From NCBI RefSeq assembly GCF_000020125.1, contig NC_010681.1, positions 682,001 through 746,000 on the forward strand: 64,000 nt of DNA, read 5' to 3'. Origin of the DNA: Paraburkholderia phytofirmans PsJN. GTDB lineage: Bacteria; Pseudomonadota; Gammaproteobacteria; Burkholderiales; Burkholderiaceae. Positions 1-64,000 of the stretch are shown here, piece by piece. Below the pieces are notes generated by a model. It was not told where the DNA came from and searched no databases. It was given only the letters and a program-made list of their open reading frames with translations. Position 1 is the first letter of the stretch. The number at the start of each line of letters is the position of its first letter. The translations under genes and the position numbers were made by a program.

Positions 1-97
1 ACAGGAACACCCGCTCCGCGCCCGCCGAAACGCTGCCCGATTCGGCGACGGCGACAAAGGTCCGCAACTGCGTCAGGTCAAATCCACGCTGGGTCAT
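1..97 (-). CDS. LysR-family transcriptional regulator, N-terminal fragment
   Basis: Only the first 32 codons lie in the window; the gene runs off the left edge. The reverse-strand ATG is at 95-97. The translation begins MTQRGFDL and continues with LRTFVAVAESGSVSAGAER, the first helix and start of the winged helix-turn-helix of LysR regulators. It is divergent from the MFS transporter gene, the usual layout in which a LysR protein controls the neighbouring transporter and itself from a shared 95-bp gap. The effector-binding domain is outside the window, so the ligand cannot be judged. Confidence 0.8.
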   Translation of the reverse strand, partial: MTQRGFDLTQLRTFVAVAESGSVSAGAERVFL

Positions 98-108
98 GAT
101 TCGGCATA

Positions 109-150
109 TCCGATGGAAGTCATCTGAAATTCCGGCTTTTCCGATGGAAG
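109..150. promoter_or_regulatory. Direct repeat between divergent lysR and MFS genes, candidate LysR site
   Basis: The 11-mer TCCGATGGAAG occurs at 109-119 and again at 140-150, a spacing of 31 bp or about three helical turns. It lies within the short shared promoter region. Binding by the adjacent LysR protein is inference. Confidence 0.35.
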
Positions 151-192
151 CCTCAGCCGTAGGATACCCCCAGATTCTTTGCGGAGGGTGTC

Positions 193-1512
193 ATGGGAAG
201 CGAAACAATTGTGGGCCTGGGTTCGTCCGGCGGGCGAACGGCGAGTCATCGATGGAAAGTGCTGGGCGTCGGATTCGCCGCAAACGCGAGTTTTTCGGCC
301 GCGTTCTCGGGAATTCCGACGACGGCGGTTTTCTTGCGCTCGGGATATCACCTGGGCAATGACGGGCTGGGCCTCGTGCTCGGCATGCTCGGCCTCGGCA
401 TCGCGGTCAGCGAATTGCCGTGGGGCTTGCTGACCGACCGGTGGGGCGACCGGCGCGTTCTGCTGCTCGGACTGCTTTCGACCGCGGCCGCGCTAGCCGG
501 CCTGGCGCTGTTCGTCGTGCCGTCCGCTGCGCATGTGCCGAGCGTGACGATGCTCGCGCTCGGCCTGTTGCTGGTCGGACTGCTCGGCGGCAGCGTCAAC
601 GGTTCGAGCGGCCGCGCGGTGATGGCATGGTTTCGCGAGGGTGAGCGCGGCCTCGCTATGAGTATCCGCCAGACGGCGGTGCCCGCGGGCGGCGGCTTGG
701 GCGCATTGCTGCTGCCGGTGCTCGCGTCGCGCTTCGGGTTCGCGAGCGCCTATAGCGTGCTGGCGCTTGCCTGTGCGATCACGGCGGCGTTCGCGTGGCG
801 CTGGTTGCACGAACCTTCTCATGCCGATGCGGACGGCGCGCGGGAAGTTCGCGACACGGCAGCGGCGAGCGGCATGCCGGCCAGGGTCTCGCCGTTGCGC
901 GACATCGGCATCTGGCGCGTGGCGCTCGGCGCCGGCGCGCTGTGCGTGCCGCAACTCGCTGTGGTGACGTTCGGCACGGTGTTTCTCCACGATTTCAGCC
1001 GCGCCGGCGTGCTGGCGATCAGCGTAACGATGGCCGCGGTGCAAACGGGCGCTGCGATCGCGCGGGTCTGGAGCGGCGGTTGGACCGACCGGCGCGGCAA
1101 CCGGCGCGCCTATATGCGCGCCTGTAGTCTGCTGACCGCCGTGCTGTTCGCCTCGCTCGCGCTGCTGACGGGCGTAGCCGGCATGCATCACATGGCGATG
1201 ACGGCGGTATTCGCGGCGATGGTCGTGCTGGGCGGTGTGAGCGCGTCGGCATGGCACGGCGTGGCCTTCACGGAACTCGCCACGCTGGCAGGGACAAGCC
1301 GTGCGGGCACCGCGCTCGCGATCGGCAACACCTGTGTGTTTCTCACGCTGTTCCTGACGCCGCTGGCGATTCCGCCGCTGTTGTCGATCGGTTCGTGGCC
1401 GATGGTATGGGCTGTGACCAGCGTCTGCGCATTGGTGGCGTTGCCGGTGTTCCCGCGCGCGGCGCGCGAAGCCAAAGTGAGTACGGCGCGCGCTTGCGAC
1501 GCAACTCGATGA
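193..1512 (+). CDS. MFS transporter
   Basis: The 439-residue protein is very hydrophobic, with about twelve predicted membrane segments in the two-halves layout of the major facilitator superfamily. The cytoplasmic loop motif appears as TDRWGDRR at residues 81-88, with a second, related copy (WTDRRGNRR) after the middle of the protein. The first 20 or so residues are polar, so the membrane part begins near residue 22. The chosen ATG at 193 has a good ribosome binding site (GGAGGG at 183-188). The overall pattern recalls CynX/NarK-like transporters, but the substrate cannot be read from the sequence. Divergence from a LysR gene suggests substrate-induced expression. Confidence 0.85.
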   Translation: MGSETIVGLGSSGGRTASHRWKVLGVGFAANASFSAAFSGIPTTAVFLRSGYHLGNDGLGLVLGMLGLGIAVSELPWGLLTDRWGDRRVLLLGLLSTAAALAGLALFVVPSAAHVPSVTMLALGLLLVGLLGGSVNGSSGRAVMAWFREGERGLAMSIRQTAVPAGGGLGALLLPVLASRFGFASAYSVLALACAITAAFAWRWLHEPSHADADGAREVRDTAAASGMPARVSPLRDIGIWRVALGAGALCVPQLAVVTFGTVFLHDFSRAGVLAISVTMAAVQTGAAIARVWSGGWTDRRGNRRAYMRACSLLTAVLFASLALLTGVAGMHHMAMTAVFAAMVVLGGVSASAWHGVAFTELATLAGTSRAGTALAIGNTCVFLTLFLTPLAIPPLLSIGSWPMVWAVTSVCALVALPVFPRAAREAKVSTARACDATR

Positions 1513-1881
1513 ACCGCAGCGCCTGTCGTCGGCAATACCGAGGGCGGGCGCGGCAGTCTCTCAAGTCGTTGGGCGAGACGGCGCGGCGGATTTCCGCGGC
1601 GAATGATCGAGTCGCCAGGTTTTCACGGAAATCTTGCCAGTTAAAAAATAGAAATATTCATTGTGGATATTTAGGTTTCGCTTTTTTCGGATAGATCCGC
1701 AATGGACTATTAGTTTCTCCGCAGGATTCAGAGCGCTCCGATTTTCTTAGGGTTATAGCGGTGATTTTATGGCCGCCTTGGCGCGCTATGCGTTCCGAGG
1801 GGCCGTTAAAGCAGGCGCAGAGTCATTAAGATTTTTCTGCGTATGCGCAGTCACTCCTACAACAAACGAGAGAAAATCCTG
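1513..1881. other. AT-rich intergenic gap ahead of the first response regulator
   Basis: No gene is recognisable here. The composition is markedly more AT-rich than the flanking genes. A small hairpin (CTGCG-TATG-CGCAG, 1837-1850) overlaps a possible upstream ATG at 1843, which speaks against that codon as the start of the next gene. Confidence 0.5.
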
Positions 1882-2535
1882 GTGAGTATTCGAATTATCC
1901 TAGCGGACGATCATCCATTCGTAATCCTTGGCGTCCGCGCCGCGCTGGAAATGCAGGCCGGCATCACCGTCGTCGATCAGGCGACGGATCCCGTTTCGCT
2001 GATCGAATGCTTGCGGAGCACGCCCTGCGATGTTCTCGTTACCGATCTCTCGATGCCGGATCATTCATTCGCCGTCGACGACGGTCTCAATCTCGTGCGA
2101 CGCATCCGCAGTTGCTGGCCGCAATTGCGCATCGTGGTAATGACAACTCTGACAAACCCCGCGATTCTTCGCGCCATTGTGTCGGACGGCGCCGTGAGCA
2201 TGGTCGGTAAAGCTGAGTCGATGGACGAACTTCGACAAGCGGTCTTGGCGGCTCGAGATGGTCACGCGTACCTCGGACGTTCCATCATCGAAGCACTGGC
2301 GCATCCGCAGGATTGCGAGTGCGAACGACCGCCGGCGCCGCGTTTGACGGGCAAGCAGGCCGAAGTTGTCAGGCTGCTGGTCAGTGGCCAATCGATCTCC
2401 GACATCGCGGCTGCGCTCGGTTGCGATCGCCGCACGGTCACGCGGCAAAAACGCGAGGCAATGGCAAAATTAGGCGTCACCAATGATCCCGGTCTTTTCT
2501 CTTACGTGCGTGCTTATGGAATTCTTAATTTTTAA
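1882..2535 (+). CDS. Response regulator, NarL/RcsB-type (first of three)
   Basis: The protein has 217 residues from the GTG at 1882, preceded by GAGAGA at 1868-1873. An in-frame ATG at 1843 has no ribosome binding site. The receiver domain covers residues 1-120, with acidic pair D9-D10, phospho-acceptor D55 (VTDLSMPD), T88/T89 and K110 all present. The LuxR-type helix-turn-helix covers about 150-210. Its recognition helix (RRTVTRQKREAMAKLG) has the QKxxAM pattern known from RcsB. It is the most divergent of the three regulators here in the DNA-binding region. The likely phosphodonor is the hybrid kinase encoded at 5203-9645 (inference from proximity). Confidence 0.88.
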   Translation: MSIRIILADDHPFVILGVRAALEMQAGITVVDQATDPVSLIECLRSTPCDVLVTDLSMPDHSFAVDDGLNLVRRIRSCWPQLRIVVMTTLTNPAILRAIVSDGAVSMVGKAESMDELRQAVLAARDGHAYLGRSIIEALAHPQDCECERPPAPRLTGKQAEVVRLLVSGQSISDIAAALGCDRRTVTRQKREAMAKLGVTNDPGLFSYVRAYGILNF

Positions 2536-2687
2536 TTGTATATCTAAGCATTTTATTTTGTGAATTAAGTGAGGTTGTTTCGGAGCGATCTTATGGTTAT
2601 TCTCGGAGAAGTATTTAATGATCGCGAGAAGAGCCGTTTTGTTCGTAAAGAGGCAGCAGTTAATTTGGGACGGAGGAGAAATAAAAG

Positions 2688-3392
2688 ATGCGCGACACCG
2701 CCGAGGTAAGCACCCCCGTTCGCGCGATCATCGCGGACGATCACCCATTGGTGCTGTTGGCGATTGAAAACCTGATGAGCGGCTATCCGAATATGGAAAT
2801 TGTCGGTCGTGCAGCCGACGCCACCGAACTCTTCGCGGAAATCGATCGCAGTTCATGCGACCTTGTGCTCATGGACCTCTACATGCCGGGCGGTTCGGAT
2901 GGCAGCGGACTGGAAGCCGTCAGGCAATTCAAGACGCGGTACCCGGACATCGCGCTCGTCGTGCTCACCATGGAAACCGAGGCGGCCGAACTTCAAAAGG
3001 TGATTTCGCTCGGCGTCGAAGGACTGGTGAGCAAACGCGACCGGATCGACCTGATCCACGTGGCCGTCATCACGGCGTTGGCGCGCGAGTGCTATGTCGG
3101 GCCCGCGGTGCGGGCGTTGATCGCGGACGCAACGGCGATCCAGCGGCTCGACTATGTCCGGAAGGTTCTCTCGCGCCGCGAACTCGAAGTGTTCACCCAG
3201 TATGCGTCGGGGTACGGCGTGACTGAGATCGCCGCGCGTTTGGAGCGCAGCGTCAAAACGATCAGCGCGCAGAAGTGCACTGCCATGCGCAAGCTGGCCC
3301 TGCGCAGCGACGCGGAACTGTTCCGGTTCGCGGTCGAGTACGGCGTGATTCCCGAGGAGCGCATCCCGAAGCGGCGATGCGCCGGGCAGTAA
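2688..3392 (+). CDS. Response regulator, NarL/RcsB-type (second of three)
   Basis: This 234-residue protein starts at ATG 2688 with a strong GGAGG about 12 bases upstream. The receiver has D17-D18, phospho-acceptor D63 (LMDLYMPGG), T94 and K116. The C-terminal LuxR helix-turn-helix carries the RcsB-like string KTISAQKCTAMRKL. A 152-bp AT-rich gap separates it from the first regulator, so it may have its own promoter. The three regulators are clearly related but far from identical, so they are either old duplicates or independent recruits. All residues needed for phosphorylation are intact. Confidence 0.9.
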   Translation: MRDTAEVSTPVRAIIADDHPLVLLAIENLMSGYPNMEIVGRAADATELFAEIDRSSCDLVLMDLYMPGGSDGSGLEAVRQFKTRYPDIALVVLTMETEAAELQKVISLGVEGLVSKRDRIDLIHVAVITALARECYVGPAVRALIADATAIQRLDYVRKVLSRRELEVFTQYASGYGVTEIAARLERSVKTISAQKCTAMRKLALRSDAELFRFAVEYGVIPEERIPKRRCAGQ

Positions 3393-3496
3393 ATCAGTGA
3401 CGTGTCGCGTTGCCGCGCGACGAATAGAAGATGTGTTGGCACCGCCCGGGGAAGCACACCGCGTGCAGGGCGTGCCAAACGATAAGACAACAGAAA

Positions 3497-4141
3497 ATGA
3501 GACAGAAGATCCGCGTCATCATCGCAGACGATCACGACTGCGTTCGCGTCGGCGTCAAGCGCGTGCTGCAAGCCGCGCCGCACATCGAATGTGTCGGCGA
3601 AGCGGCCGACACGCAGGGGCTGGCGGAGTTGCTCGACGACCGCGCGTGCGACGTCGTCGTTTCCGATGTCAGCATGCCAGGCATCGATGGCGGCAGCAAC
3701 GCGGTGTCGTTTTTGCGCCGCCTGCTGCGGGGCCAGTCGCATCCTTGCGTCGTGGTCCTCACCATGATCTGTCATGCACACATGCTGTCCGGACTTTTGC
3801 ATATCGGCGTGGGCGGAATCGTCGATAAACGCGAGACTGTCACCGCATTGATCGATGCGATTGAGGCCGCTTTTGCCGGGCACATCTATCTGTCGGAACA
3901 CGCGCGGGTCGCGATCGATGCGGCCGACGCGCCGCCGCAACTGCGCGCCGGCATGCTGAGCGCACGCGAGTGGGAAGTATTCCAGCTTTATGTGCAAGGT
4001 CTTGCCGTCCATGAGATCGCGGTGCGACTGCAGCGCAGCGGCAAGACCATCAGTACGCAAAAACGTAGCGCGATGCGCAAGCTTGGGCTGGAAACGGAAG
4101 CCGACCTGATCGATTATGCGCGGCAGATTGGATTGGCCTGA
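3497..4141 (+). CDS. Response regulator, NarL/RcsB-type (third of three)
   Basis: The protein has 214 residues from ATG 3497. A longer reading from 3431 would add a basic, Cys-rich leader that the two sister proteins lack, so I reject it. The receiver has D11-D12, phospho-acceptor D57 (VSDVSMPGID), T89 and K111. The LuxR domain contains KTISTQKRSAMRKLG, again RcsB-like. The gene follows the second regulator by about 100 bp. The 260 bp to the aquaporin gene hold no other convincing gene. Confidence 0.9.
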   Translation: MRQKIRVIIADDHDCVRVGVKRVLQAAPHIECVGEAADTQGLAELLDDRACDVVVSDVSMPGIDGGSNAVSFLRRLLRGQSHPCVVVLTMICHAHMLSGLLHIGVGGIVDKRETVTALIDAIEAAFAGHIYLSEHARVAIDAADAPPQLRAGMLSAREWEVFQLYVQGLAVHEIAVRLQRSGKTISTQKRSAMRKLGLETEADLIDYARQIGLA

Positions 4142-4401
4142 TTTGATCTGATATCCGGCGGCCATATTGCATTGCGCCGTCAGCAAATAATTTTGGAGAA
4201 CCAGGAATTTAGGAGTCTTCTGATTGGTTGCAGGACGCTGCCGTCTCATAGTTCTCAATTCACTGCGGCTTTATTCCGTGCTCACCTGATGAAGCAGTCG
4301 TTTCGTCAAGCTGACCGATGCCCGGGCCGTGAGAATACAGGCAGATTGGTGACGGTAATCGTGCGACACCGTCTGCCTGGCGGACAGAACCAGGAGGCGG
4401 C

Positions 4402-5148
4402 ATGGATGCGTTAGGTAAGCGGTTGTTATTCGAGGGTGTCGGAACGGCGTGGCTGGTGTTCGTCGGCTGCGGCAGCATCGTGTTGAACGTCGGTGCGATC
4501 CAGCAGGCGGGCGGTGTGCTGGAAGTCGCGCTGGCATTTGGCCTCGCCCTCGCTACGGCCATCTATTGCTTCGGCGGCGTGTCCGGCGGTCATTTCAATC
4601 CCGCTGTCACCGTAGGTTTCACGGTCGCGCAACGTTTTCCGGTCAGGGATCTGCTCCCCTATATTGCGTCGCAGATTCTCGGTGCGATCGTTGCCGCCGC
4701 GCTACTGCTTTACGTGGCGGGCGGGCGTCCAGGGTTTGATCTGGCCGCGAGCGAGTTCGCGGCAAACGGCTTCGGCGACCATTCTCCTGCCGACTATCAA
4801 CTGCATTCTGCGGTGGCCGTCGAGTTCGTGCTGGCCTTCGGTTTCGTCATGGCAAGCCTGTTGATCGCCCACAGGCGAGACATGGCGCCGATCGCGCCGC
4901 TGGTCATCGGCGCTTGCCTGGTCCTGGTCTATCTGGTGTCGATTCCGGTGACCAACGGCTCGGTCAATCCCGCCCGCTCCACGGCCCAGGCGCTGTTCGT
5001 CGGCGACTGGGCGCTGGATCAGCTTTGGCTGTTCTGGGCCGCGCCGCTGTCGGGCGGTGTCATGGCTGGGGCGCTCTTCTCGTTTGTGCACGGCAAGGCA
5101 GACCTCGCCGCCGCCACGCTCGCCGACGGGCGCGGCGAAGTTGCCTGA
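4402..5148 (+). CDS. aqpZ: Aquaporin Z-like MIP channel with altered selectivity filter
   Basis: This 248-residue inner membrane channel has six membrane spans and both half-helix motifs, HFNPAVTV near residue 64 and SVNPARS near 187. It matches AqpZ along its whole length, including the GFDLAASEFA and HSPADY stretches. The start at 4402 follows AGGAGG. Aligned to E. coli AqpZ (F43, H174, T183, R189), the filter here reads F46, Y177, G186, R192, so two of the four positions differ. A glycine at the third place should widen the pore, so solutes other than water are possible. It sits between the response regulators and the sensor kinase and ends about 55 bp before the kinase start, so co-transcription with the kinase is likely. 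Confidence 0.92.
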   Translation: MDALGKRLLFEGVGTAWLVFVGCGSIVLNVGAIQQAGGVLEVALAFGLALATAIYCFGGVSGGHFNPAVTVGFTVAQRFPVRDLLPYIASQILGAIVAAALLLYVAGGRPGFDLAASEFAANGFGDHSPADYQLHSAVAVEFVLAFGFVMASLLIAHRRDMAPIAPLVIGACLVLVYLVSIPVTNGSVNPARSTAQALFVGDWALDQLWLFWAAPLSGGVMAGALFSFVHGKADLAAATLADGRGEVA

Positions 5149-5202
5149 GTGTTGCCAAGTACCATCATCGTGTCTGCCGTCAATTTCGTGCCGGGCGCTG
5201 CA

Positions 5203-8200
5203 ATGAGGCGTGTGCTTGCACGCATCTCGCTGTGTCTGTTCGCATGGCTCTCATTGGTCGCCGCGCAAACAACAGCCGTTGCCCAATCGTTCGACAATCG
5301 CTCGAACACTCAGGTTGTCGCCAATTTTCCCGCGAAACTGACCGTCGGCGTTCTCGCTAACAGCTGGCTGCCGTTCGACGCCCTGCAAGACGGCCAACTC
5401 ACCGGTATGAGCGTCGACTATCTGCGCGCCCTTGTCGGGCCGAACGTGGTGATCGAAGCCAAGGCGTTTCCGGACCTGCCGCAATTGCTTGCCGCCGCTT
5501 GCGCCGGACAGGTCGATCTGCTGACGAGCCTTGCCCGCACCCCCGAGCGCGAGCGGTGCCTGAGTTTTACCGCGCCTTATTTCCGCTCTTCCTCGTCGGT
5601 CGTGGTGCGCCGGGACAGTAACAGTTATGGCAATCCCGCCCAGTTGGCGGGAGCGCGCATCGCGCTAGAAAAAGGTTTTGCGATCGAGCGTGTGACACGG
5701 GAGCGCTTCCCGCACGCCCAGATCACCACGTTTGCCGCGACGCGCGACGCACTCGCCGCCGTGATCCAGGGCGACGCCGATGTTTATCTCGGCTTCACTG
5801 CGGCCGTGCAATATGCCTTGTCCACCGACGAGTTTCGTGGCTTGCGAGTGGCCTTCGAGGAGAACACCAAAACTTCCAATTTGCGCTTCGCAGTGCCTCG
5901 GATTCAGACTGCGTTGCGGGACCAACTCGATCGGGCGCTCGCGTCGATGAACCCGGCCGACGAGGCGGCGATCCGCATGCGCTGGCTATCCGGCAACTTC
6001 GACGCGAAGCCTGTGCCCGCCACGCCGCGTCTCGCGCTGACGCCGCAGGAGCAGGCCTGGCTTCATTCGCTGCCGCCGTTGCAAGTTGGGTTCGATAACA
6101 GTTGGGCGCCCTTCAGTTACGTCGACGGTTCCGGCCGGCCCGCGGGCATTGCCGCCGACTATCTGACGTATTTGAGTCGCACGCTCGGCGTCGTGTTCAA
6201 TCGCGCAAGTACGGCTGACTGGCCCGCCGCGATCAATTCATTTCAGCGCGGTGAACTCGCGATCCTCGCCACCGCTTCGAGTCACGATCCACGCCTTACG
6301 AAGGCGCGGCACACTAGCGCCTACGAGAGCTACCCGCTTGTGCTCGTCGGGCGCGAGGACGAACCGGCGGCTCGCTCGTTGAACGATTTTTCGTCACGCC
6401 GCATTGTCGTTTCGTCGCATGTCGCCGGGGCGCTTGCACTGGCGTTCCAGCGAATTCCGGCGGACCACGTCGTGGTCGCGCCCAGTCTCGACGAGGCGCT
6501 CAAGATGGTTGAGTCCGGCGAGGCGGACGTTCTGGTGGGCAACGTGGCCGCCACCGATATCCTGCTCAAGCAACAGTACGGCGGCGTCCTCAAGATCCTT
6601 GGCACGGTTGGCGACTCCGACGCGCTCGACTTTGCCGTACGCCCGGACCTGAGCCCACTCGCTGGCTTGATCGACCGTGCATTGCTGGCTATGCCGCCCG
6701 CGGAAAAGCAGCGCATCCGGCAGAAGTGGGTCACGGGCAATGCACCGGCGGCAGGCACATGGAGCGTGACCGCGGTGCGTCTGCTGCCGGTGCTGATCGG
6801 CGTCTGCGTCGTGCTGCTGATCACCCTGCGTGCCTATCTGTTGCTGCAGCGTGAAGTCCGGCTGCGCAAGAAAACGGAGCGGGAACTGGAACTGCAACTG
6901 AACTTCCAGGAAACGTTGATGAAGACGGTGCCCTATCCGCTCGTCGCCAAAGATCTCGACGGCCGTTATCTCGCAGTCAACGAAGCCTATGAGCAAGCCT
7001 GCGGATTGAGCCGCGACGCGGTCGTCGGACGAACCAGCTTGCAGGTGCAAACGTGGGGCGAGGCCAATAGCCGCATCCTGGACGAGATGACCCGCGAGAT
7101 GCTGAACGGCGGCGAGACTGCGCAGGTGGAGTTGCAGTTCGAGCGCGGCGCGGGCAACGTGCGGCATGGCCTTTTCTGGACCCGAATCTGTCGCGGCAGT
7201 GACGGGCAACCGGCTTGCGTGCTCGGCACGATGGTCGATATCACCGATATCCGGCGCGCTGAAATGCGTGCGCGCGAAACCGAGCGGCGCCTCTTCGACG
7301 TGACGCGCTCGCTGCCGGCCGTCGTGTTTCAACTGCGTCGCACGGCGGATGGAGCGTATACGTTTCCGTATATCAGCGGCGACGCGCGTCATCTGCTGGG
7401 TGGGCGAGGCAGTTTGCAGAACGTCAGCGATCAGGTCGATTTCCAACGGGTGTGCGAGGAGGATCGGGCGTTCGTGCTGGCTGAACTCGAGCGCTCGGCG
7501 CATAGCGAAACGCCGGTCAACATGGAGTTCCGTTTCGCCGGCGACCAGGACATTAAATGGGCGCGAGCCGAACTGGTACCGCGCCGCGAATCAGATGGAA
7601 GCGTCGTCTGGAGCGGTTACTGGGTGGACGCCAGCTTGGAGCACGCGCGCTCCGACGAGCTTGCGCGAGCGCGCGACCTGGCCGAAGCGGCCTCCCGTGC
7701 CAAGGACGATTTCTTCGCCATGATGAGCCATGAAATCCGCACGCCGATGAACGGCGTGCTCGGGCTCGTGGAAGTGCTCGAGCGCACGCCGCTCAACGCG
7801 GACCAGGGCGAAATGCTGGGCATGATCCATGAGTCGGCGGGTGCGCTGCTGCAGATTCTCGACGACCTGCTCGACTATTCGAAAATCGAAGCGGGGCGGT
7901 TGACCATCGAGGCCGAATCCATCGACTTACGTGAACTGGTGGACAACGCTGTCGGCCTGCTGGCTGGCCGCGCCCATGAAAAGGGCCTGAAAGTGCGCGT
8001 GGATATCGGGCCCGACGTCGCTGCCACCCTGCGCGGCGACAGTGTCCGACTCCGGCAGATTCTCTTCAACCTGCTAGGCAACGCCATCAAGTTTACGCCG
8101 CAGGGCGAGGTTGACGTGTGCGTATCGGTCGTTGCGGAAGGCGACGGCATTCAGACGCTCGAAATGGTCGTCGAGGACACCGGCATCGGCATCGCGCCAG

Positions 8201-9645
8201 AAGTGCAGGCCAAGCTGTTCGAGCCGTTCGTGCAGGCGGAATCGTCCACCACACGGCGTTTCGGCGGCACGGGCCTCGGTTTGACGATCTGCCGCAAGCT
8301 GATCGATCTGATGAACGGCTCGCTCACCTTGCGCAGCGAACCGGGTAGCGGCACGTGCATGACCGTGCGGCTCGCCATGCCTGTCGAGACACCGCGGTAT
8401 TCGGTCAACGGCTTGCGCGGCAAACGCGGAATCGTGGCAACCGGCGACGCGCGCGTCGCACAGGCGCTGATGCACTTTGGCGAGGCGCTTGGACTCAAAT
8501 TGCGCCACGTCTCGCCTGATGCGCCGGAACTGCACGATCGCGCTGCACTCGCCGAAATCGATCTACTGTTCTTGAGTGAAGATGTGATCTTGCCAGCGGA
8601 CATGAGGCCGCGCACGCGATTCATCTGTCTGACCGAGAAGCCGAAGCCGACGGGTTACCGCATTCTCGACGACAACGTGCGCGTCAGCATCAATCCCATT
8701 TCGTGGCGCGGCCTCGGCGCCGCGTGCGCCGCTGCGATGACGGGGCTGCCGTCGGCGGGGCCTCGATCGGCGGCCATGTCGCGCACGCCGGAATTCGGCG
8801 CTTCGCCTCCGGATCGGGAGCGGGCCATTGCCAGTGGGCGGCTGATCCTCGTCGCAGAAGATCATCCGGTCAATCAGGAGTTGATCCGTCATCAGCTCGC
8901 CTTGCTCGGTTTTGCCTGCGACGTGGCGAACGACGGCGCCGAGGCGCTGGCCGCGCTGGAACATACGAGTTATGGCTGTCTGATCACGGATTGCCACATG
9001 CCGAACGTGTCCGGGTACGAGCTCACGCGCCGTATTCGTGAAAATGAGCAGGACGGCGCTTATCGCCTGCCCATTCTGGGTATCACGGCGAACACCGCGC
9101 CCGAAGACCTGAATCTGTGCCGTGACGCGGGCATGGACGATAGTCTCGTGAAGCCGACCCGGCTCGCCACGCTGCGTGATTATCTGAGCCGTTGGTTCGG
9201 CACTGACAGCGCGTGGCAAGCCGCGCCTTCGGAAGCAGTCAGCACGCCGGCGGTCGCTGTGCCTGATGTGCGTGGCGGTGCGCAACCGTTCGTGCCGGTC
9301 GACCTCGCGCACATGACCCAACTGTGGGGCAGCGAATCGACCGTCAAGGCTTTGCTCGACTCGTTCGTGTCGTCCGTGCGTGAGGACGTGCAGTCGTTGT
9401 CGCCGTTGCTCGAGCGAGTGGAGTCCGAACGTACGGAAGTGGAACGTGTGCGCGAGTGGCTTCATCGCGTGGCGGGGGCGGCGAGCGTCCTGCAATATCC
9501 ACCGCTGCTCGACGCACTTGAAGACTATCGGCGTGAAATCACCATCAAACCGCCGGAACGTGTGCGTGATGACGGGATGCTGTTAATCGACAAGTGCAAT
9601 GCCATGCTCGACGGAATTGAACAGCAGGCCGCCTTGCTCGTATAA
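5203..9645 (+). CDS. BvgS/EvgS-type hybrid sensor histidine kinase
   Basis: The protein has 1480 residues from ATG 5203, which gives a clean signal peptide ending near AVAQS. The open frame extends upstream to a GTG at 5149. Domain order: two periplasmic SBP_bac_3 (Venus-flytrap) domains at about 45-266 and 287-512; one membrane span near 523-550; two PAS domains at about 565-683 and 690-817; HisKA with H843 (MSHEIRTPMNG); HATPase with an N-box, DTGIGIAP and GGTGLGL; a degenerate receiver-like segment (about 1066-1180); a true receiver with D1263 (LITDCHMPN); and a C-terminal HPt with H1421 (WLHRVAGAAS). No HAMP domain is visible. This is a complete four-step phosphorelay. The ligand is unknown. 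The natural outputs are the three regulators upstream. Confidence 0.93.
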   Translation: MRRVLARISLCLFAWLSLVAAQTTAVAQSFDNRSNTQVVANFPAKLTVGVLANSWLPFDALQDGQLTGMSVDYLRALVGPNVVIEAKAFPDLPQLLAAACAGQVDLLTSLARTPERERCLSFTAPYFRSSSSVVVRRDSNSYGNPAQLAGARIALEKGFAIERVTRERFPHAQITTFAATRDALAAVIQGDADVYLGFTAAVQYALSTDEFRGLRVAFEENTKTSNLRFAVPRIQTALRDQLDRALASMNPADEAAIRMRWLSGNFDAKPVPATPRLALTPQEQAWLHSLPPLQVGFDNSWAPFSYVDGSGRPAGIAADYLTYLSRTLGVVFNRASTADWPAAINSFQRGELAILATASSHDPRLTKARHTSAYESYPLVLVGREDEPAARSLNDFSSRRIVVSSHVAGALALAFQRIPADHVVVAPSLDEALKMVESGEADVLVGNVAATDILLKQQYGGVLKILGTVGDSDALDFAVRPDLSPLAGLIDRALLAMPPAEKQRIRQKWVTGNAPAAGTWSVTAVRLLPVLIGVCVVLLITLRAYLLLQREVRLRKKTERELELQLNFQETLMKTVPYPLVAKDLDGRYLAVNEAYEQACGLSRDAVVGRTSLQVQTWGEANSRILDEMTREMLNGGETAQVELQFERGAGNVRHGLFWTRICRGSDGQPACVLGTMVDITDIRRAEMRARETERRLFDVTRSLPAVVFQLRRTADGAYTFPYISGDARHLLGGRGSLQNVSDQVDFQRVCEEDRAFVLAELERSAHSETPVNMEFRFAGDQDIKWARAELVPRRESDGSVVWSGYWVDASLEHARSDELARARDLAEAASRAKDDFFAMMSHEIRTPMNGVLGLVEVLERTPLNADQGEMLGMIHESAGALLQILDDLLDYSKIEAGRLTIEAESIDLRELVDNAVGLLAGRAHEKGLKVRVDIGPDVAATLRGDSVRLRQILFNLLGNAIKFTPQGEVDVCVSVVAEGDGIQTLEMVVEDTGIGIAPEVQAKLFEPFVQAESSTTRRFGGTGLGLTICRKLIDLMNGSLTLRSEPGSGTCMTVRLAMPVETPRYSVNGLRGKRGIVATGDARVAQALMHFGEALGLKLRHVSPDAPELHDRAALAEIDLLFLSEDVILPADMRPRTRFICLTEKPKPTGYRILDDNVRVSINPISWRGLGAACAAAMTGLPSAGPRSAAMSRTPEFGASPPDRERAIASGRLILVAEDHPVNQELIRHQLALLGFACDVANDGAEALAALEHTSYGCLITDCHMPNVSGYELTRRIRENEQDGAYRLPILGITANTAPEDLNLCRDAGMDDSLVKPTRLATLRDYLSRWFGTDSAWQAAPSEAVSTPAVAVPDVRGGAQPFVPVDLAHMTQLWGSESTVKALLDSFVSSVREDVQSLSPLLERVESERTEVERVREWLHRVAGAASVLQYPPLLDALEDYRREITIKPPERVRDDGMLLIDKCNAMLDGIEQQAALLV

Positions 9646-9735
9646 GGTACCGTTCCCGCGAATGTGATCGCTTCGAAGCGCCAGCGCCTCTGTAGTTCAG
9701 GGCGCGACAAAGAGGCCAAGCGGGCCAAACAGACG

Positions 9736-9761
9736 AAAAAAAACGCGGCCGAAGCCGCGTT
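9736..9761 (-). terminator. Intrinsic terminator, minus strand, UUCG tetraloop
   Basis: Read on the minus strand this is an 8-bp stem AACGCGGC / GCCGCGTT closed over a C(UUCG)G tetraloop and followed by a run of T (the A8 at 9736-9743 on the plus strand). On the plus strand no U-tract follows, so it is a poor terminator for the kinase gene. Confidence 0.75.
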
Positions 9762-10018
9762 AAAGATTTGGAGACTTCCCTCGATGAAGGAGTCACTTCT
9801 CGCAAGCAGAAGCATAACCGGGATATTGCGATTCATTCATTACAAAATCCGCAATTAACTGTTTGAGGAAATCGATTAAAACGTCACCCGGACGCGTTCG
9901 GATCAATATCGCATGCACGTATGTGTGTCTGAAACGACCGATTAATCACTACGGACACCTACAAACTAGCCGCGCTTTTCAGCGCGCCTGAAGCAAGCGC
10001 ACTAAACGCAGTCTCACT

Positions 10019-10044
10019 AAAAAAACGCGCGATGCCACGCGCGC
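10019..10044 (-). terminator. Intrinsic terminator, minus strand
   Basis: On the minus strand a CGCGCG-TGGCAT-CGCGCG hairpin (10026-10043) runs straight into seven T residues (A7 at 10019-10025 on the plus strand). No minus-strand gene is known to end here. Confidence 0.65.
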
Positions 10045-10141
10045 TCCAGCACAAACAGATTTGACGGATTTGCACTAGTATGTGGTGGCTTCGCGCGCGG
10101 CCGAGTGTCGGTGCGGCGGTGCATCAAGTCCGGAGAAGACC

Positions 10142-10576
10142 ATGATTGCGCTTCGAAAAGTGAATCTTGCAGTGGTGTTGTGGGCGTTGGCGTCGGGTGT
10201 CGCCTTCGCGGATACGGTGGCACTGAAGGCGGATCTCGAGCCTTCCAGTGAAGTGCCGCCTCGCGTGAGCCACGGGCACGGCATGTTGGACGCCACCTTC
10301 AACACGTCGACGAAATCCCTGCAATGGACGGTCACCTATGAAGGCTTGAGCGGCCCGGCAACCGCCGCGCATTTCCACGGACCCGCGCCGGTGGGCCAAA
10401 ACGCCAAGGTTCAGGTGCCGATCGACAAGGGCGCGCTCGCGAGCCCCATCAAAGGCTCGGCGGCGCTGACCGAACAGCAGGTGACGGATCTGATGGCGGG
10501 GCAGTGGTACTTCAACGTTCATACCGCGCAGAACCCGATGGGTGAAATTCGCGGGCAGGTTTTGCCGGCGAACTAG
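10142..10576 (+). CDS. Secreted CHRD-domain protein
   Basis: A 144-residue exported protein. The start at 10142 follows GGAGA and gives a typical signal peptide (MIALRKVNLAVVLWALASG) cleaved after about AFA-D. The rest is one CHRD domain: residues E-PSSEVPP near the start, the internal WTVTYEGLSGPATAAHFHGPA, and the terminal WYFNVHTAQNPMGEIRGQ pattern are diagnostic. CHRD domains occur in chordin and in many small bacterial periplasmic or surface proteins. The biochemical role is unknown. It is an isolated gene with a long upstream gap. Confidence 0.85.
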   Translation: MIALRKVNLAVVLWALASGVAFADTVALKADLEPSSEVPPRVSHGHGMLDATFNTSTKSLQWTVTYEGLSGPATAAHFHGPAPVGQNAKVQVPIDKGALASPIKGSAALTEQQVTDLMAGQWYFNVHTAQNPMGEIRGQVLPAN

Positions 10577-10693
10577 GCGAGCGGAAAGCCTTACCCGGCG
10601 CTGCCGGCGTTTTCAAGATTAGAAGCCGCCATCCACCGGCGCAGCCGCGAACGCACGTAACATGACAGGACACAATCGAAGGAGCGTGTCCCG

Positions 10694-11650
10694 ATGAGTT
10701 GGCAAAGCGCACTCGCGTGCTGGTATCTGCGCCGGCAGTTTCGACCGGAAACCCTCAAGCCGCGCATCGATGTCGAAAGAGCGCGCGCGCTGACCGCCAG
10801 GCGCGCCTGGTCGCCGCGAGTACCGGGCGGCTGGCGTCTGCGTGAGCTTTACAGTCAGAACGATGCGCCGTTGCGCGGCGAGTGGCTCGAACGCGCCGAC
10901 CGCGCGTCAGCGGCAAACGCCGGACCGACCGTGCTGTATTGCCACGGCGGCGGCTACTACTTCTGTTCACCGCGTAGCCATCGCTCGATCGTATTCGGTC
11001 TGGCGACGCGCGCCGATGGACCGGTTTTTTCCCTCGACTACCGTCTCGCGCCCGAGCATCGTTTCCCGGCGGCGCTAGACGACGCGACCGCGGCCTACCG
11101 TCAGTTGATCGCCAACGGCATTGCGCCGGAGTCGATCGTCATCGCGGGCGATTCAGCGGGCGGCGGTCTTGCGCTTGCCACGCTGGTGGCGCTGCGCGAC
11201 GCGGGCGACCCTATGCCCGCAGGCGGCCTGCTGTTCTCGCCGTGGACCGATCTGGCCGCGACCGGCGCCAGCATCCGCGCCAACGACAATCTCGATCCCA
11301 TGTTCAGCGGCTCCGCGATCGAGCGGGCGGGGAAAATCTATCTCGGCGACACGCCGGCCACGCATCCCTACGCGTCGCCGATCTATGCCGACCTGCACGG
11401 CTTGCCGCCACTCTTCATCATGGCAGGCAGCACGGAAGTGTTGCTCGACGACTCGCGGCGCGTGGCCGACAACGCGCGCGCGGCGGGCGTCGACTGCGAA
11501 CTCGAAGTGTGGAACAAGATGCCGCACGTCTGGCCGATCTTCACGCCGTTCATCCCCGAGGCAAATCGCGCGCTCGATCACGCCGGCGCCTTCGTGCGGC
11601 GCGTGACGAGCCGCGCGGCTCAGCCGTCGAGCGCGATGTCGATCGTCTGA
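10694..11650 (+). CDS. Alpha/beta hydrolase, HSL (family IV) esterase-like
   Basis: This 318-residue cytoplasmic hydrolase has the oxyanion-hole motif HGGG at residues 84-87 and nucleophile S154 in GDSAGGG, the two hallmarks of the hormone-sensitive lipase family. The acid is E246 or D250 in the segment GSTEVLLDDS, and the histidine is H276 (MPHVWP). The likely reaction is hydrolysis of short-chain or aryl esters; the natural substrate is unknown. The ribosome site AGGAGC lies upstream of ATG 10694. Its 3' end overlaps the convergent EcsC gene by 31 bp. Confidence 0.88.
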   Translation: MSWQSALACWYLRRQFRPETLKPRIDVERARALTARRAWSPRVPGGWRLRELYSQNDAPLRGEWLERADRASAANAGPTVLYCHGGGYYFCSPRSHRSIVFGLATRADGPVFSLDYRLAPEHRFPAALDDATAAYRQLIANGIAPESIVIAGDSAGGGLALATLVALRDAGDPMPAGGLLFSPWTDLAATGASIRANDNLDPMFSGSAIERAGKIYLGDTPATHPYASPIYADLHGLPPLFIMAGSTEVLLDDSRRVADNARAAGVDCELEVWNKMPHVWPIFTPFIPEANRALDHAGAFVRRVTSRAAQPSSAMSIV

Positions 11651-12462
11651 TAGGCGGCCTCGATCGTCGCCTGGCCGTATTGCCGTTCCAGCCGACGCAC
11701 GGTGAAGTGACCGTGCGCGACCTGCTGGAAGTGGTCGATGAACACCGTATTGACCATCGCGCCGAGCACCGCGCCGATCGCTGGAATCGACTTCGCGGCA
11801 ATCTGTTCGCTGACCTGCACGGAGAAACGTGCGGCGATCGTGTTGAGCAGGCGCAGCAAGGCCGCCGAGCCATGCGCGGTGAAGCCCTTGGTGGCGATTT
11901 CGGATGACGCCTTCGACACCGCCTGCGCGAGCGCGCCGCGCATGATGAAGTAACCGAAATCGGCGTCATCGTCGGCTTTCGACGTGCCGCCCATGCCGAG
12001 CACCGTCAGACATTGCAGCTGCGTGTCGATCGACGTCAGATCCTCGCCCTCGCTGCGCGCGATATCGCAGATCGAGCGGAACATCAGCGTGGTCGTGACG
12101 GGCAGTTCGACGGGCAGCGCGAACAGTCCGAATGCGCCGCCGGCCGCGCCGGTGGTCGCCACGGCAAACTTGTGCAGCAAGTTGCTCGGCTTGTCGGGCA
12201 CCGCCAGCGGCGTCGCGCCGTCCTGCCGTCCGAGCGTGCGCAGCGCGATTGTCAGGCACTTGCGTAGCGCCAGCTCCGTCGCGTCGGTGACTTTTTCGTT
12301 GGCGAACGCCGGCATGCGCGAGAGCAATTTCTCCAGCGGCGCGCCGACGATGCTCGCCAGCTTCATCGCCAGCGCGGGGCTCTCCAGTTCGTGTTTCGCG
12401 CGGCGCAGCGCCTTCAGATCGTCGTCCGATAACGATTGTGTTGCGAGCGAACTCGGCTCCAT
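11620..12462 (-). CDS. EcsC family protein
   Basis: The protein has 280 residues from the ATG at 12462, preceded by GGGAGG; an in-frame ATG 18 bases further upstream is less well placed. The sequence carries the EcsC pattern: a basic helical N-terminus (ALRRAKHELES), a glycine/alanine-rich hydrophobic middle (ATTGAAGGAFGLFALPVELP), the segment RSICDIARSEGEDL, and a GAVLGAMVNTVFIDHFQ stretch near the end. The family takes its name from Bacillus EcsC, but its function is not established. It probably associates with the membrane. It is divergent from the drug exporter gene. Confidence 0.8.
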   Translation of the reverse strand: MEPSSLATQSLSDDDLKALRRAKHELESPALAMKLASIVGAPLEKLLSRMPAFANEKVTDATELALRKCLTIALRTLGRQDGATPLAVPDKPSNLLHKFAVATTGAAGGAFGLFALPVELPVTTTLMFRSICDIARSEGEDLTSIDTQLQCLTVLGMGGTSKADDDADFGYFIMRGALAQAVSKASSEIATKGFTAHGSAALLRLLNTIAARFSVQVSEQIAAKSIPAIGAVLGAMVNTVFIDHFQQVAHGHFTVRRLERQYGQATIEAAYQTIDIALDG

Positions 12463-12554
12463 GTGCCTCCCTGGCGTCATGTGATTTCATTTTTCCGTCG
12501 GTTGCCGTGCGGCTAATCGCAGCGGCTTGTCCCGCTTAGAGCGTCGCACCGTGG

Positions 12555-12582
12555 TATGATTCCCAATCGTTTGACGTGTCAA
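12555..12582 (+). promoter_or_regulatory. Promoter element and MarR-type operator before the DHA2 exporter
   Basis: A -10-like TATGAT (12555-12560) is followed by the inverted repeat TTGAC-GT-GTCAA (12571-12582), 18 bases before the chosen start codon. A repeat at this place fits repression by the MarR protein encoded downstream of the exporter. No clear -35 is seen. Confidence 0.4.
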
Positions 12583-12599
12583 CTGTTGCGCTATCAAAA

Positions 12600-14195
12600 A
12601 TGGCTGTCCATACCGCGGCCCACCATTCGAGTGGGCAAGTTCTACCGTTCCGCGAATCGCTGCTGGCGATGCTCGGTATCTCCTTCGTCACGATGCTGGT
12701 CGCGCTCGACCAGACGGTGGTCGGCACCGCGCTGCCTACGATCGTCGCCGAACTCAAGGGTTTCGAGTTGTACGCGTGGGTCGCCACGTCGTATCTGCTG
12801 ACCTCGGTGATCACCGTGCCGATTTTCGGCAGGCTCGGCGATTATTACGGGCGCAAGCCGTTCGTGATTGCGTCGATCGTCGTGTTTACCGCCGCTTCGG
12901 TGCTGTGCGGCATGGCCAACAACATGCTGTTTCTCGTGCTCGCGCGCGGCCTGCAGGGCATCGGCGGCGGCATGCTGGTCGGCACCGCGTTCGCCTGCAT
13001 TCCCGATCTGTTTCCCGACTCCGTCGTGCGTCTGCGCTGGCAAGTACTGATGAGCTCGGCGTTCGGCATTGCGAACGCGGTGGGGCCGTCGCTCGGCGGG
13101 TTCCTCACACAGTATTACGGCTGGCGCTCGGTTTTCTACGTGAATCTGCCGGTCGGCCTGCTGTCGCTGTTTTTTGTCTGGCGCTTCCTGCCGCATCTGC
13201 GTCATGTCGAACACGAAGGCAAGATGCGCCTCGATTGGCCTGGCGCCGTGCTGATCGCCGTGGCGCTTGGTTCGCTGCAGTTGTTCGTCGAGTTGCTGCC
13301 GAAGCATGGCGTGACCTTGGGCGCGATCGCGTTGCTGGTGCTGAGCGTCGCGTCGGCTTACGCGTTGTGGCAGTGGGAAAAGCGTTGCCCAACGGCGATC
13401 CTGCCGGTCGACATGTTCCGCAACCGCAGTCTCGCCGCGCTCTTCACGCTCGCCGTGCTGGGCGGCTTTTCGATGTTCTCGTTGCTGTTCTATGCGCCGT
13501 TGCTGTTCCAGGGCGGCTTCGGCATGTCGCCTAAAGAAGCGGGTCTCGTCATCACGCCGCTGGTCGTGTTCATCACAATCGGCAGCATCGCCAATGGGCG
13601 CATTGTCTCGCGCGTGCGTAATCCCAATCTGATGCTGTATATCGGCTTTACGCTGCTCGCGCTCGCGTGCCTCGGCGTGGTCGTTGCAACGCGCGCCATG
13701 CCGCAGTGGCTCCTGATGTCGTTCATGATCGTCGGCGGATTGGGACTCGGTTTCGTCATGCCGAACCTGACGATCTTCGCGCAGCAAACCGCCGGCCGCG
13801 AACACCTCGGTATCGCGACGGCGCTGTTGCAGTCGCTGCGGATGATCGGCGGCATGATCGGCACGGCGCTGACCGGAACGCTGGTCAGCCATATGTACGC
13901 GAGCGGCGTGCGCAGCGCGTTGGACAACGATCACGCGTCGCAATGGCTCGCGGACCTTGGCGACCCGCAAATCCTCATCAATCGCGACGCGCAAGCTACT
14001 TTGCTCGGCCAGCTGACGCACGCGGGTCATAACGGCGCGATGCTGCTTGAGACCGCGCGCGAAGCGCTCGTGTCAGCGATTCATCTGGGGCTCGCCATGG
14101 CCGCGATCATCGCCGCGGTGTCGGTGTGGCAGAGCCGCAGAGTGCCGCCGATCAAGCTCCAACGCAAGCTCGAGCCCGTGATTCACGCGGACTGA
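12600..14195 (+). CDS. DHA2-family MFS drug exporter (EmrB/QacA-like)
   Basis: The protein has 531 residues from ATG 12600; an upstream in-frame GTG at 12576 lies inside the operator-like repeat and is unlikely. It has about 14 membrane spans with the family signatures LDQTVVGTALPTI near residue 36, the loop GRLGDYYGRKP near 77, and GIANAVGPSLGG in the fifth span. Members export hydrophobic drugs or organic cations in exchange for protons. No membrane-fusion partner gene lies next to it. A MarR regulator follows 31 bp downstream, the standard arrangement for an inducible efflux pump. Confidence 0.9.
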   Translation: MAVHTAAHHSSGQVLPFRESLLAMLGISFVTMLVALDQTVVGTALPTIVAELKGFELYAWVATSYLLTSVITVPIFGRLGDYYGRKPFVIASIVVFTAASVLCGMANNMLFLVLARGLQGIGGGMLVGTAFACIPDLFPDSVVRLRWQVLMSSAFGIANAVGPSLGGFLTQYYGWRSVFYVNLPVGLLSLFFVWRFLPHLRHVEHEGKMRLDWPGAVLIAVALGSLQLFVELLPKHGVTLGAIALLVLSVASAYALWQWEKRCPTAILPVDMFRNRSLAALFTLAVLGGFSMFSLLFYAPLLFQGGFGMSPKEAGLVITPLVVFITIGSIANGRIVSRVRNPNLMLYIGFTLLALACLGVVVATRAMPQWLLMSFMIVGGLGLGFVMPNLTIFAQQTAGREHLGIATALLQSLRMIGGMIGTALTGTLVSHMYASGVRSALDNDHASQWLADLGDPQILINRDAQATLLGQLTHAGHNGAMLLETAREALVSAIHLGLAMAAIIAAVSVWQSRRVPPIKLQRKLEPVIHAD

Positions 14196-14226
14196 TTTTT
14201 TAGACTTACCGTTTTACTGACAGATC

Positions 14227-14736
14227 ATGGAAGAACAGGACCGCGTCGCCGTCATGCAGCAATTCGGCCGCACATATCGGGCGTTCATGTCGGCTTTCGA
14301 GGCGCACGTCGGCCATCCGTTGCCGCGCTGGCGCATTCTGCTCGCGCTGCACGACCAGGGCGGCGAGTCGTCGCAGAAGCGGCTGGTGGAGCGCTTGCGC
14401 GTCGATCCGGGCGCGCTGACCCGGCAGCTGAAAACGCTGGAAGGTTTGGGCTGGATTGCTCGCAGCATGGATACGCGCGACAACCGCGTGACCAATGTGC
14501 GCCTGACGGAAGCGGGGCAGTCGGCAACTAAAGCCAGCTTGCCGCGCCGCAATGCGTTTCTGCACGACACGATCGCCGTGCTGCCGGACGAGGCGCTGAA
14601 TGCGCTGTCGGGTGCGTTGACGATGCTCGAGGCGAGGATCGGCGAAGTCGCGGCGACGGCGAATGCAGCCGGAGCGGGCGAGGCTGCCGCTCAGACGCCC
14701 GAGACAGCGGGGAGTGAAGCGCCACGTCAGCCTTGA
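14227..14736 (+). CDS. MarR-family transcriptional regulator
   Basis: This 169-residue regulator has a winged helix-turn-helix. The segment SSQKRLVERLRVDPGALTRQ (about residues 52-71) is the recognition region, followed by the wing SMDTRDNRVTNVRLTEAG. The last 30 residues are Ala/Gly/Pro-rich and probably disordered. It is co-oriented with the exporter gene and probably on the same transcript, so repression of the pump and itself through the repeat at 12571-12582 is the simplest model. Confidence 0.88.
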   Translation: MEEQDRVAVMQQFGRTYRAFMSAFEAHVGHPLPRWRILLALHDQGGESSQKRLVERLRVDPGALTRQLKTLEGLGWIARSMDTRDNRVTNVRLTEAGQSATKASLPRRNAFLHDTIAVLPDEALNALSGALTMLEARIGEVAATANAAGAGEAAAQTPETAGSEAPRQP

Positions 14737-14861
14737 TTCAGCAGAAGGACGGGCGCGATTAAACATAGTAGTTCGGCGCAGCGGCGCTAGAGATCACGCG
14801 CTCCGCGACACCACGAAAGGCGCGCCTCGTTGCCCGAGAACGCGCCCTTCGAGCAGCCACA

Positions 14862-16139
14862 TCAGAAGAACGTTTCGATCACTTCCGTGACGCGATACGC
14901 CGGATCGACCACCAACACCTGACGCCACTTGTCGAACGTCAGACACGGATGCGAAATGTCGAACGCGATCATGTCGCCCACTTTCAGGTCAGCGCCTGCC
15001 GGAATCCGCAGATACGCGTGTTGATCCATCAAACCGAAAATCTCCCAGCCTTCACCTGCGGCAATATCGCGCGGCGCTTCGTTGCCCGGACGATAGTGGC
15101 GCGCCGGTTCCGGCATGCCGGCGTCGAACGCCGAATCGCGCTTGCCTAGACCGATGATCGCGCGATCCGGCTCGGGAATCGACTGCACATAGGCCCACAA
15201 TTGCAGCGCGGGAAGCAGCCCTTCGCCCATTTTCCTGGCGACCGGATTGCGCGCGAAAATGTCCGTCTGCGCCTTGCGATAGATGCCGACGTCGTGCGTC
15301 AGATAGCAGCCGGGGCGCAGCACGACTTCTACCTTGCCGGTCTCCGAAGCCTTCACGAATTCTTCCGCGACCACGTCGTACCAGGCCGAGCCCGCGCCTG
15401 ACAACACAGCCGGCGTACGCGCAAAACGGCCTTGCTCGACGAGTTCGCGCGTAACCGCAACCGCGCTTTGCAGGAACTCGCGTACTTCGTGTTCTTCCTT
15501 GAGCACGCCTTCATACAATTCGACGCCGGCGAGCTTCAGCGTGTCCGGATAGCGTGCAATGGCATCGAGCACGGCATTGCGCTGCGCCGCGTCGCGCACG
15601 CCCGTGCGGCCGCCCGGCACGCCGAGTTCGAGCAGCACCTGCAACTGCTTGTTCACCGACTTGAAAAACTCGCCCAACTGCTCGACGCCTTCGACTGAAT
15701 CGACAAGGCAGAAGAATTCGAAATCCGGATCGCTCAGCAACTCGGCGACCATCATCATGTTGTGACGGCCGACCAGCTGGTTGGCCATGAGAATACGCGA
15801 GACGCCGCCGTGATAAGCCGCGCGCACCTGATGCGCGGTGGCGAGCGTGATGCCCCACGCGCCATTTTCGAGCTGACGGCGAAACAGCTGCGGCGCCATC
15901 GTCGTCTTGCCGTGCGGCGCGAGTTTGACGCCGTATTGCGCGACGAATGCCTGCATCCACTTGAGGTTGTGCTCCACGCGGTCCGCGTACAGCACGGCGG
16001 CCGGCAGGCTCACGTCTTCGTTCAGCAAATTCCACTCGAGGCGCTTGGCATCCGTGAGTTGAATGCTGGTGCCCGGAACCATGCCCAAGCCCTTGCTATA
16101 AGGATCAATCGTTGCGCCCTGATAGTTTGTAACTTTCAT
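14862..16139 (-). CDS. PLP-dependent D-amino acid deaminase (DSD1/D-threonine aldolase fold)
   Basis: The protein has 425 residues from ATG 16139, preceded by AAGGAG; the open frame extends upstream without a site. The N-terminal alanine-racemase-like barrel carries the PLP lysine K78 in APHGKTTMAP. Near the C-terminus, H397-P-C399 (SHPCLTFDKW) matches the His-x-Cys zinc site of eukaryotic D-serine dehydratase. It probably removes ammonia from D-serine or related D-amino acids, giving a 2-keto acid through a reactive enamine. It is divergent from a cluster encoding an RpiR regulator, a D-aminoacylase and RidA, and RidA would clear the enamine. D-threonine aldolase activity is the main alternative. 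Confidence 0.85.
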   Translation of the reverse strand: MKVTNYQGATIDPYSKGLGMVPGTSIQLTDAKRLEWNLLNEDVSLPAAVLYADRVEHNLKWMQAFVAQYGVKLAPHGKTTMAPQLFRRQLENGAWGITLATAHQVRAAYHGGVSRILMANQLVGRHNMMMVAELLSDPDFEFFCLVDSVEGVEQLGEFFKSVNKQLQVLLELGVPGGRTGVRDAAQRNAVLDAIARYPDTLKLAGVELYEGVLKEEHEVREFLQSAVAVTRELVEQGRFARTPAVLSGAGSAWYDVVAEEFVKASETGKVEVVLRPGCYLTHDVGIYRKAQTDIFARNPVARKMGEGLLPALQLWAYVQSIPEPDRAIIGLGKRDSAFDAGMPEPARHYRPGNEAPRDIAAGEGWEIFGLMDQHAYLRIPAGADLKVGDMIAFDISHPCLTFDKWRQVLVVDPAYRVTEVIETFF

Positions 16140-16298
16140 GTCTCCTTGCTCCATCGTCCGGTTAAATTGAATCGAAGTTGACTTTACCATGTTACCGAAA
16201 GTACGATGCATGGAGAAATGTTATTTAGTACCACGGCTTGCGCCAAGGCGCGAGGTTGATGCCCCGCTCAGCCTTTGCGCAGCCTTCCATAGTCTGCA

Positions 16299-17189
16299 AT
16301 GAACCTAACCGCCGAACCGCTGGCTTTCGATATCGTCGCGCGCATTGCCGAATGCGCACCGGAACTGCGCTCGGCTGAACGCAAGGTCGCCGCGCTGATT
16401 CTCGACGATCTGACGGGCGCCTCGCGCGCCAGCATCGGCGCGCTCGCGCAGCAGGCCGGCGTGAGCGTCGCGACCGTGACGCGCTTTGCCAAGGCGGTAG
16501 GCTGCCGCGATGTGCGTGAGCTGAAACTGCGGCTCGCGCAGGCGGCCGCCGTCGGTCAGCGCTTCCTGCAGGCCGGCGGCCCAAACGACGCGCCCGAGCC
16601 GATCGCGACTCGCGTGTTCGATGAATTGCAGACCGCGCTCGCGCACAACCACCAATTGCTGCGCCAGGCGCCGCTGGGCAATGCGGCTGCGGCTTTGCGC
16701 GGCGCGCGCATGATCTACGTGTTCGGCATGGGCGGCGGCTCGACCGCGCTCGCCGACGAGATGCGCTTCCGGCTCGTGCGCCTGGGCCGGCCTGTCGCGA
16801 CCTATCAGGACGGCTTGCTGCAACGGATGGTGGCCAGCACTGTGTCGCGCGAATGCGTGGTGATCGCGCTGTCTACTACCGGGCGCGTGCCCGAGATGGT
16901 CGAGAACTGCAAGATCGCGCGCAGCTATGGCGCGACCGTGATCGCGCTGACCGCGCCGGCTTCGCCGCTCGCGCGGCTCGCCGATTGGGTGATTCCGATC
17001 GTCGCGTTTGAGACCGATTTCATTTACAAGCCGTCGTCGTCGCGTTACGCAATGATGATGGCGCTCGATGTGCTCGTCACCGAACTTGCCGTCAGTCAGG
17101 GTGACGAGAGCCGCGAATTGCTGCGCCGCATGAAGCATGTACTCGACACGCACCGCGGCGGCGGCGATCGACAACCGTTAGGAGACTGA
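16299..17189 (+). CDS. MurR/RpiR-family transcriptional regulator
   Basis: The 296-residue protein has an N-terminal HTH_6 domain (about 1-85, with ASIGALAQQAGVSVATVTRF as the recognition region) and a C-terminal SIS sugar/ligand-binding domain (about 130-260, with YVFGMGGGSTALADEM and IALSTTGRVPEMVENC). It is the first gene of the deacylase-ridA unit, and its stop lies 3 bases before the deacylase start. It most likely controls both this unit and the divergent deaminase gene. The ligand may be a D-amino acid derivative (inference). Confidence 0.9.
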   Translation: MNLTAEPLAFDIVARIAECAPELRSAERKVAALILDDLTGASRASIGALAQQAGVSVATVTRFAKAVGCRDVRELKLRLAQAAAVGQRFLQAGGPNDAPEPIATRVFDELQTALAHNHQLLRQAPLGNAAAALRGARMIYVFGMGGGSTALADEMRFRLVRLGRPVATYQDGLLQRMVASTVSRECVVIALSTTGRVPEMVENCKIARSYGATVIALTAPASPLARLADWVIPIVAFETDFIYKPSSSRYAMMMALDVLVTELAVSQGDESRELLRRMKHVLDTHRGGGDRQPLGD

Positions 17190-17192
17190 TCC

Positions 17193-18674
17193 ATGCACTC
17201 GCATCCCGAAGCCGCTGATACGCTGATCGTCGGCGCGCAACTGTATGACGGCACGGGCGCGCCGCCTGTCGAACGCGATGTCGCGGTTCGCGACGGCCGC
17301 ATCGTCGCGATCGGCAATCTGTCGAACTGGCTCGCCGAAGAAGTGATCGAGGCCGAAGGCCGCGCGTTGGCGCCGGGTTTCATCGACGTTCACACGCACG
17401 ACGACACGCACGTGATCCGCTCGCCGCAAATGTTGCCGAAGATCACGCAAGGCGTGACGACGGTGATCGTAGGCAATTGCGGCATCAGCGCGTCGCCGGT
17501 TGCACTCAAAGGCGACCCGCCTGATCCGATGAATCTGCTCGGCGAGCGCGACGCATTCCAGTATCCGACCTTTGCCGCGTATGTCAAAGCGGTGAACGCG
17601 GCGCGGCCGGCGGTGAATGTCGGCGCGCTGATCGGCCATACGGCGTTGCGCAGCAACCAGATGGACCGGCTCGACCGCGCGGCGACCCCGCAGGAAATCG
17701 ACGGCATGCGCGCCCAGCTCGAAGAAGCGTTGGCCAACGGCGCGTTGGGTCTGAGCTCCGGTCTCGCATACGGCTCGGCCTTCTCGGCGCCGACCGAAGA
17801 GGTGATGGCGTTGGCCGAACCACTTGCCGCAGCCGGCGCGTTGTACACCACGCACATGCGCACCGAATTCGACGCAATTCTCGACGCGATGGACGAGGCG
17901 TATCGCGTGGGCCGTCACGCGCACGTGCCGGTGGTGATTTCGCATCTGAAGTGCGCGGGTCCGTCGAACTGGGGACGCAGCGAAGAAGTGCTGAAGTCGC
18001 TCGAAGGCGCGAGCCGCCTGCAGCCGATCGGTTGCGATTGCTATCCGTACAACCGCAGTTCGTCGACGCTCGATGTGAAACAGGTGACGGGCGATATCGA
18101 CATCACGATTACGTGGTCGGAGCCGCATCCGGAGATGGCGGGCAAGCTCGTGAAACAGATTGCGGCGGAGTGGGGCGTCTCGCAGCAGGAAGCCGGCAAG
18201 CGCCTGCAACCGGCGGGCGCGGTGTATCACAACATGTCCGAAGACGACGTGCGGCGCATTCTTTCGCATCCCGCGACCATGGTCGGCTCGGATGGTTTGC
18301 CGAACGATCCGCTGCCGCATCCGCGCTTGTGGGGCGCGTTTCCGCGCGTGCTTGGCCACTATGCGCGCGACGCGGGCTTGCTGCCGCTCGAAGAAGCGGT
18401 GCGCAAGATGACCGGTTTGTCGGCGCGTCGCTATGGACTCACGCAGCGCGGCGAGGTGCATATCGGTTACCACGCCGATCTGGTTTTATTCGACCCGGCC
18501 AAGGTGCGCGACGTGGCGACGTTCGAGAACCCGCAACAGGCCGCCGACGGCATCGACGCGGTGTGGGTGAACGGCGTGTTGACGTATCGCGATGGTGAAG
18601 TGACAGGCGAACGCGCGGGTCACTTCGTGGCGCGCGGCGCGGCGTCGAAAGGCGATGCGCACGGCGCGTTCTGA
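17193..18674 (+). CDS. N-acyl-D-amino-acid deacylase (D-aminoacylase)
   Basis: This 493-residue member of the amidohydrolase superfamily hydrolyses N-acyl-D-amino acids to the free D-amino acid and a fatty or acetic acid. The metal motif H67-T-H69 (FIDVHTHDD), the metal ligand C96 (NCGIS), later histidines in TTHMRTE and VISHLK, and the catalytic Asp in GSDGLPND match known D-aminoacylases in order and spacing. AGGAGA lies just ahead of ATG 17193, inside the end of the rpiR gene. Its product would feed the D-amino acid deaminase encoded on the other strand. Confidence 0.93.
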   Translation: MHSHPEAADTLIVGAQLYDGTGAPPVERDVAVRDGRIVAIGNLSNWLAEEVIEAEGRALAPGFIDVHTHDDTHVIRSPQMLPKITQGVTTVIVGNCGISASPVALKGDPPDPMNLLGERDAFQYPTFAAYVKAVNAARPAVNVGALIGHTALRSNQMDRLDRAATPQEIDGMRAQLEEALANGALGLSSGLAYGSAFSAPTEEVMALAEPLAAAGALYTTHMRTEFDAILDAMDEAYRVGRHAHVPVVISHLKCAGPSNWGRSEEVLKSLEGASRLQPIGCDCYPYNRSSSTLDVKQVTGDIDITITWSEPHPEMAGKLVKQIAAEWGVSQQEAGKRLQPAGAVYHNMSEDDVRRILSHPATMVGSDGLPNDPLPHPRLWGAFPRVLGHYARDAGLLPLEEAVRKMTGLSARRYGLTQRGEVHIGYHADLVLFDPAKVRDVATFENPQQAADGIDAVWVNGVLTYRDGEVTGERAGHFVARGAASKGDAHGAF

Positions 18675-18748
18675 TTGTTTAATCGATTGATTGCGGCGCG
18701 CCCGGCGATTCTGCTGAACGCGTGCCGGACTTTTTAAGGAGTGTGATG

Positions 18749-19135
18749 ATGAAGCGATATGGTGTTGAAGGCGGGAAGGGAACGGGCGGTCAGCATATGC
18801 CGTTTGCGCGTGCGGTCGAAGCGGACGGCTGGCTGTTCGTATCAGGACAGACGCCGATGGAAAACGGCGAAGTGATCAACGGCGGCATCGTCGAACAATC
18901 GCATAAGGCGATTCAGAACGTGTTCGCGATCCTGAAGGAAGCCGGCTACGGCGCGGAACATGTGGTCCGCTGCGGCGTGTGGCTGGATGACCCGCGTGAC
19001 TTCGCGTCGTTCAACAAGGTGTTCCGCGAGTACTTCGGCGAAAATCCGCCGGCGCGCGCGTGTGTCGTTTCTTCGATGGTGATCGATTGCCGGGTTGAAG
19101 TGGATTGCGTGGCTTATAAGAAGCCTACGGCTTAA
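18749..19135 (+). CDS. RidA-family enamine/imine deaminase
   Basis: The 128-residue protein has the RidA/YjgF fold pattern (MPFARAVEADGWLFVSGQTP, then EQSHKAIQNVFAILKEAG and a terminal RVEVDCVAY). AAGGAG at 18736-18741 is spaced best for the second of two adjacent ATGs (18749). RidA proteins hydrolyse 2-aminoacrylate and similar reactive products of PLP enzymes. Its position in this cluster makes it the natural partner of the D-amino acid deaminase. The residue at the usual catalytic Arg is a Cys in ARACVVSSM, where it aligns with the R-x-x-V region, so activity should be tested. Confidence 0.88.
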   Translation: MKRYGVEGGKGTGGQHMPFARAVEADGWLFVSGQTPMENGEVINGGIVEQSHKAIQNVFAILKEAGYGAEHVVRCGVWLDDPRDFASFNKVFREYFGENPPARACVVSSMVIDCRVEVDCVAYKKPTA

Positions 19136-19161
19136 CCCTGAATGAAGATTTAGCCGGTTTC

Positions 19162-19199
19162 GTTCGCCGCGGATTCGCGATCAAATTGCCGCGGCGAAC
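19162..19199. terminator. Inverted repeat between convergent ridA and queF
   Basis: A perfect 11-bp stem GTTCGCCGCGG / CCGCGGCGAAC with a 16-base loop lies between the two stop codons. There is no strong U-tract on either side, so it may block transcription from both sides weakly or need Rho. Confidence 0.5.
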
Positions 19200-19209
19200 A
19201 ACCCACAGA

Positions 19210-20034
19210 TTATTGCCGCGCCAGCCGCATGTTGTCCGGCATCGGCAAGTTGTAGTTCGTGCGGAACGGATTGATGTCCAACCCGCCGCGTCGCGTATAA
19301 CGCGCATACACGGCGAGCTTCACCGGCTTGCAAGCCTTCAGCACATCGAGAAAAATCTTCTCTACACACTGCTCGTGAAATCCGGTGTGATTCCGGTACG
19401 AGATGATGTAGCGCAGCAAGCCTGCGTGGTCGATCTGCGGGCCGACGTAATGAATCTGCACGCTGCCCCAATCCGGCTGCCCCGTCACCGGGCAATTCGA
19501 CTTCAGCAGGTTGGAGACCAACGTTTCCTCGACGGGCGCTTCATCAAGCGCAGCCGTCAGCAATGAGGCATCGGGATGATAAACATCCGTATCGAGGTCC
19601 AACCGATCCAGCGACAAACCTTCAAACTCTTCCATCTGCAATTTGCCGAACTCATACGGCGCGGTCAGATGAACCGACACGGTCGCGCCGCACGACGCGG
19701 ACACGTCACGCTTGATCGTGTCGCGCACTGTTTCCATCGACTCGAACGCGGTCTGCGCGAACGAGCCGAGGTAGAGCTTGAACGACTTCGACTCGACGAT
19801 ATTCGGCGAGTCCGCCGGCACGAAGAACGTGGCCACCGCGATCTGCGGCTTGCCGCGCGCATTCAGCCACGACAACTCATACGCATTCCAGATGTCCGTG
19901 CCGAAGAACGGCAATTGCGCGCCGATGCCGATCGCCTCGCGCGCATTCTTTCGCGCGATCGGAAACAGCAGCGACGCGTCGTATTGTTCGGTGTAAGCGG
20001 AGGGTTTGCCCAGCGGTGATTGTTCGGGTGTCAT
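19210..20034 (-). CDS. queF: NADPH-dependent 7-cyano-7-deazaguanine reductase QueF
   Basis: A 274-residue, long-form (YqeK/QueF type II) enzyme that reduces preQ0 to preQ1 in queuosine tRNA modification. The catalytic C181 and D188 lie in [13 protein letters not shown], the NADPH motif is E81-S-K-S-F-K, and H220-E221 lies in GFHEQCVE. The start at 20034 overlaps the stop of the upstream nucleotidase by four bases (ATGA). A much longer open frame upstream is only a shadow of that gene. Confidence 0.95.
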
Positions 20035-20933
20035 GATGCGTTCACAATGCCACTCAGCACGTGCCCCGTCGCCGTCACGACGCGGGCCGATTCGCAGTGG
20101 CCAATTTGGTCGTCGAAGAAAAAGTCCGGCTCGAACTCGCGCAAAAATGCGCTCTTGTCGAGGCCGCCGAGGAACATCGCTTCGTCGATTTCGATGTTCC
20201 ACGCCATCAAGGTGCGGATCGCGCGTTCGTGCGCGGGCGCCGAACGCGCCGTGACCAATGCCGTACGAATATGCATGGGCGCGGCTTCGTCCGCGAGTTT
20301 TTGCAGCCGGTGCAGCGCTTCGAGCAACGGCTTCAATGGACCGTCCGCGAGCGGCAGATCCTTGTTGTGAATCTCGTGGCCGACAAAGGCGCGCAGGCCA
20401 TCTTTCTGGAACACGCGCTCGGCTTCGTCGGAAAACAGCACGGCGTCGCCGTCGAAGGCGATGCGGATTTCGTCCGGATACTTGCTCGCCATTTTCGCCG
20501 ATTCGGGCAAGACGCGCGCGGCGGGAAATCCGGCGGCCAGCGCGTCGCGCACGTCCTGTTGATTCGCGGACAGAAACAGCGACGCGTTCAACGGCTTCAG
20601 ATAGCCGAACGGCGCGCGTCCACGCGTGAATACGCCACGCTCGATGGCGAGTCCATGCTCGCGGCACGAATGAAACGCACGCAGTCCGCTGATCGGATCG
20701 CTGCGCGAGAGGATCACCACTTCGACGCGATGGCCGCCGGTGTTCAAAGCCAGCAACTTGCGGATCAGCGGAAACGCCACGCCGGGTTTGGCGGGCACGG
20801 TCAGGCGGTCGCGCTGCAACGCTTCATAAGCTTGCAGGTCGCCTTCCTCGTACACGCGGTTCTCTTCCTCGAAGTCGAACAGCGCGCGCGACGAGATTGC
20901 CACCACCAGTTTGTCGACAAGCGAAAGAGCCAT
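20031..20933 (-). CDS. Cytosolic 5'-nucleotidase (NT5C1-like family)
   Basis: About 300 residues matching the bacterial members of the 5'-nucleotidase family related to cN-I. Recognisable segments are [20 protein letters not shown] near the start, [30 protein letters not shown] and [15 protein letters not shown] chose ATG 20933 because it gives the family's usual N-terminus. A TTG at 20960, overlapping the ilvA stop as TTGA, is an alternative and would imply translational coupling. It sits between ilvA and queF; a link to nucleotide salvage is plausible but unproven. Confidence 0.8.
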
Positions 20934-20956
20934 CTGCGGATTGCGGTCCCAAGTAA

Positions 20957-22480
20957 TCAAGCGAGGAACAGTCGATACACCGGGTTCTGCGTCTCTTCCC
21001 AGTTCGGATAGCCGAGCGTGGCGAGAAACTTGTTGAACGCCTCGTTCTCGCTATCCGGCACCTGGATGCCGACCAGAATCGAGCTATAGTCCGCGCCCTG
21101 GTTGCGATAGTGGAACAGGCTGATGTTCCAGTTCGGCGCCATCGACGAAAGGAATTTCATCAGCGCGCCTGGCCGTTCGGGAAACTCGAAGCGGAACAGA
21201 CGTTCGTCGTGTGCCAAGGGCGAGCGCCCGCCGACCATGTAGCGGATGTGCTGCTTGGAGAGTTCGTCGAACGTCAGATCGACGGTGGCGAAGCCGTGCG
21301 CTTCAAACGCGCCCGCGATCTGCGCCGACTCGCTGCGATTCCTGATCTGCACGCCCACGAAGATATGGGCGGAGTTCGCATCCGCAATACGATAGTTGAA
21401 TTCGGTGACGCTGCGTGTGCCGACCAGTTCGCAGAAGCGGCGGAAACTGCCGCGCTCTTCGGGGATCGTCACGGCGAACACCGCTTCGCGCGCTTCGCCG
21501 ACTTCGGCGCGCTCGGCCACGAAGCGCATGCGGTCGAAATTCATGTTCGCGCCCGACGTGATCGCGATCAGCGTCTGGTTCTCGATGCCTTCGCGCTCCG
21601 CATACTGCTTGGCGCCGGCCACGGCCAGCGAGCCCGCGGGCTCCAGCACACTGCGGGTGTCCTGGAAGACGTCCTTGATCGCGGCGCAGAGCGCGTCGGT
21701 ATTCACGAGCAGCACGTCGTCGAGATATTCGCTGCACAGGCGGAAGGTTTCTTCACCGACGAGTTTCACCGCCGTGCCGTCCGAGAACAGACCGACCTCA
21801 TTCAGCGTGACCCGCTCACCGGCTTTCAGCGATGCTGCCATTGCACACGAATCATCGGTCTGCACGCCGATCACCTTGATCTCGGGCCGCACCGATTTCA
21901 CGTATGCAGCCACACCCGCCGCCAGTCCACCGCCGCCGATCGGCACGAAGATCGCGTGAATCGGCCCCTGATGCTGGCTGAGAATTTCCATCGCCACGGT
22001 GCCCTGGCCGGCGATCACATACGGATCGTCGAACGGATGCACGAAGGTCAGATCGCGCTCTTTTTGCAGCTTTACTGCGTGCTCATACGCGTCGCTATAC
22101 GATTCGCCGAACTGCACCACTTCGACGGTCGGGCCGCCGTGCGCGCGCACCGCGTCGACCTTCACCTGCGGCGTCGTAACCGGCACCACGATGATCGCTT
22201 TCACGCCCATACGCGCCGCCGACAGCGCCACGCCCTGCGCATGATTGCCCGCCGACGCCGTAATCACCCCACGTTCCAACGCTTCAGCGGAAATATGCGC
22301 CATTTTGTTGTACGCGCCGCGCACCTTGAACGAGAACACCGGCTGGTTGTCCTCGCGCTTCAGATAGACCGGATTGCGCAGACGTGCCGACAGATTCGGC
22401 GCGCGTTCGAGTTCGGTCTCGCGGGCCACGTCGTAGACGCGCGCGGTCAGGGTTTTTTTCAGGTAGTCGTGGGAGGCCAT
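20957..22480 (-). CDS. ilvA: Threonine ammonia-lyase, biosynthetic
   Basis: This 507-residue PLP enzyme converts L-threonine to 2-oxobutanoate, the first step of isoleucine synthesis. The PLP lysine is K52 in FSFKVRGAYNKM, and the phosphate-binding GGGGLAAG loop is in PIGGGGLAAGVAAY. Two regulatory ACT-like domains (about 330-415 and 425-505) follow, which marks the long, isoleucine-inhibited biosynthetic form rather than the short catabolic one. It is the first gene of a compact unit with the nucleotidase and queF. Confidence 0.95.
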   Translation of the reverse strand: MASHDYLKKTLTARVYDVARETELERAPNLSARLRNPVYLKREDNQPVFSFKVRGAYNKMAHISAEALERGVITASAGNHAQGVALSAARMGVKAIIVVPVTTPQVKVDAVRAHGGPTVEVVQFGESYSDAYEHAVKLQKERDLTFVHPFDDPYVIAGQGTVAMEILSQHQGPIHAIFVPIGGGGLAAGVAAYVKSVRPEIKVIGVQTDDSCAMAASLKAGERVTLNEVGLFSDGTAVKLVGEETFRLCSEYLDDVLLVNTDALCAAIKDVFQDTRSVLEPAGSLAVAGAKQYAEREGIENQTLIAITSGANMNFDRMRFVAERAEVGEAREAVFAVTIPEERGSFRRFCELVGTRSVTEFNYRIADANSAHIFVGVQIRNRSESAQIAGAFEAHGFATVDLTFDELSKQHIRYMVGGRSPLAHDERLFRFEFPERPGALMKFLSSMAPNWNISLFHYRNQGADYSSILVGIQVPDSENEAFNKFLATLGYPNWEETQNPVYRLFLA

Positions 22481-22984
22481 GCGGGTGGCGCGGAGCGCTT
22501 GGTGAGACGGGAAAGGGTCAATGATAGCGCCAACGGTGTAGGCTCAGGCTGTCGGCATATGCACTGAAGCAGGGCCGCACAGCGCCGCCCGACCGTTCGG
22601 TTGGTCATTCCGGCATAAAGGCGCCTCCTTACGATTCGCCACGAAAGTGCCCAAATCCCCGCCGCTGCTCCGACTTCAGCCGTCAACGCGTGGCGGAATC
22701 ATGCGGTAGAATTCCATTTTGGAATAAGGATCGGAAGATGCACTGGCAGCCTCGGATCGCCCACTTGATGCCCGCCCCGCGTGAGTGTTGTCCCGCGGCG
22801 GAGCGTCACGTCCGCCACGCACGATCGTGTAGCTATATCTGAGCGCCGCGAAGCGACCGGTGTGGGTTTGGCCGTCGGTCGAGCTTCGCTCCCCTAGAAG
22901 ATTTCCAGCATTGCGCGCCACGCGCGCCGTCAGCCGACGCCTCATCGACGAGCGCGCCCGGTTGACCTACCGAGTCGTCCAAAC
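22481..22984. other. 504-bp divergent gap between ilvA and the FAD oxidoreductase gene
   Basis: No gene is supported. A -10-like TAGAAT (22707-22712) overlaps the inverted repeat described next, which would leave a leader of about 270 bases for the oxidoreductase transcript. The rest shows no clear structure. Confidence 0.4.
22711..22725. promoter_or_regulatory. Inverted repeat ATTCCA-TTT-TGGAAT, candidate operator
   Basis: A perfect 6-3-6 inverted repeat in an otherwise GC-rich region, overlapping a possible -10 box of the rightward gene. The half-site resembles those of IclR-family regulators, but no such gene is nearby. Confidence 0.4.
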
Positions 22985-25900
22985 ATGAACGCACCTCAAG
23001 TTTTCGATCCGCACGGAGCCGCCGCTACGGTGGCTGCCGATCCAGAAGCGCGTTTGCGCGAAATTCCCTACAACTACACGTCGTTTTCCGATCGCGAAAT
23101 CGTCATCCGCCTGCTCGGCGACGAAGCTTGGGCCGTGCTGGCTGAATTGCGCGCGGAACGCCGCACCGGCCGCTCGGCACGCATGCTGTACGAAGTGCTC
23201 GGCGATATCTGGGTGGTGCGCCGCAATCCGTATCTGCAGGACGACCTGCTCGACAACCCGAAGCGCCGCGCGATGCTGATCGAGGCGCTGCATCACCGTT
23301 TGAGCGAGATCGAGAAGCGCCGTCGCGCCGATCTGACCGAACACGGCGATGAAGCGGGCGTCGACCGCGCCGCGCGTGTCGAAACGCTGGTGCAGGCCGC
23401 GCGCCGCGCCGTCGACGAATTCGCCAGCGAGTTCCAGAAAACTTACGATCTGCGCAAGCGCGCGACCAAGGTGCTGGGCAAGGTGACGGAAAAGGACAAC
23501 ATCAAGTTCGACGGTTTGTCCCGCGTCTCGCACGTGACCGACGCAACCGACTGGCGCGTCGAATACCCGTTCGTGGTGCTCACGCCGGATACCGAAGCCG
23601 AGATCGCCGGCATGATCAAGGCATGTTTCGAACTCGGGCTGACCGTGATTCCGCGCGGAGGCGGCACGGGCTATACGGGCGGCGCGGTGCCGCTCACGCC
23701 GTTCTCGGCCGTGATCAACACGGAAAAGCTCGAACAGCTCGGCGCGGTTGAAATGACCGAACTGCCGGGCGTCGACCGTAAAGTCGCGACGATTTTCTCG
23801 GGCGCGGGCGTGGTCACACGTCGCGTGACCGAAGCGGCCGAGCAGGCCGGTTTCGTGTTCGCCGTCGATCCGACCTCGCTGGATGCGTCCTGTGTGGGCG
23901 GCAATGTCGCGATGAACGCGGGCGGCAAGAAGGCGGTGTTGTGGGGCACGGCGCTGGACAATCTCGCCTGGTGGCGCATGGTCGACCCGGAAGGGAACTG
24001 GCTCGAAGTCACGCGCCTCGACCACAACATGGGCAAGATTCACGACATCGAAGTCGCGCGTTTCCGGCTTGACTGGTTCGACGGCAACTACGCGCCGGGC
24101 GAAAAACTCATGCGCACGGAAGCGCTCGACATCAAGGGCCGCGTGTTCCGCAAGGAAGGTCTCGGCAAGGACGTCACGGATAAATTCCTCGCCGGTCTGC
24201 CGGGCGTGCAGAAAGAAGGCTGCGACGGGCTGATCACGTCCGCGCGCTGGGTGCTGCACAAGATGCCGGCGCATACGCGCACCGTCTGCCTCGAATTCTT
24301 CGGCCAGGCGCGCGACGCGATTCCGAGCATCGTCGAAATCAAGGATTACCTGTTCGAGACGTCGAAGCAGGGCGGCGCGATTCTCGCCGGCCTCGAGCAT
24401 CTGGACGAGCGCTATCTGCGCGCGGTCGGCTACGCGACCAAGAGCAAGCGCAACGCGTTTCCGAAGATGGTGCTGATCGGCGACATCGTCGGAGATGATG
24501 CGGACGCGGTCGCGCAAGCCACCTCGGAAGTGGTGCGCATGGCCAACGGCAAGAGCGGCGAAGGCTTCGTCGCGGTGAATGCCGAGGCGCGCAAGCGTTT
24601 CTGGCTCGACCGCAGCCGCACGGCGGCGATCGCCAAACACACCAACGCGTTCAAGATCAACGAAGACGTGGTGATCCCGCTCGACCGCATGGGCGAGTAC
24701 ACGGACGGCATCGAACGCATCAACATCGAACTGTCGATCAAGAACAAGCTGCAACTGGTCGACGCGCTCGAAGCGTTCTTCAAGGGCGGCAAGCTGCCGC
24801 TCGGCAAGAGCGACGACGCCAACGAAATCCCCAGCGCCGAACTGCTCGAAGACCGCGTGCAACAGGCGCTCGACTTGCTCAAGCGCGTGCGCACGCGCTG
24901 GGAGTTCCTGCGCGACAAGCTCGATCTTTCGTTGCGTGAAGCGCAGCACTATCTGGTCGGCCTCGGTTACGAAGCGATGGCGGAGAAATTCGCCGACCGT
25001 GTGGACGCGCAGCCGGACGTCAACGTATTCCACGTCACGCAGGACCGCACGATCCGTGTGTCGTGGAAGCAGGAAATCCGCGCGGAACTGCGCCAGATTT
25101 TCAACGGCGGCGAGTTCAAGCCGATCCTCGACGAAGCCCAGGCGATCCACAAGCAGGTGCTGCGTGGCCGCGTGTTCGTCGCGCTGCACATGCACGCGGG
25201 CGACGGCAACGTGCACACGAACTTGCCGGTCAACTCCGACAACTACGAGATGCTGCAGGACGCCCACACGGCGGTCGCGCGCATCATGAAGCTGGCGCGT
25301 TCGCTCGACGGCGTGATTTCCGGCGAGCACGGCATCGGCATCACCAAGCTCGAATTCCTGACGGAAGACGAGATCAGCGAATTCCGCCAGTACAAGCAGC
25401 GCGTCGATCCGCACGGCCGCTTCAACGCGGGCAAGCTGCTTGAAGGCGCCGACCTGCGCAACGCCTACACGCCGTCATTCGGCCTGATGGGTTATGAATC
25501 GCTGATCATGCAGCAGAGCGACATCGGTGCGATTTCCGAGTCGATCAAGGACTGCCTGCGTTGCGGCAAATGCAAGCCGGTGTGCGCGACCCACGTGCCG
25601 CGCGCGAATCTGCTGTACAGCCCGCGTAACAAGATTCTCGCCACCTCGCTGCTGGTCGAGGCGTTCCTGTACGAAGAGCAGACGCGCCGCGGCGTGTCGA
25701 TCAAGCACTGGGACGAGTTCAACGACGTCGCGGATCACTGCACCGTGTGTCACAAATGCGTGACGCCGTGCCCGGTGAAGATCGACTTCGGCGACGTGAC
25801 CATGAACATGCGTAACCTGTTGCGCAAGATGGGCAAGAAGAAGTTCAACCCGGGCAATGCGGCCGGCATGTTCTTCCTCAACGCCACTAATCCGCAGACC

Positions 25901-27079
25901 ATCAACCTCGCGCGCACCGCGATGATGGGCGTCGGCTACAAGGCGCAGCGTCTCGGCAACGAAGTGCTGAAGAAGTTCACGAAGAAGCAGACGGCGCACC
26001 CGCCGGCAACCGTCGGCAAGCCGCCGGTCACGCAGCAGGTGATCCACTTCATGAACAAGAAGATGCCGGGCAATCTGCCGAAGAAGACCGCGCGCGCGTT
26101 GCTCGATATCGAGGACAACAAGATCGTCCCGATCATCCGCAATCCGAAGACGACCACCGCCGACACGGAAGCGGTGTTCTACTTCCCGGGCTGCGGATCC
26201 GAGCGCCTGTTCTCGCAGGTCGGCCTTGCCACGCAGGCCATGCTGTGGGAAGCGGGTGTGCAAACCGTACTGCCGCCGGGCTATCTGTGCTGCGGCTATC
26301 CTCAGCGCGGTTCGGGCCAGTTCGACAAAGCCGAGCAGATCGTCACGGATAACCGCGTGCTGTTCCACCGCGTCGCCAATACGCTGAACTACCTCGACAT
26401 CAAAACCGTGGTGGTGTCGTGCGGCACGTGCTACGACCAGCTTGCCGGCTACGAATTCGAGAAGATTTTCCCGGGCTGCCGGATCATCGACATCCACGAG
26501 TTTCTGCTGGAGAAAGGCATGAAGCTCGACGGCGTGAACGGCGTGCGCTACATGTACCACGACCCGTGCCACACGCCGATCAAGACGATGGACCCGATCA
26601 AGCTCGTCAACCAGTTGATGGGTTCGGAGAAGGACGGCTACAAGATCGAGAAGAACGATCGCTGCTGTGGCGAATCCGGCACACTCGCGGTCACCCGTCC
26701 TGACATTTCGACACAGGTTCGCTTCCGCAAGGAAGAGGAGATTCGCAAGGGCGCGGCGAAGCTGCGCGGCATTCCTTTGGTGGCCGAAGCGGGCGCGAAC
26801 GGCATCAACCCGGCGAACGCATCGGCCGGCTCGGCCGGTGCGCCTGAAGGGTCGGTGCTCAAGGCCGGCGACGGTCCGCAGCCGAAGGGCGCCACCGACG
26901 TGAAGATCCTCACGAGCTGCCCGTCCTGCCTGCAAGGTCTGTCGCGTTACAACGAAGACGCGGGCATCGAGGCGGACTACATCGTCGTCGAGATGGCACG
27001 TCACGTGCTCGGTGAAGACTGGATGGTCGACTACGTGCAGCGTGCGAACAATGGCGGAATCGAGCGCGTGCTGGTTTAA
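22985..27079 (+). CDS. Giant FAD/4Fe-4S oxidoreductase (GlcD/Dld-type with CCG domains)
   Basis: A 1364-residue single-chain enzyme. The N-terminal 180 residues match the DUF3683 extension. An FAD-binding PCMH domain follows ([13 protein letters not shown] near residue 223), then an FAD-oxidase C-terminal domain (ending about 830, with [13 protein letters not shown]). Next come two ferredoxin clusters ([11 protein letters not shown] near 857 and [11 protein letters not shown] near 918), and two cysteine-rich CCG modules ([11 protein letters not shown] near 1102; CCGESGT near 1226; CPSCLQGL near the end). It resembles a fusion of glycolate oxidase GlcD and GlcF or YdiJ-type D-2-hydroxyacid dehydrogenases. 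The substrate is probably a D-2-hydroxy acid. The electron acceptor is unknown. Confidence 0.9.
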
Positions 27080-27113
27080 TGGCACGACTGACGATTTTTG
27101 CCTGAGGACGACG

Positions 27114-27542
27114 ATGGATTGCGTTTTTTGCCGTGAAGATGGCGGCGATGTGCTGTGGCACGACGACACCTTGCGTGTCGTCCTCGCCGATGAACACGAT
27201 TACCCGGGCTTCTGCCGGGTCATCTGGAACGAGCATGTGGCCGAGTTTTCCGACCTCGACGGACATGACCGCGATCGCGTGATGAAGGCCGTGTACGCGG
27301 TCGAGCGCGCGATCCGGCGCATCCTTGTCCCGGCAAAGGTCAACCTGGCGAGCCTCGGCAACCAGGTTCCGCACGTGCACTGGCATGTGATTCCGCGTTT
27401 TTCAAACGACGCTCATTTCCCGCTGCCCATCTGGGCGCCGCGCCAGCGCACGGTGTCCGAAGCCATGCTGTCGTCGCGCCGCGCGCAAGCTACGTTGCTG
27501 CGCGAAGCGGTCCGGCAGGAAATCGAACTGGCGCTGGCTTGA
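27114..27542 (+). CDS. HIT-family hydrolase
   Basis: This 142-residue protein has the histidine triad H87-V-H89-W-H91 (PHVHWHVIPRF), which hydrolyses or transfers nucleotide phosphate bonds. The N-terminal C3-x-x-C6 (DCVFC) is typical of HIT proteins that bind zinc. The start at ATG 27114 lies about 35 bp after the oxidoreductase stop, so both are probably on one transcript. The physiological substrate is unknown; AMP-lysine-type or dinucleotide substrates are usual for the family. Confidence 0.9.
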   Translation: MDCVFCREDGGDVLWHDDTLRVVLADEHDYPGFCRVIWNEHVAEFSDLDGHDRDRVMKAVYAVERAIRRILVPAKVNLASLGNQVPHVHWHVIPRFSNDAHFPLPIWAPRQRTVSEAMLSSRRAQATLLREAVRQEIELALA

Positions 27543-27626
27543 GCTTGAATCTCGCGAACCTGTCGCATCCGCGCCAGGCCCGCGAAGGGCAAGAAGAATT
27601 GAGGCGGCGTTCTTTATGAGGTCAAT

Positions 27627-28040
27627 ATGAGTGGACTGACTCCCGATACTCCGGTGCCGACCGGCGTCGTCGTGCATTCCAAATCGCGTGTGCTCGAATT
27701 GCAGTACGCAAACGGCGAATCTTATCGACTGCCGTTCGAACTGCTGCGCGTGTATTCGCCATCGGCGGAAGTGATGGGCCACGGCCCCGGTCAGGAAACG
27801 TTGCAGACCGGCAAACGCGAAGTAACGATCACGATGATCGAAGGCGTCGGCAACTACGCGCTGCAGCCGACTTTCTCGGATGGACACGCCACCGGCATCT
27901 ATTCGTGGGACCTGCTGCACGACATGGCCGTGCGCCAGGATGAACTCTGGCGCGACTATCTCGCCAAACTTCAGGCGGCCGGCGTCGACCGCGATACGCC
28001 GATGGTTCAAGCCGGCGCTGCGCACGGGCACTGTCACTGA
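27627..28040 (+). CDS. DUF971 / gamma-butyrobetaine hydroxylase-like N-terminal domain protein
   Basis: The 137-residue protein consists of a single DUF971 (GBBH-like_N) domain. Diagnostic parts are [20 protein letters not shown] at residues 15-34 and the [19 protein letters not shown] segment near 85-103. In bacteria such stand-alone domains are often found beside ubiE and in Fe-S-related contexts. No enzymatic activity is assigned. It lies 67 bp upstream of ubiE on the same strand, so co-expression is likely. Confidence 0.88.
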
Positions 28041-28107
28041 TACGATTCGCCCCGAACGCCGCGCTGATGCGGCGCAACATTTCAGAATACGCGAAAGGAC
28101 GAGCGCG

Positions 28108-28839
28108 ATGAGCAAAACCCACTTCGGCTTTCAATCGGTCGACGAACAGGACAAGGCGCAGAAGGTGGCGGGCGTGTTCCACTCGGTTGCCGCCAACTAC
28201 GACCTGATGAACGACCTGATGTCGGGCGGGTTGCACCGCGCGTGGAAGATGTTCACGATCGCCCAGGCCAATGTGCGGCCGGGCTACAAGGTCCTCGATA
28301 TCGCGGGCGGCACGGGCGATCTGTCGAAGGCGTTCGCGAAGCAGGCGGGCGACACCGGTGAAGTCTGGCACACCGACATCAATGAATCGATGCTGCGGGT
28401 GGGCCGCGACCGTCTGCTGGACAAGGGCGTGATTACGCCGGCGCTGCTTTGCGACGCCGAGAAAATCCCCTTTCCGGACAATTACTTCGACGTGGTCACG
28501 GTGGCATTCGGCTTGCGCAACATGACGCATAAAGATGTGGCGCTGGCGGAAATGCGGCGCGTGCTGAAACCGGCGGGGCGTCTGCTGGTGCTGGAATTTT
28601 CGAAGGTGTGGGATCCGCTCAAAAAGGTCTACGACGTCTATTCTTTTAAGGTGTTGCCGTGGTTGGGCGAACGCTTTGCGAAAGATGCCGAGAGCTATCA
28701 ATACCTCGCGGAATCGATCCGGATGCATCCGGACCAGGAAACTTTGAAAACAATGATGGAACAAGCGGGCCTGGACGGCGTCAAATATTACAATTTGTCA
28801 GCTGGCGTGGTAGCTTTACATGTGGGGACCAAATACTAG
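28108..28839 (+). CDS. ubiE: Bifunctional demethylmenaquinone/2-methoxy-6-polyprenyl-benzoquinol methylase UbiE
   Basis: This 243-residue class I SAM methyltransferase carries out the C-methylation step of ubiquinone synthesis. The SAM motif [12 protein letters not shown] lies near residue 66, the UbiE/COQ5 signature [18 protein letters not shown] at about 31-48, and the second signature [15 protein letters not shown] near 132. The start is ATG 28108; the larger open frame upstream has no ribosome site. It is the first of three ubiquinone genes in this stretch (ubiE, ubiJ, ubiB). Confidence 0.96.
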
Positions 28840-28877
28840 GGTCCCTAACCCATCGATTTTTAAAGGAAAGTACGAAA

Positions 28878-29870
28878 ATGTCCGATTCAGGTGTGTTATC
28901 TCCCCGTAAGGTTGGGCGGTCGCTGGTGAGAAGAATCGGACTGATCGCGGTGGTCGGTCTGATCATGGCCGGCTCCCTCGCTTCGCTCGATGCGGAAGCT
29001 CGCCGCATGGGCGGTGGCCGCAGCATCGGCCGTCAGTCGAATAGCGTGACGCAGCAGTCCGCGCCGTCGCAACCCTCCCAAAGCAATCAGGCCATGCAGC
29101 AGCGCGCGCAACCGGCTCCGGCGCCCGCGCCGACGCCCGCCGCGCAGCCTAACCGGTCGCGCTGGCTCGGGCCGATCGCCGGTCTGGCGGCCGGTCTCGG
29201 CATCGCCGCGTTGCTGTCGCACTTTGGCCTAGGCGGGGCGTTCGCGGGCGCCATGGCCAATATCATCGTGATTGCGATCATCGCCATGATCGGCATCTGG
29301 CTGATTCGCCGCTTTATGGGTCGCAAGCGTGACTCGGCGCAACCGGCGTATGCGGGCAGTTCGCCGTCGCTGAACTCGGGCGGCACGGGCTACTCGCAGG
29401 AACCGCGTTATAGCGCGCCGCCCACCGGCTCGTATCTCGAACAGCAAGGCAACCCGCTCAACACGCCGACCATCAACGCCGCGCCCGTGGTGCCGGCCGG
29501 CTTCGACTCGGAAGCCTTCCTGCGCAACGCCAAGGTCTACTTCGTACGTCTGCAGGCCGCATGGGACGTCGGCAACACCGAGGACATCCGCGAATTCACC
29601 ACGCCGGAGATGTTCGCCGAGGTGAAGGTCGATCTGTCCTCGCGCGGCGCCGAGACGAATCAGACGGACGTGGTGCAACTGAACGCCGAACTGCTGGGCG
29701 TGGAAGAGCGCGCCAACGAATATTTCGCCAGCGTCCGCTTCTCGGGCCTGATTCGCGAGGCGCCGGGCGCGGCGGCGGAGCCGTTCGTCGAAGTCTGGAA
29801 CCTGTCCAAGGCGAACCGTCCCGGCGAAGGCTGGCTGCTGGCCGGCATCCAGCAGGTGGCGCAGCACTGA
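28878..29870 (+). CDS. Tim44-like domain protein, membrane-associated
   Basis: The protein has 330 residues from ATG 28878. The order is a hydrophobic N-terminal signal or anchor (RRIGLIAVVGLIMAGSLASL), a low-complexity Gln/Pro/Ala region (about 55-95), two hydrophobic segments around 96-145 (the second, NIIVIAIIAMIGIWLIRRFM, is a clear span), another low-complexity linker, and a C-terminal Tim44-like domain (about 205-330). Bacterial proteins of this type are found beside ubiquinone genes in many betaproteobacteria. Their role is not known. A strong terminator follows at 29980-30014. Confidence 0.85.
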   Translation: MSDSGVLSPRKVGRSLVRRIGLIAVVGLIMAGSLASLDAEARRMGGGRSIGRQSNSVTQQSAPSQPSQSNQAMQQRAQPAPAPAPTPAAQPNRSRWLGPIAGLAAGLGIAALLSHFGLGGAFAGAMANIIVIAIIAMIGIWLIRRFMGRKRDSAQPAYAGSSPSLNSGGTGYSQEPRYSAPPTGSYLEQQGNPLNTPTINAAPVVPAGFDSEAFLRNAKVYFVRLQAAWDVGNTEDIREFTTPEMFAEVKVDLSSRGAETNQTDVVQLNAELLGVEERANEYFASVRFSGLIREAPGAAAEPFVEVWNLSKANRPGEGWLLAGIQQVAQH

Positions 29871-29979
29871 GGCGGGCGGTGCAACAGGGGCTGCGCGACG
29901 CAACAGCGCCTTCTGACTTCGCACCGCACGTTGGCCGTTCGGCATAGCAGGCCGCGAAGCGAACGGACGTTACAATAGG

Positions 29980-30014
29980 AACCCGCGCGGGCACCTCGCT
30001 CGCGCGGGTTTTTT
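29980..30014 (+). terminator. Intrinsic terminator after the Tim44-like gene
   Basis: A 10-bp perfect stem AACCCGCGCG / CGCGCGGGTT (29980-29989 with 30001-30010) with an 11-base loop is followed by a T-run to 30014. It ends only 13 bases before the ubiJ start. A -10-like TACAAT at 29971-29976 directly precedes it. Confidence 0.8.
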
Positions 30015-30027
30015 CTTGCCACTTTCA

Positions 30028-30672
30028 ATGACCCTCGCCGCCAAGCCCTTCGCTGCTGCTGTCAATCATCTGCTCGCCCGCGAATCGTGGGCTCGTGAGC
30101 GCCTCGCCCCCTACGCGGGCAAGACCGCGAGACTGTCCTGTCCGCCGGTCGTGCTGATGCTGCTGGTGCAACCGGACGGCTATCTGAGCGCGGTCGCCGC
30201 CACCGAGGCGCAGCAGTTCGACGTGACCATTTCCGTGCCGTCCGACGCGCTGCCCGCCTTCGTACAAGGCGGCCAGGCGGCGGTGATGAAGCATGTGAAG
30301 ATCGAAGGCGATGCCGAATTCGCCACCGTGATCGCCAGGCTCGCCGAACATCTGCGCTGGGAGCCGGAAGAAGACCTGGCCAAATTCATCGGCGACGGCC
30401 CGGCCTATAGGGTGGCGTCGGTCGTACGCACGGTTGGCGAACATGTGCAGCGGACCGGCCGCAATCTGCTCGACACCGCCGCCGAATATCTGCTCGACGA
30501 GAATCCGCAACTGGTGCGCCGTGCCGCGCTGGAAGACTTCAACGTCGAACTGGCTCGCGCGCGCGACGCATTGGCGCGCGTGGAAAAGCGCCTTGAGCGT
30601 CTTGAACAGAAGGTCGAAGCCCGCGGCGCTCATGCGTCGGGCGGCGCCGCCACGTCGCGCGGCACGCGCTAG
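30028..30672 (+). CDS. ubiJ: Ubiquinone biosynthesis accessory factor UbiJ (SCP2 domain)
   Basis: The protein has 214 residues from ATG 30028. The first 120 form an SCP2 sterol-carrier-like lipid-binding domain (PPVVLMLLVQPDGYLSAV and HVKIEGDAEFATVIARLA). The C-terminal part is helical and charged (LARARDALARVEKRLERLEQ), as in E. coli UbiJ, which scaffolds the soluble Ubi complex and binds the polyprenyl intermediates. It lies directly upstream of ubiB, a pairing conserved in proteobacteria. Confidence 0.9.
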   Translation: MTLAAKPFAAAVNHLLARESWARERLAPYAGKTARLSCPPVVLMLLVQPDGYLSAVAATEAQQFDVTISVPSDALPAFVQGGQAAVMKHVKIEGDAEFATVIARLAEHLRWEPEEDLAKFIGDGPAYRVASVVRTVGEHVQRTGRNLLDTAAEYLLDENPQLVRRAALEDFNVELARARDALARVEKRLERLEQKVEARGAHASGGAATSRGTR

Positions 30673-30687
30673 TCACCGGGCACAACT

Positions 30688-32265
30688 ATGCGTTTTCTGC
30701 GTTTCCTCAAGATTTTCTTTACGGTCATCCGCTTCGGTCTCGATGAGATGATGCTTAGCCGCGTCAACGACCGGCGCGTGCGTCTGCTGCTGCGTATCAC
30801 CACGATCGGCCGCAAGTTCGACGCGCCGCCGGGCGTGCGTCTGCGGCTCGCGCTGGAAAGCCTCGGACCAATCTTCGTCAAGTTCGGGCAGGTTTTGTCG
30901 ACGCGGCGCGATCTGCTGCCAGTCGATATCGCCGACGAACTCGCCAAGCTCCAGGATCAGGTGCCGCCGTTCGAATCGGCGGTGGCGATCAGGCTGGTGG
31001 AAAATGCGCTCGGCGCACCGGTCGACGTGCTGTTCGACGACTTCGAGCGGGTGCCGGTGGCGAGCGCGTCGATCGCGCAGGTGCACTTCGCTACGGTGAA
31101 GGCAGGGCAGCACGCCGGCAAGGCGGTGGCCGTGAAGGTGCTGCGCCCGAACATGCTGCCCGTGATCGATTCCGACCTCGCGTTGCTGCGCGATATCGCC
31201 GTGTGGGCCGAGCGCCTGTGGGCCGACGGCAAGCGTCTGAAGCCGCGCGAGGTGGTCGCCGAATTCGACAAATACCTGCACGACGAACTCGACCTGATGC
31301 GCGAGGCGGCCAACGGCAGCCAGTTGCGGCGCAACTTCGCCGGGCTCGATCTGCTGCTGGTGCCGGAGATGTACTGGGAGTTCTGCACGCCCACGGTGCT
31401 CGTCATGGAGCGCATGGTCGGCGTGCCGATCAGCCAGGTGGAGACGCTGCGCGCCGCGGGTGTGGATATTCCGAAGCTTGCGCGCGAAGGCGTCGAAATC
31501 TTCTTCACCCAGGTGTTCCGCGACGGCTTTTTTCACGCCGACATGCACCCGGGCAACATTCAGGTGAGTCTCGATCCGGCGCACTTCGGCCGCTATATCG
31601 CGCTCGACTTCGGCATTATCGGCGCGCTGTCGGACTTCGATAAGAACTACCTCGCGCAGAACTTCCTCGCGTTCTTCAAGCGCGATTACCATCGCGTCGC
31701 CACGCTGCATCTGGAGTCGGGCTGGGTACCGCCGACCACCCGCGTCGAGGAACTCGAGAGCGCCATTCGTGCGGTCTGCGAGCCGTACTTTGATCGCGCG
31801 CTGAAGGATATTTCGCTCGGCCAGGTTCTGATGCGCCTGTTCTCGACCTCGCGCCGTTTCAATGTCGAGATCCAGCCGCAACTGGTGCTGCTGCAAAAGA
31901 CCATGTTGAACGTGGAAGGGCTCGGCCGCTCGCTCGATCCTGAACTGGATCTGTGGAAGACGGCCAAGCCTTACCTCGAGCGCTGGATGAACGAACAGAT
32001 CGGCCTGCGCGGCTGGTACGAGCGTCTGAAGATCGAGGCGCCGCAGTGGAGCAAGACACTGCCGCAGTTGCCGCGCCTGATTCATCATGCGCTGGCCGAG
32101 CGTCATGACAACAAACGCGGCGCGAACGACGACATGATTCGCCAGATTCTGCTCGAGCAGAAGCGCACCAACCGGCTGTTGCAAGGCTTGCTGCTGTTCG
32201 GTGTGGCGGTCGGCGTCGGCGCGGTGTTGGCGCGGGCGTTTCTGGCGCTCGCTTACGGCGGTTGA
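30688..32265 (+). CDS. ubiB: Ubiquinone biosynthesis regulatory kinase-like protein UbiB
   Basis: The 525-residue protein belongs to the UbiB/ADCK atypical kinase family. It has the KxGQ motif ([16 protein letters not shown] near residue 70), the Ala-rich nucleotide loop [14 protein letters not shown], the catalytic HADMHPGN segment and ALDFGIIG. Two hydrophobic segments at the C-terminus ([20 protein letters not shown]) anchor it in the inner membrane. The ATPase activity supports ubiquinone synthesis, probably by moving lipid intermediates. It begins 15 bp after ubiJ and forms an operon with it. Confidence 0.95.
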
Positions 32266-32288
32266 TTGCGATCCCTGCGAGGTAACTG

Positions 32289-32912
32289 ATGAGCGACCCG
32301 ACCCAACCTTCCGCGCCTGAGTTTGAGAGCCGCGATCCCAACTCGCCCGAGTTCTGGGACGAGCGTTTCGAGCGCGGCTTCATGCCGTGGGATCAGGCGG
32401 GCGTGCCGTCCGCGTTTGAGTCGTTCGCCGCGCGCCACGCCGGCGCCGCCGTGCTGATTCCAGGTTGCGGCAGTGCGTACGAAGCGGTCTGGCTGGCCGG
32501 GCACGGCTACCCGGTCCGGGCGATCGACTTTTCGCCGGCTGCGGTTGCGGCGGCGCATGAGCAACTGGGCGCACAGCATGCGGATCTGGTGGAGCAGGCG
32601 GATTTCTTCACATACGAACTGCCTTTTACACCCGCCTGGATTTACGAGCGCGCTTTCCTTTGCGCGCTGCCGCTCGCGCGCCGTGCTGACTATGCGCGAC
32701 GAATGGCCGACCTGCTGCCCGGCGGCGCGTTGCTCGCAGGCTTCTTTTTTATCGGCGCGACGCCGAAAGGGCCGCCGTTCGGCATCGAGCGCGCGGAACT
32801 CGACGGGCTGCTCAAGCCGTACTTCGAGCTGATCGAAGACGAACCCGTGCACGACTCGATCGCCGTCTTCGCGGGACGTGAGCGCTGGCTAACCTGGCGT
32901 CGCCGCGTTTGA
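32289..32912 (+). CDS. TPMT-family SAM-dependent methyltransferase
   Basis: This 207-residue protein opens with the family pattern SPEFWDERFERGFMPWDQ (residues 20-37) and has the SAM loop VLIPGCGSAYEAVWLAG near 57. This matches bacterial thiopurine methyltransferase-like enzymes, some of which methylate tellurite, selenium compounds or thiocyanate. The substrate is unknown here. GAGG precedes ATG 32289, 23 bp after ubiB. Confidence 0.85.
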   Translation: MSDPTQPSAPEFESRDPNSPEFWDERFERGFMPWDQAGVPSAFESFAARHAGAAVLIPGCGSAYEAVWLAGHGYPVRAIDFSPAAVAAAHEQLGAQHADLVEQADFFTYELPFTPAWIYERAFLCALPLARRADYARRMADLLPGGALLAGFFFIGATPKGPPFGIERAELDGLLKPYFELIEDEPVHDSIAVFAGRERWLTWRRRV

Positions 32913-33042
32913 CTGCGAGACTGCAGTGCTTGATGGCGACGCCCGTCGCACTTGATTCGACTACCGCCGCCCCCACTTAACGCAACGGCGGCTGCGTCGG
33001 GCGCTTGTCCCCGAAATCCGGGGGCGGGATATCGTTTGCGGC

Positions 33043-33048
33043 TATAAT
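33043..33048 (+). promoter_or_regulatory. Probable -10 box before fmdB
   Basis: A perfect TATAAT lies 46 bases before the fmdB start, preceded by TTGCGGC. No good -35 is visible at 17 bp. Confidence 0.45.
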
Positions 33049-33094
33049 TCAAGGCTTTGCAAGCGTTTACTAGATTTCAGTAGGGAAAAAGATC

Positions 33095-33472
33095 ATGCCG
33101 ATCTACGCTTATCGTTGCGAATCATGCGGCTTCGGGAAGGACGTGCTTCAGAAGATCAGCGACCCGCAATTGACGCAGTGTCCTGAGTGCGGGAAAGACA
33201 CATTTCGCAAGCAGGTCACGGCCGCCGGCTTCCAGTTGAAGGGCTCCGGCTGGTACGTGACCGACTTTCGCGGCGGCAACGGCGGCGCGAGCGCGCCGGC
33301 CAAGCCCGACGCCAACGGCGCCTCGAATGGCGCCTCCGGCGAGAGCGCGAGCGCCAATAACGGCGCCACGCAATCCGACGCGGCGCCGGCCAGCAGCACG
33401 GCTGCGACGCCGTCCGCGCCTGCTGCCGCACCAGCCGCTTCGGCGAGTTCGAGCGGTTCCGGCAGCACCTAG
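33095..33472 (+). CDS. FmdB-family zinc ribbon protein
   Basis: This 125-residue protein has an N-terminal zinc ribbon with C8-x-x-C11 and C29-x-x-C32 (MPIYAYRCESCG and CPECGKD), the FmdB/CxxC_CXXC_SSSS pattern, and then an 'AGFQLKGSGWYVTDF' segment. The last 60 residues are Ala/Ser/Gly/Asn-rich and disordered. FmdB-like proteins are small putative regulators of unknown mechanism. It starts a run of co-oriented genes with the DUF502 gene and aspS, an order common in betaproteobacteria. Confidence 0.9.
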   Translation: MPIYAYRCESCGFGKDVLQKISDPQLTQCPECGKDTFRKQVTAAGFQLKGSGWYVTDFRGGNGGASAPAKPDANGASNGASGESASANNGATQSDAAPASSTAATPSAPAAAPAASASSSGSGST

Positions 33473-33547
33473 TAGGACTGCCGCCCTCCCGGGCGGCGCA
33501 CACGCCGCGCCTTGGGCTTCGGTCCGCGCGGCTTTCTGGCGGTACAC

Positions 33548-34201
33548 ATGACGACGAAAAAAACGACGCTCAAATCGGTGTTCCTGACTGGCCTGCTGGT
33601 GCTGGTGCCTCTGGCCATCACACTGTGGGTGCTCGGTCTGATCATCGGCACGATGGACCAGACGCTGCTTCTGTTGCCGCGCGCGTGGCAGCCGGAGCGC
33701 CTGTTCGGCTTTCGCCTGCCCGGCCTCGGCGCAGTGCTCACGCTCGCCTTTATCTTTGTCGTTGGGCTGTTGACGCAGAACTTCATTGGGCAGAAGCTCG
33801 TGAAGTGGTGGGAAGTCGTGGTCGCTCACATTCCCGTGGTCGGCCCGATCTACACCAGCGTCAAGCAGGTGTCCGATACCCTGCTGTCGAGCAGCGGCAA
33901 CGCGTTTCGCAAGGCGCTGCTGATCGAGTACCCGCGCCGCGGCTCCTATACGATTGCGTTTCTGACCGGCATTCCGGGCGGCGACGTCATCAATCACCTG
34001 AAAGAAGATCACGTCAGCGTGTATGTGCCGACTACGCCGAATCCAACCTCCGGCTTCTTCCTGATGGTGCCCAAGAGCGAAGTGATCGAGCTCGACATGA
34101 CGGTCGACGCCGCGCTCAAGTACATCGTCTCGATGGGCGTCGTGGCGCCGTCCGCGCCGCCGGCGCCGGTGCGCCGCACGACAGTCGAGCCTCCGCTGTA
34201 A
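33548..34201 (+). CDS. DUF502 family inner membrane protein
   Basis: The protein has 217 residues from ATG 33548. Two membrane spans near the N-terminus (VFLTGLLVLVPLAITLWVLG and LPGLGAVLTLAFIFVVGLL) are followed by the conserved DUF502 body (VAHIPVVGPIYTSVKQVSDT, then FLTGIPGG and VPTTPNPTSGFFLMVPKSE). The function is unknown. The DUF502-aspS neighbourhood is conserved, but no functional link is established. The gap to aspS is 63 bp. Confidence 0.9.
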   Translation: MTTKKTTLKSVFLTGLLVLVPLAITLWVLGLIIGTMDQTLLLLPRAWQPERLFGFRLPGLGAVLTLAFIFVVGLLTQNFIGQKLVKWWEVVVAHIPVVGPIYTSVKQVSDTLLSSSGNAFRKALLIEYPRRGSYTIAFLTGIPGGDVINHLKEDHVSVYVPTTPNPTSGFFLMVPKSEVIELDMTVDAALKYIVSMGVVAPSAPPAPVRRTTVEPPL

Positions 34202-34264
34202 CGCGGCACGTAGCGTTTCCATGCCACGCGCCGTTCAACCAATGCAAAACGAAAGACAAACATC

Positions 34265-36064
34265 ATGTCGATGAGATCTCAATACTGCGGTCTGGTGACC
34301 GAAGAACTGCTGGGCCAATCCGTCTCGCTGTGCGGCTGGGTGAGTCGCCGCCGCGACCATGGCGGCGTCATCTTCATCGACTTGCGCGATCGCGAAGGGC
34401 TCGTCCAGGTCGTCTGCGACCCGGACCGCGCGGAGATGTTCAAGGCCGCCGAAGGCGTGCGCAACGAGTTCTGCCTGCAGATCAAGGGTGTGGTTCGCGG
34501 CCGTCCGGAAGGCACCACGAACGCCGCGCTCAAGAGCGGCAAGATCGAAGTGCTGTGCCATGAACTGATCGTGCTGAACCCGTCGATCACGCCGCCGTTC
34601 CAGCTCGACGACGACAACCTGTCGGAAACCACGCGTCTCACGCATCGCGTGCTGGACCTGCGCCGTCCCCAGATGCAACACAACCTGCGTCTGCGTTACC
34701 GCGTCGCGATCGAGGCACGCAAGTATCTCGACTCGCTGGGCTTCATCGACATCGAAACGCCGATGCTCACCAAGAGCACGCCGGAAGGCGCGCGCGACTA
34801 CCTCGTGCCGTCGCGTACGAACCCGGGCCAGTTCTTCGCGCTGCCGCAATCGCCGCAACTATTCAAGCAGCTGCTGATGGTGGCGAACTTCGATCGCTAC
34901 TACCAGATCGTCAAGTGCTTCCGCGACGAAGACCTGCGCGCAGACCGTCAGCCGGAATTCACGCAGATCGACTGCGAGACTTCGTTCCTGTCGGAACAGG
35001 AAATTCGTGACCTGTTCGAAGACATGATCCGTCACGTCTTCAAGGAAACGATCGGCGTCACGCTGGACGAAAAATTCCCGGTCATGCTGTATTCGGAAGC
35101 CATGCGCCGCTTCGGTTCGGACAAGCCGGACCTGCGCGTGAAGCTCGAATTCACCGACCTCACGGACGCGGTCCGCGACGTCGACTTCAAGGTGTTCAGC
35201 ACGCCGGCCAACACGAAAGACGGCCGTGTCGCGGCCATTCGCGTGCCGAAGGGCGGCGAGCTCTCGCGTGGCGACATCGACAGCTACACGGAATTCGTGC
35301 GCATCTACGGCGCGAAGGGCCTCGCGTGGATCAAGGTCAACGAAGTCGCTAAGGGCCGCGACGGTCTGCAAAGCCCGATCGTCAAGAACCTGCACGACGA
35401 AGCGGTCAAGGCGATCATCGAGCGCACCGGCGCGCAAGACGGCGACATCATTTTCTTCGCGGCGGATCGCGCGAAGGTGGTGAACGACAGCCTCGGCGCA
35501 CTGCGTCTGAAGATCGGTCATTCGGAATTCGGCAAGGCCAATGGTCTCGTCGAGACCGGTTGGAAGCCGCTGTGGGTGGTCGACTTCCCGATGTTCGAAT
35601 ACGACGAGGAAGACAACCGCTACGTCGCCGCGCATCATCCGTTCACGAGCCCGAAGGACGAGCACCTCGAGTATCTGGAAACGGATCCGGCGCGTTGCCT
35701 CGCGAAGGCCTACGACATGGTGCTGAACGGCTGGGAAATCGGCGGCGGTTCGGTACGTATTCACCGTGAAGAAGTGCAGAGCAAGGTGTTCCGCGCGCTG
35801 AAGATCAACGCGGAAGAAGCGCAAGCCAAGTTCGGTTTCCTGCTCGACGCGCTGCAATACGGCGCGCCGCCGCACGGCGGTATCGCGTTCGGTCTGGACC
35901 GCATCGTCACGATGATGGCCGGCGCCGACTCGATCCGCGACGTGATCGCGTTCCCGAAGACCCAACGCGCGCAGTGTCTGCTCACGCAGGCGCCGAGCGA
36001 AGTGGACGAGCGCCAGTTGCGCGAATTGCATATCCGTCTGCGTCAGCCGGAACCGAAGGTGTAA
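34265..36064 (+). CDS. aspS: Aspartyl-tRNA synthetase
   Basis: A 599-residue class IIb synthetase. It has the OB-fold anticodon-binding domain (about 1-110, with [19 protein letters not shown]), class II motif 2 ([19 protein letters not shown] near 220), the bacterial GAD insertion (about 300-410), and motif 3 ([15 protein letters not shown] near 540). The long bacterial form with a GAD domain may be non-discriminating and work with GatCAB to make Asn-tRNA, but that depends on genes outside the window. A terminator follows at 36115-36150. Confidence 0.97.
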
Positions 36065-36082
36065 TGGCTTGAGTCCAGTCAG

Positions 36083-36150
36083 TGCTGTCTGAAAAACGAC
36101 AGCATGAGCAACCGAAAAAGGCGTGATCACTTCGTGTGATGCGCCTTTTT
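36083..36150 (+). terminator. Hairpin plus intrinsic terminator after aspS
   Basis: A 7-bp hairpin TGCTGTC / GACAGCA (36083-36104) is followed by a larger one: AAAAAGGCG pairs with CGCCTTTTT (36115-36123 with 36142-36150), enclosing ATCAC / GTGAT, then another T-rich stretch. This is the end of the aspS transcript, so a candidate nudB start at 36123 lies inside it and is unlikely. Confidence 0.75.
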
Positions 36151-36245
36151 CGTTTTTTGCGTTACAGTCGATGCAACGGCTTCGACCGCTCATTGGACTC
36201 ATCTCCGACATGTACCGCGCAAGCGTTGCGCCCAGTTTTCACGCC

Positions 36246-36761
36246 ATGCCGAAACCGCCGAAGATTCCGCAATCCGTACTCGTTGTCATCCATACGCCCG
36301 CGCTCGACGTGCTGCTGATCGAGCGCGCCGATCACGCCGGTTTCTGGCAATCGGTCACGGGCTCCAAAGACCGGCTCGATGAGCCGCTCGTCGAGACGGC
36401 GACGCGCGAAGTCGCCGAAGAGACCGGCATTGTGGTGGGCGGCGCGCAAGTGCCGCACAGCGCGTTGTTCGACTGGCAATATTCGATCGAATACGAGATC
36501 TACCCGGAGTTCCGCTATCGCTATGCCGAAGGCGTGATCCATAACACCGAGCATTGGTTCAGCTTGCAGGTGCCCGAGCAAGTCGAGGTCACGCTGGCGC
36601 CGCGCGAACACACCGCGTTTCTGTGGCTGCCGTATGACGAGGCGGCGTCGCGCTGCTTTTCGTCGTCCAATGCCGATGCGATCCTGCAGTTGCCGACAAG
36701 GTTGCATAAGCGGCTCAGTGGGCGTGCCGACATTGGGCATCCCACGGAGCGTGGCCGGTGA
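36246..36761 (+). CDS. nudB: Dihydroneopterin triphosphate diphosphatase NudB
   Basis: This Nudix hydrolase has 171 residues from ATG 36246 (the family N-terminus is KPPKIPQSVLVVI). An ATG at 36210 is possible. The Nudix box is TGSKDRLDEPLVETATREVAEETGI split over residues 35-60, with REVAEETGI intact and one extra residue before the first conserved Glu. The WQYSIEYEIYPEFRYRYAEG and NTEHWFSLQVP segments match NudB, which removes pyrophosphate in folate synthesis. Its stop overlaps the next start as GTGA. Confidence 0.9.
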   Translation: MPKPPKIPQSVLVVIHTPALDVLLIERADHAGFWQSVTGSKDRLDEPLVETATREVAEETGIVVGGAQVPHSALFDWQYSIEYEIYPEFRYRYAEGVIHNTEHWFSLQVPEQVEVTLAPREHTAFLWLPYDEAASRCFSSSNADAILQLPTRLHKRLSGRADIGHPTERGR

Positions 36762-38017
36762 GCGTCGGCGGCGCGCGCCGTTTCGCGCGACTTCGGCAAT
36801 CGCTGCTCGGCCGCCGCTACTGGCAGCGTTACCGCTTCACCAGCGGCAACGACGTCAAGCTGCTGCGTTCCGGCGACGAGTTCTTCAGCGCCCTGATCGC
36901 GCGTGTCGATGCCGCGCAGAGCGACGTGGCGCTCGAAACTTATATCTTCTGCCATGACAACGCCGGGAAGGCGGTGAGCGCCGCGCTGTTGCGCGCCGCC
37001 GCGCGCGGCGTGAGGGTGCGGGTGATTACCGACGGTATCGGCACCGCGCGTTTGCCGCTGTTCAACGAATGGCCCGCCGCCGGCATCGACCATCGCATCT
37101 ACAACCCGCATCTGTTCGGTCGCTTTGGCTTTTCGCGCACGCACCGCAAACTGGCGGTGATCGACGATCAGTTCGCGTACTGCGGCGGTATCAACATCGT
37201 TGACGACTACGAGAACAACGGCGAGAAGCTGCCGTACCGGCGCTGGGACTTCGCGGTCGAATTGCATGGACCGGTGGTTGCCGATATCCGCCAGGCGTTC
37301 GAGGTGCAGTGGAGGCGGATCCGGCTCGGGCATCGACCGATCGAGTCGATGCAGCCGGATCTCGGGCCGAAGACCGCGGCCTCGCTCGGGAGTCTGCGCC
37401 GTCGCCGCAGGCGCCGTAACGAGGAATTGTGGGCGGGCGGCCAACCGTGCGTGGCGTTCGTCGCGCGCGACAACCTGATCAACCGGCGCGCTATCGAGAA
37501 GGCGTATCTGGCTGCAATCGGCCAGGCGCGCAACGAGGTGCTGCTCGCCAATCCGTATTTCATGCCGGGGCGCAAGCTGCGGCGCGCGCTGGTGTTCGCG
37601 GCGCGGCGCGGCGTCGTGGTGAAGCTGATTATCGGGCGCAAGGAGTTCAGGGCGCTCGATTACGCGGTGCCGTTTCTATATCGCGCGTTGCTCAGGGCCG
37701 GCGTGCAGATCGCCGAGTACGAGAAAACGCTGCTGCATGGCAAGGTCGCGGTGGTGGATTCGAAGTGGGCGACAGTCGGCTCGTCGAACCTCGACGCGCT
37801 GAGCCTGATGCTCAACAACGAAGCCAATGTCGTGCTGGTGAACGACCCTTCGATCGACGCATTGCGCGAGGCAATTCTCGTCGCCTTCAAGGACGCGCGC
37901 CGTATCGACGAGGCGCGTTACGACGCCCGGCCGGCCGGCGAGCGTGTGCTCAACTGGCTCGCCTACACGACCTATCGGGCCGTGATGAAGTTGCTGACGG
38001 TGGGCGGGTACGACTGA
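36758..38017 (+). CDS. clsB: Cardiolipin synthase B
   Basis: A 419-residue member of the phospholipase D superfamily with two HKD motifs, HRKLAVIDDQFAYCGGIN (about residue 129) and HGKVAVVDSKWATVGSSNLD (about 327). The absence of N-terminal membrane spans and the length fit ClsB (YbhO) rather than ClsA. It condenses phosphatidylglycerol with another phospholipid to make cardiolipin. The GTG start at 36758 overlaps the nudB stop, so translation is probably coupled. Confidence 0.92.
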   Translation: MSVGGARRFARLRQSLLGRRYWQRYRFTSGNDVKLLRSGDEFFSALIARVDAAQSDVALETYIFCHDNAGKAVSAALLRAAARGVRVRVITDGIGTARLPLFNEWPAAGIDHRIYNPHLFGRFGFSRTHRKLAVIDDQFAYCGGINIVDDYENNGEKLPYRRWDFAVELHGPVVADIRQAFEVQWRRIRLGHRPIESMQPDLGPKTAASLGSLRRRRRRRNEELWAGGQPCVAFVARDNLINRRAIEKAYLAAIGQARNEVLLANPYFMPGRKLRRALVFAARRGVVVKLIIGRKEFRALDYAVPFLYRALLRAGVQIAEYEKTLLHGKVAVVDSKWATVGSSNLDALSLMLNNEANVVLVNDPSIDALREAILVAFKDARRIDEARYDARPAGERVLNWLAYTTYRAVMKLLTVGGYD

Positions 38018-38059
38018 CTCGCGGCAATGCGGTTGTGAACAATGCCGGTGGAGCACGAG

Positions 38060-38086
38060 GCGGCTCAAGCGCAATGCTTGAGCCGC
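38060..38086 (+). terminator. Hairpin after clsB, probable terminator
   Basis: A perfect 11-bp stem GCGGCTCAAGC / GCTTGAGCCGC with a 5-base loop lies 43 bp after the clsB stop. Only a weak T-rich stretch follows. Confidence 0.55.
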
Positions 38087-38105
38087 TGTGCTTTGGACGC
38101 CGCCA

Positions 38106-38246
38106 AGCGAGCGCGGGCTAATCGATTGGACAGACGAAATCACCGACTTCGCGGCTACCGCGGCATTGATCGACAACCCCGGTCAGGTGATTTCCGTCGC
38201 TACTTCGACACCGCATCTTGCGGCGGCAATGAGCAACCGGGCCTGA
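38106..38246 (+). pseudogene. Remnant of a TPR-type glycosyltransferase gene
   Basis: One plus-strand frame reads SERGLIDWTDEITDFAATAA and then LIDNPGQVISVATSTPHLAA, followed by a stop at 38244-38246. This is the recognisable nucleotide-sugar-binding end of TPR-repeat (GT41/GT9-like) glycosyltransferases, whose usual form is D-FADTAALIANLDLVISVDTSVAHLAGA. The rest of the gene (several hundred codons upstream, about forty downstream) is missing. There is no start codon. The invariant Asp of VDTSVAHLAG is replaced (VATSTPHLAA), consistent with decay. Confidence 0.5.
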
Positions 38247-38750
38247 CACTCGACCGTTACGCGGGATGCCGGCGCCAAGTGTGTGGCCGTGACGACAGCC
38301 CGTGATATCCCGGATTGCGTCTTTGCCTCCCGTCGCGATGTGCCGAGCATAGCGACGTGCCGGCGCACCGTGCCGCTGCGCTTACGCAAGCTTTTCCGGC
38401 ACACGAGAACGCGTCCGGCCGGGGCTTCTTTCTTCCTGCCTGTTCCGACCGAGCAAGCCTGAGCGGTCCGCCACCACGGGCCGCAGCGCCGTGGCAGGTC
38501 TGCATCTCGAAGAACGTTCGGCACAAGTTCCGACCGGCAATGCGCGCCCTTGTGAACGTGGACCGGAATACCCGCGATACGCCAAACGCTTCTGCATTCC
38601 GACCGACCTGCTGCATCATGTCGGCCGGCTACGTGGATCGGAGAAACCGTGCACTTAGACGAGCGGCCCTCTCCCAAGGCAAACTTCAGGCAAACGCCTC
38701 TAAAAAATCTCCTTCCTCCGATTGACGAATGCCGCAGAATTGAAACCAGG

Positions 38751-38768
38751 TTAGAAACCGGTTTCTAA
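38751..38768. promoter_or_regulatory. Perfect 18-bp palindrome, candidate TetR/PsrA-type operator
   Basis: TTAGAAACCGGTTTCTAA is its own reverse complement. It contains GAAAC-CG-GTTTC, which agrees with the GAAAC(Nx)GTTTC boxes known for the fatty-acid-responsive TetR regulator PsrA. It lies 86 bp before the tetR start codon. A half-site GAAACC also occurs just upstream (38742-38747). Confidence 0.6.
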
Positions 38769-38854
38769 TAAAGTCCTTGTTTCGCGGACGGCAGCACTCA
38801 ATAATAGTACGGCCGTTCGATTTTCTTTCGGTCACATTAGAACGGTAAAAAGCT

Positions 38855-39454
38855 ATGCGAAAAGGCGAACAGACGCGAGCCGCAATTCTCGAAGCAGCAC
38901 TTGACCTGGCAAGCCGCGACGGACTGGAAGGTCTGACGATCGGGCTGCTGGCCGAGCGCATGCAAATGAGCAAAAGCGGGGTGTTCGCGCATTTCGGGTC
39001 GCGCGAGGATTTGCAGGTCGAAGTCGTGCGCGAATATCACCGTCGTTTCGAAGACGAGGTGTTTTTCCCGAGTTTGCGCGAGCCTCGTGGATTGCCGCGC
39101 TTGCGCGCGATGATTTCCCGCTGGATCGAGAAACGCATTCAGGAAGTCACCACCGGCTGCATCTACATCAGCGGCGCCGTCGAATACGACGATCGCGCGG
39201 ATAACCCGGTGCGTGAGCAACTGGTGTCGAGCGTGACGGTCTGGCGTGCCGCGCTCACGCGCGCGATTTCGCAGGCAATGGAAGAAGGGCATCTGCGTGC
39301 CGACACCGATCCGCAACTGATGCTGTTCGAACTGTACAGCTTCACGCTCGGTCTGCATCACGACGCGCGCTTCCTGCACTTGCCGGATGCGGTGCGTCTC
39401 ACGTGGGCCGCGCTGGAAAAATTGATTGTTTCGTATCAAAGCGAAAGCCGTTAG
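38855..39454 (+). CDS. TetR-family regulator of the beta-oxidation operon
   Basis: This 199-residue regulator has the N-terminal TetR helix-turn-helix (RKGEQTRAAILEAALDLASR, then LTIGLLAERMQMSKSGVFAHF at about 29-49) and a variable ligand-binding domain with the TetR_C pattern GCIYISGAVEYDDR. It is immediately upstream of, and co-oriented with, acyl-CoA dehydrogenase, fadB and fadA. A role as an acyl-CoA-responsive repressor, similar to PsrA or FadR of the TetR type, is therefore likely. Confidence 0.9.
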   Translation: MRKGEQTRAAILEAALDLASRDGLEGLTIGLLAERMQMSKSGVFAHFGSREDLQVEVVREYHRRFEDEVFFPSLREPRGLPRLRAMISRWIEKRIQEVTTGCIYISGAVEYDDRADNPVREQLVSSVTVWRAALTRAISQAMEEGHLRADTDPQLMLFELYSFTLGLHHDARFLHLPDAVRLTWAALEKLIVSYQSESR

Positions 39455-39552
39455 CAGCGTCGCCGCCAATCAGGCGGATTCAGCGGCGCAGAAAGTTCCG
39501 ATCCACGGACTCAGCTAGCGGCCTGGCTTCTTGTCAAACTTGGGAGAGAGTC

Positions 39553-41340
39553 ATGGGACAGTACGCCGCGCCGCTGCGCGACATGCAATTCGTGTTGCAC
39601 GAACTGCTTAACGTCGAAGCCGAAATCAAGCAGATGCCGAAGCACGCGGATCTCGATGCCGACACGATCAATGCGGTGCTCGAAGAAGCCGGCAAGTTCT
39701 GCTCCGAAGTATTGTTCCCGCTCAACCACAGCGGCGATCAGGAAGGCTGCACGTATGTCGGCGACGGCGTCGTGACCACGCCGAAGGGCTTCAAGGAAGC
39801 CTACGCACAATACGTCGAAGCCGGCTGGCCCGCTTTGGGCTGCGATCCGGAATACGGCGGCCAGGGCCTGCCCGCATTCGTCAACAACGCGCTGTATGAA
39901 ATGCTGAACTCGGCGAATCAGGCGTGGACCATGTACCCCGGCCTCTCGCACGGCGCGTACGAATGTCTGCACGCGCACGGCACGCCGGAATTGCAACAGC
40001 GCTATCTGCCGAAACTGGTCGCCGGCGTCTGGACCGGCACGATGTGTCTGACCGAGCCGCATTGCGGCACCGACCTCGGCATTCTGCGCACTAAGGCCGA
40101 ACCGAACAGCGACGGCTCGTACGCGATCAGCGGCACGAAGATTTTCATCTCCAGCGGCGAACACGATCTCGCGGAGAACATCGTTCACCTGGTGCTCGCG
40201 CGTCTGCCGGGCGCGCCCAACGGCACCAAGGGCATTTCGCTCTTCATCGTGCCGAAGTTCGTGCCGAACGAAGCGGGCGAACCGGGCGAGCGCAACGGCG
40301 TGAAGTGCGGCTCCATCGAACACAAGATGGGCATTCACGGCAACGCAACCTGCGTGATCAATCTCGACAACGCCAAGGGTTGGCTGGTCGGCGAGCCGAA
40401 CAAAGGCTTGAACGCGATGTTCGTGATGATGAACGCCGCGCGTCTTGGCGTCGGCATGCAAAGCCTGGGCCTCACGGAAATCGGTTACCAGAACTCGCTG
40501 ACGTACGCGAAAGAGCGTTTGCAGATGCGTTCGCTGACCGGCCCGAAGGCGCCGGAAAAGGCGGCCGACCCGATTATCGTGCATCCGGATGTGCGCCGCA
40601 TGCTGCTTACGCAGAAGGCTTACGCCGAAGCCGCGCGCGCATTCTCGTACTGGTCCGCGCTGCATATCGACAAGGAACTGTCGCACGCCGACGAATCGGT
40701 GCGCAAGGAAGCCGCCGACCTCGTCGCGCTGCTCACGCCGATCCTGAAGGCGTTCCTGTCCGACAACGCGTTCGAGAGCACCAACCACGCCATGCAGATC
40801 TACGGCGGCCACGGTTTCATCGCCGAGTGGGGTATGGAGCAGTACGTGCGCGATGCGCGCATCAACATGATCTACGAAGGCACCAACGCGATTCAGGCGC
40901 TCGATCTGCTCGGCCGCAAGATTCTTGGCGACATGGGCGCGAAGATGAAGAAGTTCGGCAAGCTGGTGTCCGATTTCGTCGAAGCCGAAGGCGTGAAGCC
41001 GGAAATGCAGGAGTTCATCAACCCGCTCGCCGACATCGGCGAAAAGGTGCAGAAGTTGACGATGGAAATCGGCATGAAGGCCATGCAGAACCCGGACGAA
41101 GTCGGCGCCGCCGCCGTGCCGTATCTGCGCACCGTCGGCCACCTGGTGTTCTCGTACTTCTGGGCCCGCATGGCACGCGTCGCGCTGGATAAGGAAGCGT
41201 CGGGCGATCCGTTCTACAAGGCCAAGCTCGCGACGGCTCGCTTCTACTTCGCCAAGCTGCTGCCGGAAACGGCCATGACGATCCGTCAGGCACGCGCGGG
41301 TTCGAAGTCGCTGATGGACGTCGAAGAAGCGCTGTTCTAA
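39553..41340 (+). CDS. Acyl-CoA dehydrogenase (long, DmdC/FadE5-like type)
   Basis: The protein has 595 residues from ATG 39553 (GGGAGAGAG upstream). It starts with the short N-terminal extension of this subgroup (MGQYAAPLRDMQFVLHEL). The acyl-CoA dehydrogenase N, middle (MCLTEPHCGTDLG) and C-terminal domains follow, with the catalytic Glu in NMIYEGTNAIQALDL, and an extra C-terminal domain of about 130 residues. It catalyses the first, FAD-dependent step of beta-oxidation. Databases often name this subgroup 3-methylmercaptopropionyl-CoA dehydrogenase; the fad neighbours favour fatty acyl-CoA. Confidence 0.93.
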   Translation: MGQYAAPLRDMQFVLHELLNVEAEIKQMPKHADLDADTINAVLEEAGKFCSEVLFPLNHSGDQEGCTYVGDGVVTTPKGFKEAYAQYVEAGWPALGCDPEYGGQGLPAFVNNALYEMLNSANQAWTMYPGLSHGAYECLHAHGTPELQQRYLPKLVAGVWTGTMCLTEPHCGTDLGILRTKAEPNSDGSYAISGTKIFISSGEHDLAENIVHLVLARLPGAPNGTKGISLFIVPKFVPNEAGEPGERNGVKCGSIEHKMGIHGNATCVINLDNAKGWLVGEPNKGLNAMFVMMNAARLGVGMQSLGLTEIGYQNSLTYAKERLQMRSLTGPKAPEKAADPIIVHPDVRRMLLTQKAYAEAARAFSYWSALHIDKELSHADESVRKEAADLVALLTPILKAFLSDNAFESTNHAMQIYGGHGFIAEWGMEQYVRDARINMIYEGTNAIQALDLLGRKILGDMGAKMKKFGKLVSDFVEAEGVKPEMQEFINPLADIGEKVQKLTMEIGMKAMQNPDEVGAAAVPYLRTVGHLVFSYFWARMARVALDKEASGDPFYKAKLATARFYFAKLLPETAMTIRQARAGSKSLMDVEEALF

Positions 41341-41414
41341 GCGCAGCGTCAGGCAAACATCAACGCAGGCGTCGCGCGTGTCGAAACCCGCGGCGCCTGC
41401 CGTCAGCCACACAT

Positions 41415-41440
41415 CGCGAAGCGTCCCATGAGGCTTCGCG
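41415..41440. other. Intergenic hairpin before fadB
   Basis: An 8-bp perfect stem CGCGAAGC / GCTTCGCG with a 10-base loop lies between the acyl-CoA dehydrogenase and fadB genes, without a T-run. It could modulate the ratio of the two products or be a processing site. Confidence 0.35.
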
Positions 41441-41468
41441 GCATCGCATAACTCCCCGGAGGAACGAC

Positions 41469-43904
41469 GTGAGCAATCTGATCATTCGCAAGGTAGCCGT
41501 GCTCGGCGCCGGCGTGATGGGCGCGCAGATCGCCGCGCACCTGATCAACGCCAAGGTGCCCGTGCTGCTGTTCGACTTGCCCGCCAAGGAAGGCCCGAAG
41601 AACGCGATCGCGCTGAAGGCGATCGAGAACCTGAAGAAACTGTCGCCGGCGCCGTTCGGCGTGAAGGACGACGCGCAATACATCCAGCCCGCGAATTACG
41701 ACGACGACATCGAGAAGCTCGCCGAATGCGATCTCGTGATCGAAGCCATTGCGGAACGCATGGACTGGAAGCACGACCTGTACAAGAAGGTCGCGCCGCA
41801 TCTCGCGCCGAACGCGATTTTCGCGACCAATACGTCGGGTCTTTCGATCACGGCGCTGTCGGAGGGTTTCTCGGACGAACTGAAGGCGCGCTTCTGCGGC
41901 GTGCACTTCTTCAACCCGCCGCGCTACATGCATTTGGTCGAGCTGATCCCGACCGCGACCACGCGTCCGGAAATCCTCGATCAACTCGAGTCGTTCCTGA
42001 CGAGCGTAGTCGGTAAGGGCGTCGTGCGCGCGAAAGACACGCCGAACTTCATCGCCAATCGTGTGGGGATTTTCTCGATTCTCGCTGTCGTGACCGAAGC
42101 CGCGAAATTCGGTCTGCGTTTCGACGAAGTGGACGATCTGACCGGTGCGCGTCTGGGCCGTGCGAAGTCGGCCACGTTCCGTACCGCCGATGTGGTTGGT
42201 CTCGACACGATGGCGCACGTCATCAAGACGATGCAGGACACGCTGAAGGACGATCCGTTCTTCCCGGTCTACGAAACGCCGGCCGTGCTCGCTGAACTCG
42301 TGAAGAAGGGCGCGCTGGGTCAGAAGACCGGCGGCGGCTTCTACAAGAAGGAAGGCAAGGCGATCAAGGTGCTCGACCCGAAGACGGGCGAGTACGTCGA
42401 CGGCGGCGCGAACGCTGACGAACTGGTCGGCCGCATTTTGAAGCGTCCGCCGGCGGAGCGTCTGAAGCTGCTGCGCGAATCGGAGCATCCGCAGGCTCAG
42501 TTCCTGTGGGCGATTTTCCGCGACGTGTATCACTACATCGGCGTGCATCTGGAGTCGATCGCCGACAACGCGCGCGACGTCGATCTGGCGATCCGTTGGG
42601 GTTTCGGCTGGAACGAAGGTCCTTTCGAAGGCTGGCAGACGGCTGGCTGGAAACAGGTCGCCGAATGGGTGCAGGAAGATATCGCGGCGGGCAAGGCACT
42701 CTCGAACGTGCCGCTGCCTTCGTGGGTGCTCGAAGGGCCGGTGGCCGAGCAGGGCGGCGTGCATACGAACGAAGGTTCGTGGTCGCCGGCTTCGAAGACG
42801 TTCGTGCCGCGCTCGTCGCTGTCGGTCTATGACAAGCAGGTGTTCCGTGCGCCGCTGGTCGGCGAAACCAAGGCCGATCCGAAGACCTACGGCAAGACGC
42901 TGTTCGAGACCGACGCCGTGCGCGCATGGGTCGACGATCGCGCCGGTGAGAACGACGTCCTGATCGTATCGTTCAAGAGCAAGATGAACACGATCGGACC
43001 GTCGGTGATCGACGGCCTGACGCAGGCGATCGAACTCGCCGAAAAGGACTACAAGGGTCTGGTGGTGTGGCAGCCGACGTCGTTGAAGCTCGGCACGCCG
43101 GGCGGTCCGTTCTCCGCGGGCGCCAACCTCGAAGAAGCGATGCCGGCGTTCATGATGGGCGGTGCCAAGGGCATCGAGCCGTTCGTGAAGAAATTCCAGC
43201 AAGGCATGCTGCGCGTGAAGTACGCCAGCGTGCCGGTCATCTCGGCCGTGTCGGGCATCGCGCTCGGCGGTGGCTGCGAGCTGGCGCTGCACAGCGCGAA
43301 GCGCGTCGCGCATATCGAAAGCTATTTCGGTCTGGTGGAAGTCGGCGTGGGTCTTGTGCCCGCGGGCGGCGGCCTGAAGGAAGCGGCGTTGCGTGCGGCG
43401 GAAGCGGCGACACAAGTGGGCGCCACCAACGACCTGCTGAAGTTCGTGCAAAAGTCGTTCGAAAACGCGGCGATGGCGAAGGTCTCGGCCTCCGCGCTCG
43501 ATGCTCGCGCGATGGGTTACCTCAAACCGTCGGACACGATCGTCTTCAACGTGTTCGAACTGCTCGACGTTGCGAAGAAGGAAGCGCGTGCGTTGTCGTC
43601 GGCGGGTTATCGTCCGCCGCTGCGGGTTACGCAAGTGCCGGTGGCCGGGCGTTCGGCGATCGCAACCATCAAGGCGTCGCTCGTCAACATGCGCGACGGC
43701 CGTTTCATCAGCGAGCACGATTTCCTGATCGCGAGCCGTATCGCGGAAGCGGTGTGCGGCGGTGACGTGGAAGCGGGCAGTCTGGTCGATGAGGAATGGC
43801 TGCTGCAACTCGAGCGTCGTGCGTTCGTCGATCTGCTCGGCACGCAAAAAACGCAGGAACGGATCATGGGCATGCTGCAAACCGGCAAGCCGGTGCGCAA
43901 CTAA
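41469..43904 (+). CDS. fadB: 3-hydroxyacyl-CoA dehydrogenase / enoyl-CoA hydratase fusion (FadB-like)
   Basis: An 811-residue bifunctional enzyme. The NAD-binding 3-hydroxyacyl-CoA dehydrogenase part comes first (VAVLGAGVMGAQIAAHL at residues 8-24, then GVHFFNPPRYMHLVEL) and is followed by its C-terminal helical domains. The enoyl-CoA hydratase/isomerase-like part is in the last 330 residues (SAGANLEEAMPAF; GIALGGGCELALHS). This order is reversed compared with E. coli FadB and is common in betaproteobacteria. The GTG start at 41469 has GGAGG upstream. It performs steps two and three of beta-oxidation. Confidence 0.93.
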   Translation: MSNLIIRKVAVLGAGVMGAQIAAHLINAKVPVLLFDLPAKEGPKNAIALKAIENLKKLSPAPFGVKDDAQYIQPANYDDDIEKLAECDLVIEAIAERMDWKHDLYKKVAPHLAPNAIFATNTSGLSITALSEGFSDELKARFCGVHFFNPPRYMHLVELIPTATTRPEILDQLESFLTSVVGKGVVRAKDTPNFIANRVGIFSILAVVTEAAKFGLRFDEVDDLTGARLGRAKSATFRTADVVGLDTMAHVIKTMQDTLKDDPFFPVYETPAVLAELVKKGALGQKTGGGFYKKEGKAIKVLDPKTGEYVDGGANADELVGRILKRPPAERLKLLRESEHPQAQFLWAIFRDVYHYIGVHLESIADNARDVDLAIRWGFGWNEGPFEGWQTAGWKQVAEWVQEDIAAGKALSNVPLPSWVLEGPVAEQGGVHTNEGSWSPASKTFVPRSSLSVYDKQVFRAPLVGETKADPKTYGKTLFETDAVRAWVDDRAGENDVLIVSFKSKMNTIGPSVIDGLTQAIELAEKDYKGLVVWQPTSLKLGTPGGPFSAGANLEEAMPAFMMGGAKGIEPFVKKFQQGMLRVKYASVPVISAVSGIALGGGCELALHSAKRVAHIESYFGLVEVGVGLVPAGGGLKEAALRAAEAATQVGATNDLLKFVQKSFENAAMAKVSASALDARAMGYLKPSDTIVFNVFELLDVAKKEARALSSAGYRPPLRVTQVPVAGRSAIATIKASLVNMRDGRFISEHDFLIASRIAEAVCGGDVEAGSLVDEEWLLQLERRAFVDLLGTQKTQERIMGMLQTGKPVRN

Positions 43905-43926
43905 GCGACGAGCGGACCGCACTACG

Positions 43927-44080
43927 TGCATGGGATCGGAGTAAGCGTTGAAGCGCCAACTCTGGTCGACCGCGATAGGACTGCATGGGACGAGAGTAAG
44001 CGCTAAAGCACTAACTCTCGTCGACCGCGATGAGACTGCATGGGACCAGAGTAAGCGCTGAAGCGCTAACTCTGGTCGAC
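43927..44080. repeat. Three tandem 55-bp hairpin-forming repeats between fadB and fadA
   Basis: Units at 43927-43981, 43982-44036 and 44037-44080 (the last shortened) each begin TGCATGGGA and contain GTAAGCG...AACTCT.GTCGAC. Each holds a 16-bp imperfect inverted repeat with a 2-base loop: 43934-43967, 43989-44022 and 44044-44077. In unit 3 the arms are GACCAGAGTAAGCGCT and AGCGCTAACTCTGGTC. In unit 2 a C-to-G change in the left arm is matched by G-to-C in the right. Unit 1 keeps most pairing through G-U pairs. The last unit ends 3-4 bases before the fadA ribosome site AAGGAGC (44082-44088). Confidence 0.9.
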
Positions 44081-44093
44081 AAAGGAGCTTCAA

Positions 44094-45293
44094 ATGGCAA
44101 AGCAATTGCAAGACGCATACATCGTCGCCGCGAGCCGTACGCCGATCGGCAAGGCGCCGCGCGGGATGTTCAAGAACACGCGCCCCGACGAACTGCTGGT
44201 GCACGCGATCAAGTCGGCCGTGGCGCAAGTGCCCGGCCTCGACACCAAGGTGATCGAAGACGCGATCATCGGCTGTGCGATTCCGGAAGCGGAACAAGGG
44301 CTGAACGTCGCACGCATGGGCGCGCTGCTGGCCGGCCTGCCGAATAGCGTCGGCGGCGTGACGGTGAACCGCTTCTGCGCGTCCGGCCTGACCGCGCTCG
44401 CCATGGCCGCCGACCGCATCCGCGTCGGCGAGTCGGACGCGATGATCGCGGGCGGCTGCGAATCGATGAGCATGGTGCCGATGATGGGCAATAAGCCGTC
44501 CATGTCGCCGCATATCTTCGATCGCAATGAAGACGTCGGCATCGCCTACGGCATGGGCCTGACGGCGGAGAAAGTCGCCGAGCGCTGGAAGATCAGCCGC
44601 GAAGCGCAGGACGCGTTCTCGGTGGAATCGCACCGCCGCGCCATCGCCGCGCAGCAAGCCGGCGAGTTCAACGACGAAATCGCTGCGTACACAATCACCG
44701 AGCGCTTCCCCGATCTCGCCACCGGCGAAGTCCGCGTGAAGACCCGCGAAGTGTCGCTCGACGAAGGCCCGCGCGCGGAAACCTCGCTCGAAGGTCTCGC
44801 CAAGCTGCGCGCGGTGTTCGCGAACAAGGGTTCGGTGACCGCGGGCAATAGCTCGCAGACGTCGGACGGCGCGGGCGCGTTGATCGTGGTGTCGGAAAAG
44901 ATGCTGAAGGAATTCAATCTCACGCCGCTCGCGCGTTTCGTCAGCTTCGCCGTGCGCGGCGTGCCGCCGGAAATCATGGGCATCGGTCCGAAGGAAGCGA
45001 TTCCGGCCGCGCTGAAGGCCGCCGGCCTGAAGATCGACGACCTCGACTGGATTGAGCTGAACGAAGCGTTTGCCGCGCAATCGCTGGCGGTGATTCAGGA
45101 CCTCGGCCTCGATCCGGCGAAGATCAACCCGCTCGGCGGCGCAATCGCCCTCGGCCATCCGCTGGGCGCGACGGGCGCGATTCGTGCGTCGACCGTTGTG
45201 CATGGCTTGCGCCGCCGTAACTACAAATACGGCATGGTGACGATGTGCGTCGGCACGGGTATGGGCGCGGCGGGCATTATCGAGCGCCTGTGA
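44094..45293 (+). CDS. fadA: Acetyl-CoA acyltransferase (thiolase) FadA-like
   Basis: A 399-residue thiolase with acyl-enzyme C95 (VNRFCASGLT), the histidine in ALGHPLGATGAIR, and a second cysteine in TMCVGTGMGAAG, the complete catalytic set. It cleaves 3-ketoacyl-CoA in the last step of beta-oxidation. AAGGAG lies seven bases before ATG 44094, directly after the third hairpin repeat. It is the last gene before a strong terminator at 45351-45386. Confidence 0.95.
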   Translation: MAKQLQDAYIVAASRTPIGKAPRGMFKNTRPDELLVHAIKSAVAQVPGLDTKVIEDAIIGCAIPEAEQGLNVARMGALLAGLPNSVGGVTVNRFCASGLTALAMAADRIRVGESDAMIAGGCESMSMVPMMGNKPSMSPHIFDRNEDVGIAYGMGLTAEKVAERWKISREAQDAFSVESHRRAIAAQQAGEFNDEIAAYTITERFPDLATGEVRVKTREVSLDEGPRAETSLEGLAKLRAVFANKGSVTAGNSSQTSDGAGALIVVSEKMLKEFNLTPLARFVSFAVRGVPPEIMGIGPKEAIPAALKAAGLKIDDLDWIELNEAFAAQSLAVIQDLGLDPAKINPLGGAIALGHPLGATGAIRASTVVHGLRRRNYKYGMVTMCVGTGMGAAGIIERL

Positions 45294-45350
45294 GCTGGAT
45301 CACCCCAAGGTTCGCTACGGTCCTCGCGCTTGCGCGTTGAGGGCCGCGGA

Positions 45351-45386
45351 ACGGTTCGCAGGCCACCCGGTTTGCGAACCGTTTTT
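45351..45386 (+). terminator. Intrinsic terminator after fadA
   Basis: A perfect 10-bp stem ACGGTTCGCA / TGCGAACCGT (45351-45360 with 45373-45382) has a 12-base loop and a T5 run (45382-45386). It lies only about 32 bp before the next start codon, so some read-through into the enoyl-CoA hydratase gene is possible. Confidence 0.85.
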
Positions 45387-45417
45387 ACATTCTGAGCAGG
45401 AGTACGAGGAGATGACG

Positions 45418-46182
45418 ATGGATATTCTGGTCGAGCGCGCCGACGGCGTGCTGACGATTGCCTTCAACCGGCCCGACAAGAAAAACGCGATTACGGCCGC
45501 CATGTATCAGACGATGGCCGACGCGCTGGTCGAAGCGCAAGGCGACGCCGCCGTGCGCGCGATCCTGATTCGTGGCAGCGCCGGCATTTTCAGCGCCGGC
45601 AACGATCTCGAAGACTTCATGAAGACGCCGCCAATGGGCGAACACGCGCCGGTGTTCCAGTTCCTGCGCGCGATCAGCTCGGCGGAGAAGCCAGTGGTGG
45701 CGTCGGTGGCGGGCGCGGCGGTCGGTATCGGCACGACCTTGCTGTTGCATTGCGACCTGGTCTACGCGGCCGATACCGCGAGCTTCTCGCTGCCGTTCAC
45801 GCAACTCGGATTGTGTCCGGAAGCGGCGTCGAGCTTGCTGTTGCCGCGCGCGGCCGGCTATCAGGCGGCGGCGGAGAAACTGCTGCTCGGCGAAGCGTTC
45901 GACGCCGCCGAGGCGCAGCGCATGGGCTTCGTCAATCGCGTGCTGCCTGCCTCCGAAGTCGATGCGTTCGCCGCTTCGCAAGCCGCGAAGCTGGCTGCGT
46001 TGCCGGCTTCGTCGTTGCGCGTGACGAAGAGTCTGATGAAGCGCGCGAGCCACCAGGAATTGCAAACGCAGATGTCCGAAGAAGCCGTGCATTTCGGCAA
46101 GATGCTGCTCGCGCCCGAAGCGCGCGAGGCGTTCAAGGCATTTTTCGAGAAGCGCAAGCCGGACTTCCGGCAATTCGACTGA
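45418..46182 (+). CDS. Enoyl-CoA hydratase/isomerase family protein
   Basis: The protein has 254 residues from ATG 45418, six bases after GAGGAG; an ATG at 45412 directly abuts that site and is less likely. Crotonase-fold features are FNRPDKKNAITAAMY near residue 19, the oxyanion-hole segments FSAGNDLEDFM and VAGAAVGIGTTLLLHCD, and a Glu in PEAASSLLLPRAAG. It probably hydrates enoyl-CoA or shifts double bonds in beta-oxidation. It is separated from fadA by a terminator, so it may be expressed independently. Confidence 0.9.
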   Translation: MDILVERADGVLTIAFNRPDKKNAITAAMYQTMADALVEAQGDAAVRAILIRGSAGIFSAGNDLEDFMKTPPMGEHAPVFQFLRAISSAEKPVVASVAGAAVGIGTTLLLHCDLVYAADTASFSLPFTQLGLCPEAASSLLLPRAAGYQAAAEKLLLGEAFDAAEAQRMGFVNRVLPASEVDAFAASQAAKLAALPASSLRVTKSLMKRASHQELQTQMSEEAVHFGKMLLAPEAREAFKAFFEKRKPDFRQFD

Positions 46183-46276
46183 GCGGCGTGCGGGGTGCAC
46201 CAAGTACTTCCGGAGTGCGGGCGCTCTGGCGTCGAAGGAAAATGCACCGCTCGCCACTTCAAGCTTCAAGCTTCAG

Positions 46277-46314
46277 CGCGTCAGGACGTTCGCGCGCCTG
46301 AACGTTCAGACGCG
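46277..46314. terminator. Hairpin between convergent enoyl-CoA hydratase gene and fdhD
   Basis: A two-part stem, CGCGTC / GACGCG enclosing ACGTTC / GAACGT with symmetric 3-base internal mismatches, overlaps the perfect 12-bp palindrome CTGAACGTTCAG. There is no T-run. A bidirectional stop signal is inferred from position. Confidence 0.4.
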
Positions 46315-46322
46315 TTGGCGGC

Positions 46323-47162
46323 TCAAGGCTGCGTCGGCTGCAAGGTATCGTAGTCGACGTAGCTTTTCTCGCGGCAGAAGCTCACCAGCCGCACGCCCGC
46401 CTTGCGCGCAATCGTAATCGCCAGCGACGACGGCGCAGAGATCGTGGCGACCATCGGCACGTCGACGCGCGCGGCCTTGCGCACCAGCTCGTAGCTGGCG
46501 CGGCTCGACAGAAACACAAAACCCTCTTTGGTATCCACACGGTCGAGCACCAGCTGGCCGATCAGCTTGTCGAGCGCATTGTGGCGGCCGACGTCCTCGA
46601 ACGCGTAGCGGATCGCGCCTTGGGCGTCGCACCACGCGGCGGCATGCAGGCCGCCGGTTAGCCGCGTCAGCGCCTGATGCTCGGGCAATTCGCGGGCGGC
46701 GCGCGCGATCGCGTCCGGCGCGAGGCGTTGCAGAAAGCCGGTATCCTCCACACGCTCCGGCTGCAGATCCAGCAAATCGATACTTTCGATGCCGCACACA
46801 CCGCAGCCGGTGCGCCCGGCGAGCGCGCGGCGCTTCTCCTTCAGCGCGACGAAGGCCTGTTGCACCACTTGCAACTGCACTTCGGCATGCGGCAATTCGC
46901 CGTCATCATGCAGTTCGACCTCGATGTCCTGAATGTCGCTGCCACGCGCCACGATCCCTTCCGAAATCGCGAATCCGACCGCGAACGCTTCCAGATCGCG
47001 CGGCGTGCACATCATCACCGCATGCGAAATGCCGTTGAAGACGAGCGCGACCGGCCATTCCTGACCAACGTGGTCGATGACGGTTTCGACCGCCGCGCCG
47101 CGATGCCGGTGCACCTGGCGCTCCACTGCGCCCGGTTGCCCGGCTGTTTCCAGTTCGTTCAA
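46323..47162 (-). CDS. fdhD: Formate dehydrogenase accessory sulfurtransferase FdhD
   Basis: The 279-residue protein carries the functional C120-x-x-C123 motif (TGCGVCG), which hands sulfur from a cysteine desulfurase to the molybdenum cofactor of formate dehydrogenase. Other family marks are FNGISHAVMMCTPRDLEAF and FEDVGRHNALDKLIG. No formate dehydrogenase subunit gene lies in the window, so its client enzyme is elsewhere. It is divergent from the nitrate-reductase-associated gene. Confidence 0.95.
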   Translation of the reverse strand: MNELETAGQPGAVERQVHRHRGAAVETVIDHVGQEWPVALVFNGISHAVMMCTPRDLEAFAVGFAISEGIVARGSDIQDIEVELHDDGELPHAEVQLQVVQQAFVALKEKRRALAGRTGCGVCGIESIDLLDLQPERVEDTGFLQRLAPDAIARAARELPEHQALTRLTGGLHAAAWCDAQGAIRYAFEDVGRHNALDKLIGQLVLDRVDTKEGFVFLSSRASYELVRKAARVDVPMVATISAPSSLAITIARKAGVRLVSFCREKSYVDYDTLQPTQP

Positions 47163-47310
47163 GCTAGTTCACTCCTTTTGCGATGCCGCGCGCGAGCGAG
47201 CAGTTGATGGCCCGGCGGTTGCCGCCGGCCATGCCGCCGTCGCGCGAATAAGGTTCTAAAATACCCCAAGCTGGGCTTGCGTGTTGCCGCCATCCAAGAG
47301 GGACATAGTC

Positions 47311-47787
47311 ATGGGACTCAACGAAGCACCGCTTCTGTTCAACTTCGAGGTCGAGTCTTCGGAGAATTTCACCTACATCCCGATGTCGGTGCGCTTCAAT
47401 CTCGACCGCTTCGGGCTGCGCATCTCGCTCGATCAATGGCAAACGCTGCCGCTCGAAGACCGCAAGCTGCTGGCGCGTTTCCCGGTCGAGGAAGACGCGG
47501 AAATCGAGCCAAATTTCGATCATGCCCTGTTCGAAATGCTGCGCACCCACGCGAACATCGAGCCGGAGTGGTTCACGCCCGAGGAAGCGCCGGCCTGGCG
47601 TCGCACGGACAGTGTGCCGGAGGCTATCTCGCATCAGGCGCGCCTCGCCGGTCTTGCCGCGCCGGGCGTCGCCCAGTGGGCCGAACTGGAGCCGTTCAAG
47701 CGCTACGTGCTCGCCAAGCTGTCGCGCAAGCCGGAGGCCAATCACGACTTCGTTCCGGCCATGAAGGAGTTCGGCGCGGCCGGCTAG
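47311..47787 (+). CDS. Nitrate reductase-associated protein family
   Basis: The protein has 158 residues from ATG 47311. It matches the small family of nitrate-reductase-associated proteins (LFNFEVESSENFTYIPMSVR at residues 8-27, then KCGLRISL-like FGLRISLDQWQ, EPNFDHALFEML and a terminal EPFKRYVLAKLSR). These are soluble proteins of unknown biochemical role found near molybdoenzyme genes. The pairing with fdhD fits this. A -10-like TAAAAT lies at 47257-47262. Confidence 0.75.
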   Translation: MGLNEAPLLFNFEVESSENFTYIPMSVRFNLDRFGLRISLDQWQTLPLEDRKLLARFPVEEDAEIEPNFDHALFEMLRTHANIEPEWFTPEEAPAWRRTDSVPEAISHQARLAGLAAPGVAQWAELEPFKRYVLAKLSRKPEANHDFVPAMKEFGAAG

Positions 47788-48025
47788 GTATGGCCGATTG
47801 GCGCCGCCGCACACGTGACTAGCTAGCGCCGCGAGCAGGCCCGCGCCGAGGCAACATTACCTGCCAGGCGCGACCGCCAGGTTTTTTTCACTCACTACCC
47901 TCAATCTGTTCCGAACTCTGCCGTTATCCATGGGTTGGCGCGTAAAGAGACTCGTATCGATGCGGCCCGACGCATCGGCCGCGACCGCGCGCTCCCGCCC
48001 GCAGAACGATTGACGTTCGGAACCC

Positions 48026-51000
48026 ATGACTCCTTTTCTATCGAAGCGGCTGCTGATCAATCTGGCGGTCGTCGCCGCGGCGATCGGCGCGAACGCGTTC
48101 GTCGCCTATACGCAGATCTGCGGCCAACGCGACGCCGACGCGCGCATGCTGCGTTCGACGAGCGTGCGCCAGCATCTCGACGCTTACCACACGGCGCTCG
48201 ACGGCGGCCTGGCCGCGCTCGGCCGCTTCGAGGCGTCGGGCGAGCCGGCGCCTGCCAGTGCGGCCGCTGCGATGGCGACGAGGCTCACGGGTCTGGAGCG
48301 CGACCTGCGCAATGAACTGGCCGGCGAACCCGCTATGCTCGACGCGCTCGCGAAGCTGAGCGCGGACAGCCACGCGTTGCAACACGACATCGACGACGCG
48401 CTGCTCAGGAGCGACGCTGCCGGGCCGGACGCCTCGCGCGCGTGGGCCGCCTCGACCTACACCTATCTCGGGCTCGGCCTGGATCGCGTCGAGGCGGGCC
48501 TCGCCTCACTGCGCGGCGCGGAGAATCGCGCGTTGCAGGCGTCGCTCGCGGCGTCGGCGAGCGAATCGCAGCGGGCGATGTTCCTGCTGATCGTGACCAT
48601 GCTGGGCGGCAGCGTGCTGCTGATCTTCACGTTCGGCGCCCGCGAAAACAGCGCGCGCGAAAAGCTGCGCAGCGTGCGCGCGCTCGGCCGCCACGACGAA
48701 CGCTTTCGCGGCCTGTTCGACGAGCATCCGGTGCCGATGTATATCTTCGATCGCGAGACGCTGCGCTTTCTCGCCGTCAACGCGGCCGCGATCCAGCAAT
48801 ACGGTTACACCGAAAGCGAATTCCTCGGCATGACGATTCGCGCGATCCGCCCGAACGGCGAAATCTCGCGCCTCGAATCGCACATGCAGCGCAGCGACGC
48901 GGGCCAGCACGGCCGCACCATGGCGGGTATCTGGCATCACCGGCGCAAGGACGGCTCGACGATCAACGCCGACATTTCGTATCACGCGCTGAACTTCATG
49001 GGCCGCGCCGCATTCTTCGTGCTCGCCGACGATGTCACCGATCAGATCAACGCCGAAGCCGAAGCACAGCGTTCAAACCAGATGCTCGAAGCGGTGATCG
49101 ACAACATTCCGCAGCGCATTTTCTGGAAAGACATGGAGTCGCGCTATCTCGGCTGCAACATGGCGTTTGCGCGCGATGCCGGGCTCGCATATCCGGAGCA
49201 GGTGGTGGGCAAGAGCGACGCCGACATGCCGTGGCGCGACTTCTCGACGCTGCTGAACGACCACGACAAGGAAGTGGTGAGCACCGGCGTGCCGAAGATG
49301 AACTTCGAAGTCGATCTGGTGATCGACGGCGTGCACCGCACCACCGTCACGAGCAAGCTGCCGTTCACCGACGGCGACGGCCGCGTGATCGGCGTGCTCG
49401 GTTCCTACACGGACATTACCGAGCGCAAGCGCGCCGATCTTGCGTTGCGCCTGCAAAGCCGCGCGCTCGATGCGAGCGTCAACGCGATTCTGATCACCGC
49501 GCCGTCGCCGACTGGCAATCTGATCGAATACGTGAACCCGGCGTTCATGCGCATTACCGGTTACGACGCCACCGAGGTGATCGGCCACGATTGCCGCGTT
49601 CTGCAACGCGACGACCGCGAGCAGGAGGGCGTTGCGCTGATCCGTCAGGCGCTGGCGGCGAATCGCGAAGTCAGCGCGGTGGTGCGCAACTATCGCAAGG
49701 ACGGCGCGCTGTTCTGGAATCAGCTCTTCATCGCGCCGGTGCCGAATCAGGACGGCGTGATCACGCATCACATCGGCGTGATCAACGACGTGACCGATCT
49801 GATGCGCTATCAGGAACAGCTCGAATACCAGGCCAACTACGACAGCCTCACGCGCCTGCCGAACCGCAATCTGCTGCGCGATCGCCTGCAGCATGCGTTG
49901 ATCGTGGCGCAACGGCATCACAAGGGCGTCGCGGTCGTGTTCATGGATCTGGACGGCTTCAAGAACGTCAACGACAGCCTCGGCCACAGCGTCGGCGACC
50001 GGCTGCTCGGCGTGGTCGCCGAGCGCCTCGCGCGCTGCACGCGCACGAGCGATACGGTGGCGCGCCACGGCGGCGACGAGTTCGTGATCGTGATGACCGA
50101 CACCGTCGACGAACAGTCGCTGATCGCGTGGATGGAGCGCGTGCGCGCGTCGATCTCCGAGCCGGTCTGGCTCGACGGCACCGAGCTGTACGTGGGTTGC
50201 AGCATGGGCGCGAGCCTGTTCCCGCAAGACGGCGAAGACGCCGAAACCCTGATGAAGAAGGCCGACCTCGCGATGTACCGCGCGAAGGACATGGGCCGCA
50301 ACACGTTCCAGTTCTATCAGCCGGAGATGAACGCGAGCGCGGGCGCGCGCCTGAATCTCGAACGGCGTCTGCGCCGCGCGTTGCGTGACAACGAGTTCCT
50401 GCTGCACTACCAGCCGCAAGTGGATATCGAAAGCGGACAGATCGTCGGCACCGAGGCGCTGGTGCGCTGGCGCGATCCGGAAGTCGGACTGGTGCCGCCG
50501 TCGTCGTTCATTCCGGTCGCTGAAGAAAGCGGGCTGATCGGGCCGCTCTCGGAGTGGGTGCTGCGCGAGGCGTGCCGCCAGAACAAGGCCTGGCAGGACG
50601 AAGGCTTGCCGCCGGCGCGCGTGTCGGTGAATCTGTCGGCGCGCGTGTTCCAGCAGCGCGACATCGCCAAGCTGGTCATGCAGGTGCTGGCCGAGACCGG
50701 TCTCGAGCCGCAATACCTCGAACTCGAATTGACCGAAAGCACCATCATGCGCAACGCCGAAGAAGCGGTGTCGATGCTCAACGAACTGCACGCGCTCGGC
50801 ATCGGCCTCGCCATCGACGACTTCGGCACCGGCTATTCGAGTCTCAGCTATCTGAAGCGCTTCCCGGTGGATCGGCTGAAGATCGACCGCTCGTTCGTGT
50901 CCGACATCGGCGTGTCCGGCGACGACGAGACGATCACCTCGGCGATCATCGCACTCGCGCATTCGCTGAAGTTACAGGTGATCGCCGAAGGCGTGGAGAC

Positions 51001-51136
51001 GTCCGCGCAACTCGACTTCCTGAAAGAGCGCGCGTGCGACGAGATGCAGGGGTTCTACTTCGCGAAACCGTTATCGACGGACGCGATCTCCGAGTTGCTG
51101 CAAGGTGGCATAGGGCGCGAACTGGCGACGGTTTGA
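48026..51136 (+). CDS. Membrane PAS-PAS-PAS-GGDEF-EAL cyclic-di-GMP protein
   Basis: A 1036-residue protein. A membrane span near residues 8-30 and another at about 187-208 frame a periplasmic helical sensor of about 155 residues. Three PAS domains follow (about 230-345, 350-480, 485-610). The GGDEF domain has an intact motif at residues 682-686 and an RTSD (RxxD) inhibitory site just before it. The EAL domain has EAL at 810-812 and DDFGTGYSSLSYLKRFP. Both halves look catalytically complete, so it could make or degrade c-di-GMP depending on the signal. It is a stand-alone gene. Confidence 0.93.
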   Translation: MTPFLSKRLLINLAVVAAAIGANAFVAYTQICGQRDADARMLRSTSVRQHLDAYHTALDGGLAALGRFEASGEPAPASAAAAMATRLTGLERDLRNELAGEPAMLDALAKLSADSHALQHDIDDALLRSDAAGPDASRAWAASTYTYLGLGLDRVEAGLASLRGAENRALQASLAASASESQRAMFLLIVTMLGGSVLLIFTFGARENSAREKLRSVRALGRHDERFRGLFDEHPVPMYIFDRETLRFLAVNAAAIQQYGYTESEFLGMTIRAIRPNGEISRLESHMQRSDAGQHGRTMAGIWHHRRKDGSTINADISYHALNFMGRAAFFVLADDVTDQINAEAEAQRSNQMLEAVIDNIPQRIFWKDMESRYLGCNMAFARDAGLAYPEQVVGKSDADMPWRDFSTLLNDHDKEVVSTGVPKMNFEVDLVIDGVHRTTVTSKLPFTDGDGRVIGVLGSYTDITERKRADLALRLQSRALDASVNAILITAPSPTGNLIEYVNPAFMRITGYDATEVIGHDCRVLQRDDREQEGVALIRQALAANREVSAVVRNYRKDGALFWNQLFIAPVPNQDGVITHHIGVINDVTDLMRYQEQLEYQANYDSLTRLPNRNLLRDRLQHALIVAQRHHKGVAVVFMDLDGFKNVNDSLGHSVGDRLLGVVAERLARCTRTSDTVARHGGDEFVIVMTDTVDEQSLIAWMERVRASISEPVWLDGTELYVGCSMGASLFPQDGEDAETLMKKADLAMYRAKDMGRNTFQFYQPEMNASAGARLNLERRLRRALRDNEFLLHYQPQVDIESGQIVGTEALVRWRDPEVGLVPPSSFIPVAEESGLIGPLSEWVLREACRQNKAWQDEGLPPARVSVNLSARVFQQRDIAKLVMQVLAETGLEPQYLELELTESTIMRNAEEAVSMLNELHALGIGLAIDDFGTGYSSLSYLKRFPVDRLKIDRSFVSDIGVSGDDETITSAIIALAHSLKLQVIAEGVETSAQLDFLKERACDEMQGFYFAKPLSTDAISELLQGGIGRELATV

Positions 51137-51155
51137 GCCGCTCGCGTCGCGGCGC

Positions 51156-51770
51156 TCACTCTGCCGGCGTGCTCAGGAAAACCGGCAGAGCTTCCGCCAG
51201 TTCGGAGAACGACTGCAGGACCGGATGCTCCGTCTTGCTGACCAGCCCCGGCAGCATCAGTTGCGTGAAGTGCCAGGCGACCGCCGTGGTCACGTCGGCG
51301 GCGTCGAACTGGTTGGCTTCGATCGGCAGCGCGGCCGCCGCGAGTTCGCGTTCGAGTTCGGCATACGCGGCGAACAACTGCGTGCTCACGCGATCGATCC
51401 ACGGCTCATGTTGCTTGTCCACGGGACGCAGATTGCGTTCGTAGACGATCTGCACGGTCTTCTCGCACGCGGCGAGCGCGAGGCCCGTGAGGCGGGCGGC
51501 GCGCAAGGCGGCGTCGGGACGCGTCGGGAAAAGCCGCTGGTTCGGCCCGACGAGCGTGGCCAGGTACTGGAGGATCACCGTCGAGTCCATCACGGTCTGG
51601 CCGTTGTCGGCGATCAGCGTGGGCGCCTTGACGACGGGATTGATTCGCGCGAACTGCTCGTAGGTGCTGAACACCGAAATCGACTCGTGCTCGAATTCGA
51701 GCTTCAGTAATTTGAGGCAGATGGCGACCCGGCGTACGTAGGGCGAATCCAGCATTCCGATCAGTTTCAT
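51156..51770 (-). CDS. Glutathione S-transferase family protein
   Basis: The protein has 204 residues from ATG 51770, with GGGAGTGAG upstream. The N-terminal thioredoxin-like domain has SPYVRRVAICLKLL with S9 in the usual catalytic position and the cis-proline loop VVKAPTLIADNG, followed by STVILQYL. The C-terminal helical domain covers about 85-204. The substrate is unknown. It is divergent from a GcvA-type LysR regulator, which may control it. Confidence 0.88.
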   Translation of the reverse strand: MKLIGMLDSPYVRRVAICLKLLKLEFEHESISVFSTYEQFARINPVVKAPTLIADNGQTVMDSTVILQYLATLVGPNQRLFPTRPDAALRAARLTGLALAACEKTVQIVYERNLRPVDKQHEPWIDRVSTQLFAAYAELERELAAAALPIEANQFDAADVTTAVAWHFTQLMLPGLVSKTEHPVLQSFSELAEALPVFLSTPAE

Positions 51771-51930
51771 CTCACTCCCGTTAGAACATCTATCATGGCG
51801 CGCCCGAGCGCTTCGTGGCCGTGCGGCTTCGCTTCCGGCCTGGGTCGAGGCGCATCGAACCGATAGATTAAGCATCTCCGCAGCGCAAAAAAAGCGACAA
51901 ATAAAGACGATTTACGTCAGAATTTCTTAC

Positions 51931-52860
51931 ATGAAACCGATCCCGCCTTTGACCGCGCTGCGCTGCTTCGAGGCCGTCGCCCGTTTGGGCGGCGTGACGC
52001 AGGCCGCGCGGGAATTGCATGTCACGCACTCGGCGGTGAGTCAGCAGATCAAGGTGCTGGAAGATTCGATGGGCGTCGCGCTGTTCATGCGCGAGGCGCG
52101 CGGGCTGCGGCTAACCGAGGAAGGACGGCTTTACGCGCTCGACATCCGCATGGCGTTGCGCGACATCGCCCATGCGACGCGCCGCGCGCAGGCGCGCCCG
52201 CACGAAAGCGAACTCGTCATCACCACCTTGCCGTCGTTCGCTCAGCATTGGCTCGTGCCGCGTCTCGGCAGCTTTCGCGACGCGCATCCGTACTACCGGA
52301 TTCGCTTGCAGACGAGTTTGCAGGTCGAGGATTTCCGCCTGGGCGCAAGCGACATCGGCATCCGCATGGGACAGGGGCATTGGCCGAACGTCGCGCAACA
52401 GAAACTGTTCGACGACGAGATGGTGGTGGTTGCCGCGCCGCATTTTGCTCTGACGCATGGCCGTTTGCCTTCGAACGCGGCAGAAGTGCTGGCCTGTCCG
52501 CTCATTTCGAGTCCCGATACGCCGTGGCACGACTGGTGTCAGGCGGCGCAGGTCGCGGAGCCGGCCGAGGGCGCCGTGGTGTTGTCCGCGAACGACTCGA
52601 ATATCGTGATCGGCGCCGTGCTGCTGGGCCAGGGCATCGCGCTCGAACGGCGCAGCCTGGTTGCGTACGCGCTGGCGCGCGGCGAGCTGGTGCAGATCAC
52701 CGATATCCGCGTGCCGTACCGTTATCCCTATTGGCTGGTCTGGCAGCAGCGCGACATGCTCAATGCGTCACAGGCGCATTTCGCGCAATGGATCGAAGGG
52801 CAGGTCGACACCTATTTGCGCAGCAGCAATGCGCCGGCGGCGGCGCTTCGTGCGGGTTAG
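51931..52860 (+). CDS. LysR-family regulator, GcvA-like
   Basis: This 309-residue regulator has the N-terminal helix-turn-helix (PPLTALRCFEAVARLGG and TQAARELHVTHSAVSQQIKV, residues 5-45). Its substrate-binding domain carries the GcvA-type pattern (DIGIRMGQGHWPNV; CPLISSPDTPWHDWC). It starts 160 bp from the divergent GST gene. The similarity to GcvA is in subfamily only; no glycine cleavage genes lie nearby. Confidence 0.9.
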   Translation: MKPIPPLTALRCFEAVARLGGVTQAARELHVTHSAVSQQIKVLEDSMGVALFMREARGLRLTEEGRLYALDIRMALRDIAHATRRAQARPHESELVITTLPSFAQHWLVPRLGSFRDAHPYYRIRLQTSLQVEDFRLGASDIGIRMGQGHWPNVAQQKLFDDEMVVVAAPHFALTHGRLPSNAAEVLACPLISSPDTPWHDWCQAAQVAEPAEGAVVLSANDSNIVIGAVLLGQGIALERRSLVAYALARGELVQITDIRVPYRYPYWLVWQQRDMLNASQAHFAQWIEGQVDTYLRSSNAPAAALRAG

Positions 52861-52884
52861 CCCGTACTTGTTCGCATAAAACGT

Positions 52885-52949
52885 TTGCGCGGGGGTTTCG
52901 GTCGGCTATATTCGTGGTTCCCATCTCAGACCGCGCTGGGAACCACGAA
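52885..52949 (+). promoter_or_regulatory. Promoter and 13-bp inverted repeat before a small secreted protein gene
   Basis: A possible promoter TTGCGC (52885-52890), 16 bp, TATATT (52907-52912) overlaps a perfect 13-bp inverted repeat TTCGTGGTTCCCA / TGGGAACCACGAA (52911-52923 with 52937-52949, 13-base loop). There is no T-run. The repeat may be an operator or a 5'-end hairpin of the transcript. Confidence 0.45.
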
Positions 52950-53055
52950 GCACCGATTCACGTGGCGTTGCGCCCGATTTTCGCTGCTTGCACTGGGGCA
53001 TGGGCGTTGCGCCGTCGACTATCCGCCAATCTGATTGATCCGACTGGAGAGAACA

Positions 53056-53394
53056 ATGACGTCGTCACCTGCAAAGAAATTGTCCGTGTTGCTGGCATCG
53101 GTTGTACTGAGCGTGGCTTGCGCCGCGCCGGCGTTCGCGCAAAGCGGCGGCGGCGGTGGCGGTCCGGCGGGGAACGATACTGACGCGGCGGTTCCGTCGG
53201 CCGCATCGAAAGCGGCGCCGTCCACCAAAGCACAGCGCAAGGCCGCGCGCAAGCAGGCGCGGGCGAAGAAAAACGCCGAGTTGAAGAAGTTGGAGGCCAA
53301 CGGCTATCAGCCGTCGAGCACCGATCCGAACTATCCGAACGACATTCAGAAGGCTCAGAAGAAGGCGGGAATCGGCCAGGCAGCGAGCCAGTGA
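53056..53394 (+). CDS. Small secreted basic protein, DUF4148-like
   Basis: The protein has 112 residues from ATG 53056, with GGAGAG upstream. A signal peptide (KKLSVLLASVVLSVACAAPA) is cleaved near AFA-QS. A Gly/Ala-rich stretch and a very basic Lys/Arg/Ala helix (about 55-80) follow, then a conserved-looking end, NGYQPSSTDPNYPNDIQKAQ. This end resembles the small DUF4148-type exported proteins common in Burkholderia. The role is unknown. A strong terminator follows. Confidence 0.75.
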   Translation: MTSSPAKKLSVLLASVVLSVACAAPAFAQSGGGGGGPAGNDTDAAVPSAASKAAPSTKAQRKAARKQARAKKNAELKKLEANGYQPSSTDPNYPNDIQKAQKKAGIGQAASQ

Positions 53395-53414
53395 CGCGGT
53401 ACTACGGTTAAAAC

Positions 53415-53441
53415 AACGAGGCGCCGCGGCGCCTCGTTTTT
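53415..53441 (+). terminator. Intrinsic terminator after the small secreted protein
   Basis: A perfect 11-bp stem AACGAGGCGCC / GGCGCCTCGTT (53415-53425 with 53428-53438) with a 2-base loop runs into T5. It lies between convergent genes and could also serve the thioesterase gene from the other side. Confidence 0.85.
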
Positions 53442-53462
53442 CATTGTGCGCAGTCAGGGCGC

Positions 53463-53858
53463 TCAGTCCAGTACCGGCAGCGCGCGCGGACGGCGGTCGC
53501 TGTCAGTGGCGACGTAGGTCAGTGTGGCTTCGGTAACCTTCACCAGATCTTCGGTCAGACTCATGCGCTGCGCGTAGACCTCGACCGCCACGGTGACCGA
53601 CGTATTGCCCGTCTTGACGATGTCCGCATAGAAACTTAGCAGATCGCCGACGAACACCGGTTGCTTGAACACGAACGAGTTGACCGCGATGGTCGCCACC
53701 CGCCCGTTGGCGCGGCGGCTCGCCGGAATCGAGCCGGCAATGTCCACCTGCGCCATGATCCAGCCGCCGAACACGTCGCCATGGACGTTCGCGTCCGAGG
53801 GCTGCGGCACGACGCGCAGCGCGCAGTGCTTTTGCGGGAGTTGAAGCATATCGGTCAT
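53463..53858 (-). CDS. YciA-type acyl-CoA thioesterase
   Basis: The protein has 131 residues from ATG 53858. The hotdog fold is marked by NVHGDVFGGWIMAQVDIAG (about residues 24-42), with the catalytic Asp in the family position (VD39), and by VNSFVFKQPVFVGDLLSFYA. It cleaves acyl-CoA to free acid and CoA, probably with broad chain-length range. The longer open frame upstream has no supported start. Confidence 0.9.
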   Translation of the reverse strand: MTDMLQLPQKHCALRVVPQPSDANVHGDVFGGWIMAQVDIAGSIPASRRANGRVATIAVNSFVFKQPVFVGDLLSFYADIVKTGNTSVTVAVEVYAQRMSLTEDLVKVTEATLTYVATDSDRRPRALPVLD

Positions 53859-54143
53859 CGGGGGCACCCTTGAGAAACGTGTTGGCTCGGTCGGCTCGAC
53901 CGGCAGGCGGGGGATTTCACGACAACGGTACGGCACGCACCGCGCGGCCAACGTGCCACCCACGGCGGGCCAACGCATGAAAAGCGGCGCCAGCCGGCTT
54001 CTGCGACAATAGAAAGATCAGGAATTGTACGGGAAAGCGCCCAGCGAGGTCGCGCGACAACAAGCAGTGTGCCGGGCAGGCACGCCGCGGTCGGCGCGCC
54101 GCTGCGAACTCCGGCATTTCCACACTCTCCCCAGCCGATCCCC

Positions 54144-56033
54144 ATGCGCCGCACGCCCTCGTCCGAACCTTCCCCGATCTCCACCCAGCCGCGCAACGAC
54201 TGGCAAACGATCCTCTCGCTGCTGCCGTATCTCGCCACCTATAAATGGCGCGTCGGCTTCGCGTTGAGCTGCCTGATCGGCGCGAAGGTCGCCAATCTCG
54301 GCGTGCCGATCGTGATGAAGCGGATCGTCGACGGCCTCGCCTCGGTGCAGCATCTCACCGCGCTCGGCCGCGCGCACGATTCGCCGGGCATCGTGCTGTT
54401 GGGCGGCATCGGCCTGCTGGTGGTCGCGTATGCGGTGGTGCGGCTGTCCACGTCGCTGTTTACCGAACTGCGCGAGATTCTGTTCTCGAAGGTGACTGAA
54501 AGCGCGGTGCGGCAACTCGCGCTGAAAGTGTTTCGCCATCTGCATGCGCTGTCGCTGCGCTTTCACCTCGAACGGCAGACGGGTGGCATGTCGCGCGATA
54601 TCGAGCGCGGTACGCGCGGCATCACGCAACTGATCTCGTATTCGCTGTACAGCATTCTGCCGACACTCGTCGAAGTCGGGCTCGTGCTCGGCTTTTTCGT
54701 CGTCAAATACGAGGCGTATTACGCGGTGGTCACGTTCATCGCGCTGGCCGTGTATATCGTGTTCACGGTGAAGGTCACGGAGTGGCGCACGCATTTTCGC
54801 CGCACCATGAACGATCTCGATTCGAAGGCGAATTCACGCGCGATCGATTCGCTGCTGAACTACGAGACGGTCAAATATTTCGGCAACGAAGAGTGGGAAG
54901 CGAGCCGTTACGATGAAAACCTCAAGCGCTATCGCACGGCGGCGATCAAGTCGCAGCGCTCGCTGTCGGCGCTGAACTTTGGGCAGCAGGCGATTATCGG
55001 CACCGGGCTCGTGTTCATTCTGTGGCGCGCCACACAAGGCGTGATGGCCGGACGTCTCACGCTCGGCGATCTGGTGTTGATCAACACCTTCATGCTGCAG
55101 CTTTATATTCCGCTGAATTTTCTTGGCGTGGTGTATCGCGAGTTGAAGCAAAGCCTCACGGATATGGACCGCATGTTCACGCTGCTCGGCGCGTCGCAGG
55201 AAGTGCCCGATCTCGAGGACGCCCCCGCATTGCGCGTGAGCGGCGCGCAGGTGCGCTTCGAGCATGTGAATTTCGCGTACGAACCGGCGCGCCAGATTCT
55301 GCACGACGTGAGCTTCACGATTCCGGCGGGCACCACGACGGCGGTGGTCGGCCATAGCGGTTCGGGCAAGTCGACCCTCGCGCGGCTGATGTTCCGCTTC
55401 TACGATCTGGACCGCGCGACGGGCGGCGCGATCACTATCGACGGTCAGGATATTCGCGACGTCACGCAGGATTCGCTGCGCGCGTCGATCGGCATCGTGC
55501 CGCAGGATACGGTGCTGTTCAACGATTCGATTTACTACAACATCGCATACGGCCGGCCTTCGGCGACGCGCGACGAAGTGATCGCGGCGGCGCGGGCGGC
55601 GCATATTCACGAGTTCATCGAGGGCTTGCCGAAAGGCTATGAAACGCCGGTCGGCGAACGCGGACTGAAGCTGTCCGGCGGCGAAAAGCAACGCGTGGCG
55701 ATCGCGCGGACCATTCTCAAGAATCCGCCGATCCTGTTGTTCGACGAAGCGACCTCCGCGCTCGATTCACGTTCCGAGCGTGCGATTCAGCATGAGCTCG
55801 ATCAGATTGCTCGCGAGCGCACGACGCTGATCATCGCGCACAGGCTTTCGACGGTGGTGCACGCGCAGCAGATCATCGTGATGGACAAAGGGCGGATCGT
55901 CGAGCGCGGCACGCATGCGGAACTGCTGCGCGCGAACGGCCTGTTCGCGCAGATGTGGGCATTGCAGCAGCAGCGCGCGGCAGAGGCGCCGGATGCGGTG
56001 GAAACGGTGAGCGCGGGCGACGGCGGGCGGTAA
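54144..56033 (+). CDS. Atm1/HMT-type ABC exporter
   Basis: The protein has 629 residues from ATG 54144. It has six membrane spans in the first 330 residues, then a nucleotide-binding domain with Walker A GHSGSGKST (near 408), signature LSGGEKQRV, and Walker B PILLFDEATSALD. The FLGVVYRELKQSLTDMDRMF segment and the absence of an extra domain mark the ABCB7/Atm1 group, which exports glutathione-linked sulfur or metal conjugates. The half-transporter works as a homodimer. Confidence 0.92.
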   Translation: MRRTPSSEPSPISTQPRNDWQTILSLLPYLATYKWRVGFALSCLIGAKVANLGVPIVMKRIVDGLASVQHLTALGRAHDSPGIVLLGGIGLLVVAYAVVRLSTSLFTELREILFSKVTESAVRQLALKVFRHLHALSLRFHLERQTGGMSRDIERGTRGITQLISYSLYSILPTLVEVGLVLGFFVVKYEAYYAVVTFIALAVYIVFTVKVTEWRTHFRRTMNDLDSKANSRAIDSLLNYETVKYFGNEEWEASRYDENLKRYRTAAIKSQRSLSALNFGQQAIIGTGLVFILWRATQGVMAGRLTLGDLVLINTFMLQLYIPLNFLGVVYRELKQSLTDMDRMFTLLGASQEVPDLEDAPALRVSGAQVRFEHVNFAYEPARQILHDVSFTIPAGTTTAVVGHSGSGKSTLARLMFRFYDLDRATGGAITIDGQDIRDVTQDSLRASIGIVPQDTVLFNDSIYYNIAYGRPSATRDEVIAAARAAHIHEFIEGLPKGYETPVGERGLKLSGGEKQRVAIARTILKNPPILLFDEATSALDSRSERAIQHELDQIARERTTLIIAHRLSTVVHAQQIIVMDKGRIVERGTHAELLRANGLFAQMWALQQQRAAEAPDAVETVSAGDGGR

Positions 56034-56069
56034 ATTTGCGCGGCGATTCTTGGTGTTATCCCCGCGCGA

Positions 56070-56094
56070 TTCGGCGCGAGACTCTTGCGCCGAA
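56070..56094. terminator. Hairpin between convergent ABC exporter and murU genes
   Basis: A perfect 8-bp stem TTCGGCGC / GCGCCGAA with a 9-base loop and no T-run. A bidirectional role is inferred from position only. Confidence 0.35.
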
Positions 56095-56104
56095 CGCCGA
56101 ACTT

Positions 56105-56833
56105 CTAACTCCTGCCGTCTGACACGCGCAAACGCCGATCCAGTTCACCCAGCTGCGCCGGCGTGCCGACGTTCTCCCACAAGCCCTCGTACAACTCGCC
56201 GCGCGCTAGACCACGTGCAATCGTGTCGCGATAGTACGGCGTGAGCGCGCGTCGTGTGCCGCCCGGCAGATCGCGGAACATGCGCGTGTCGTACAGACCG
56301 ATGTTGCCAAACGTGAAGCGAGGCTGGGCATCGAGCGATAACGCGCCGCCGTCCACCAAACCAAAGTCGCCGTTCGGATGAAACGCCGGGTTCGGCACCA
56401 TCACCAGATGCATGCCCGGCTCGGGCAAGGCCTGCAATTTTTCGGCGTGCGCATTCAGCGTCGCGTAATCGAAATCGGCGTACACATCGCCGCTGACCGC
56501 GACGAACACTTCGCTCGCGCCGTCATCCTCGAGCAGCGGCAACGCCTGCACGATGCCGCCCGCCGTCTCCAACGCTTCGCGCTCCGCCGAATAGCGCAAC
56601 TGGACTTGCCAGCGCGAACCGTCGCCGAGCGCGGCTTCGATCTGCTCGCCGAGCCATGCATGATTGATCACAATGGTGCGAAAGCCCGCTTGCGCGAGCC
56701 GTTCGATCTGCCACACGATCAGCGGCTTGCCGCCCACGTCGAGCAAAGGCTTGGGACATGTGTCGGTCAACGGACGCATGCGCTCGCCGCGTCCGGCGGC
56801 GAAAATCATCGCTTTCTTCAGGGACATCGTCAT
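56105..56833 (-). CDS. murU: N-acetylmuramate-1-phosphate uridylyltransferase MurU
   Basis: The 242-residue protein is a nucleotidyltransferase with the GT-A motif MIFAAGRGERMRPLTDTCPK (residues 9-28), a metal-binding Asp in VSGDVYADFD, and family segments PKPLLDVGGKPL and GGIVQALPLL. It starts 3 bases after the amgK stop, and the pair is the signature of the peptidoglycan recycling route that bypasses MurA-type de novo synthesis and gives intrinsic fosfomycin tolerance. ATG at 56827 is an equally possible start. Confidence 0.9.
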   Translation of the reverse strand: MTMSLKKAMIFAAGRGERMRPLTDTCPKPLLDVGGKPLIVWQIERLAQAGFRTIVINHAWLGEQIEAALGDGSRWQVQLRYSAEREALETAGGIVQALPLLEDDGASEVFVAVSGDVYADFDYATLNAHAEKLQALPEPGMHLVMVPNPAFHPNGDFGLVDGGALSLDAQPRFTFGNIGLYDTRMFRDLPGGTRRALTPYYRDTIARGLARGELYEGLWENVGTPAQLGELDRRLRVSDGRS

Positions 56834-56836
56834 CGG

Positions 56837-57928
56837 TCAGAAGGTGTAGCCGACTTCATTCGCGCGGCCTTCGAGATCGTCGAGGAGCTTCGCGAACGGA
56901 CGCAGCGGGGCATAGCGCTCGGCAACCTTGCGCGCATAGCCGATGAAACGCGGCAGGTCCTTCATGTAGTGCGGCTTGCCGTCGCGATAGTTGATCCGGC
57001 AAAAGAGGCCCAGCACCTTGATGTGCCGTTGCAAACCCATCCATTCGATCTGGCGGTAGAACTCGCCGAAATCAGGGTCGACCGGCAGGCCGGCTTTTTT
57101 CGCCCGTTCCCAGTAGTACACGAAGCAATCCAGCTCGAACTCTTCGTCCCAGCTCAGGAACGCGTCGCGCAGCAGCGAGGCGACGTCGTAGGTGATCGGG
57201 CCGTAGACCGCGTCCTGGAAGTCCAGCACACCGGGGTTCACGGGATTCGGTTCGGCGGCGATCATCAGATTGCGCGGCATGAAGTCACGCAGCATGAACA
57301 CTTGCGGCTGCGCGCGGGCGCTCGCGATCAGCAGCGCGAACGTGCGATCGAGCACGCCACGGATTTTTTCGTCCGCTTGTTCGTCCGTTCCGCGCTCCAG
57401 ATGCCGGCCGAGGAACCACTCCGGCATCAACTCCATCTCGCGGCGCAGGAAGGCTTCGTCGAACGGCGGCAGCACGTCTTCGCGCGACGTGAGTTGCCAG
57501 CGGATCAGCGCGTCGAGCGCGTCGCGCATCAGCGAGCGGGCGCGGCGCGGGTCATCGGCGTTTTGCGCTTCGGTCAGCGCGCCGAGGTACGAAGCCGTGC
57601 CCAGATCGGTGACGAGCATGAAGCCGGCCTCGAAGTCGACTTCCAGCACACGCGGCACGTGCACGTCGGCGGCCGCCAGCAACTGCGCGACCTGCACGAA
57701 TTCGCGGCACTTTTCGGGCGGCGGGGCATCGACGGCGATCAGCGTGCCGTTGCTTTCGCCTTCCGCCGCCTTACCGGCGAGCCGGAAATAGCGGCGAAAA
57801 CTGGCGTCGGACGAAGCCGGGACAAGTGTGTCGAGCTCGAGCGAATAGCGCGCCGCATGGCCTTTCAGCCAGGCTTTGAGCAGGTCGAGACGGGTATCGG
57901 TGGAGTCTTGGGATGGGGGCAGCGTCAT
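56837..57928 (-). CDS. amgK: Anomeric MurNAc/GlcNAc kinase AmgK
   Basis: The protein has 363 residues from ATG 57928; an in-frame TTG upstream is less likely. It belongs to the aminoglycoside phosphotransferase-like fold: SSDASFRRYFRL near residue 44, the catalytic segment FMLRDFMPRNLM, and a metal-binding Asp in GVLDFQDAVYGP. The residue before the catalytic R-D is Leu instead of the usual His of HRD. It phosphorylates MurNAc at the anomeric carbon for MurU. It is divergent from lptD. Confidence 0.88.
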   Translation of the reverse strand: MTLPPSQDSTDTRLDLLKAWLKGHAARYSLELDTLVPASSDASFRRYFRLAGKAAEGESNGTLIAVDAPPPEKCREFVQVAQLLAAADVHVPRVLEVDFEAGFMLVTDLGTASYLGALTEAQNADDPRRARSLMRDALDALIRWQLTSREDVLPPFDEAFLRREMELMPEWFLGRHLERGTDEQADEKIRGVLDRTFALLIASARAQPQVFMLRDFMPRNLMIAAEPNPVNPGVLDFQDAVYGPITYDVASLLRDAFLSWDEEFELDCFVYYWERAKKAGLPVDPDFGEFYRQIEWMGLQRHIKVLGLFCRINYRDGKPHYMKDLPRFIGYARKVAERYAPLRPFAKLLDDLEGRANEVGYTF

Positions 57929-57967
57929 GAAAACCGGCGGCAAATTCAGAGGGGCAACGTCTTGCCA

Positions 57968-57973
57968 TATAAT
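57968..57973 (+). promoter_or_regulatory. TATAAT box in the amgK-lptD divergent gap
   Basis: A perfect TATAAT lies 179 bases before the lptD start. The overlapping bases read TATTAT on the other strand, so the site could serve either direction. No clear -35 is seen. Confidence 0.35.
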
Positions 57974-58151
57974 ACCCCACGACTTTTTTGACGCGGCTCA
58001 CGCCAGCTTTTCGCGTATTCCGCTTTACCGCCCGCCGCATCGTTCAACAGATTGTAAATATTGATGTGCAGCCGACTGTCACGGTCGGGGTGTGCAGGCG
58101 GTGGACCGTGACTGCAGATGCTGACGGACGAGCCGATTCGCCAAACGATAC

Positions 58152-60518
58152 ATGCCGCCTAGACAGCTTTCCCAAACGACTCCCTCTTGTGCTGTTGTGC
58201 CGCGCAAAAGGCGGCTCGTCGCGGCGTTGATCGCCGTTCCGGGCCTGATGCCCGCGCTTGCGCACGCCCAGCTGGTGGGGGAAGCCGCGCAGCCGCAACC
58301 TATCGACGCGCCCTGGGGCATGCAGCTCGCCCCGCAGCTCGAAGACCGTCCGCTGCAGACGGGCCAGAAGCCGGCCACGTTCGTACTCGGCGACGCGACC
58401 ACCGGCACCAGCGACCAGGACATGGCCGCCAAGGGCTCGGCCGAGGTGCGCCGCAATACGGTCGTGATCAAGGCCGACGCGCTGCATTACGACCAGGACA
58501 CGGACATGGCCGACGCGTACGGCAAGGTCCACGTGGTCAACAACGGCAATTCGTTCGTCGGCCCGGAAGCGCACATGCGCGTGGATTCGAGCGAAGGTTT
58601 CATGACCGCGCCGAAGTACCACTTCAACGTGACGGGCGGCTCGGGGAGCGCGGAGCGCGTCGACCTGCTCGACAACGAGCGCTCGGTGTTCACGAAGGGC
58701 ACTTACACGGCCTGCGCATGCGCGGACGATCCGGCGTGGTACATCAAGGGCAGCGAGTTCGACTTCGACACCGGCGCGGACGAAGGCGTCGCCCATAACG
58801 GTGTGCTGTTTTTCCAGGGCGTGCCGGTGTTCGCCTCGCCCTGGCTGTCGTTCCCGCTTTCGGGCCAGCGGCGCAGCGGGGTTCTGCCGCCCACGTTCTC
58901 GCTGAGTTCGTCGAACGGCTTCGAACTGTCGGTGCCGTATTACTTCAATATCGCGCCGAATCGCGATCTGACGGTCACGCCGCGCTTGATCTCCAAGCGC
59001 GGCGTGCAGTTGCAGTCCACGTTCCGTTATCTGTCGCCCACGTATTCCGGCTCGATCACCGGCGAGTTCCTGCCGGACGATCACCTGACCAAGACCAACC
59101 GCTACGCGCTGTACATCCAGCACAACCAGAACTTCGGCAACGGGTTCGGCGGCTACATCTACTACAACAAGGTTTCGGACAACACGTATCCGGAAGACCT
59201 GTCGTCGTCGGTCAGTCAGTTCATGAACGGCACCCAGCTCCTGTATCAACAGGAAGCCGGGTTGACCTACAGCAATGGCCCGTGGTCGGTGCTCGCGCGC
59301 GAACAGCACTGGCAGACGCTGGAGCCTTCAACCGCGCCGTACGGCCGCGAGCCGCAGTTGAACGTGAAGTACGCGAAGTACAACGTCGGCGGCTTCGACT
59401 ACGGCGCGGAAGCCGATTACACGAATTTCAGCATCACCACCGCGGACCAGACCGAAGGTCAGCGGGTCATGTTCAATCCGTACCTTGCGTATTCGGTGGT
59501 CGGGCCGGGTTACTTCGTGACGCCAAAGGTGCAGTGGCACTTCGCGTCGTATAACCTGCGCAATATTCACGACGACGTGCCGCTTGGCACGCCGAAGAAC
59601 TTCACCGAATCGATCCCGACGTTCACCTTCGACACGGGCCTGATCTTCGACCGTTCGGTGCGGATCTTCGGGCAGGATTACATCCAGACGCTCGAGCCGC
59701 GTCTGTATTACGTGTACACGCCGTATCGCAATCAGGAGTCCGCGCCGCTGTTCGACACCGCCGACTCCGACTTCGGCCTCGCGGAAATCTTCACGCCGAA
59801 CACCTTCGTCGGCAACGACCGGATCGCCGACGCGAACCGCCTGACGGCCGCTCTCACCACGCGCTTCATCGACGCGGCCACGGGTGACGAGCGGGCGCGT
59901 TTCGTGATCGCGCAGCAGTACTATTTCCAGGACCAGCGCGTCACGCTGCAGCCTACGCAGACCAGCACGCAGGCCACGCATTCGGACCTGATCGCGGGCG
60001 CGTCGTTCAAGCTCGGCGCCGGTTTCGCTTCGGAAACGGCGTTCCAATATAATGCCGACAACAACCAGTTGGTCAAGACGAGCATCGGCTTCGGGTTCAG
60101 CCCGGCCACCGGCAAGGTGATCAACGTCGGGTACCGTTACACCCGCGCGAACACCACGCTGGACAACCAGCCGATCAATCAGGTGCTGATCTCGGGGCAA
60201 TGGCCGCTCACGCATCGGGTGTTCGGCGTGGGCCGTTTCAATTACGACCTGGGCGGCCATCGGATCGTCGACGGTCTGGTCGGCCTGCAGTACGACGCCG
60301 ATTGCTGGACGCTCGGGGCGGGGATCCAGCGCTACGCGAACGGTCTGAACACCTCGGGGCAGAATCAGTCGAGCACGCGGTTTCTCGCGCAGTTGACGTT
60401 CAAGGGCTTGTCGAGCGTCGACAACGGGCTGATGAGTGCATTCCGCGCCAGCGTGGCGGGCTATACGCCGTTGCCGCCACCGCCGCCGCCGGAGTCGCGT
60501 TTCACCAATTACGAATGA
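58152..60518 (+). CDS. lptD: LPS-assembly protein LptD
   Basis: This 788-residue outer membrane protein inserts lipopolysaccharide into the outer leaflet with LptE. A signal peptide ([20 protein letters not shown]) is followed by the OstA-like periplasmic domain (about 85-200, with [19 protein letters not shown]) and the beta-barrel with the LptD_C core. It contains CAC at about residue 191 and DCWTLG near the end, which fit its disulfide-forming cysteines. It heads the lptD-surA-pdxA-rsmA run, an order conserved across proteobacteria. Confidence 0.96.
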
Positions 60519-60585
60519 CGCTCGCCCGATCATTTATAAAGTGCGAAAAGACGGGCCAGGCGCGCCCGACATCATTGGAGTATCT

Positions 60586-61947
60586 GTGGCAATCATGAAA
60601 AAGCTTCGCTTGGCAACGCTTGCGGCCGGTCTGGCCGCCGCGGCGTCTTTCCTGTCGGTCGCGCCGGTGCAGGCGCAGGCGCTGGGCGGCAGTAGCGGCC
60701 AGACGGTCGACACCATTGCCGCAGTCGTCAACAACGGTGTCATTACGCGGCGCGAACTCGACGAACGCATGAGCCTGATCACCCGTCGCCTGAACCAGCA
60801 GAACGCGCCGGTCCCGCCGCTGGACCAGTTGCGTCAGCAGGTGCTCAACCAGATGGTGCTGGAACGCATTCAGTTGCAGAAGGCCAAAGAAGACAACATC
60901 AATATCGACGACGCCACCGTGCAGAAAACGCTCGAACGGCTGGCCGCGGCGAACAACCTGTCGCTCGACGTGTACCGCTCGCGTATCGAGGCGCAAGGCG
61001 TGCCCTGGAGCACGTTCACCAGCGACGCGCGTACCGAACTCACGCTTTCGCGCTTGCGCGAGAAGGAAGTGGACAGCAAGGTCACGGTGTCGGACGCCGA
61101 AGTCGCGAACTATATCGCTAGTCAGCGCGGCCCGAACGCCGGCGCGACGAGCGACCTGCATCTGCAGCACATTTTCCTGAAGGCGCCGCTGAACGCGCCG
61201 GAGACGGATATCGAAGCGGCTCAGCAGAAGGCCCAGGCGTTGCTTGCCGAAGCCAAGGGCGGCGCCAATTTCGACAAGCTGGCGAAGTCGAATTCGCAGG
61301 CGCCGGATGCATCGAAAGGCGGCGATACCGGTTTCGTTGCGCCGTCCAAGCTGCCGCCTGAAGTCGTCAAGGCTGTTTCGACCATGCGTCCCGGCGAAGT
61401 CAATCCGGATCTGATCCGCACCAACGACGGTTTCGAGATCGTGCGTCTGGTCGATCGCCGTGCGGGTCAGGGCACCAGCTCGGATGCGCCGAAGCTCGTG
61501 CAAACGCACGTGCGCCACATTCTGCTGCGCGTCGGCGACGGCATGTCGGAACCGCAAGCGCGTCAGAAACTGCTCGAAATCAAGAAGGAAATCGCCGCGG
61601 GCGGCGACTTCGCCAAATTCGCGCATACTTACTCGCAAGACGGTTCGTCGTCGCAAGGCGGCGACCTCGGCTGGATCAGCCCGGGTGAGACGGTGCCGGA
61701 ATTCGAGCGCGCCATGAACAACCTGCAGGACGGCCAGATCAGCGATCCGGTCCGCAGCGAATACGGCTATCACCTGATTCAGGTGCTGGGCCGCCGCGAA
61801 TCCGAAGGTTCGGTCTCGCAGCAGATGGATCTGGCACGCCAGGCCATCGGTCAGCGCAAGGCGGAACAGGCCTACGCCGACTGGCTGCGCGAACTGCGCG
61901 ACACCGCGTATGTGGAAGTGAAGCCCACTCTGTCGAGCACGCAATAA
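60586..61947 (+). CDS. surA: Periplasmic chaperone and peptidyl-prolyl isomerase SurA
   Basis: The protein has 453 residues if translation starts at GTG 60586, which sits five bases after GGAG; the internal ATG at 60595 is the alternative. A signal peptide ends near PVQAQA. The SurA N domain (about 40-180, with [20 protein letters not shown]) and two parvulin domains follow (about 190-295, and about 305-420 with [13 protein letters not shown] and [11 protein letters not shown]). It escorts outer membrane proteins, including LptD, to the BAM complex, which fits the gene order. Confidence 0.95.
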
Positions 61948-61952
61948 CTGTC

Positions 61953-62963
61953 ATGACTAGCGCCACCCAGTCCGCCCGCCCACCGCTGCAGATCGCGATC
62001 ACGACCGGCGAGCCCGCCGGCGTCGGTCCCGAATTGACAGTGCAGGCGCTGGCGGGCGCGGCGGCGCATTGGCCGCACGCGCAGTTCACCGTGCTGGGCG
62101 ACGCCGGCCTGCTCGCCGAACGCGCGCGGGCCGTGGGCGTCGACTGGAGCGCGCTGGTCGCGGACGGCAAACGCGTGCGCCTCCAGCACCGGCCGCTCGG
62201 AGCGCCTGCCGTTGCGGGCAAGCTCAACGCGGCCAACGGCCGCTACGTGCTCGACCTGCTCGACAGAGCGATCGATGGCGCGGTAGCCGGCACGTTCGAC
62301 GCGATCGTCACTGCGCCGCTGCAAAAGAGCACCATCAACGATGCCGGCGTGCCGTTCACCGGCCACACCGAATATCTCGCCGAGCGCACGCACACGCCGC
62401 GCGTGGTGATGATGCTGGCCGGCACCGGCAAGCGCCCGTTGCGCGTCGCACTGGCGACCACGCATCTGCCGCTCAAGGATGTGTCCGCCGCGTTGTCCAT
62501 CGAAGGCATTGTCGAGACGCTGCGCATCATCGATCACGATTTGCGGCATCACTTCGGCTTGCCGGCGCCGCGCATCCTCGTGACGGGGCTGAACCCGCAC
62601 GCGGGCGAAAACGGTTATCTCGGCCGCGAGGAAATCGATGTCATCACACCGGCGCTGAAGCTCGCGGACGCTCAAGGCATCGACGCGCGCGGTCCGTATC
62701 CGGCCGACACGCTGTTCCAGCCGCGTTATCTGGACGAGGCCGATTGCGTGCTGGCCATGTTCCACGACCAGGGCCTGCCGGTATTGAAGTACGCCACGTT
62801 CGGCGAAGGCATCAATGTCACGCTCGGTTTGCCGATCATCCGCACGTCGGTCGATCACGGCACCGCGCTCGACCTGGCCGGCACCGGCCGCGCCGACGCG
62901 GGCAGCCTGATCGCCGCGATCGAGACGGCGGTGTCGATGGCGCAGCACCGCCGCGCGGGCTGA
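61953..62963 (+). CDS. pdxA: 4-hydroxythreonine-4-phosphate dehydrogenase
   Basis: This 336-residue enzyme of pyridoxal phosphate synthesis is recognised by [18 protein letters not shown] (residues 14-31), the metal-binding [12 protein letters not shown], and [19 protein letters not shown] followed by [12 protein letters not shown]. The start ATG 61953 lies 5 bases after the surA stop, so translation is probably coupled. Confidence 0.96.
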
Positions 62964-63115
62964 ATCGGCGCTGCCGGCCCGCTGCTCGCGTGTATCCTGC
63001 CGCTAGCAGGAGCGTGAGCGGCTCGGGTTCGGCGAGCGCGTCGAACGCGTCCAGAAGTGCGCGCCGCTCAGCCAGTTCCTTTTCTTAAGCAGCTCTCTTT
63101 CTTAGCGTTTCTTCG

Positions 63116-63946
63116 ATGTCCACCAGCAGACAGCAACAGGGCCGGCACCAAGGTCATATCGCGCGCAAGCGTTTCGGTCAGAATTTTCTGGTCGACATGG
63201 GCGTGATCGATTCGATCGTCGATGTCATCCGGCCGCAACGCGGCGAGCGCATGGTCGAGATCGGGCCGGGTCTCGGCGCGCTCACCGAACCGCTGATCGA
63301 GCGTCTCGCGACGCCGGAAGCGCCCTTGCACGCCGTCGAACTGGACCGCGATCTGATCGGCCGTCTGAAGACGAAATTCGGCGGCCTGCTCGAACTGCAC
63401 GCCGGTGACGCGCTTGCGTTCGACTTCGGCTCGCTGGCCGCGCCCGGCGAGAAAGCGTCGCTGCGCATTGTCGGCAATCTGCCGTACAACATTTCGAGCC
63501 CGCTGCTGTTTCATCTGACGTCGTTCGCGCATCGCGTCATCGATCAGCACTTCATGTTGCAGAACGAAGTAGTCGAGCGGATGGTGGCGGAGCCGGGCAC
63601 CAAGGCGTTCAGCCGTCTCTCGGTGATGCTGCAATACCGCTATGTGATCGACAAGCAACTCGATGTGCCGCCCGAGGCATTCAACCCGCCGCCGAAAGTC
63701 GATTCGGCAATCGTGCGGATGATCCCGTATGAACTGCATGAGTTGGCGCCAGTGGACGAGCGCGTGCTCGGCGAAGTGGTGACGGCCGCGTTCTCGCAGC
63801 GTCGCAAGATGTTGCGCAACACGCTGGCTGCCTATCGTGATTCGGTGGATTTCGAGGCGCTCGGCTTCGATCTGCAACGGCGCGCTGAAGACGTGCCTGT
63901 GGACGAATACGTGCGCGTGGCGCAGATCGTGGCGGCCAAAGCCTAA
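63116..63946 (+). CDS. rsmA: 16S rRNA dimethyladenosine transferase RsmA (KsgA)
   Basis: The 276-residue methyltransferase has [10 protein letters not shown] near residue 18, the SAM motif [13 protein letters not shown] (about 43-55) and the catalytic [11 protein letters not shown] (about 120-130). It dimethylates two adjacent adenines near the 3' end of 16S rRNA. A 152-bp gap without clear signals separates it from pdxA. The last 54 bases of the window after the stop hold nothing recognisable. Confidence 0.96.
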
Positions 63947-64000
63947 GCGTTGGCGGGGGCATCGCGTCTGCTCTCGAATAACGCGATCCTCTAGCCTGTC

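Follow-up and report, generated by a model that had tools for sequence, protein, structure and literature searches.

Within the window, the 64-kb stretch of Paraburkholderia phytofirmans PsJN DNA analysed here, an array of three hairpin units lies between a fadB-like gene and fadA. The upstream cistron is an open reading frame of 811 aa (41469..43904, plus strand, stop codon at 43902-43904) which we take to be fadB, following the original prediction and because its sequence resembles a 3-hydroxyacyl-CoA dehydrogenase/enoyl-CoA hydratase. The downstream cistron, fadA (44094..45293, plus strand, 399 aa), encodes an acetyl-CoA acyltransferase, or thiolase, and the Pfam domains Thiolase_N/C were found on its orthologue at locus L118. 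All parts of the array are given on the plus strand as well. A box, CCGCACTACG (43917..43926), which is the diverged counterpart of a GCAAC-NA-NGT box found before the first unit of many arrays, precedes unit 1 (43927..43970, 65.2 bits), whose stem contains three G-U pairs. An 11-nt linker, CGCGATAGGAC (43971..43981), leads to unit 2 (43982..44025, 68.5 bits), in which G-C replaces C-G at stem pair 11-38, and a second 11-nt linker, CGCGATGAGAC (44026..44036), leads to unit 3 (44037..44080, 73.9 bits), which adjoins the Shine-Dalgarno (SD) motif of fadA and carries a TGTC tag and a CCA tail on its antisense strand. The SD itself, AGGAG, occupies 44083..44087. The exact 55-bp spacing of the tandem copies described in the original prediction is borne out by starts at 43927, 43982 and 44037 (gaps of 55 and 55), while the 3-4 bases it placed between the array and the fadA ribosome site have to be corrected to 2 nt, unit 3 ending at 44080 and the SD running from 44083. 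Its statement that the window holds no second copy also stands, the next-best match reaching just 9.4 bits; dozens of copies lie elsewhere in the genome.

A search of positions 43700-44300 returned neither promoter-like nor terminator-like sites, and a terminator or promoter in the fadB-fadA spacer was rejected; an intrinsic terminator or attenuator, sought as a stem followed by a T run, was likewise absent from this interval. When positions 43000-45000 and five further loci (L157, L171, L123, L139 and L002) were compared with Rfam, no family exceeded its gathering score, and the best score, that of naRNA4, was 33.0 bits where 59.5 are needed.

Hairpin structure and paired changes

The unit comprises 44 nt and reads TGCATGGGACC, hairpin, GGTCGAC. 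The RNA folding energies of units 1, 2 and 3 are -18.1, -19.2 and -25.2 kcal/mol, and their z-scores are -3.80, -5.87 and -5.85, with 0 of 200 shuffles folding equally well. A 16-bp hairpin with a 2-nt loop had been proposed. This description is correct for the DNA, in which 16-bp arms flank a 2-nt spacer as an inverted repeat, and fails for the RNA, in which an A.A mismatch separates a stem of 9 bp from a short inner stem capped by a 4-nt UGAA or UAAA loop. The earlier report of a C-to-G and G-to-C exchange that distinguishes units 2 and 3, and of G-U pairing in unit 1, is borne out by the sequence.

The accompanying proposal that structure is kept by compensatory change agrees with the number of both-side-changed cells, which exceeds that of shuffles in the PsJN genome and in fadA and atpC orthologues alike. 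In alignment A1, which holds 36 units from the PsJN genome with the rRNA copies and four duplicate loci excluded, 93.2% of cells are paired, both sides change at 7 of the 14 pairs, and 25 both-side-changed cells compare with 6.5 in shuffles (0 of 500 shuffles reach this number). Thirty last units from the orthologous fadA and atpC arrays are 90.7% paired, with 27 both-side-changed cells against 8.9 in shuffles and 7 both-side-changed pairs against 4.6, a value reached by 19 of 500 shuffles. Paired changes can also arise through replacement by other copies. With pair 18-31 excluded, the stems contain 109 G-U and 82 A-C combinations, an excess too modest to prove RNA-level selection. The unpaired bases and the loop are invariant or nearly so across the unit alignment.

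Copies of the unit and their position before Shine-Dalgarno motifs

A DNA search of the PsJN genome gave 40 matches at E up to 10. The covariance model R1, which was built from A1 and is blind to the SD, returned 82 rows from the same genome. Once 28 of these are dropped (26 shadows on the opposite strand and 2 weak neighbours), 54 units remain at 38 places, of which 6 belong to rRNA operons and 32 do not; places below 37 bits may be chance. By rule, an SD and a start codon come next at 22 of the 32 non-rRNA places. Among the 27 strong ones (at least 44 bits), 23 immediately precede an SD and a start codon, in the orientation of the gene (21 by rule, with L013 and L159 added by eye), and four (L016, L020, L026 and L164) lie away from an SD. 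The array is not specific to fadA, for it is one of 38 places in its own genome, and 19 of the 30 genus genomes compared have no unit at this spot. Nor does an ordinary palindromic repeat in hundreds of copies, which the original prediction had also envisaged, describe a genome-wide total of 54 units with this share of strong non-rRNA places at SDs.

The rRNA operons carry diverged copies. Right behind the 3' end of the 23S rRNA, antisense to the rRNA and adjoining a CCCCCTTCGGGGG hairpin, such a copy was seen at six loci of the PsJN genome (L021, L023, L024, L025, L028 and L030) and at L335; these copies may stem from an old insertion or may be the origin of the family.

Arrays from all fetched loci, 278 in number, were classed by a rule for an SD in sense or antisense. 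The rule is passed in sense by 180 arrays and in antisense by 18, namely 14 composites that pass through their own GAGGGGG and 4 arrays that also pass in sense; in these 4 the antisense motif is 8-13 nt off, and none of the 18 has it at 0-2 nt from the unit. A sense SD was found by rule in 22 of the 31 arrays fetched from the PsJN genome (5 of the remainder being rRNA copies), in 18 of 30 family arrays (the best R1 matches, 4 of the 30 being composites) and in 29 of 32 best matches from the genus, a set that is biased, since the first 10 nt past the unit, SD included, were part of its query. Therefore, the claim of position rests on the own-genome and family sets, both obtained with the SD-blind model. 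Arrays of G071, G051 and G143, whose copies were picked as repeated identical matches and mostly lie in composites, have a sense SD in 1 of 21, 1 of 11 and 0 of 11 cases, respectively. The SD motif starts 0 or 2 nt past the unit in 30 of 40 own-genome and family arrays; once the genus and remaining sets are added (fadA orthologues included), the count is 70 of 84. A GCAA box stands 2-7 nt before TGC in 49 of the 180 SD arrays, against a mean of 5.6 in shuffles. At least 120 stretches came from a pattern search, and a start codon is present in 119 of 120, a figure which shows only that real genes follow because the selecting pattern contains AGGAGA.

The unit was matched in 37 of 39 genus genomes and, in the survey of the family, in 45 of 120 genomes from 8 of 25 genera; copy number in that survey, where units per genome are lower bounds, differs widely between species. 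At the level of the order, 2 of 200 genomes hold the unit, both from its own family. The 80 listed of at least 120 SD-pattern stretches all belong to Paraburkholderia, Caballeronia and Burkholderia, the species among these listed matches including B. cepacia, B. stagnalis, B. ambifaria and B. catarinensis. Large plasmids or chromids of these three genera account for 22 matching records, and a search of phage records for the unit gave no match. Eight annotated plasmid records were inspected, six of which list no genes in the stretch. At plasmid locus L385 the annotated start (1722) comes after six units, with the SD in an unusual register 18 nt past the last unit, and at plasmid locus L384 no downstream gene is listed.

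The genes behind the arrays are diverse. Downstream proteins (177) fall into 123 groups, and the leading Pfam domains (MFS_1 with 10, Sugar_tr with 6, ABC_tran with 4 and CoA_transf_3 with 3) show no theme. Since the 123 groups are unrelated, the arrays do not mark an ordinary regulon, and a common regulon was rejected on this ground. An early impression of CoA-transferase enrichment, formed without a background comparison, was dropped. A trans-acting factor would offer another account of the conserved parts of the unit: an RNA-binding protein or sRNA could recognise the A.A mismatch, the UAAA loop and the TGCATGGG flank, and the copies would form a post-transcriptional regulon. That the unpaired bases and the loop vary little or not at all suits such recognition, and start-proximal repeats without a functional theme in Beggiatoaceae are read that way in the portion of PMC4679880 that deals with them, but the want of a coherent gene set and the wide variation of copy number between species make this account improbable.

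Upstream of the 180 SD arrays, a crude gene caller placed a same-strand gene within 100 nt in 64 cases and within 250 nt in 36 more; the rest have a divergent upstream gene (53), a distant same-strand gene (14) or no gene seen (13). From the 64 and 36 arrays close to a same-strand gene it follows that many lie inside likely operons, as in fadBA and atpDC. This bears on the notion of a DNA-level operator, in which a dimeric transcription factor would bind the palindrome. The perfect palindromic arms and the divergent genes that the crude caller saw at 53 of 180 SD arrays would agree with an operator, but the arrays in likely operons, a position fixed to the SD and not to a promoter, and arms that vary freely in sequence while their pairing is kept leave it very little credence.

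Empty sites, nesting, tandem growth and known repeats

The fadB-fadA locus was returned for 30 of the 39 genus genomes searched, and the atpD-atpC locus likewise for 30 of 39. The unit is present in 11 of the 30 fadB-fadA spacers and in 19 of the 30 atpD-atpC spacers. Empty fadB-fadA spacers measure 11-41 nt and keep an SD-like motif; among the 11 unit-free atpD-atpC spacers, six look clean (e.g. L357) and five (L343, L344, L354, L362 and L363) look, by their sequence, like remnants of deleted arrays. In the atpD-atpC spacer L359, the unit stands between the same flank and AGGAG with zero extra bases. Each unit in the fadA and atpC spacers ends 11-17 nt ahead of the start codon, and the number of units before fadA ranges from 0 to about 6 between species. 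Because orthologous spacers occur both empty and filled, with the SD in place either way, the element came to the SD; and it is dispensable, since 19 of 30 fadA and 11 of 30 atpC spacers go without it. In many atpD-atpC spacers (L336-L363) another inverted repeat, rich in GC (GGCGCCGGC...GCCGGCGCC), lies on the atpD side of the unit.

In 35 cases the unit lies inside the apical loop of another, 30 of them with GCT(T/C) on the left and AGC on the right. G143 contains 11 copies of an empty palindrome, GGTTACTTTCTTTGC-AGCRGCAAAGAAAGTGACC, and unit-bearing copies at the same point were fetched. Another empty form, CCCCCTCGGGGGGC-AGCGAACG..., occurs 76 times (53 in G071, 16 in G051 and 7 in G087) alongside unit-bearing copies. 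Identical units at many places of G071 indicate recent spread, perhaps of the whole composite. At loci L119-L138 and L148-L156 (G071 and G051), copies of another repeat family, GCCCCCTCGGGGGG...GCGAACGnnnGTGAGCGTGGGGG, enclose the unit, and the empty form of that family is common there; at L139-L147 and L366-L376 (G143) the unit is enclosed by CTTTCTTTGGTTACTTTCTTTGC/GCAAAGAAAGTGACC palindromes. Positions 750-878 of L139 matched Rfam Bp1_684 weakly and below threshold (25.9 vs 44 bits).

Arrays run head-to-tail with 1-14 units and a period of 49-55 bp, and the linkers measure 5 nt in 141 of 237 cases and 11 nt in 31. Long, near-identical arrays stand before single genes at L157 (14 units), L158 (9) and L385 (6), and their sequences hint at recent tandem expansion. 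Of the roles suggested in the original prediction, a REP-like mobile palindrome expanding in place is the best fit to this dispersal, to the empty and filled sites, and to the nesting and tandem arrays. The genome comparisons show this much: short mobile hairpin repeats, shared by Burkholderia, Paraburkholderia and Caballeronia, form a family that is dispersed, has entered spacers which relatives have empty, multiplies head-to-tail and lies within the loops of other palindromes and of its own units.

Cores of the family have appeared in a prophage study as repeats of "orphan CRISPR" arrays. Table 4, in the part of PMC5968390 concerned, gives GCGTAAGCGCTAAAGCGCTAACGCC for P. terrae BS001 and BS110, GGCGTTAGCGCTTTAGTGCTTACGC for BS007 and P. 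hospita, and GTCGACCAGAGTTAGCGCTTCAGC for P. oxyphila, and all three correspond to the core or an arm of our unit. The regularity of the repeats and this listing are what would recommend orphan CRISPR arrays as the true identity of the family, which is scarcely believable: the linkers, mostly of 5 or 11 nt, are shared and themselves similar and therefore are not unique spacers, the entire unit is a hairpin set before SDs, and the same part of PMC5968390 itself found no cas genes for such arrays.

CGTC REPs, in the portion of Di Nocera et al. 2013 (PMC3733652) that describes them, possess a CGTC tag with TGTC as a frequent and CCTC as a further variant, stems of 8-9 bp whose first two pairs are A-T, loops of 4-5 nt and a CCA tail; they are mostly head-to-head dimers, rarely form clusters and have no known transposase. 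The unit is likewise a short dispersed palindrome for which no dedicated transposase was found, and its antisense strand reads TGTC - stem - loop - stem - CCA, with a first stem of 9 bp and a loop of 4 nt. Over 515 units in 278 arrays, CCA is present in 479 units and antisense TGTC in 259 of the 278 last units, a count that leans on 127 arrays from a pattern search in which that A was fixed; the antisense tag of internal units is mostly GGTC (144) or TGTC (66). Unlike the CGTC REPs of that description, the unit has an inner stem past the A.A mismatch, its first stem pair is G-C and not A-T (the antisense stem begins with GA in 462), and it occurs at SDs on one strand in head-to-tail arrays instead of head-to-head dimers. 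We judge the family to be REP-like mobile hairpins, a variant apparently specialised to SD positions. It is filed as REP-like, and not as a proven CGTC REP, because tag and tail agree, while the longer stem with its interruption, its first pair and the head-to-tail arrangement disagree.

GTAG REPs and REPINs with their RAYT are, like the unit, non-coding palindromes spread over the genome and sometimes clustered, but the unit lacks the GTAG tag. The RAYT-like gene of PsJN (G000:C3:4035197-4035487, locus L377) is a Y1-type transposase-like gene (weak Pfam PF01797), found about once per genome across the family and also in unit-free genera. RAYT flanks were inspected for this gene and four others (L209-L212), and the 3.7-kb stretch around the PsJN gene holds no unit of at least 14 bits. 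A RAYT link was rejected, since no unit flanks the own-genome gene and RAYT-like genes occur in unit-free genera too.

ERIC, NEMIS, RUP and Nezha elements are larger than the unit and have terminal inverted repeats. In the section of PMC3733652 that treats them, they are transcribed, MITE-like repeats beside genes whose hairpins are said to alter mRNA stability; the unit too is inserted next to genes and folds into hairpins, but that section links none of the four to the SD in a fixed orientation. The TAACTGA repeats of Beggiatoaceae, as presented in the corresponding portion of PMC4679880, stand in tandem a few nt before starts, vary in number, precede genes without a functional theme and are suspected of a translational role. 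Our arrays share the start-proximal tandem arrangement, the variable number and the lack of theme; in contrast, the Beggiatoaceae repeats are heptamers and not 44-nt hairpins, and canonical ribosome sites are rare there whereas the SD is intact here. No description of the hairpin family was found in the open-access literature, where sequence words of the unit turned up in one paper, PMC5968390, subscription papers being outside the scope of the search, and the portions of PMC4603805 and PMC5688073 on start sites and sRNAs of B. cenocepacia contain no such repeat.

Proposed insertion at ribosome sites and action in cis

We think it probable that this is a mobile, SD-sited hairpin family whose arrays act in cis on translation and/or mRNA protection, the mobile part being far better supported than the functional part. 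Insertion would join the tag end (GACA in sense, TGTC in antisense) to a target starting with AG, and the SD AGGAG would be the commonest tolerated target of this kind between genes. It is the tag end of the unit that meets the SD or AGC, which would be expected if this end is the joined one. The mRNA of the downstream gene would then bear 1-14 hairpins abutting its ribosome site; these may shield the site from upstream RNA and/or protect the 5' side of the cistron, and the number of units may set expression in small steps. A more specific version, which we put forward only tentatively, has the hairpin home to the SD: it would integrate on the SD-complementary strand, TGTC being joined to ...CTCCT, and would grow and shrink as a tandem array in the 5' leader, with unit number acting across the genome as a rheostat on how strongly unrelated genes are translated.

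From their position, their strand and the stems kept at atpC we infer that the hairpins influence, in cis, translation or the stability of the mRNA; dispensability, a flat accessibility result and the weak G-U excess speak against such a role. In the accessibility comparison, mean predicted openness of the SD was 0.498 with the array and 0.464 without it, and was higher with the array in 88 of 152 cases (p 0.03), while the medians were reversed (0.476 vs 0.493). An anti-SD switch, in which ACUCC of the 3' arm would pair with GGAG, was rejected because CTCC is no richer in last units (53 of about 106 distinct units) than in internal ones (74 of about 150).

The same observations may instead describe a selfish REP-like passenger, which we regard as a serious possibility although not the probable one. 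A target preference for a strand ending in CT, which pairs with AG, would put the hairpin before AGGAG, where it would be tolerated without being of any use, and palindromy would be kept for transposition instead of a role in the RNA. A passenger would account for the fixed junction of 0 or 2 nt to the SD, for the recurrence of this junction before AGC, both within other repeats and within the unit itself, for downstream genes without a functional theme, for sites that are empty in many relatives and for the weak G-U excess, and the antisense TGTC of 259 last units and the CCA of 479 units are marks of CGTC REPs as given in the pertinent part of PMC3733652. It is less easily reconciled with atpC hairpins kept in 19 of 30 genus genomes and with the 27 both-side-changed cells of the fadA and atpC orthologues taken together; moreover, although intergenic sites starting with AG abound elsewhere, SDs make up 23 of the 27 strong places.

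Mobile palindromes are usually viewed as intergenic clutter. The mobile, SD-sited family that we favour explains some of the published orphan CRISPR arrays of Paraburkholderia and provides a concrete target site for one transposase-less CGTC-type repeat. If such a family lands at ribosome sites facing one way, it would naturally supply changes in expression ready-made, and since copy number per leader differs at the same gene between species, the effect is directly measurable.
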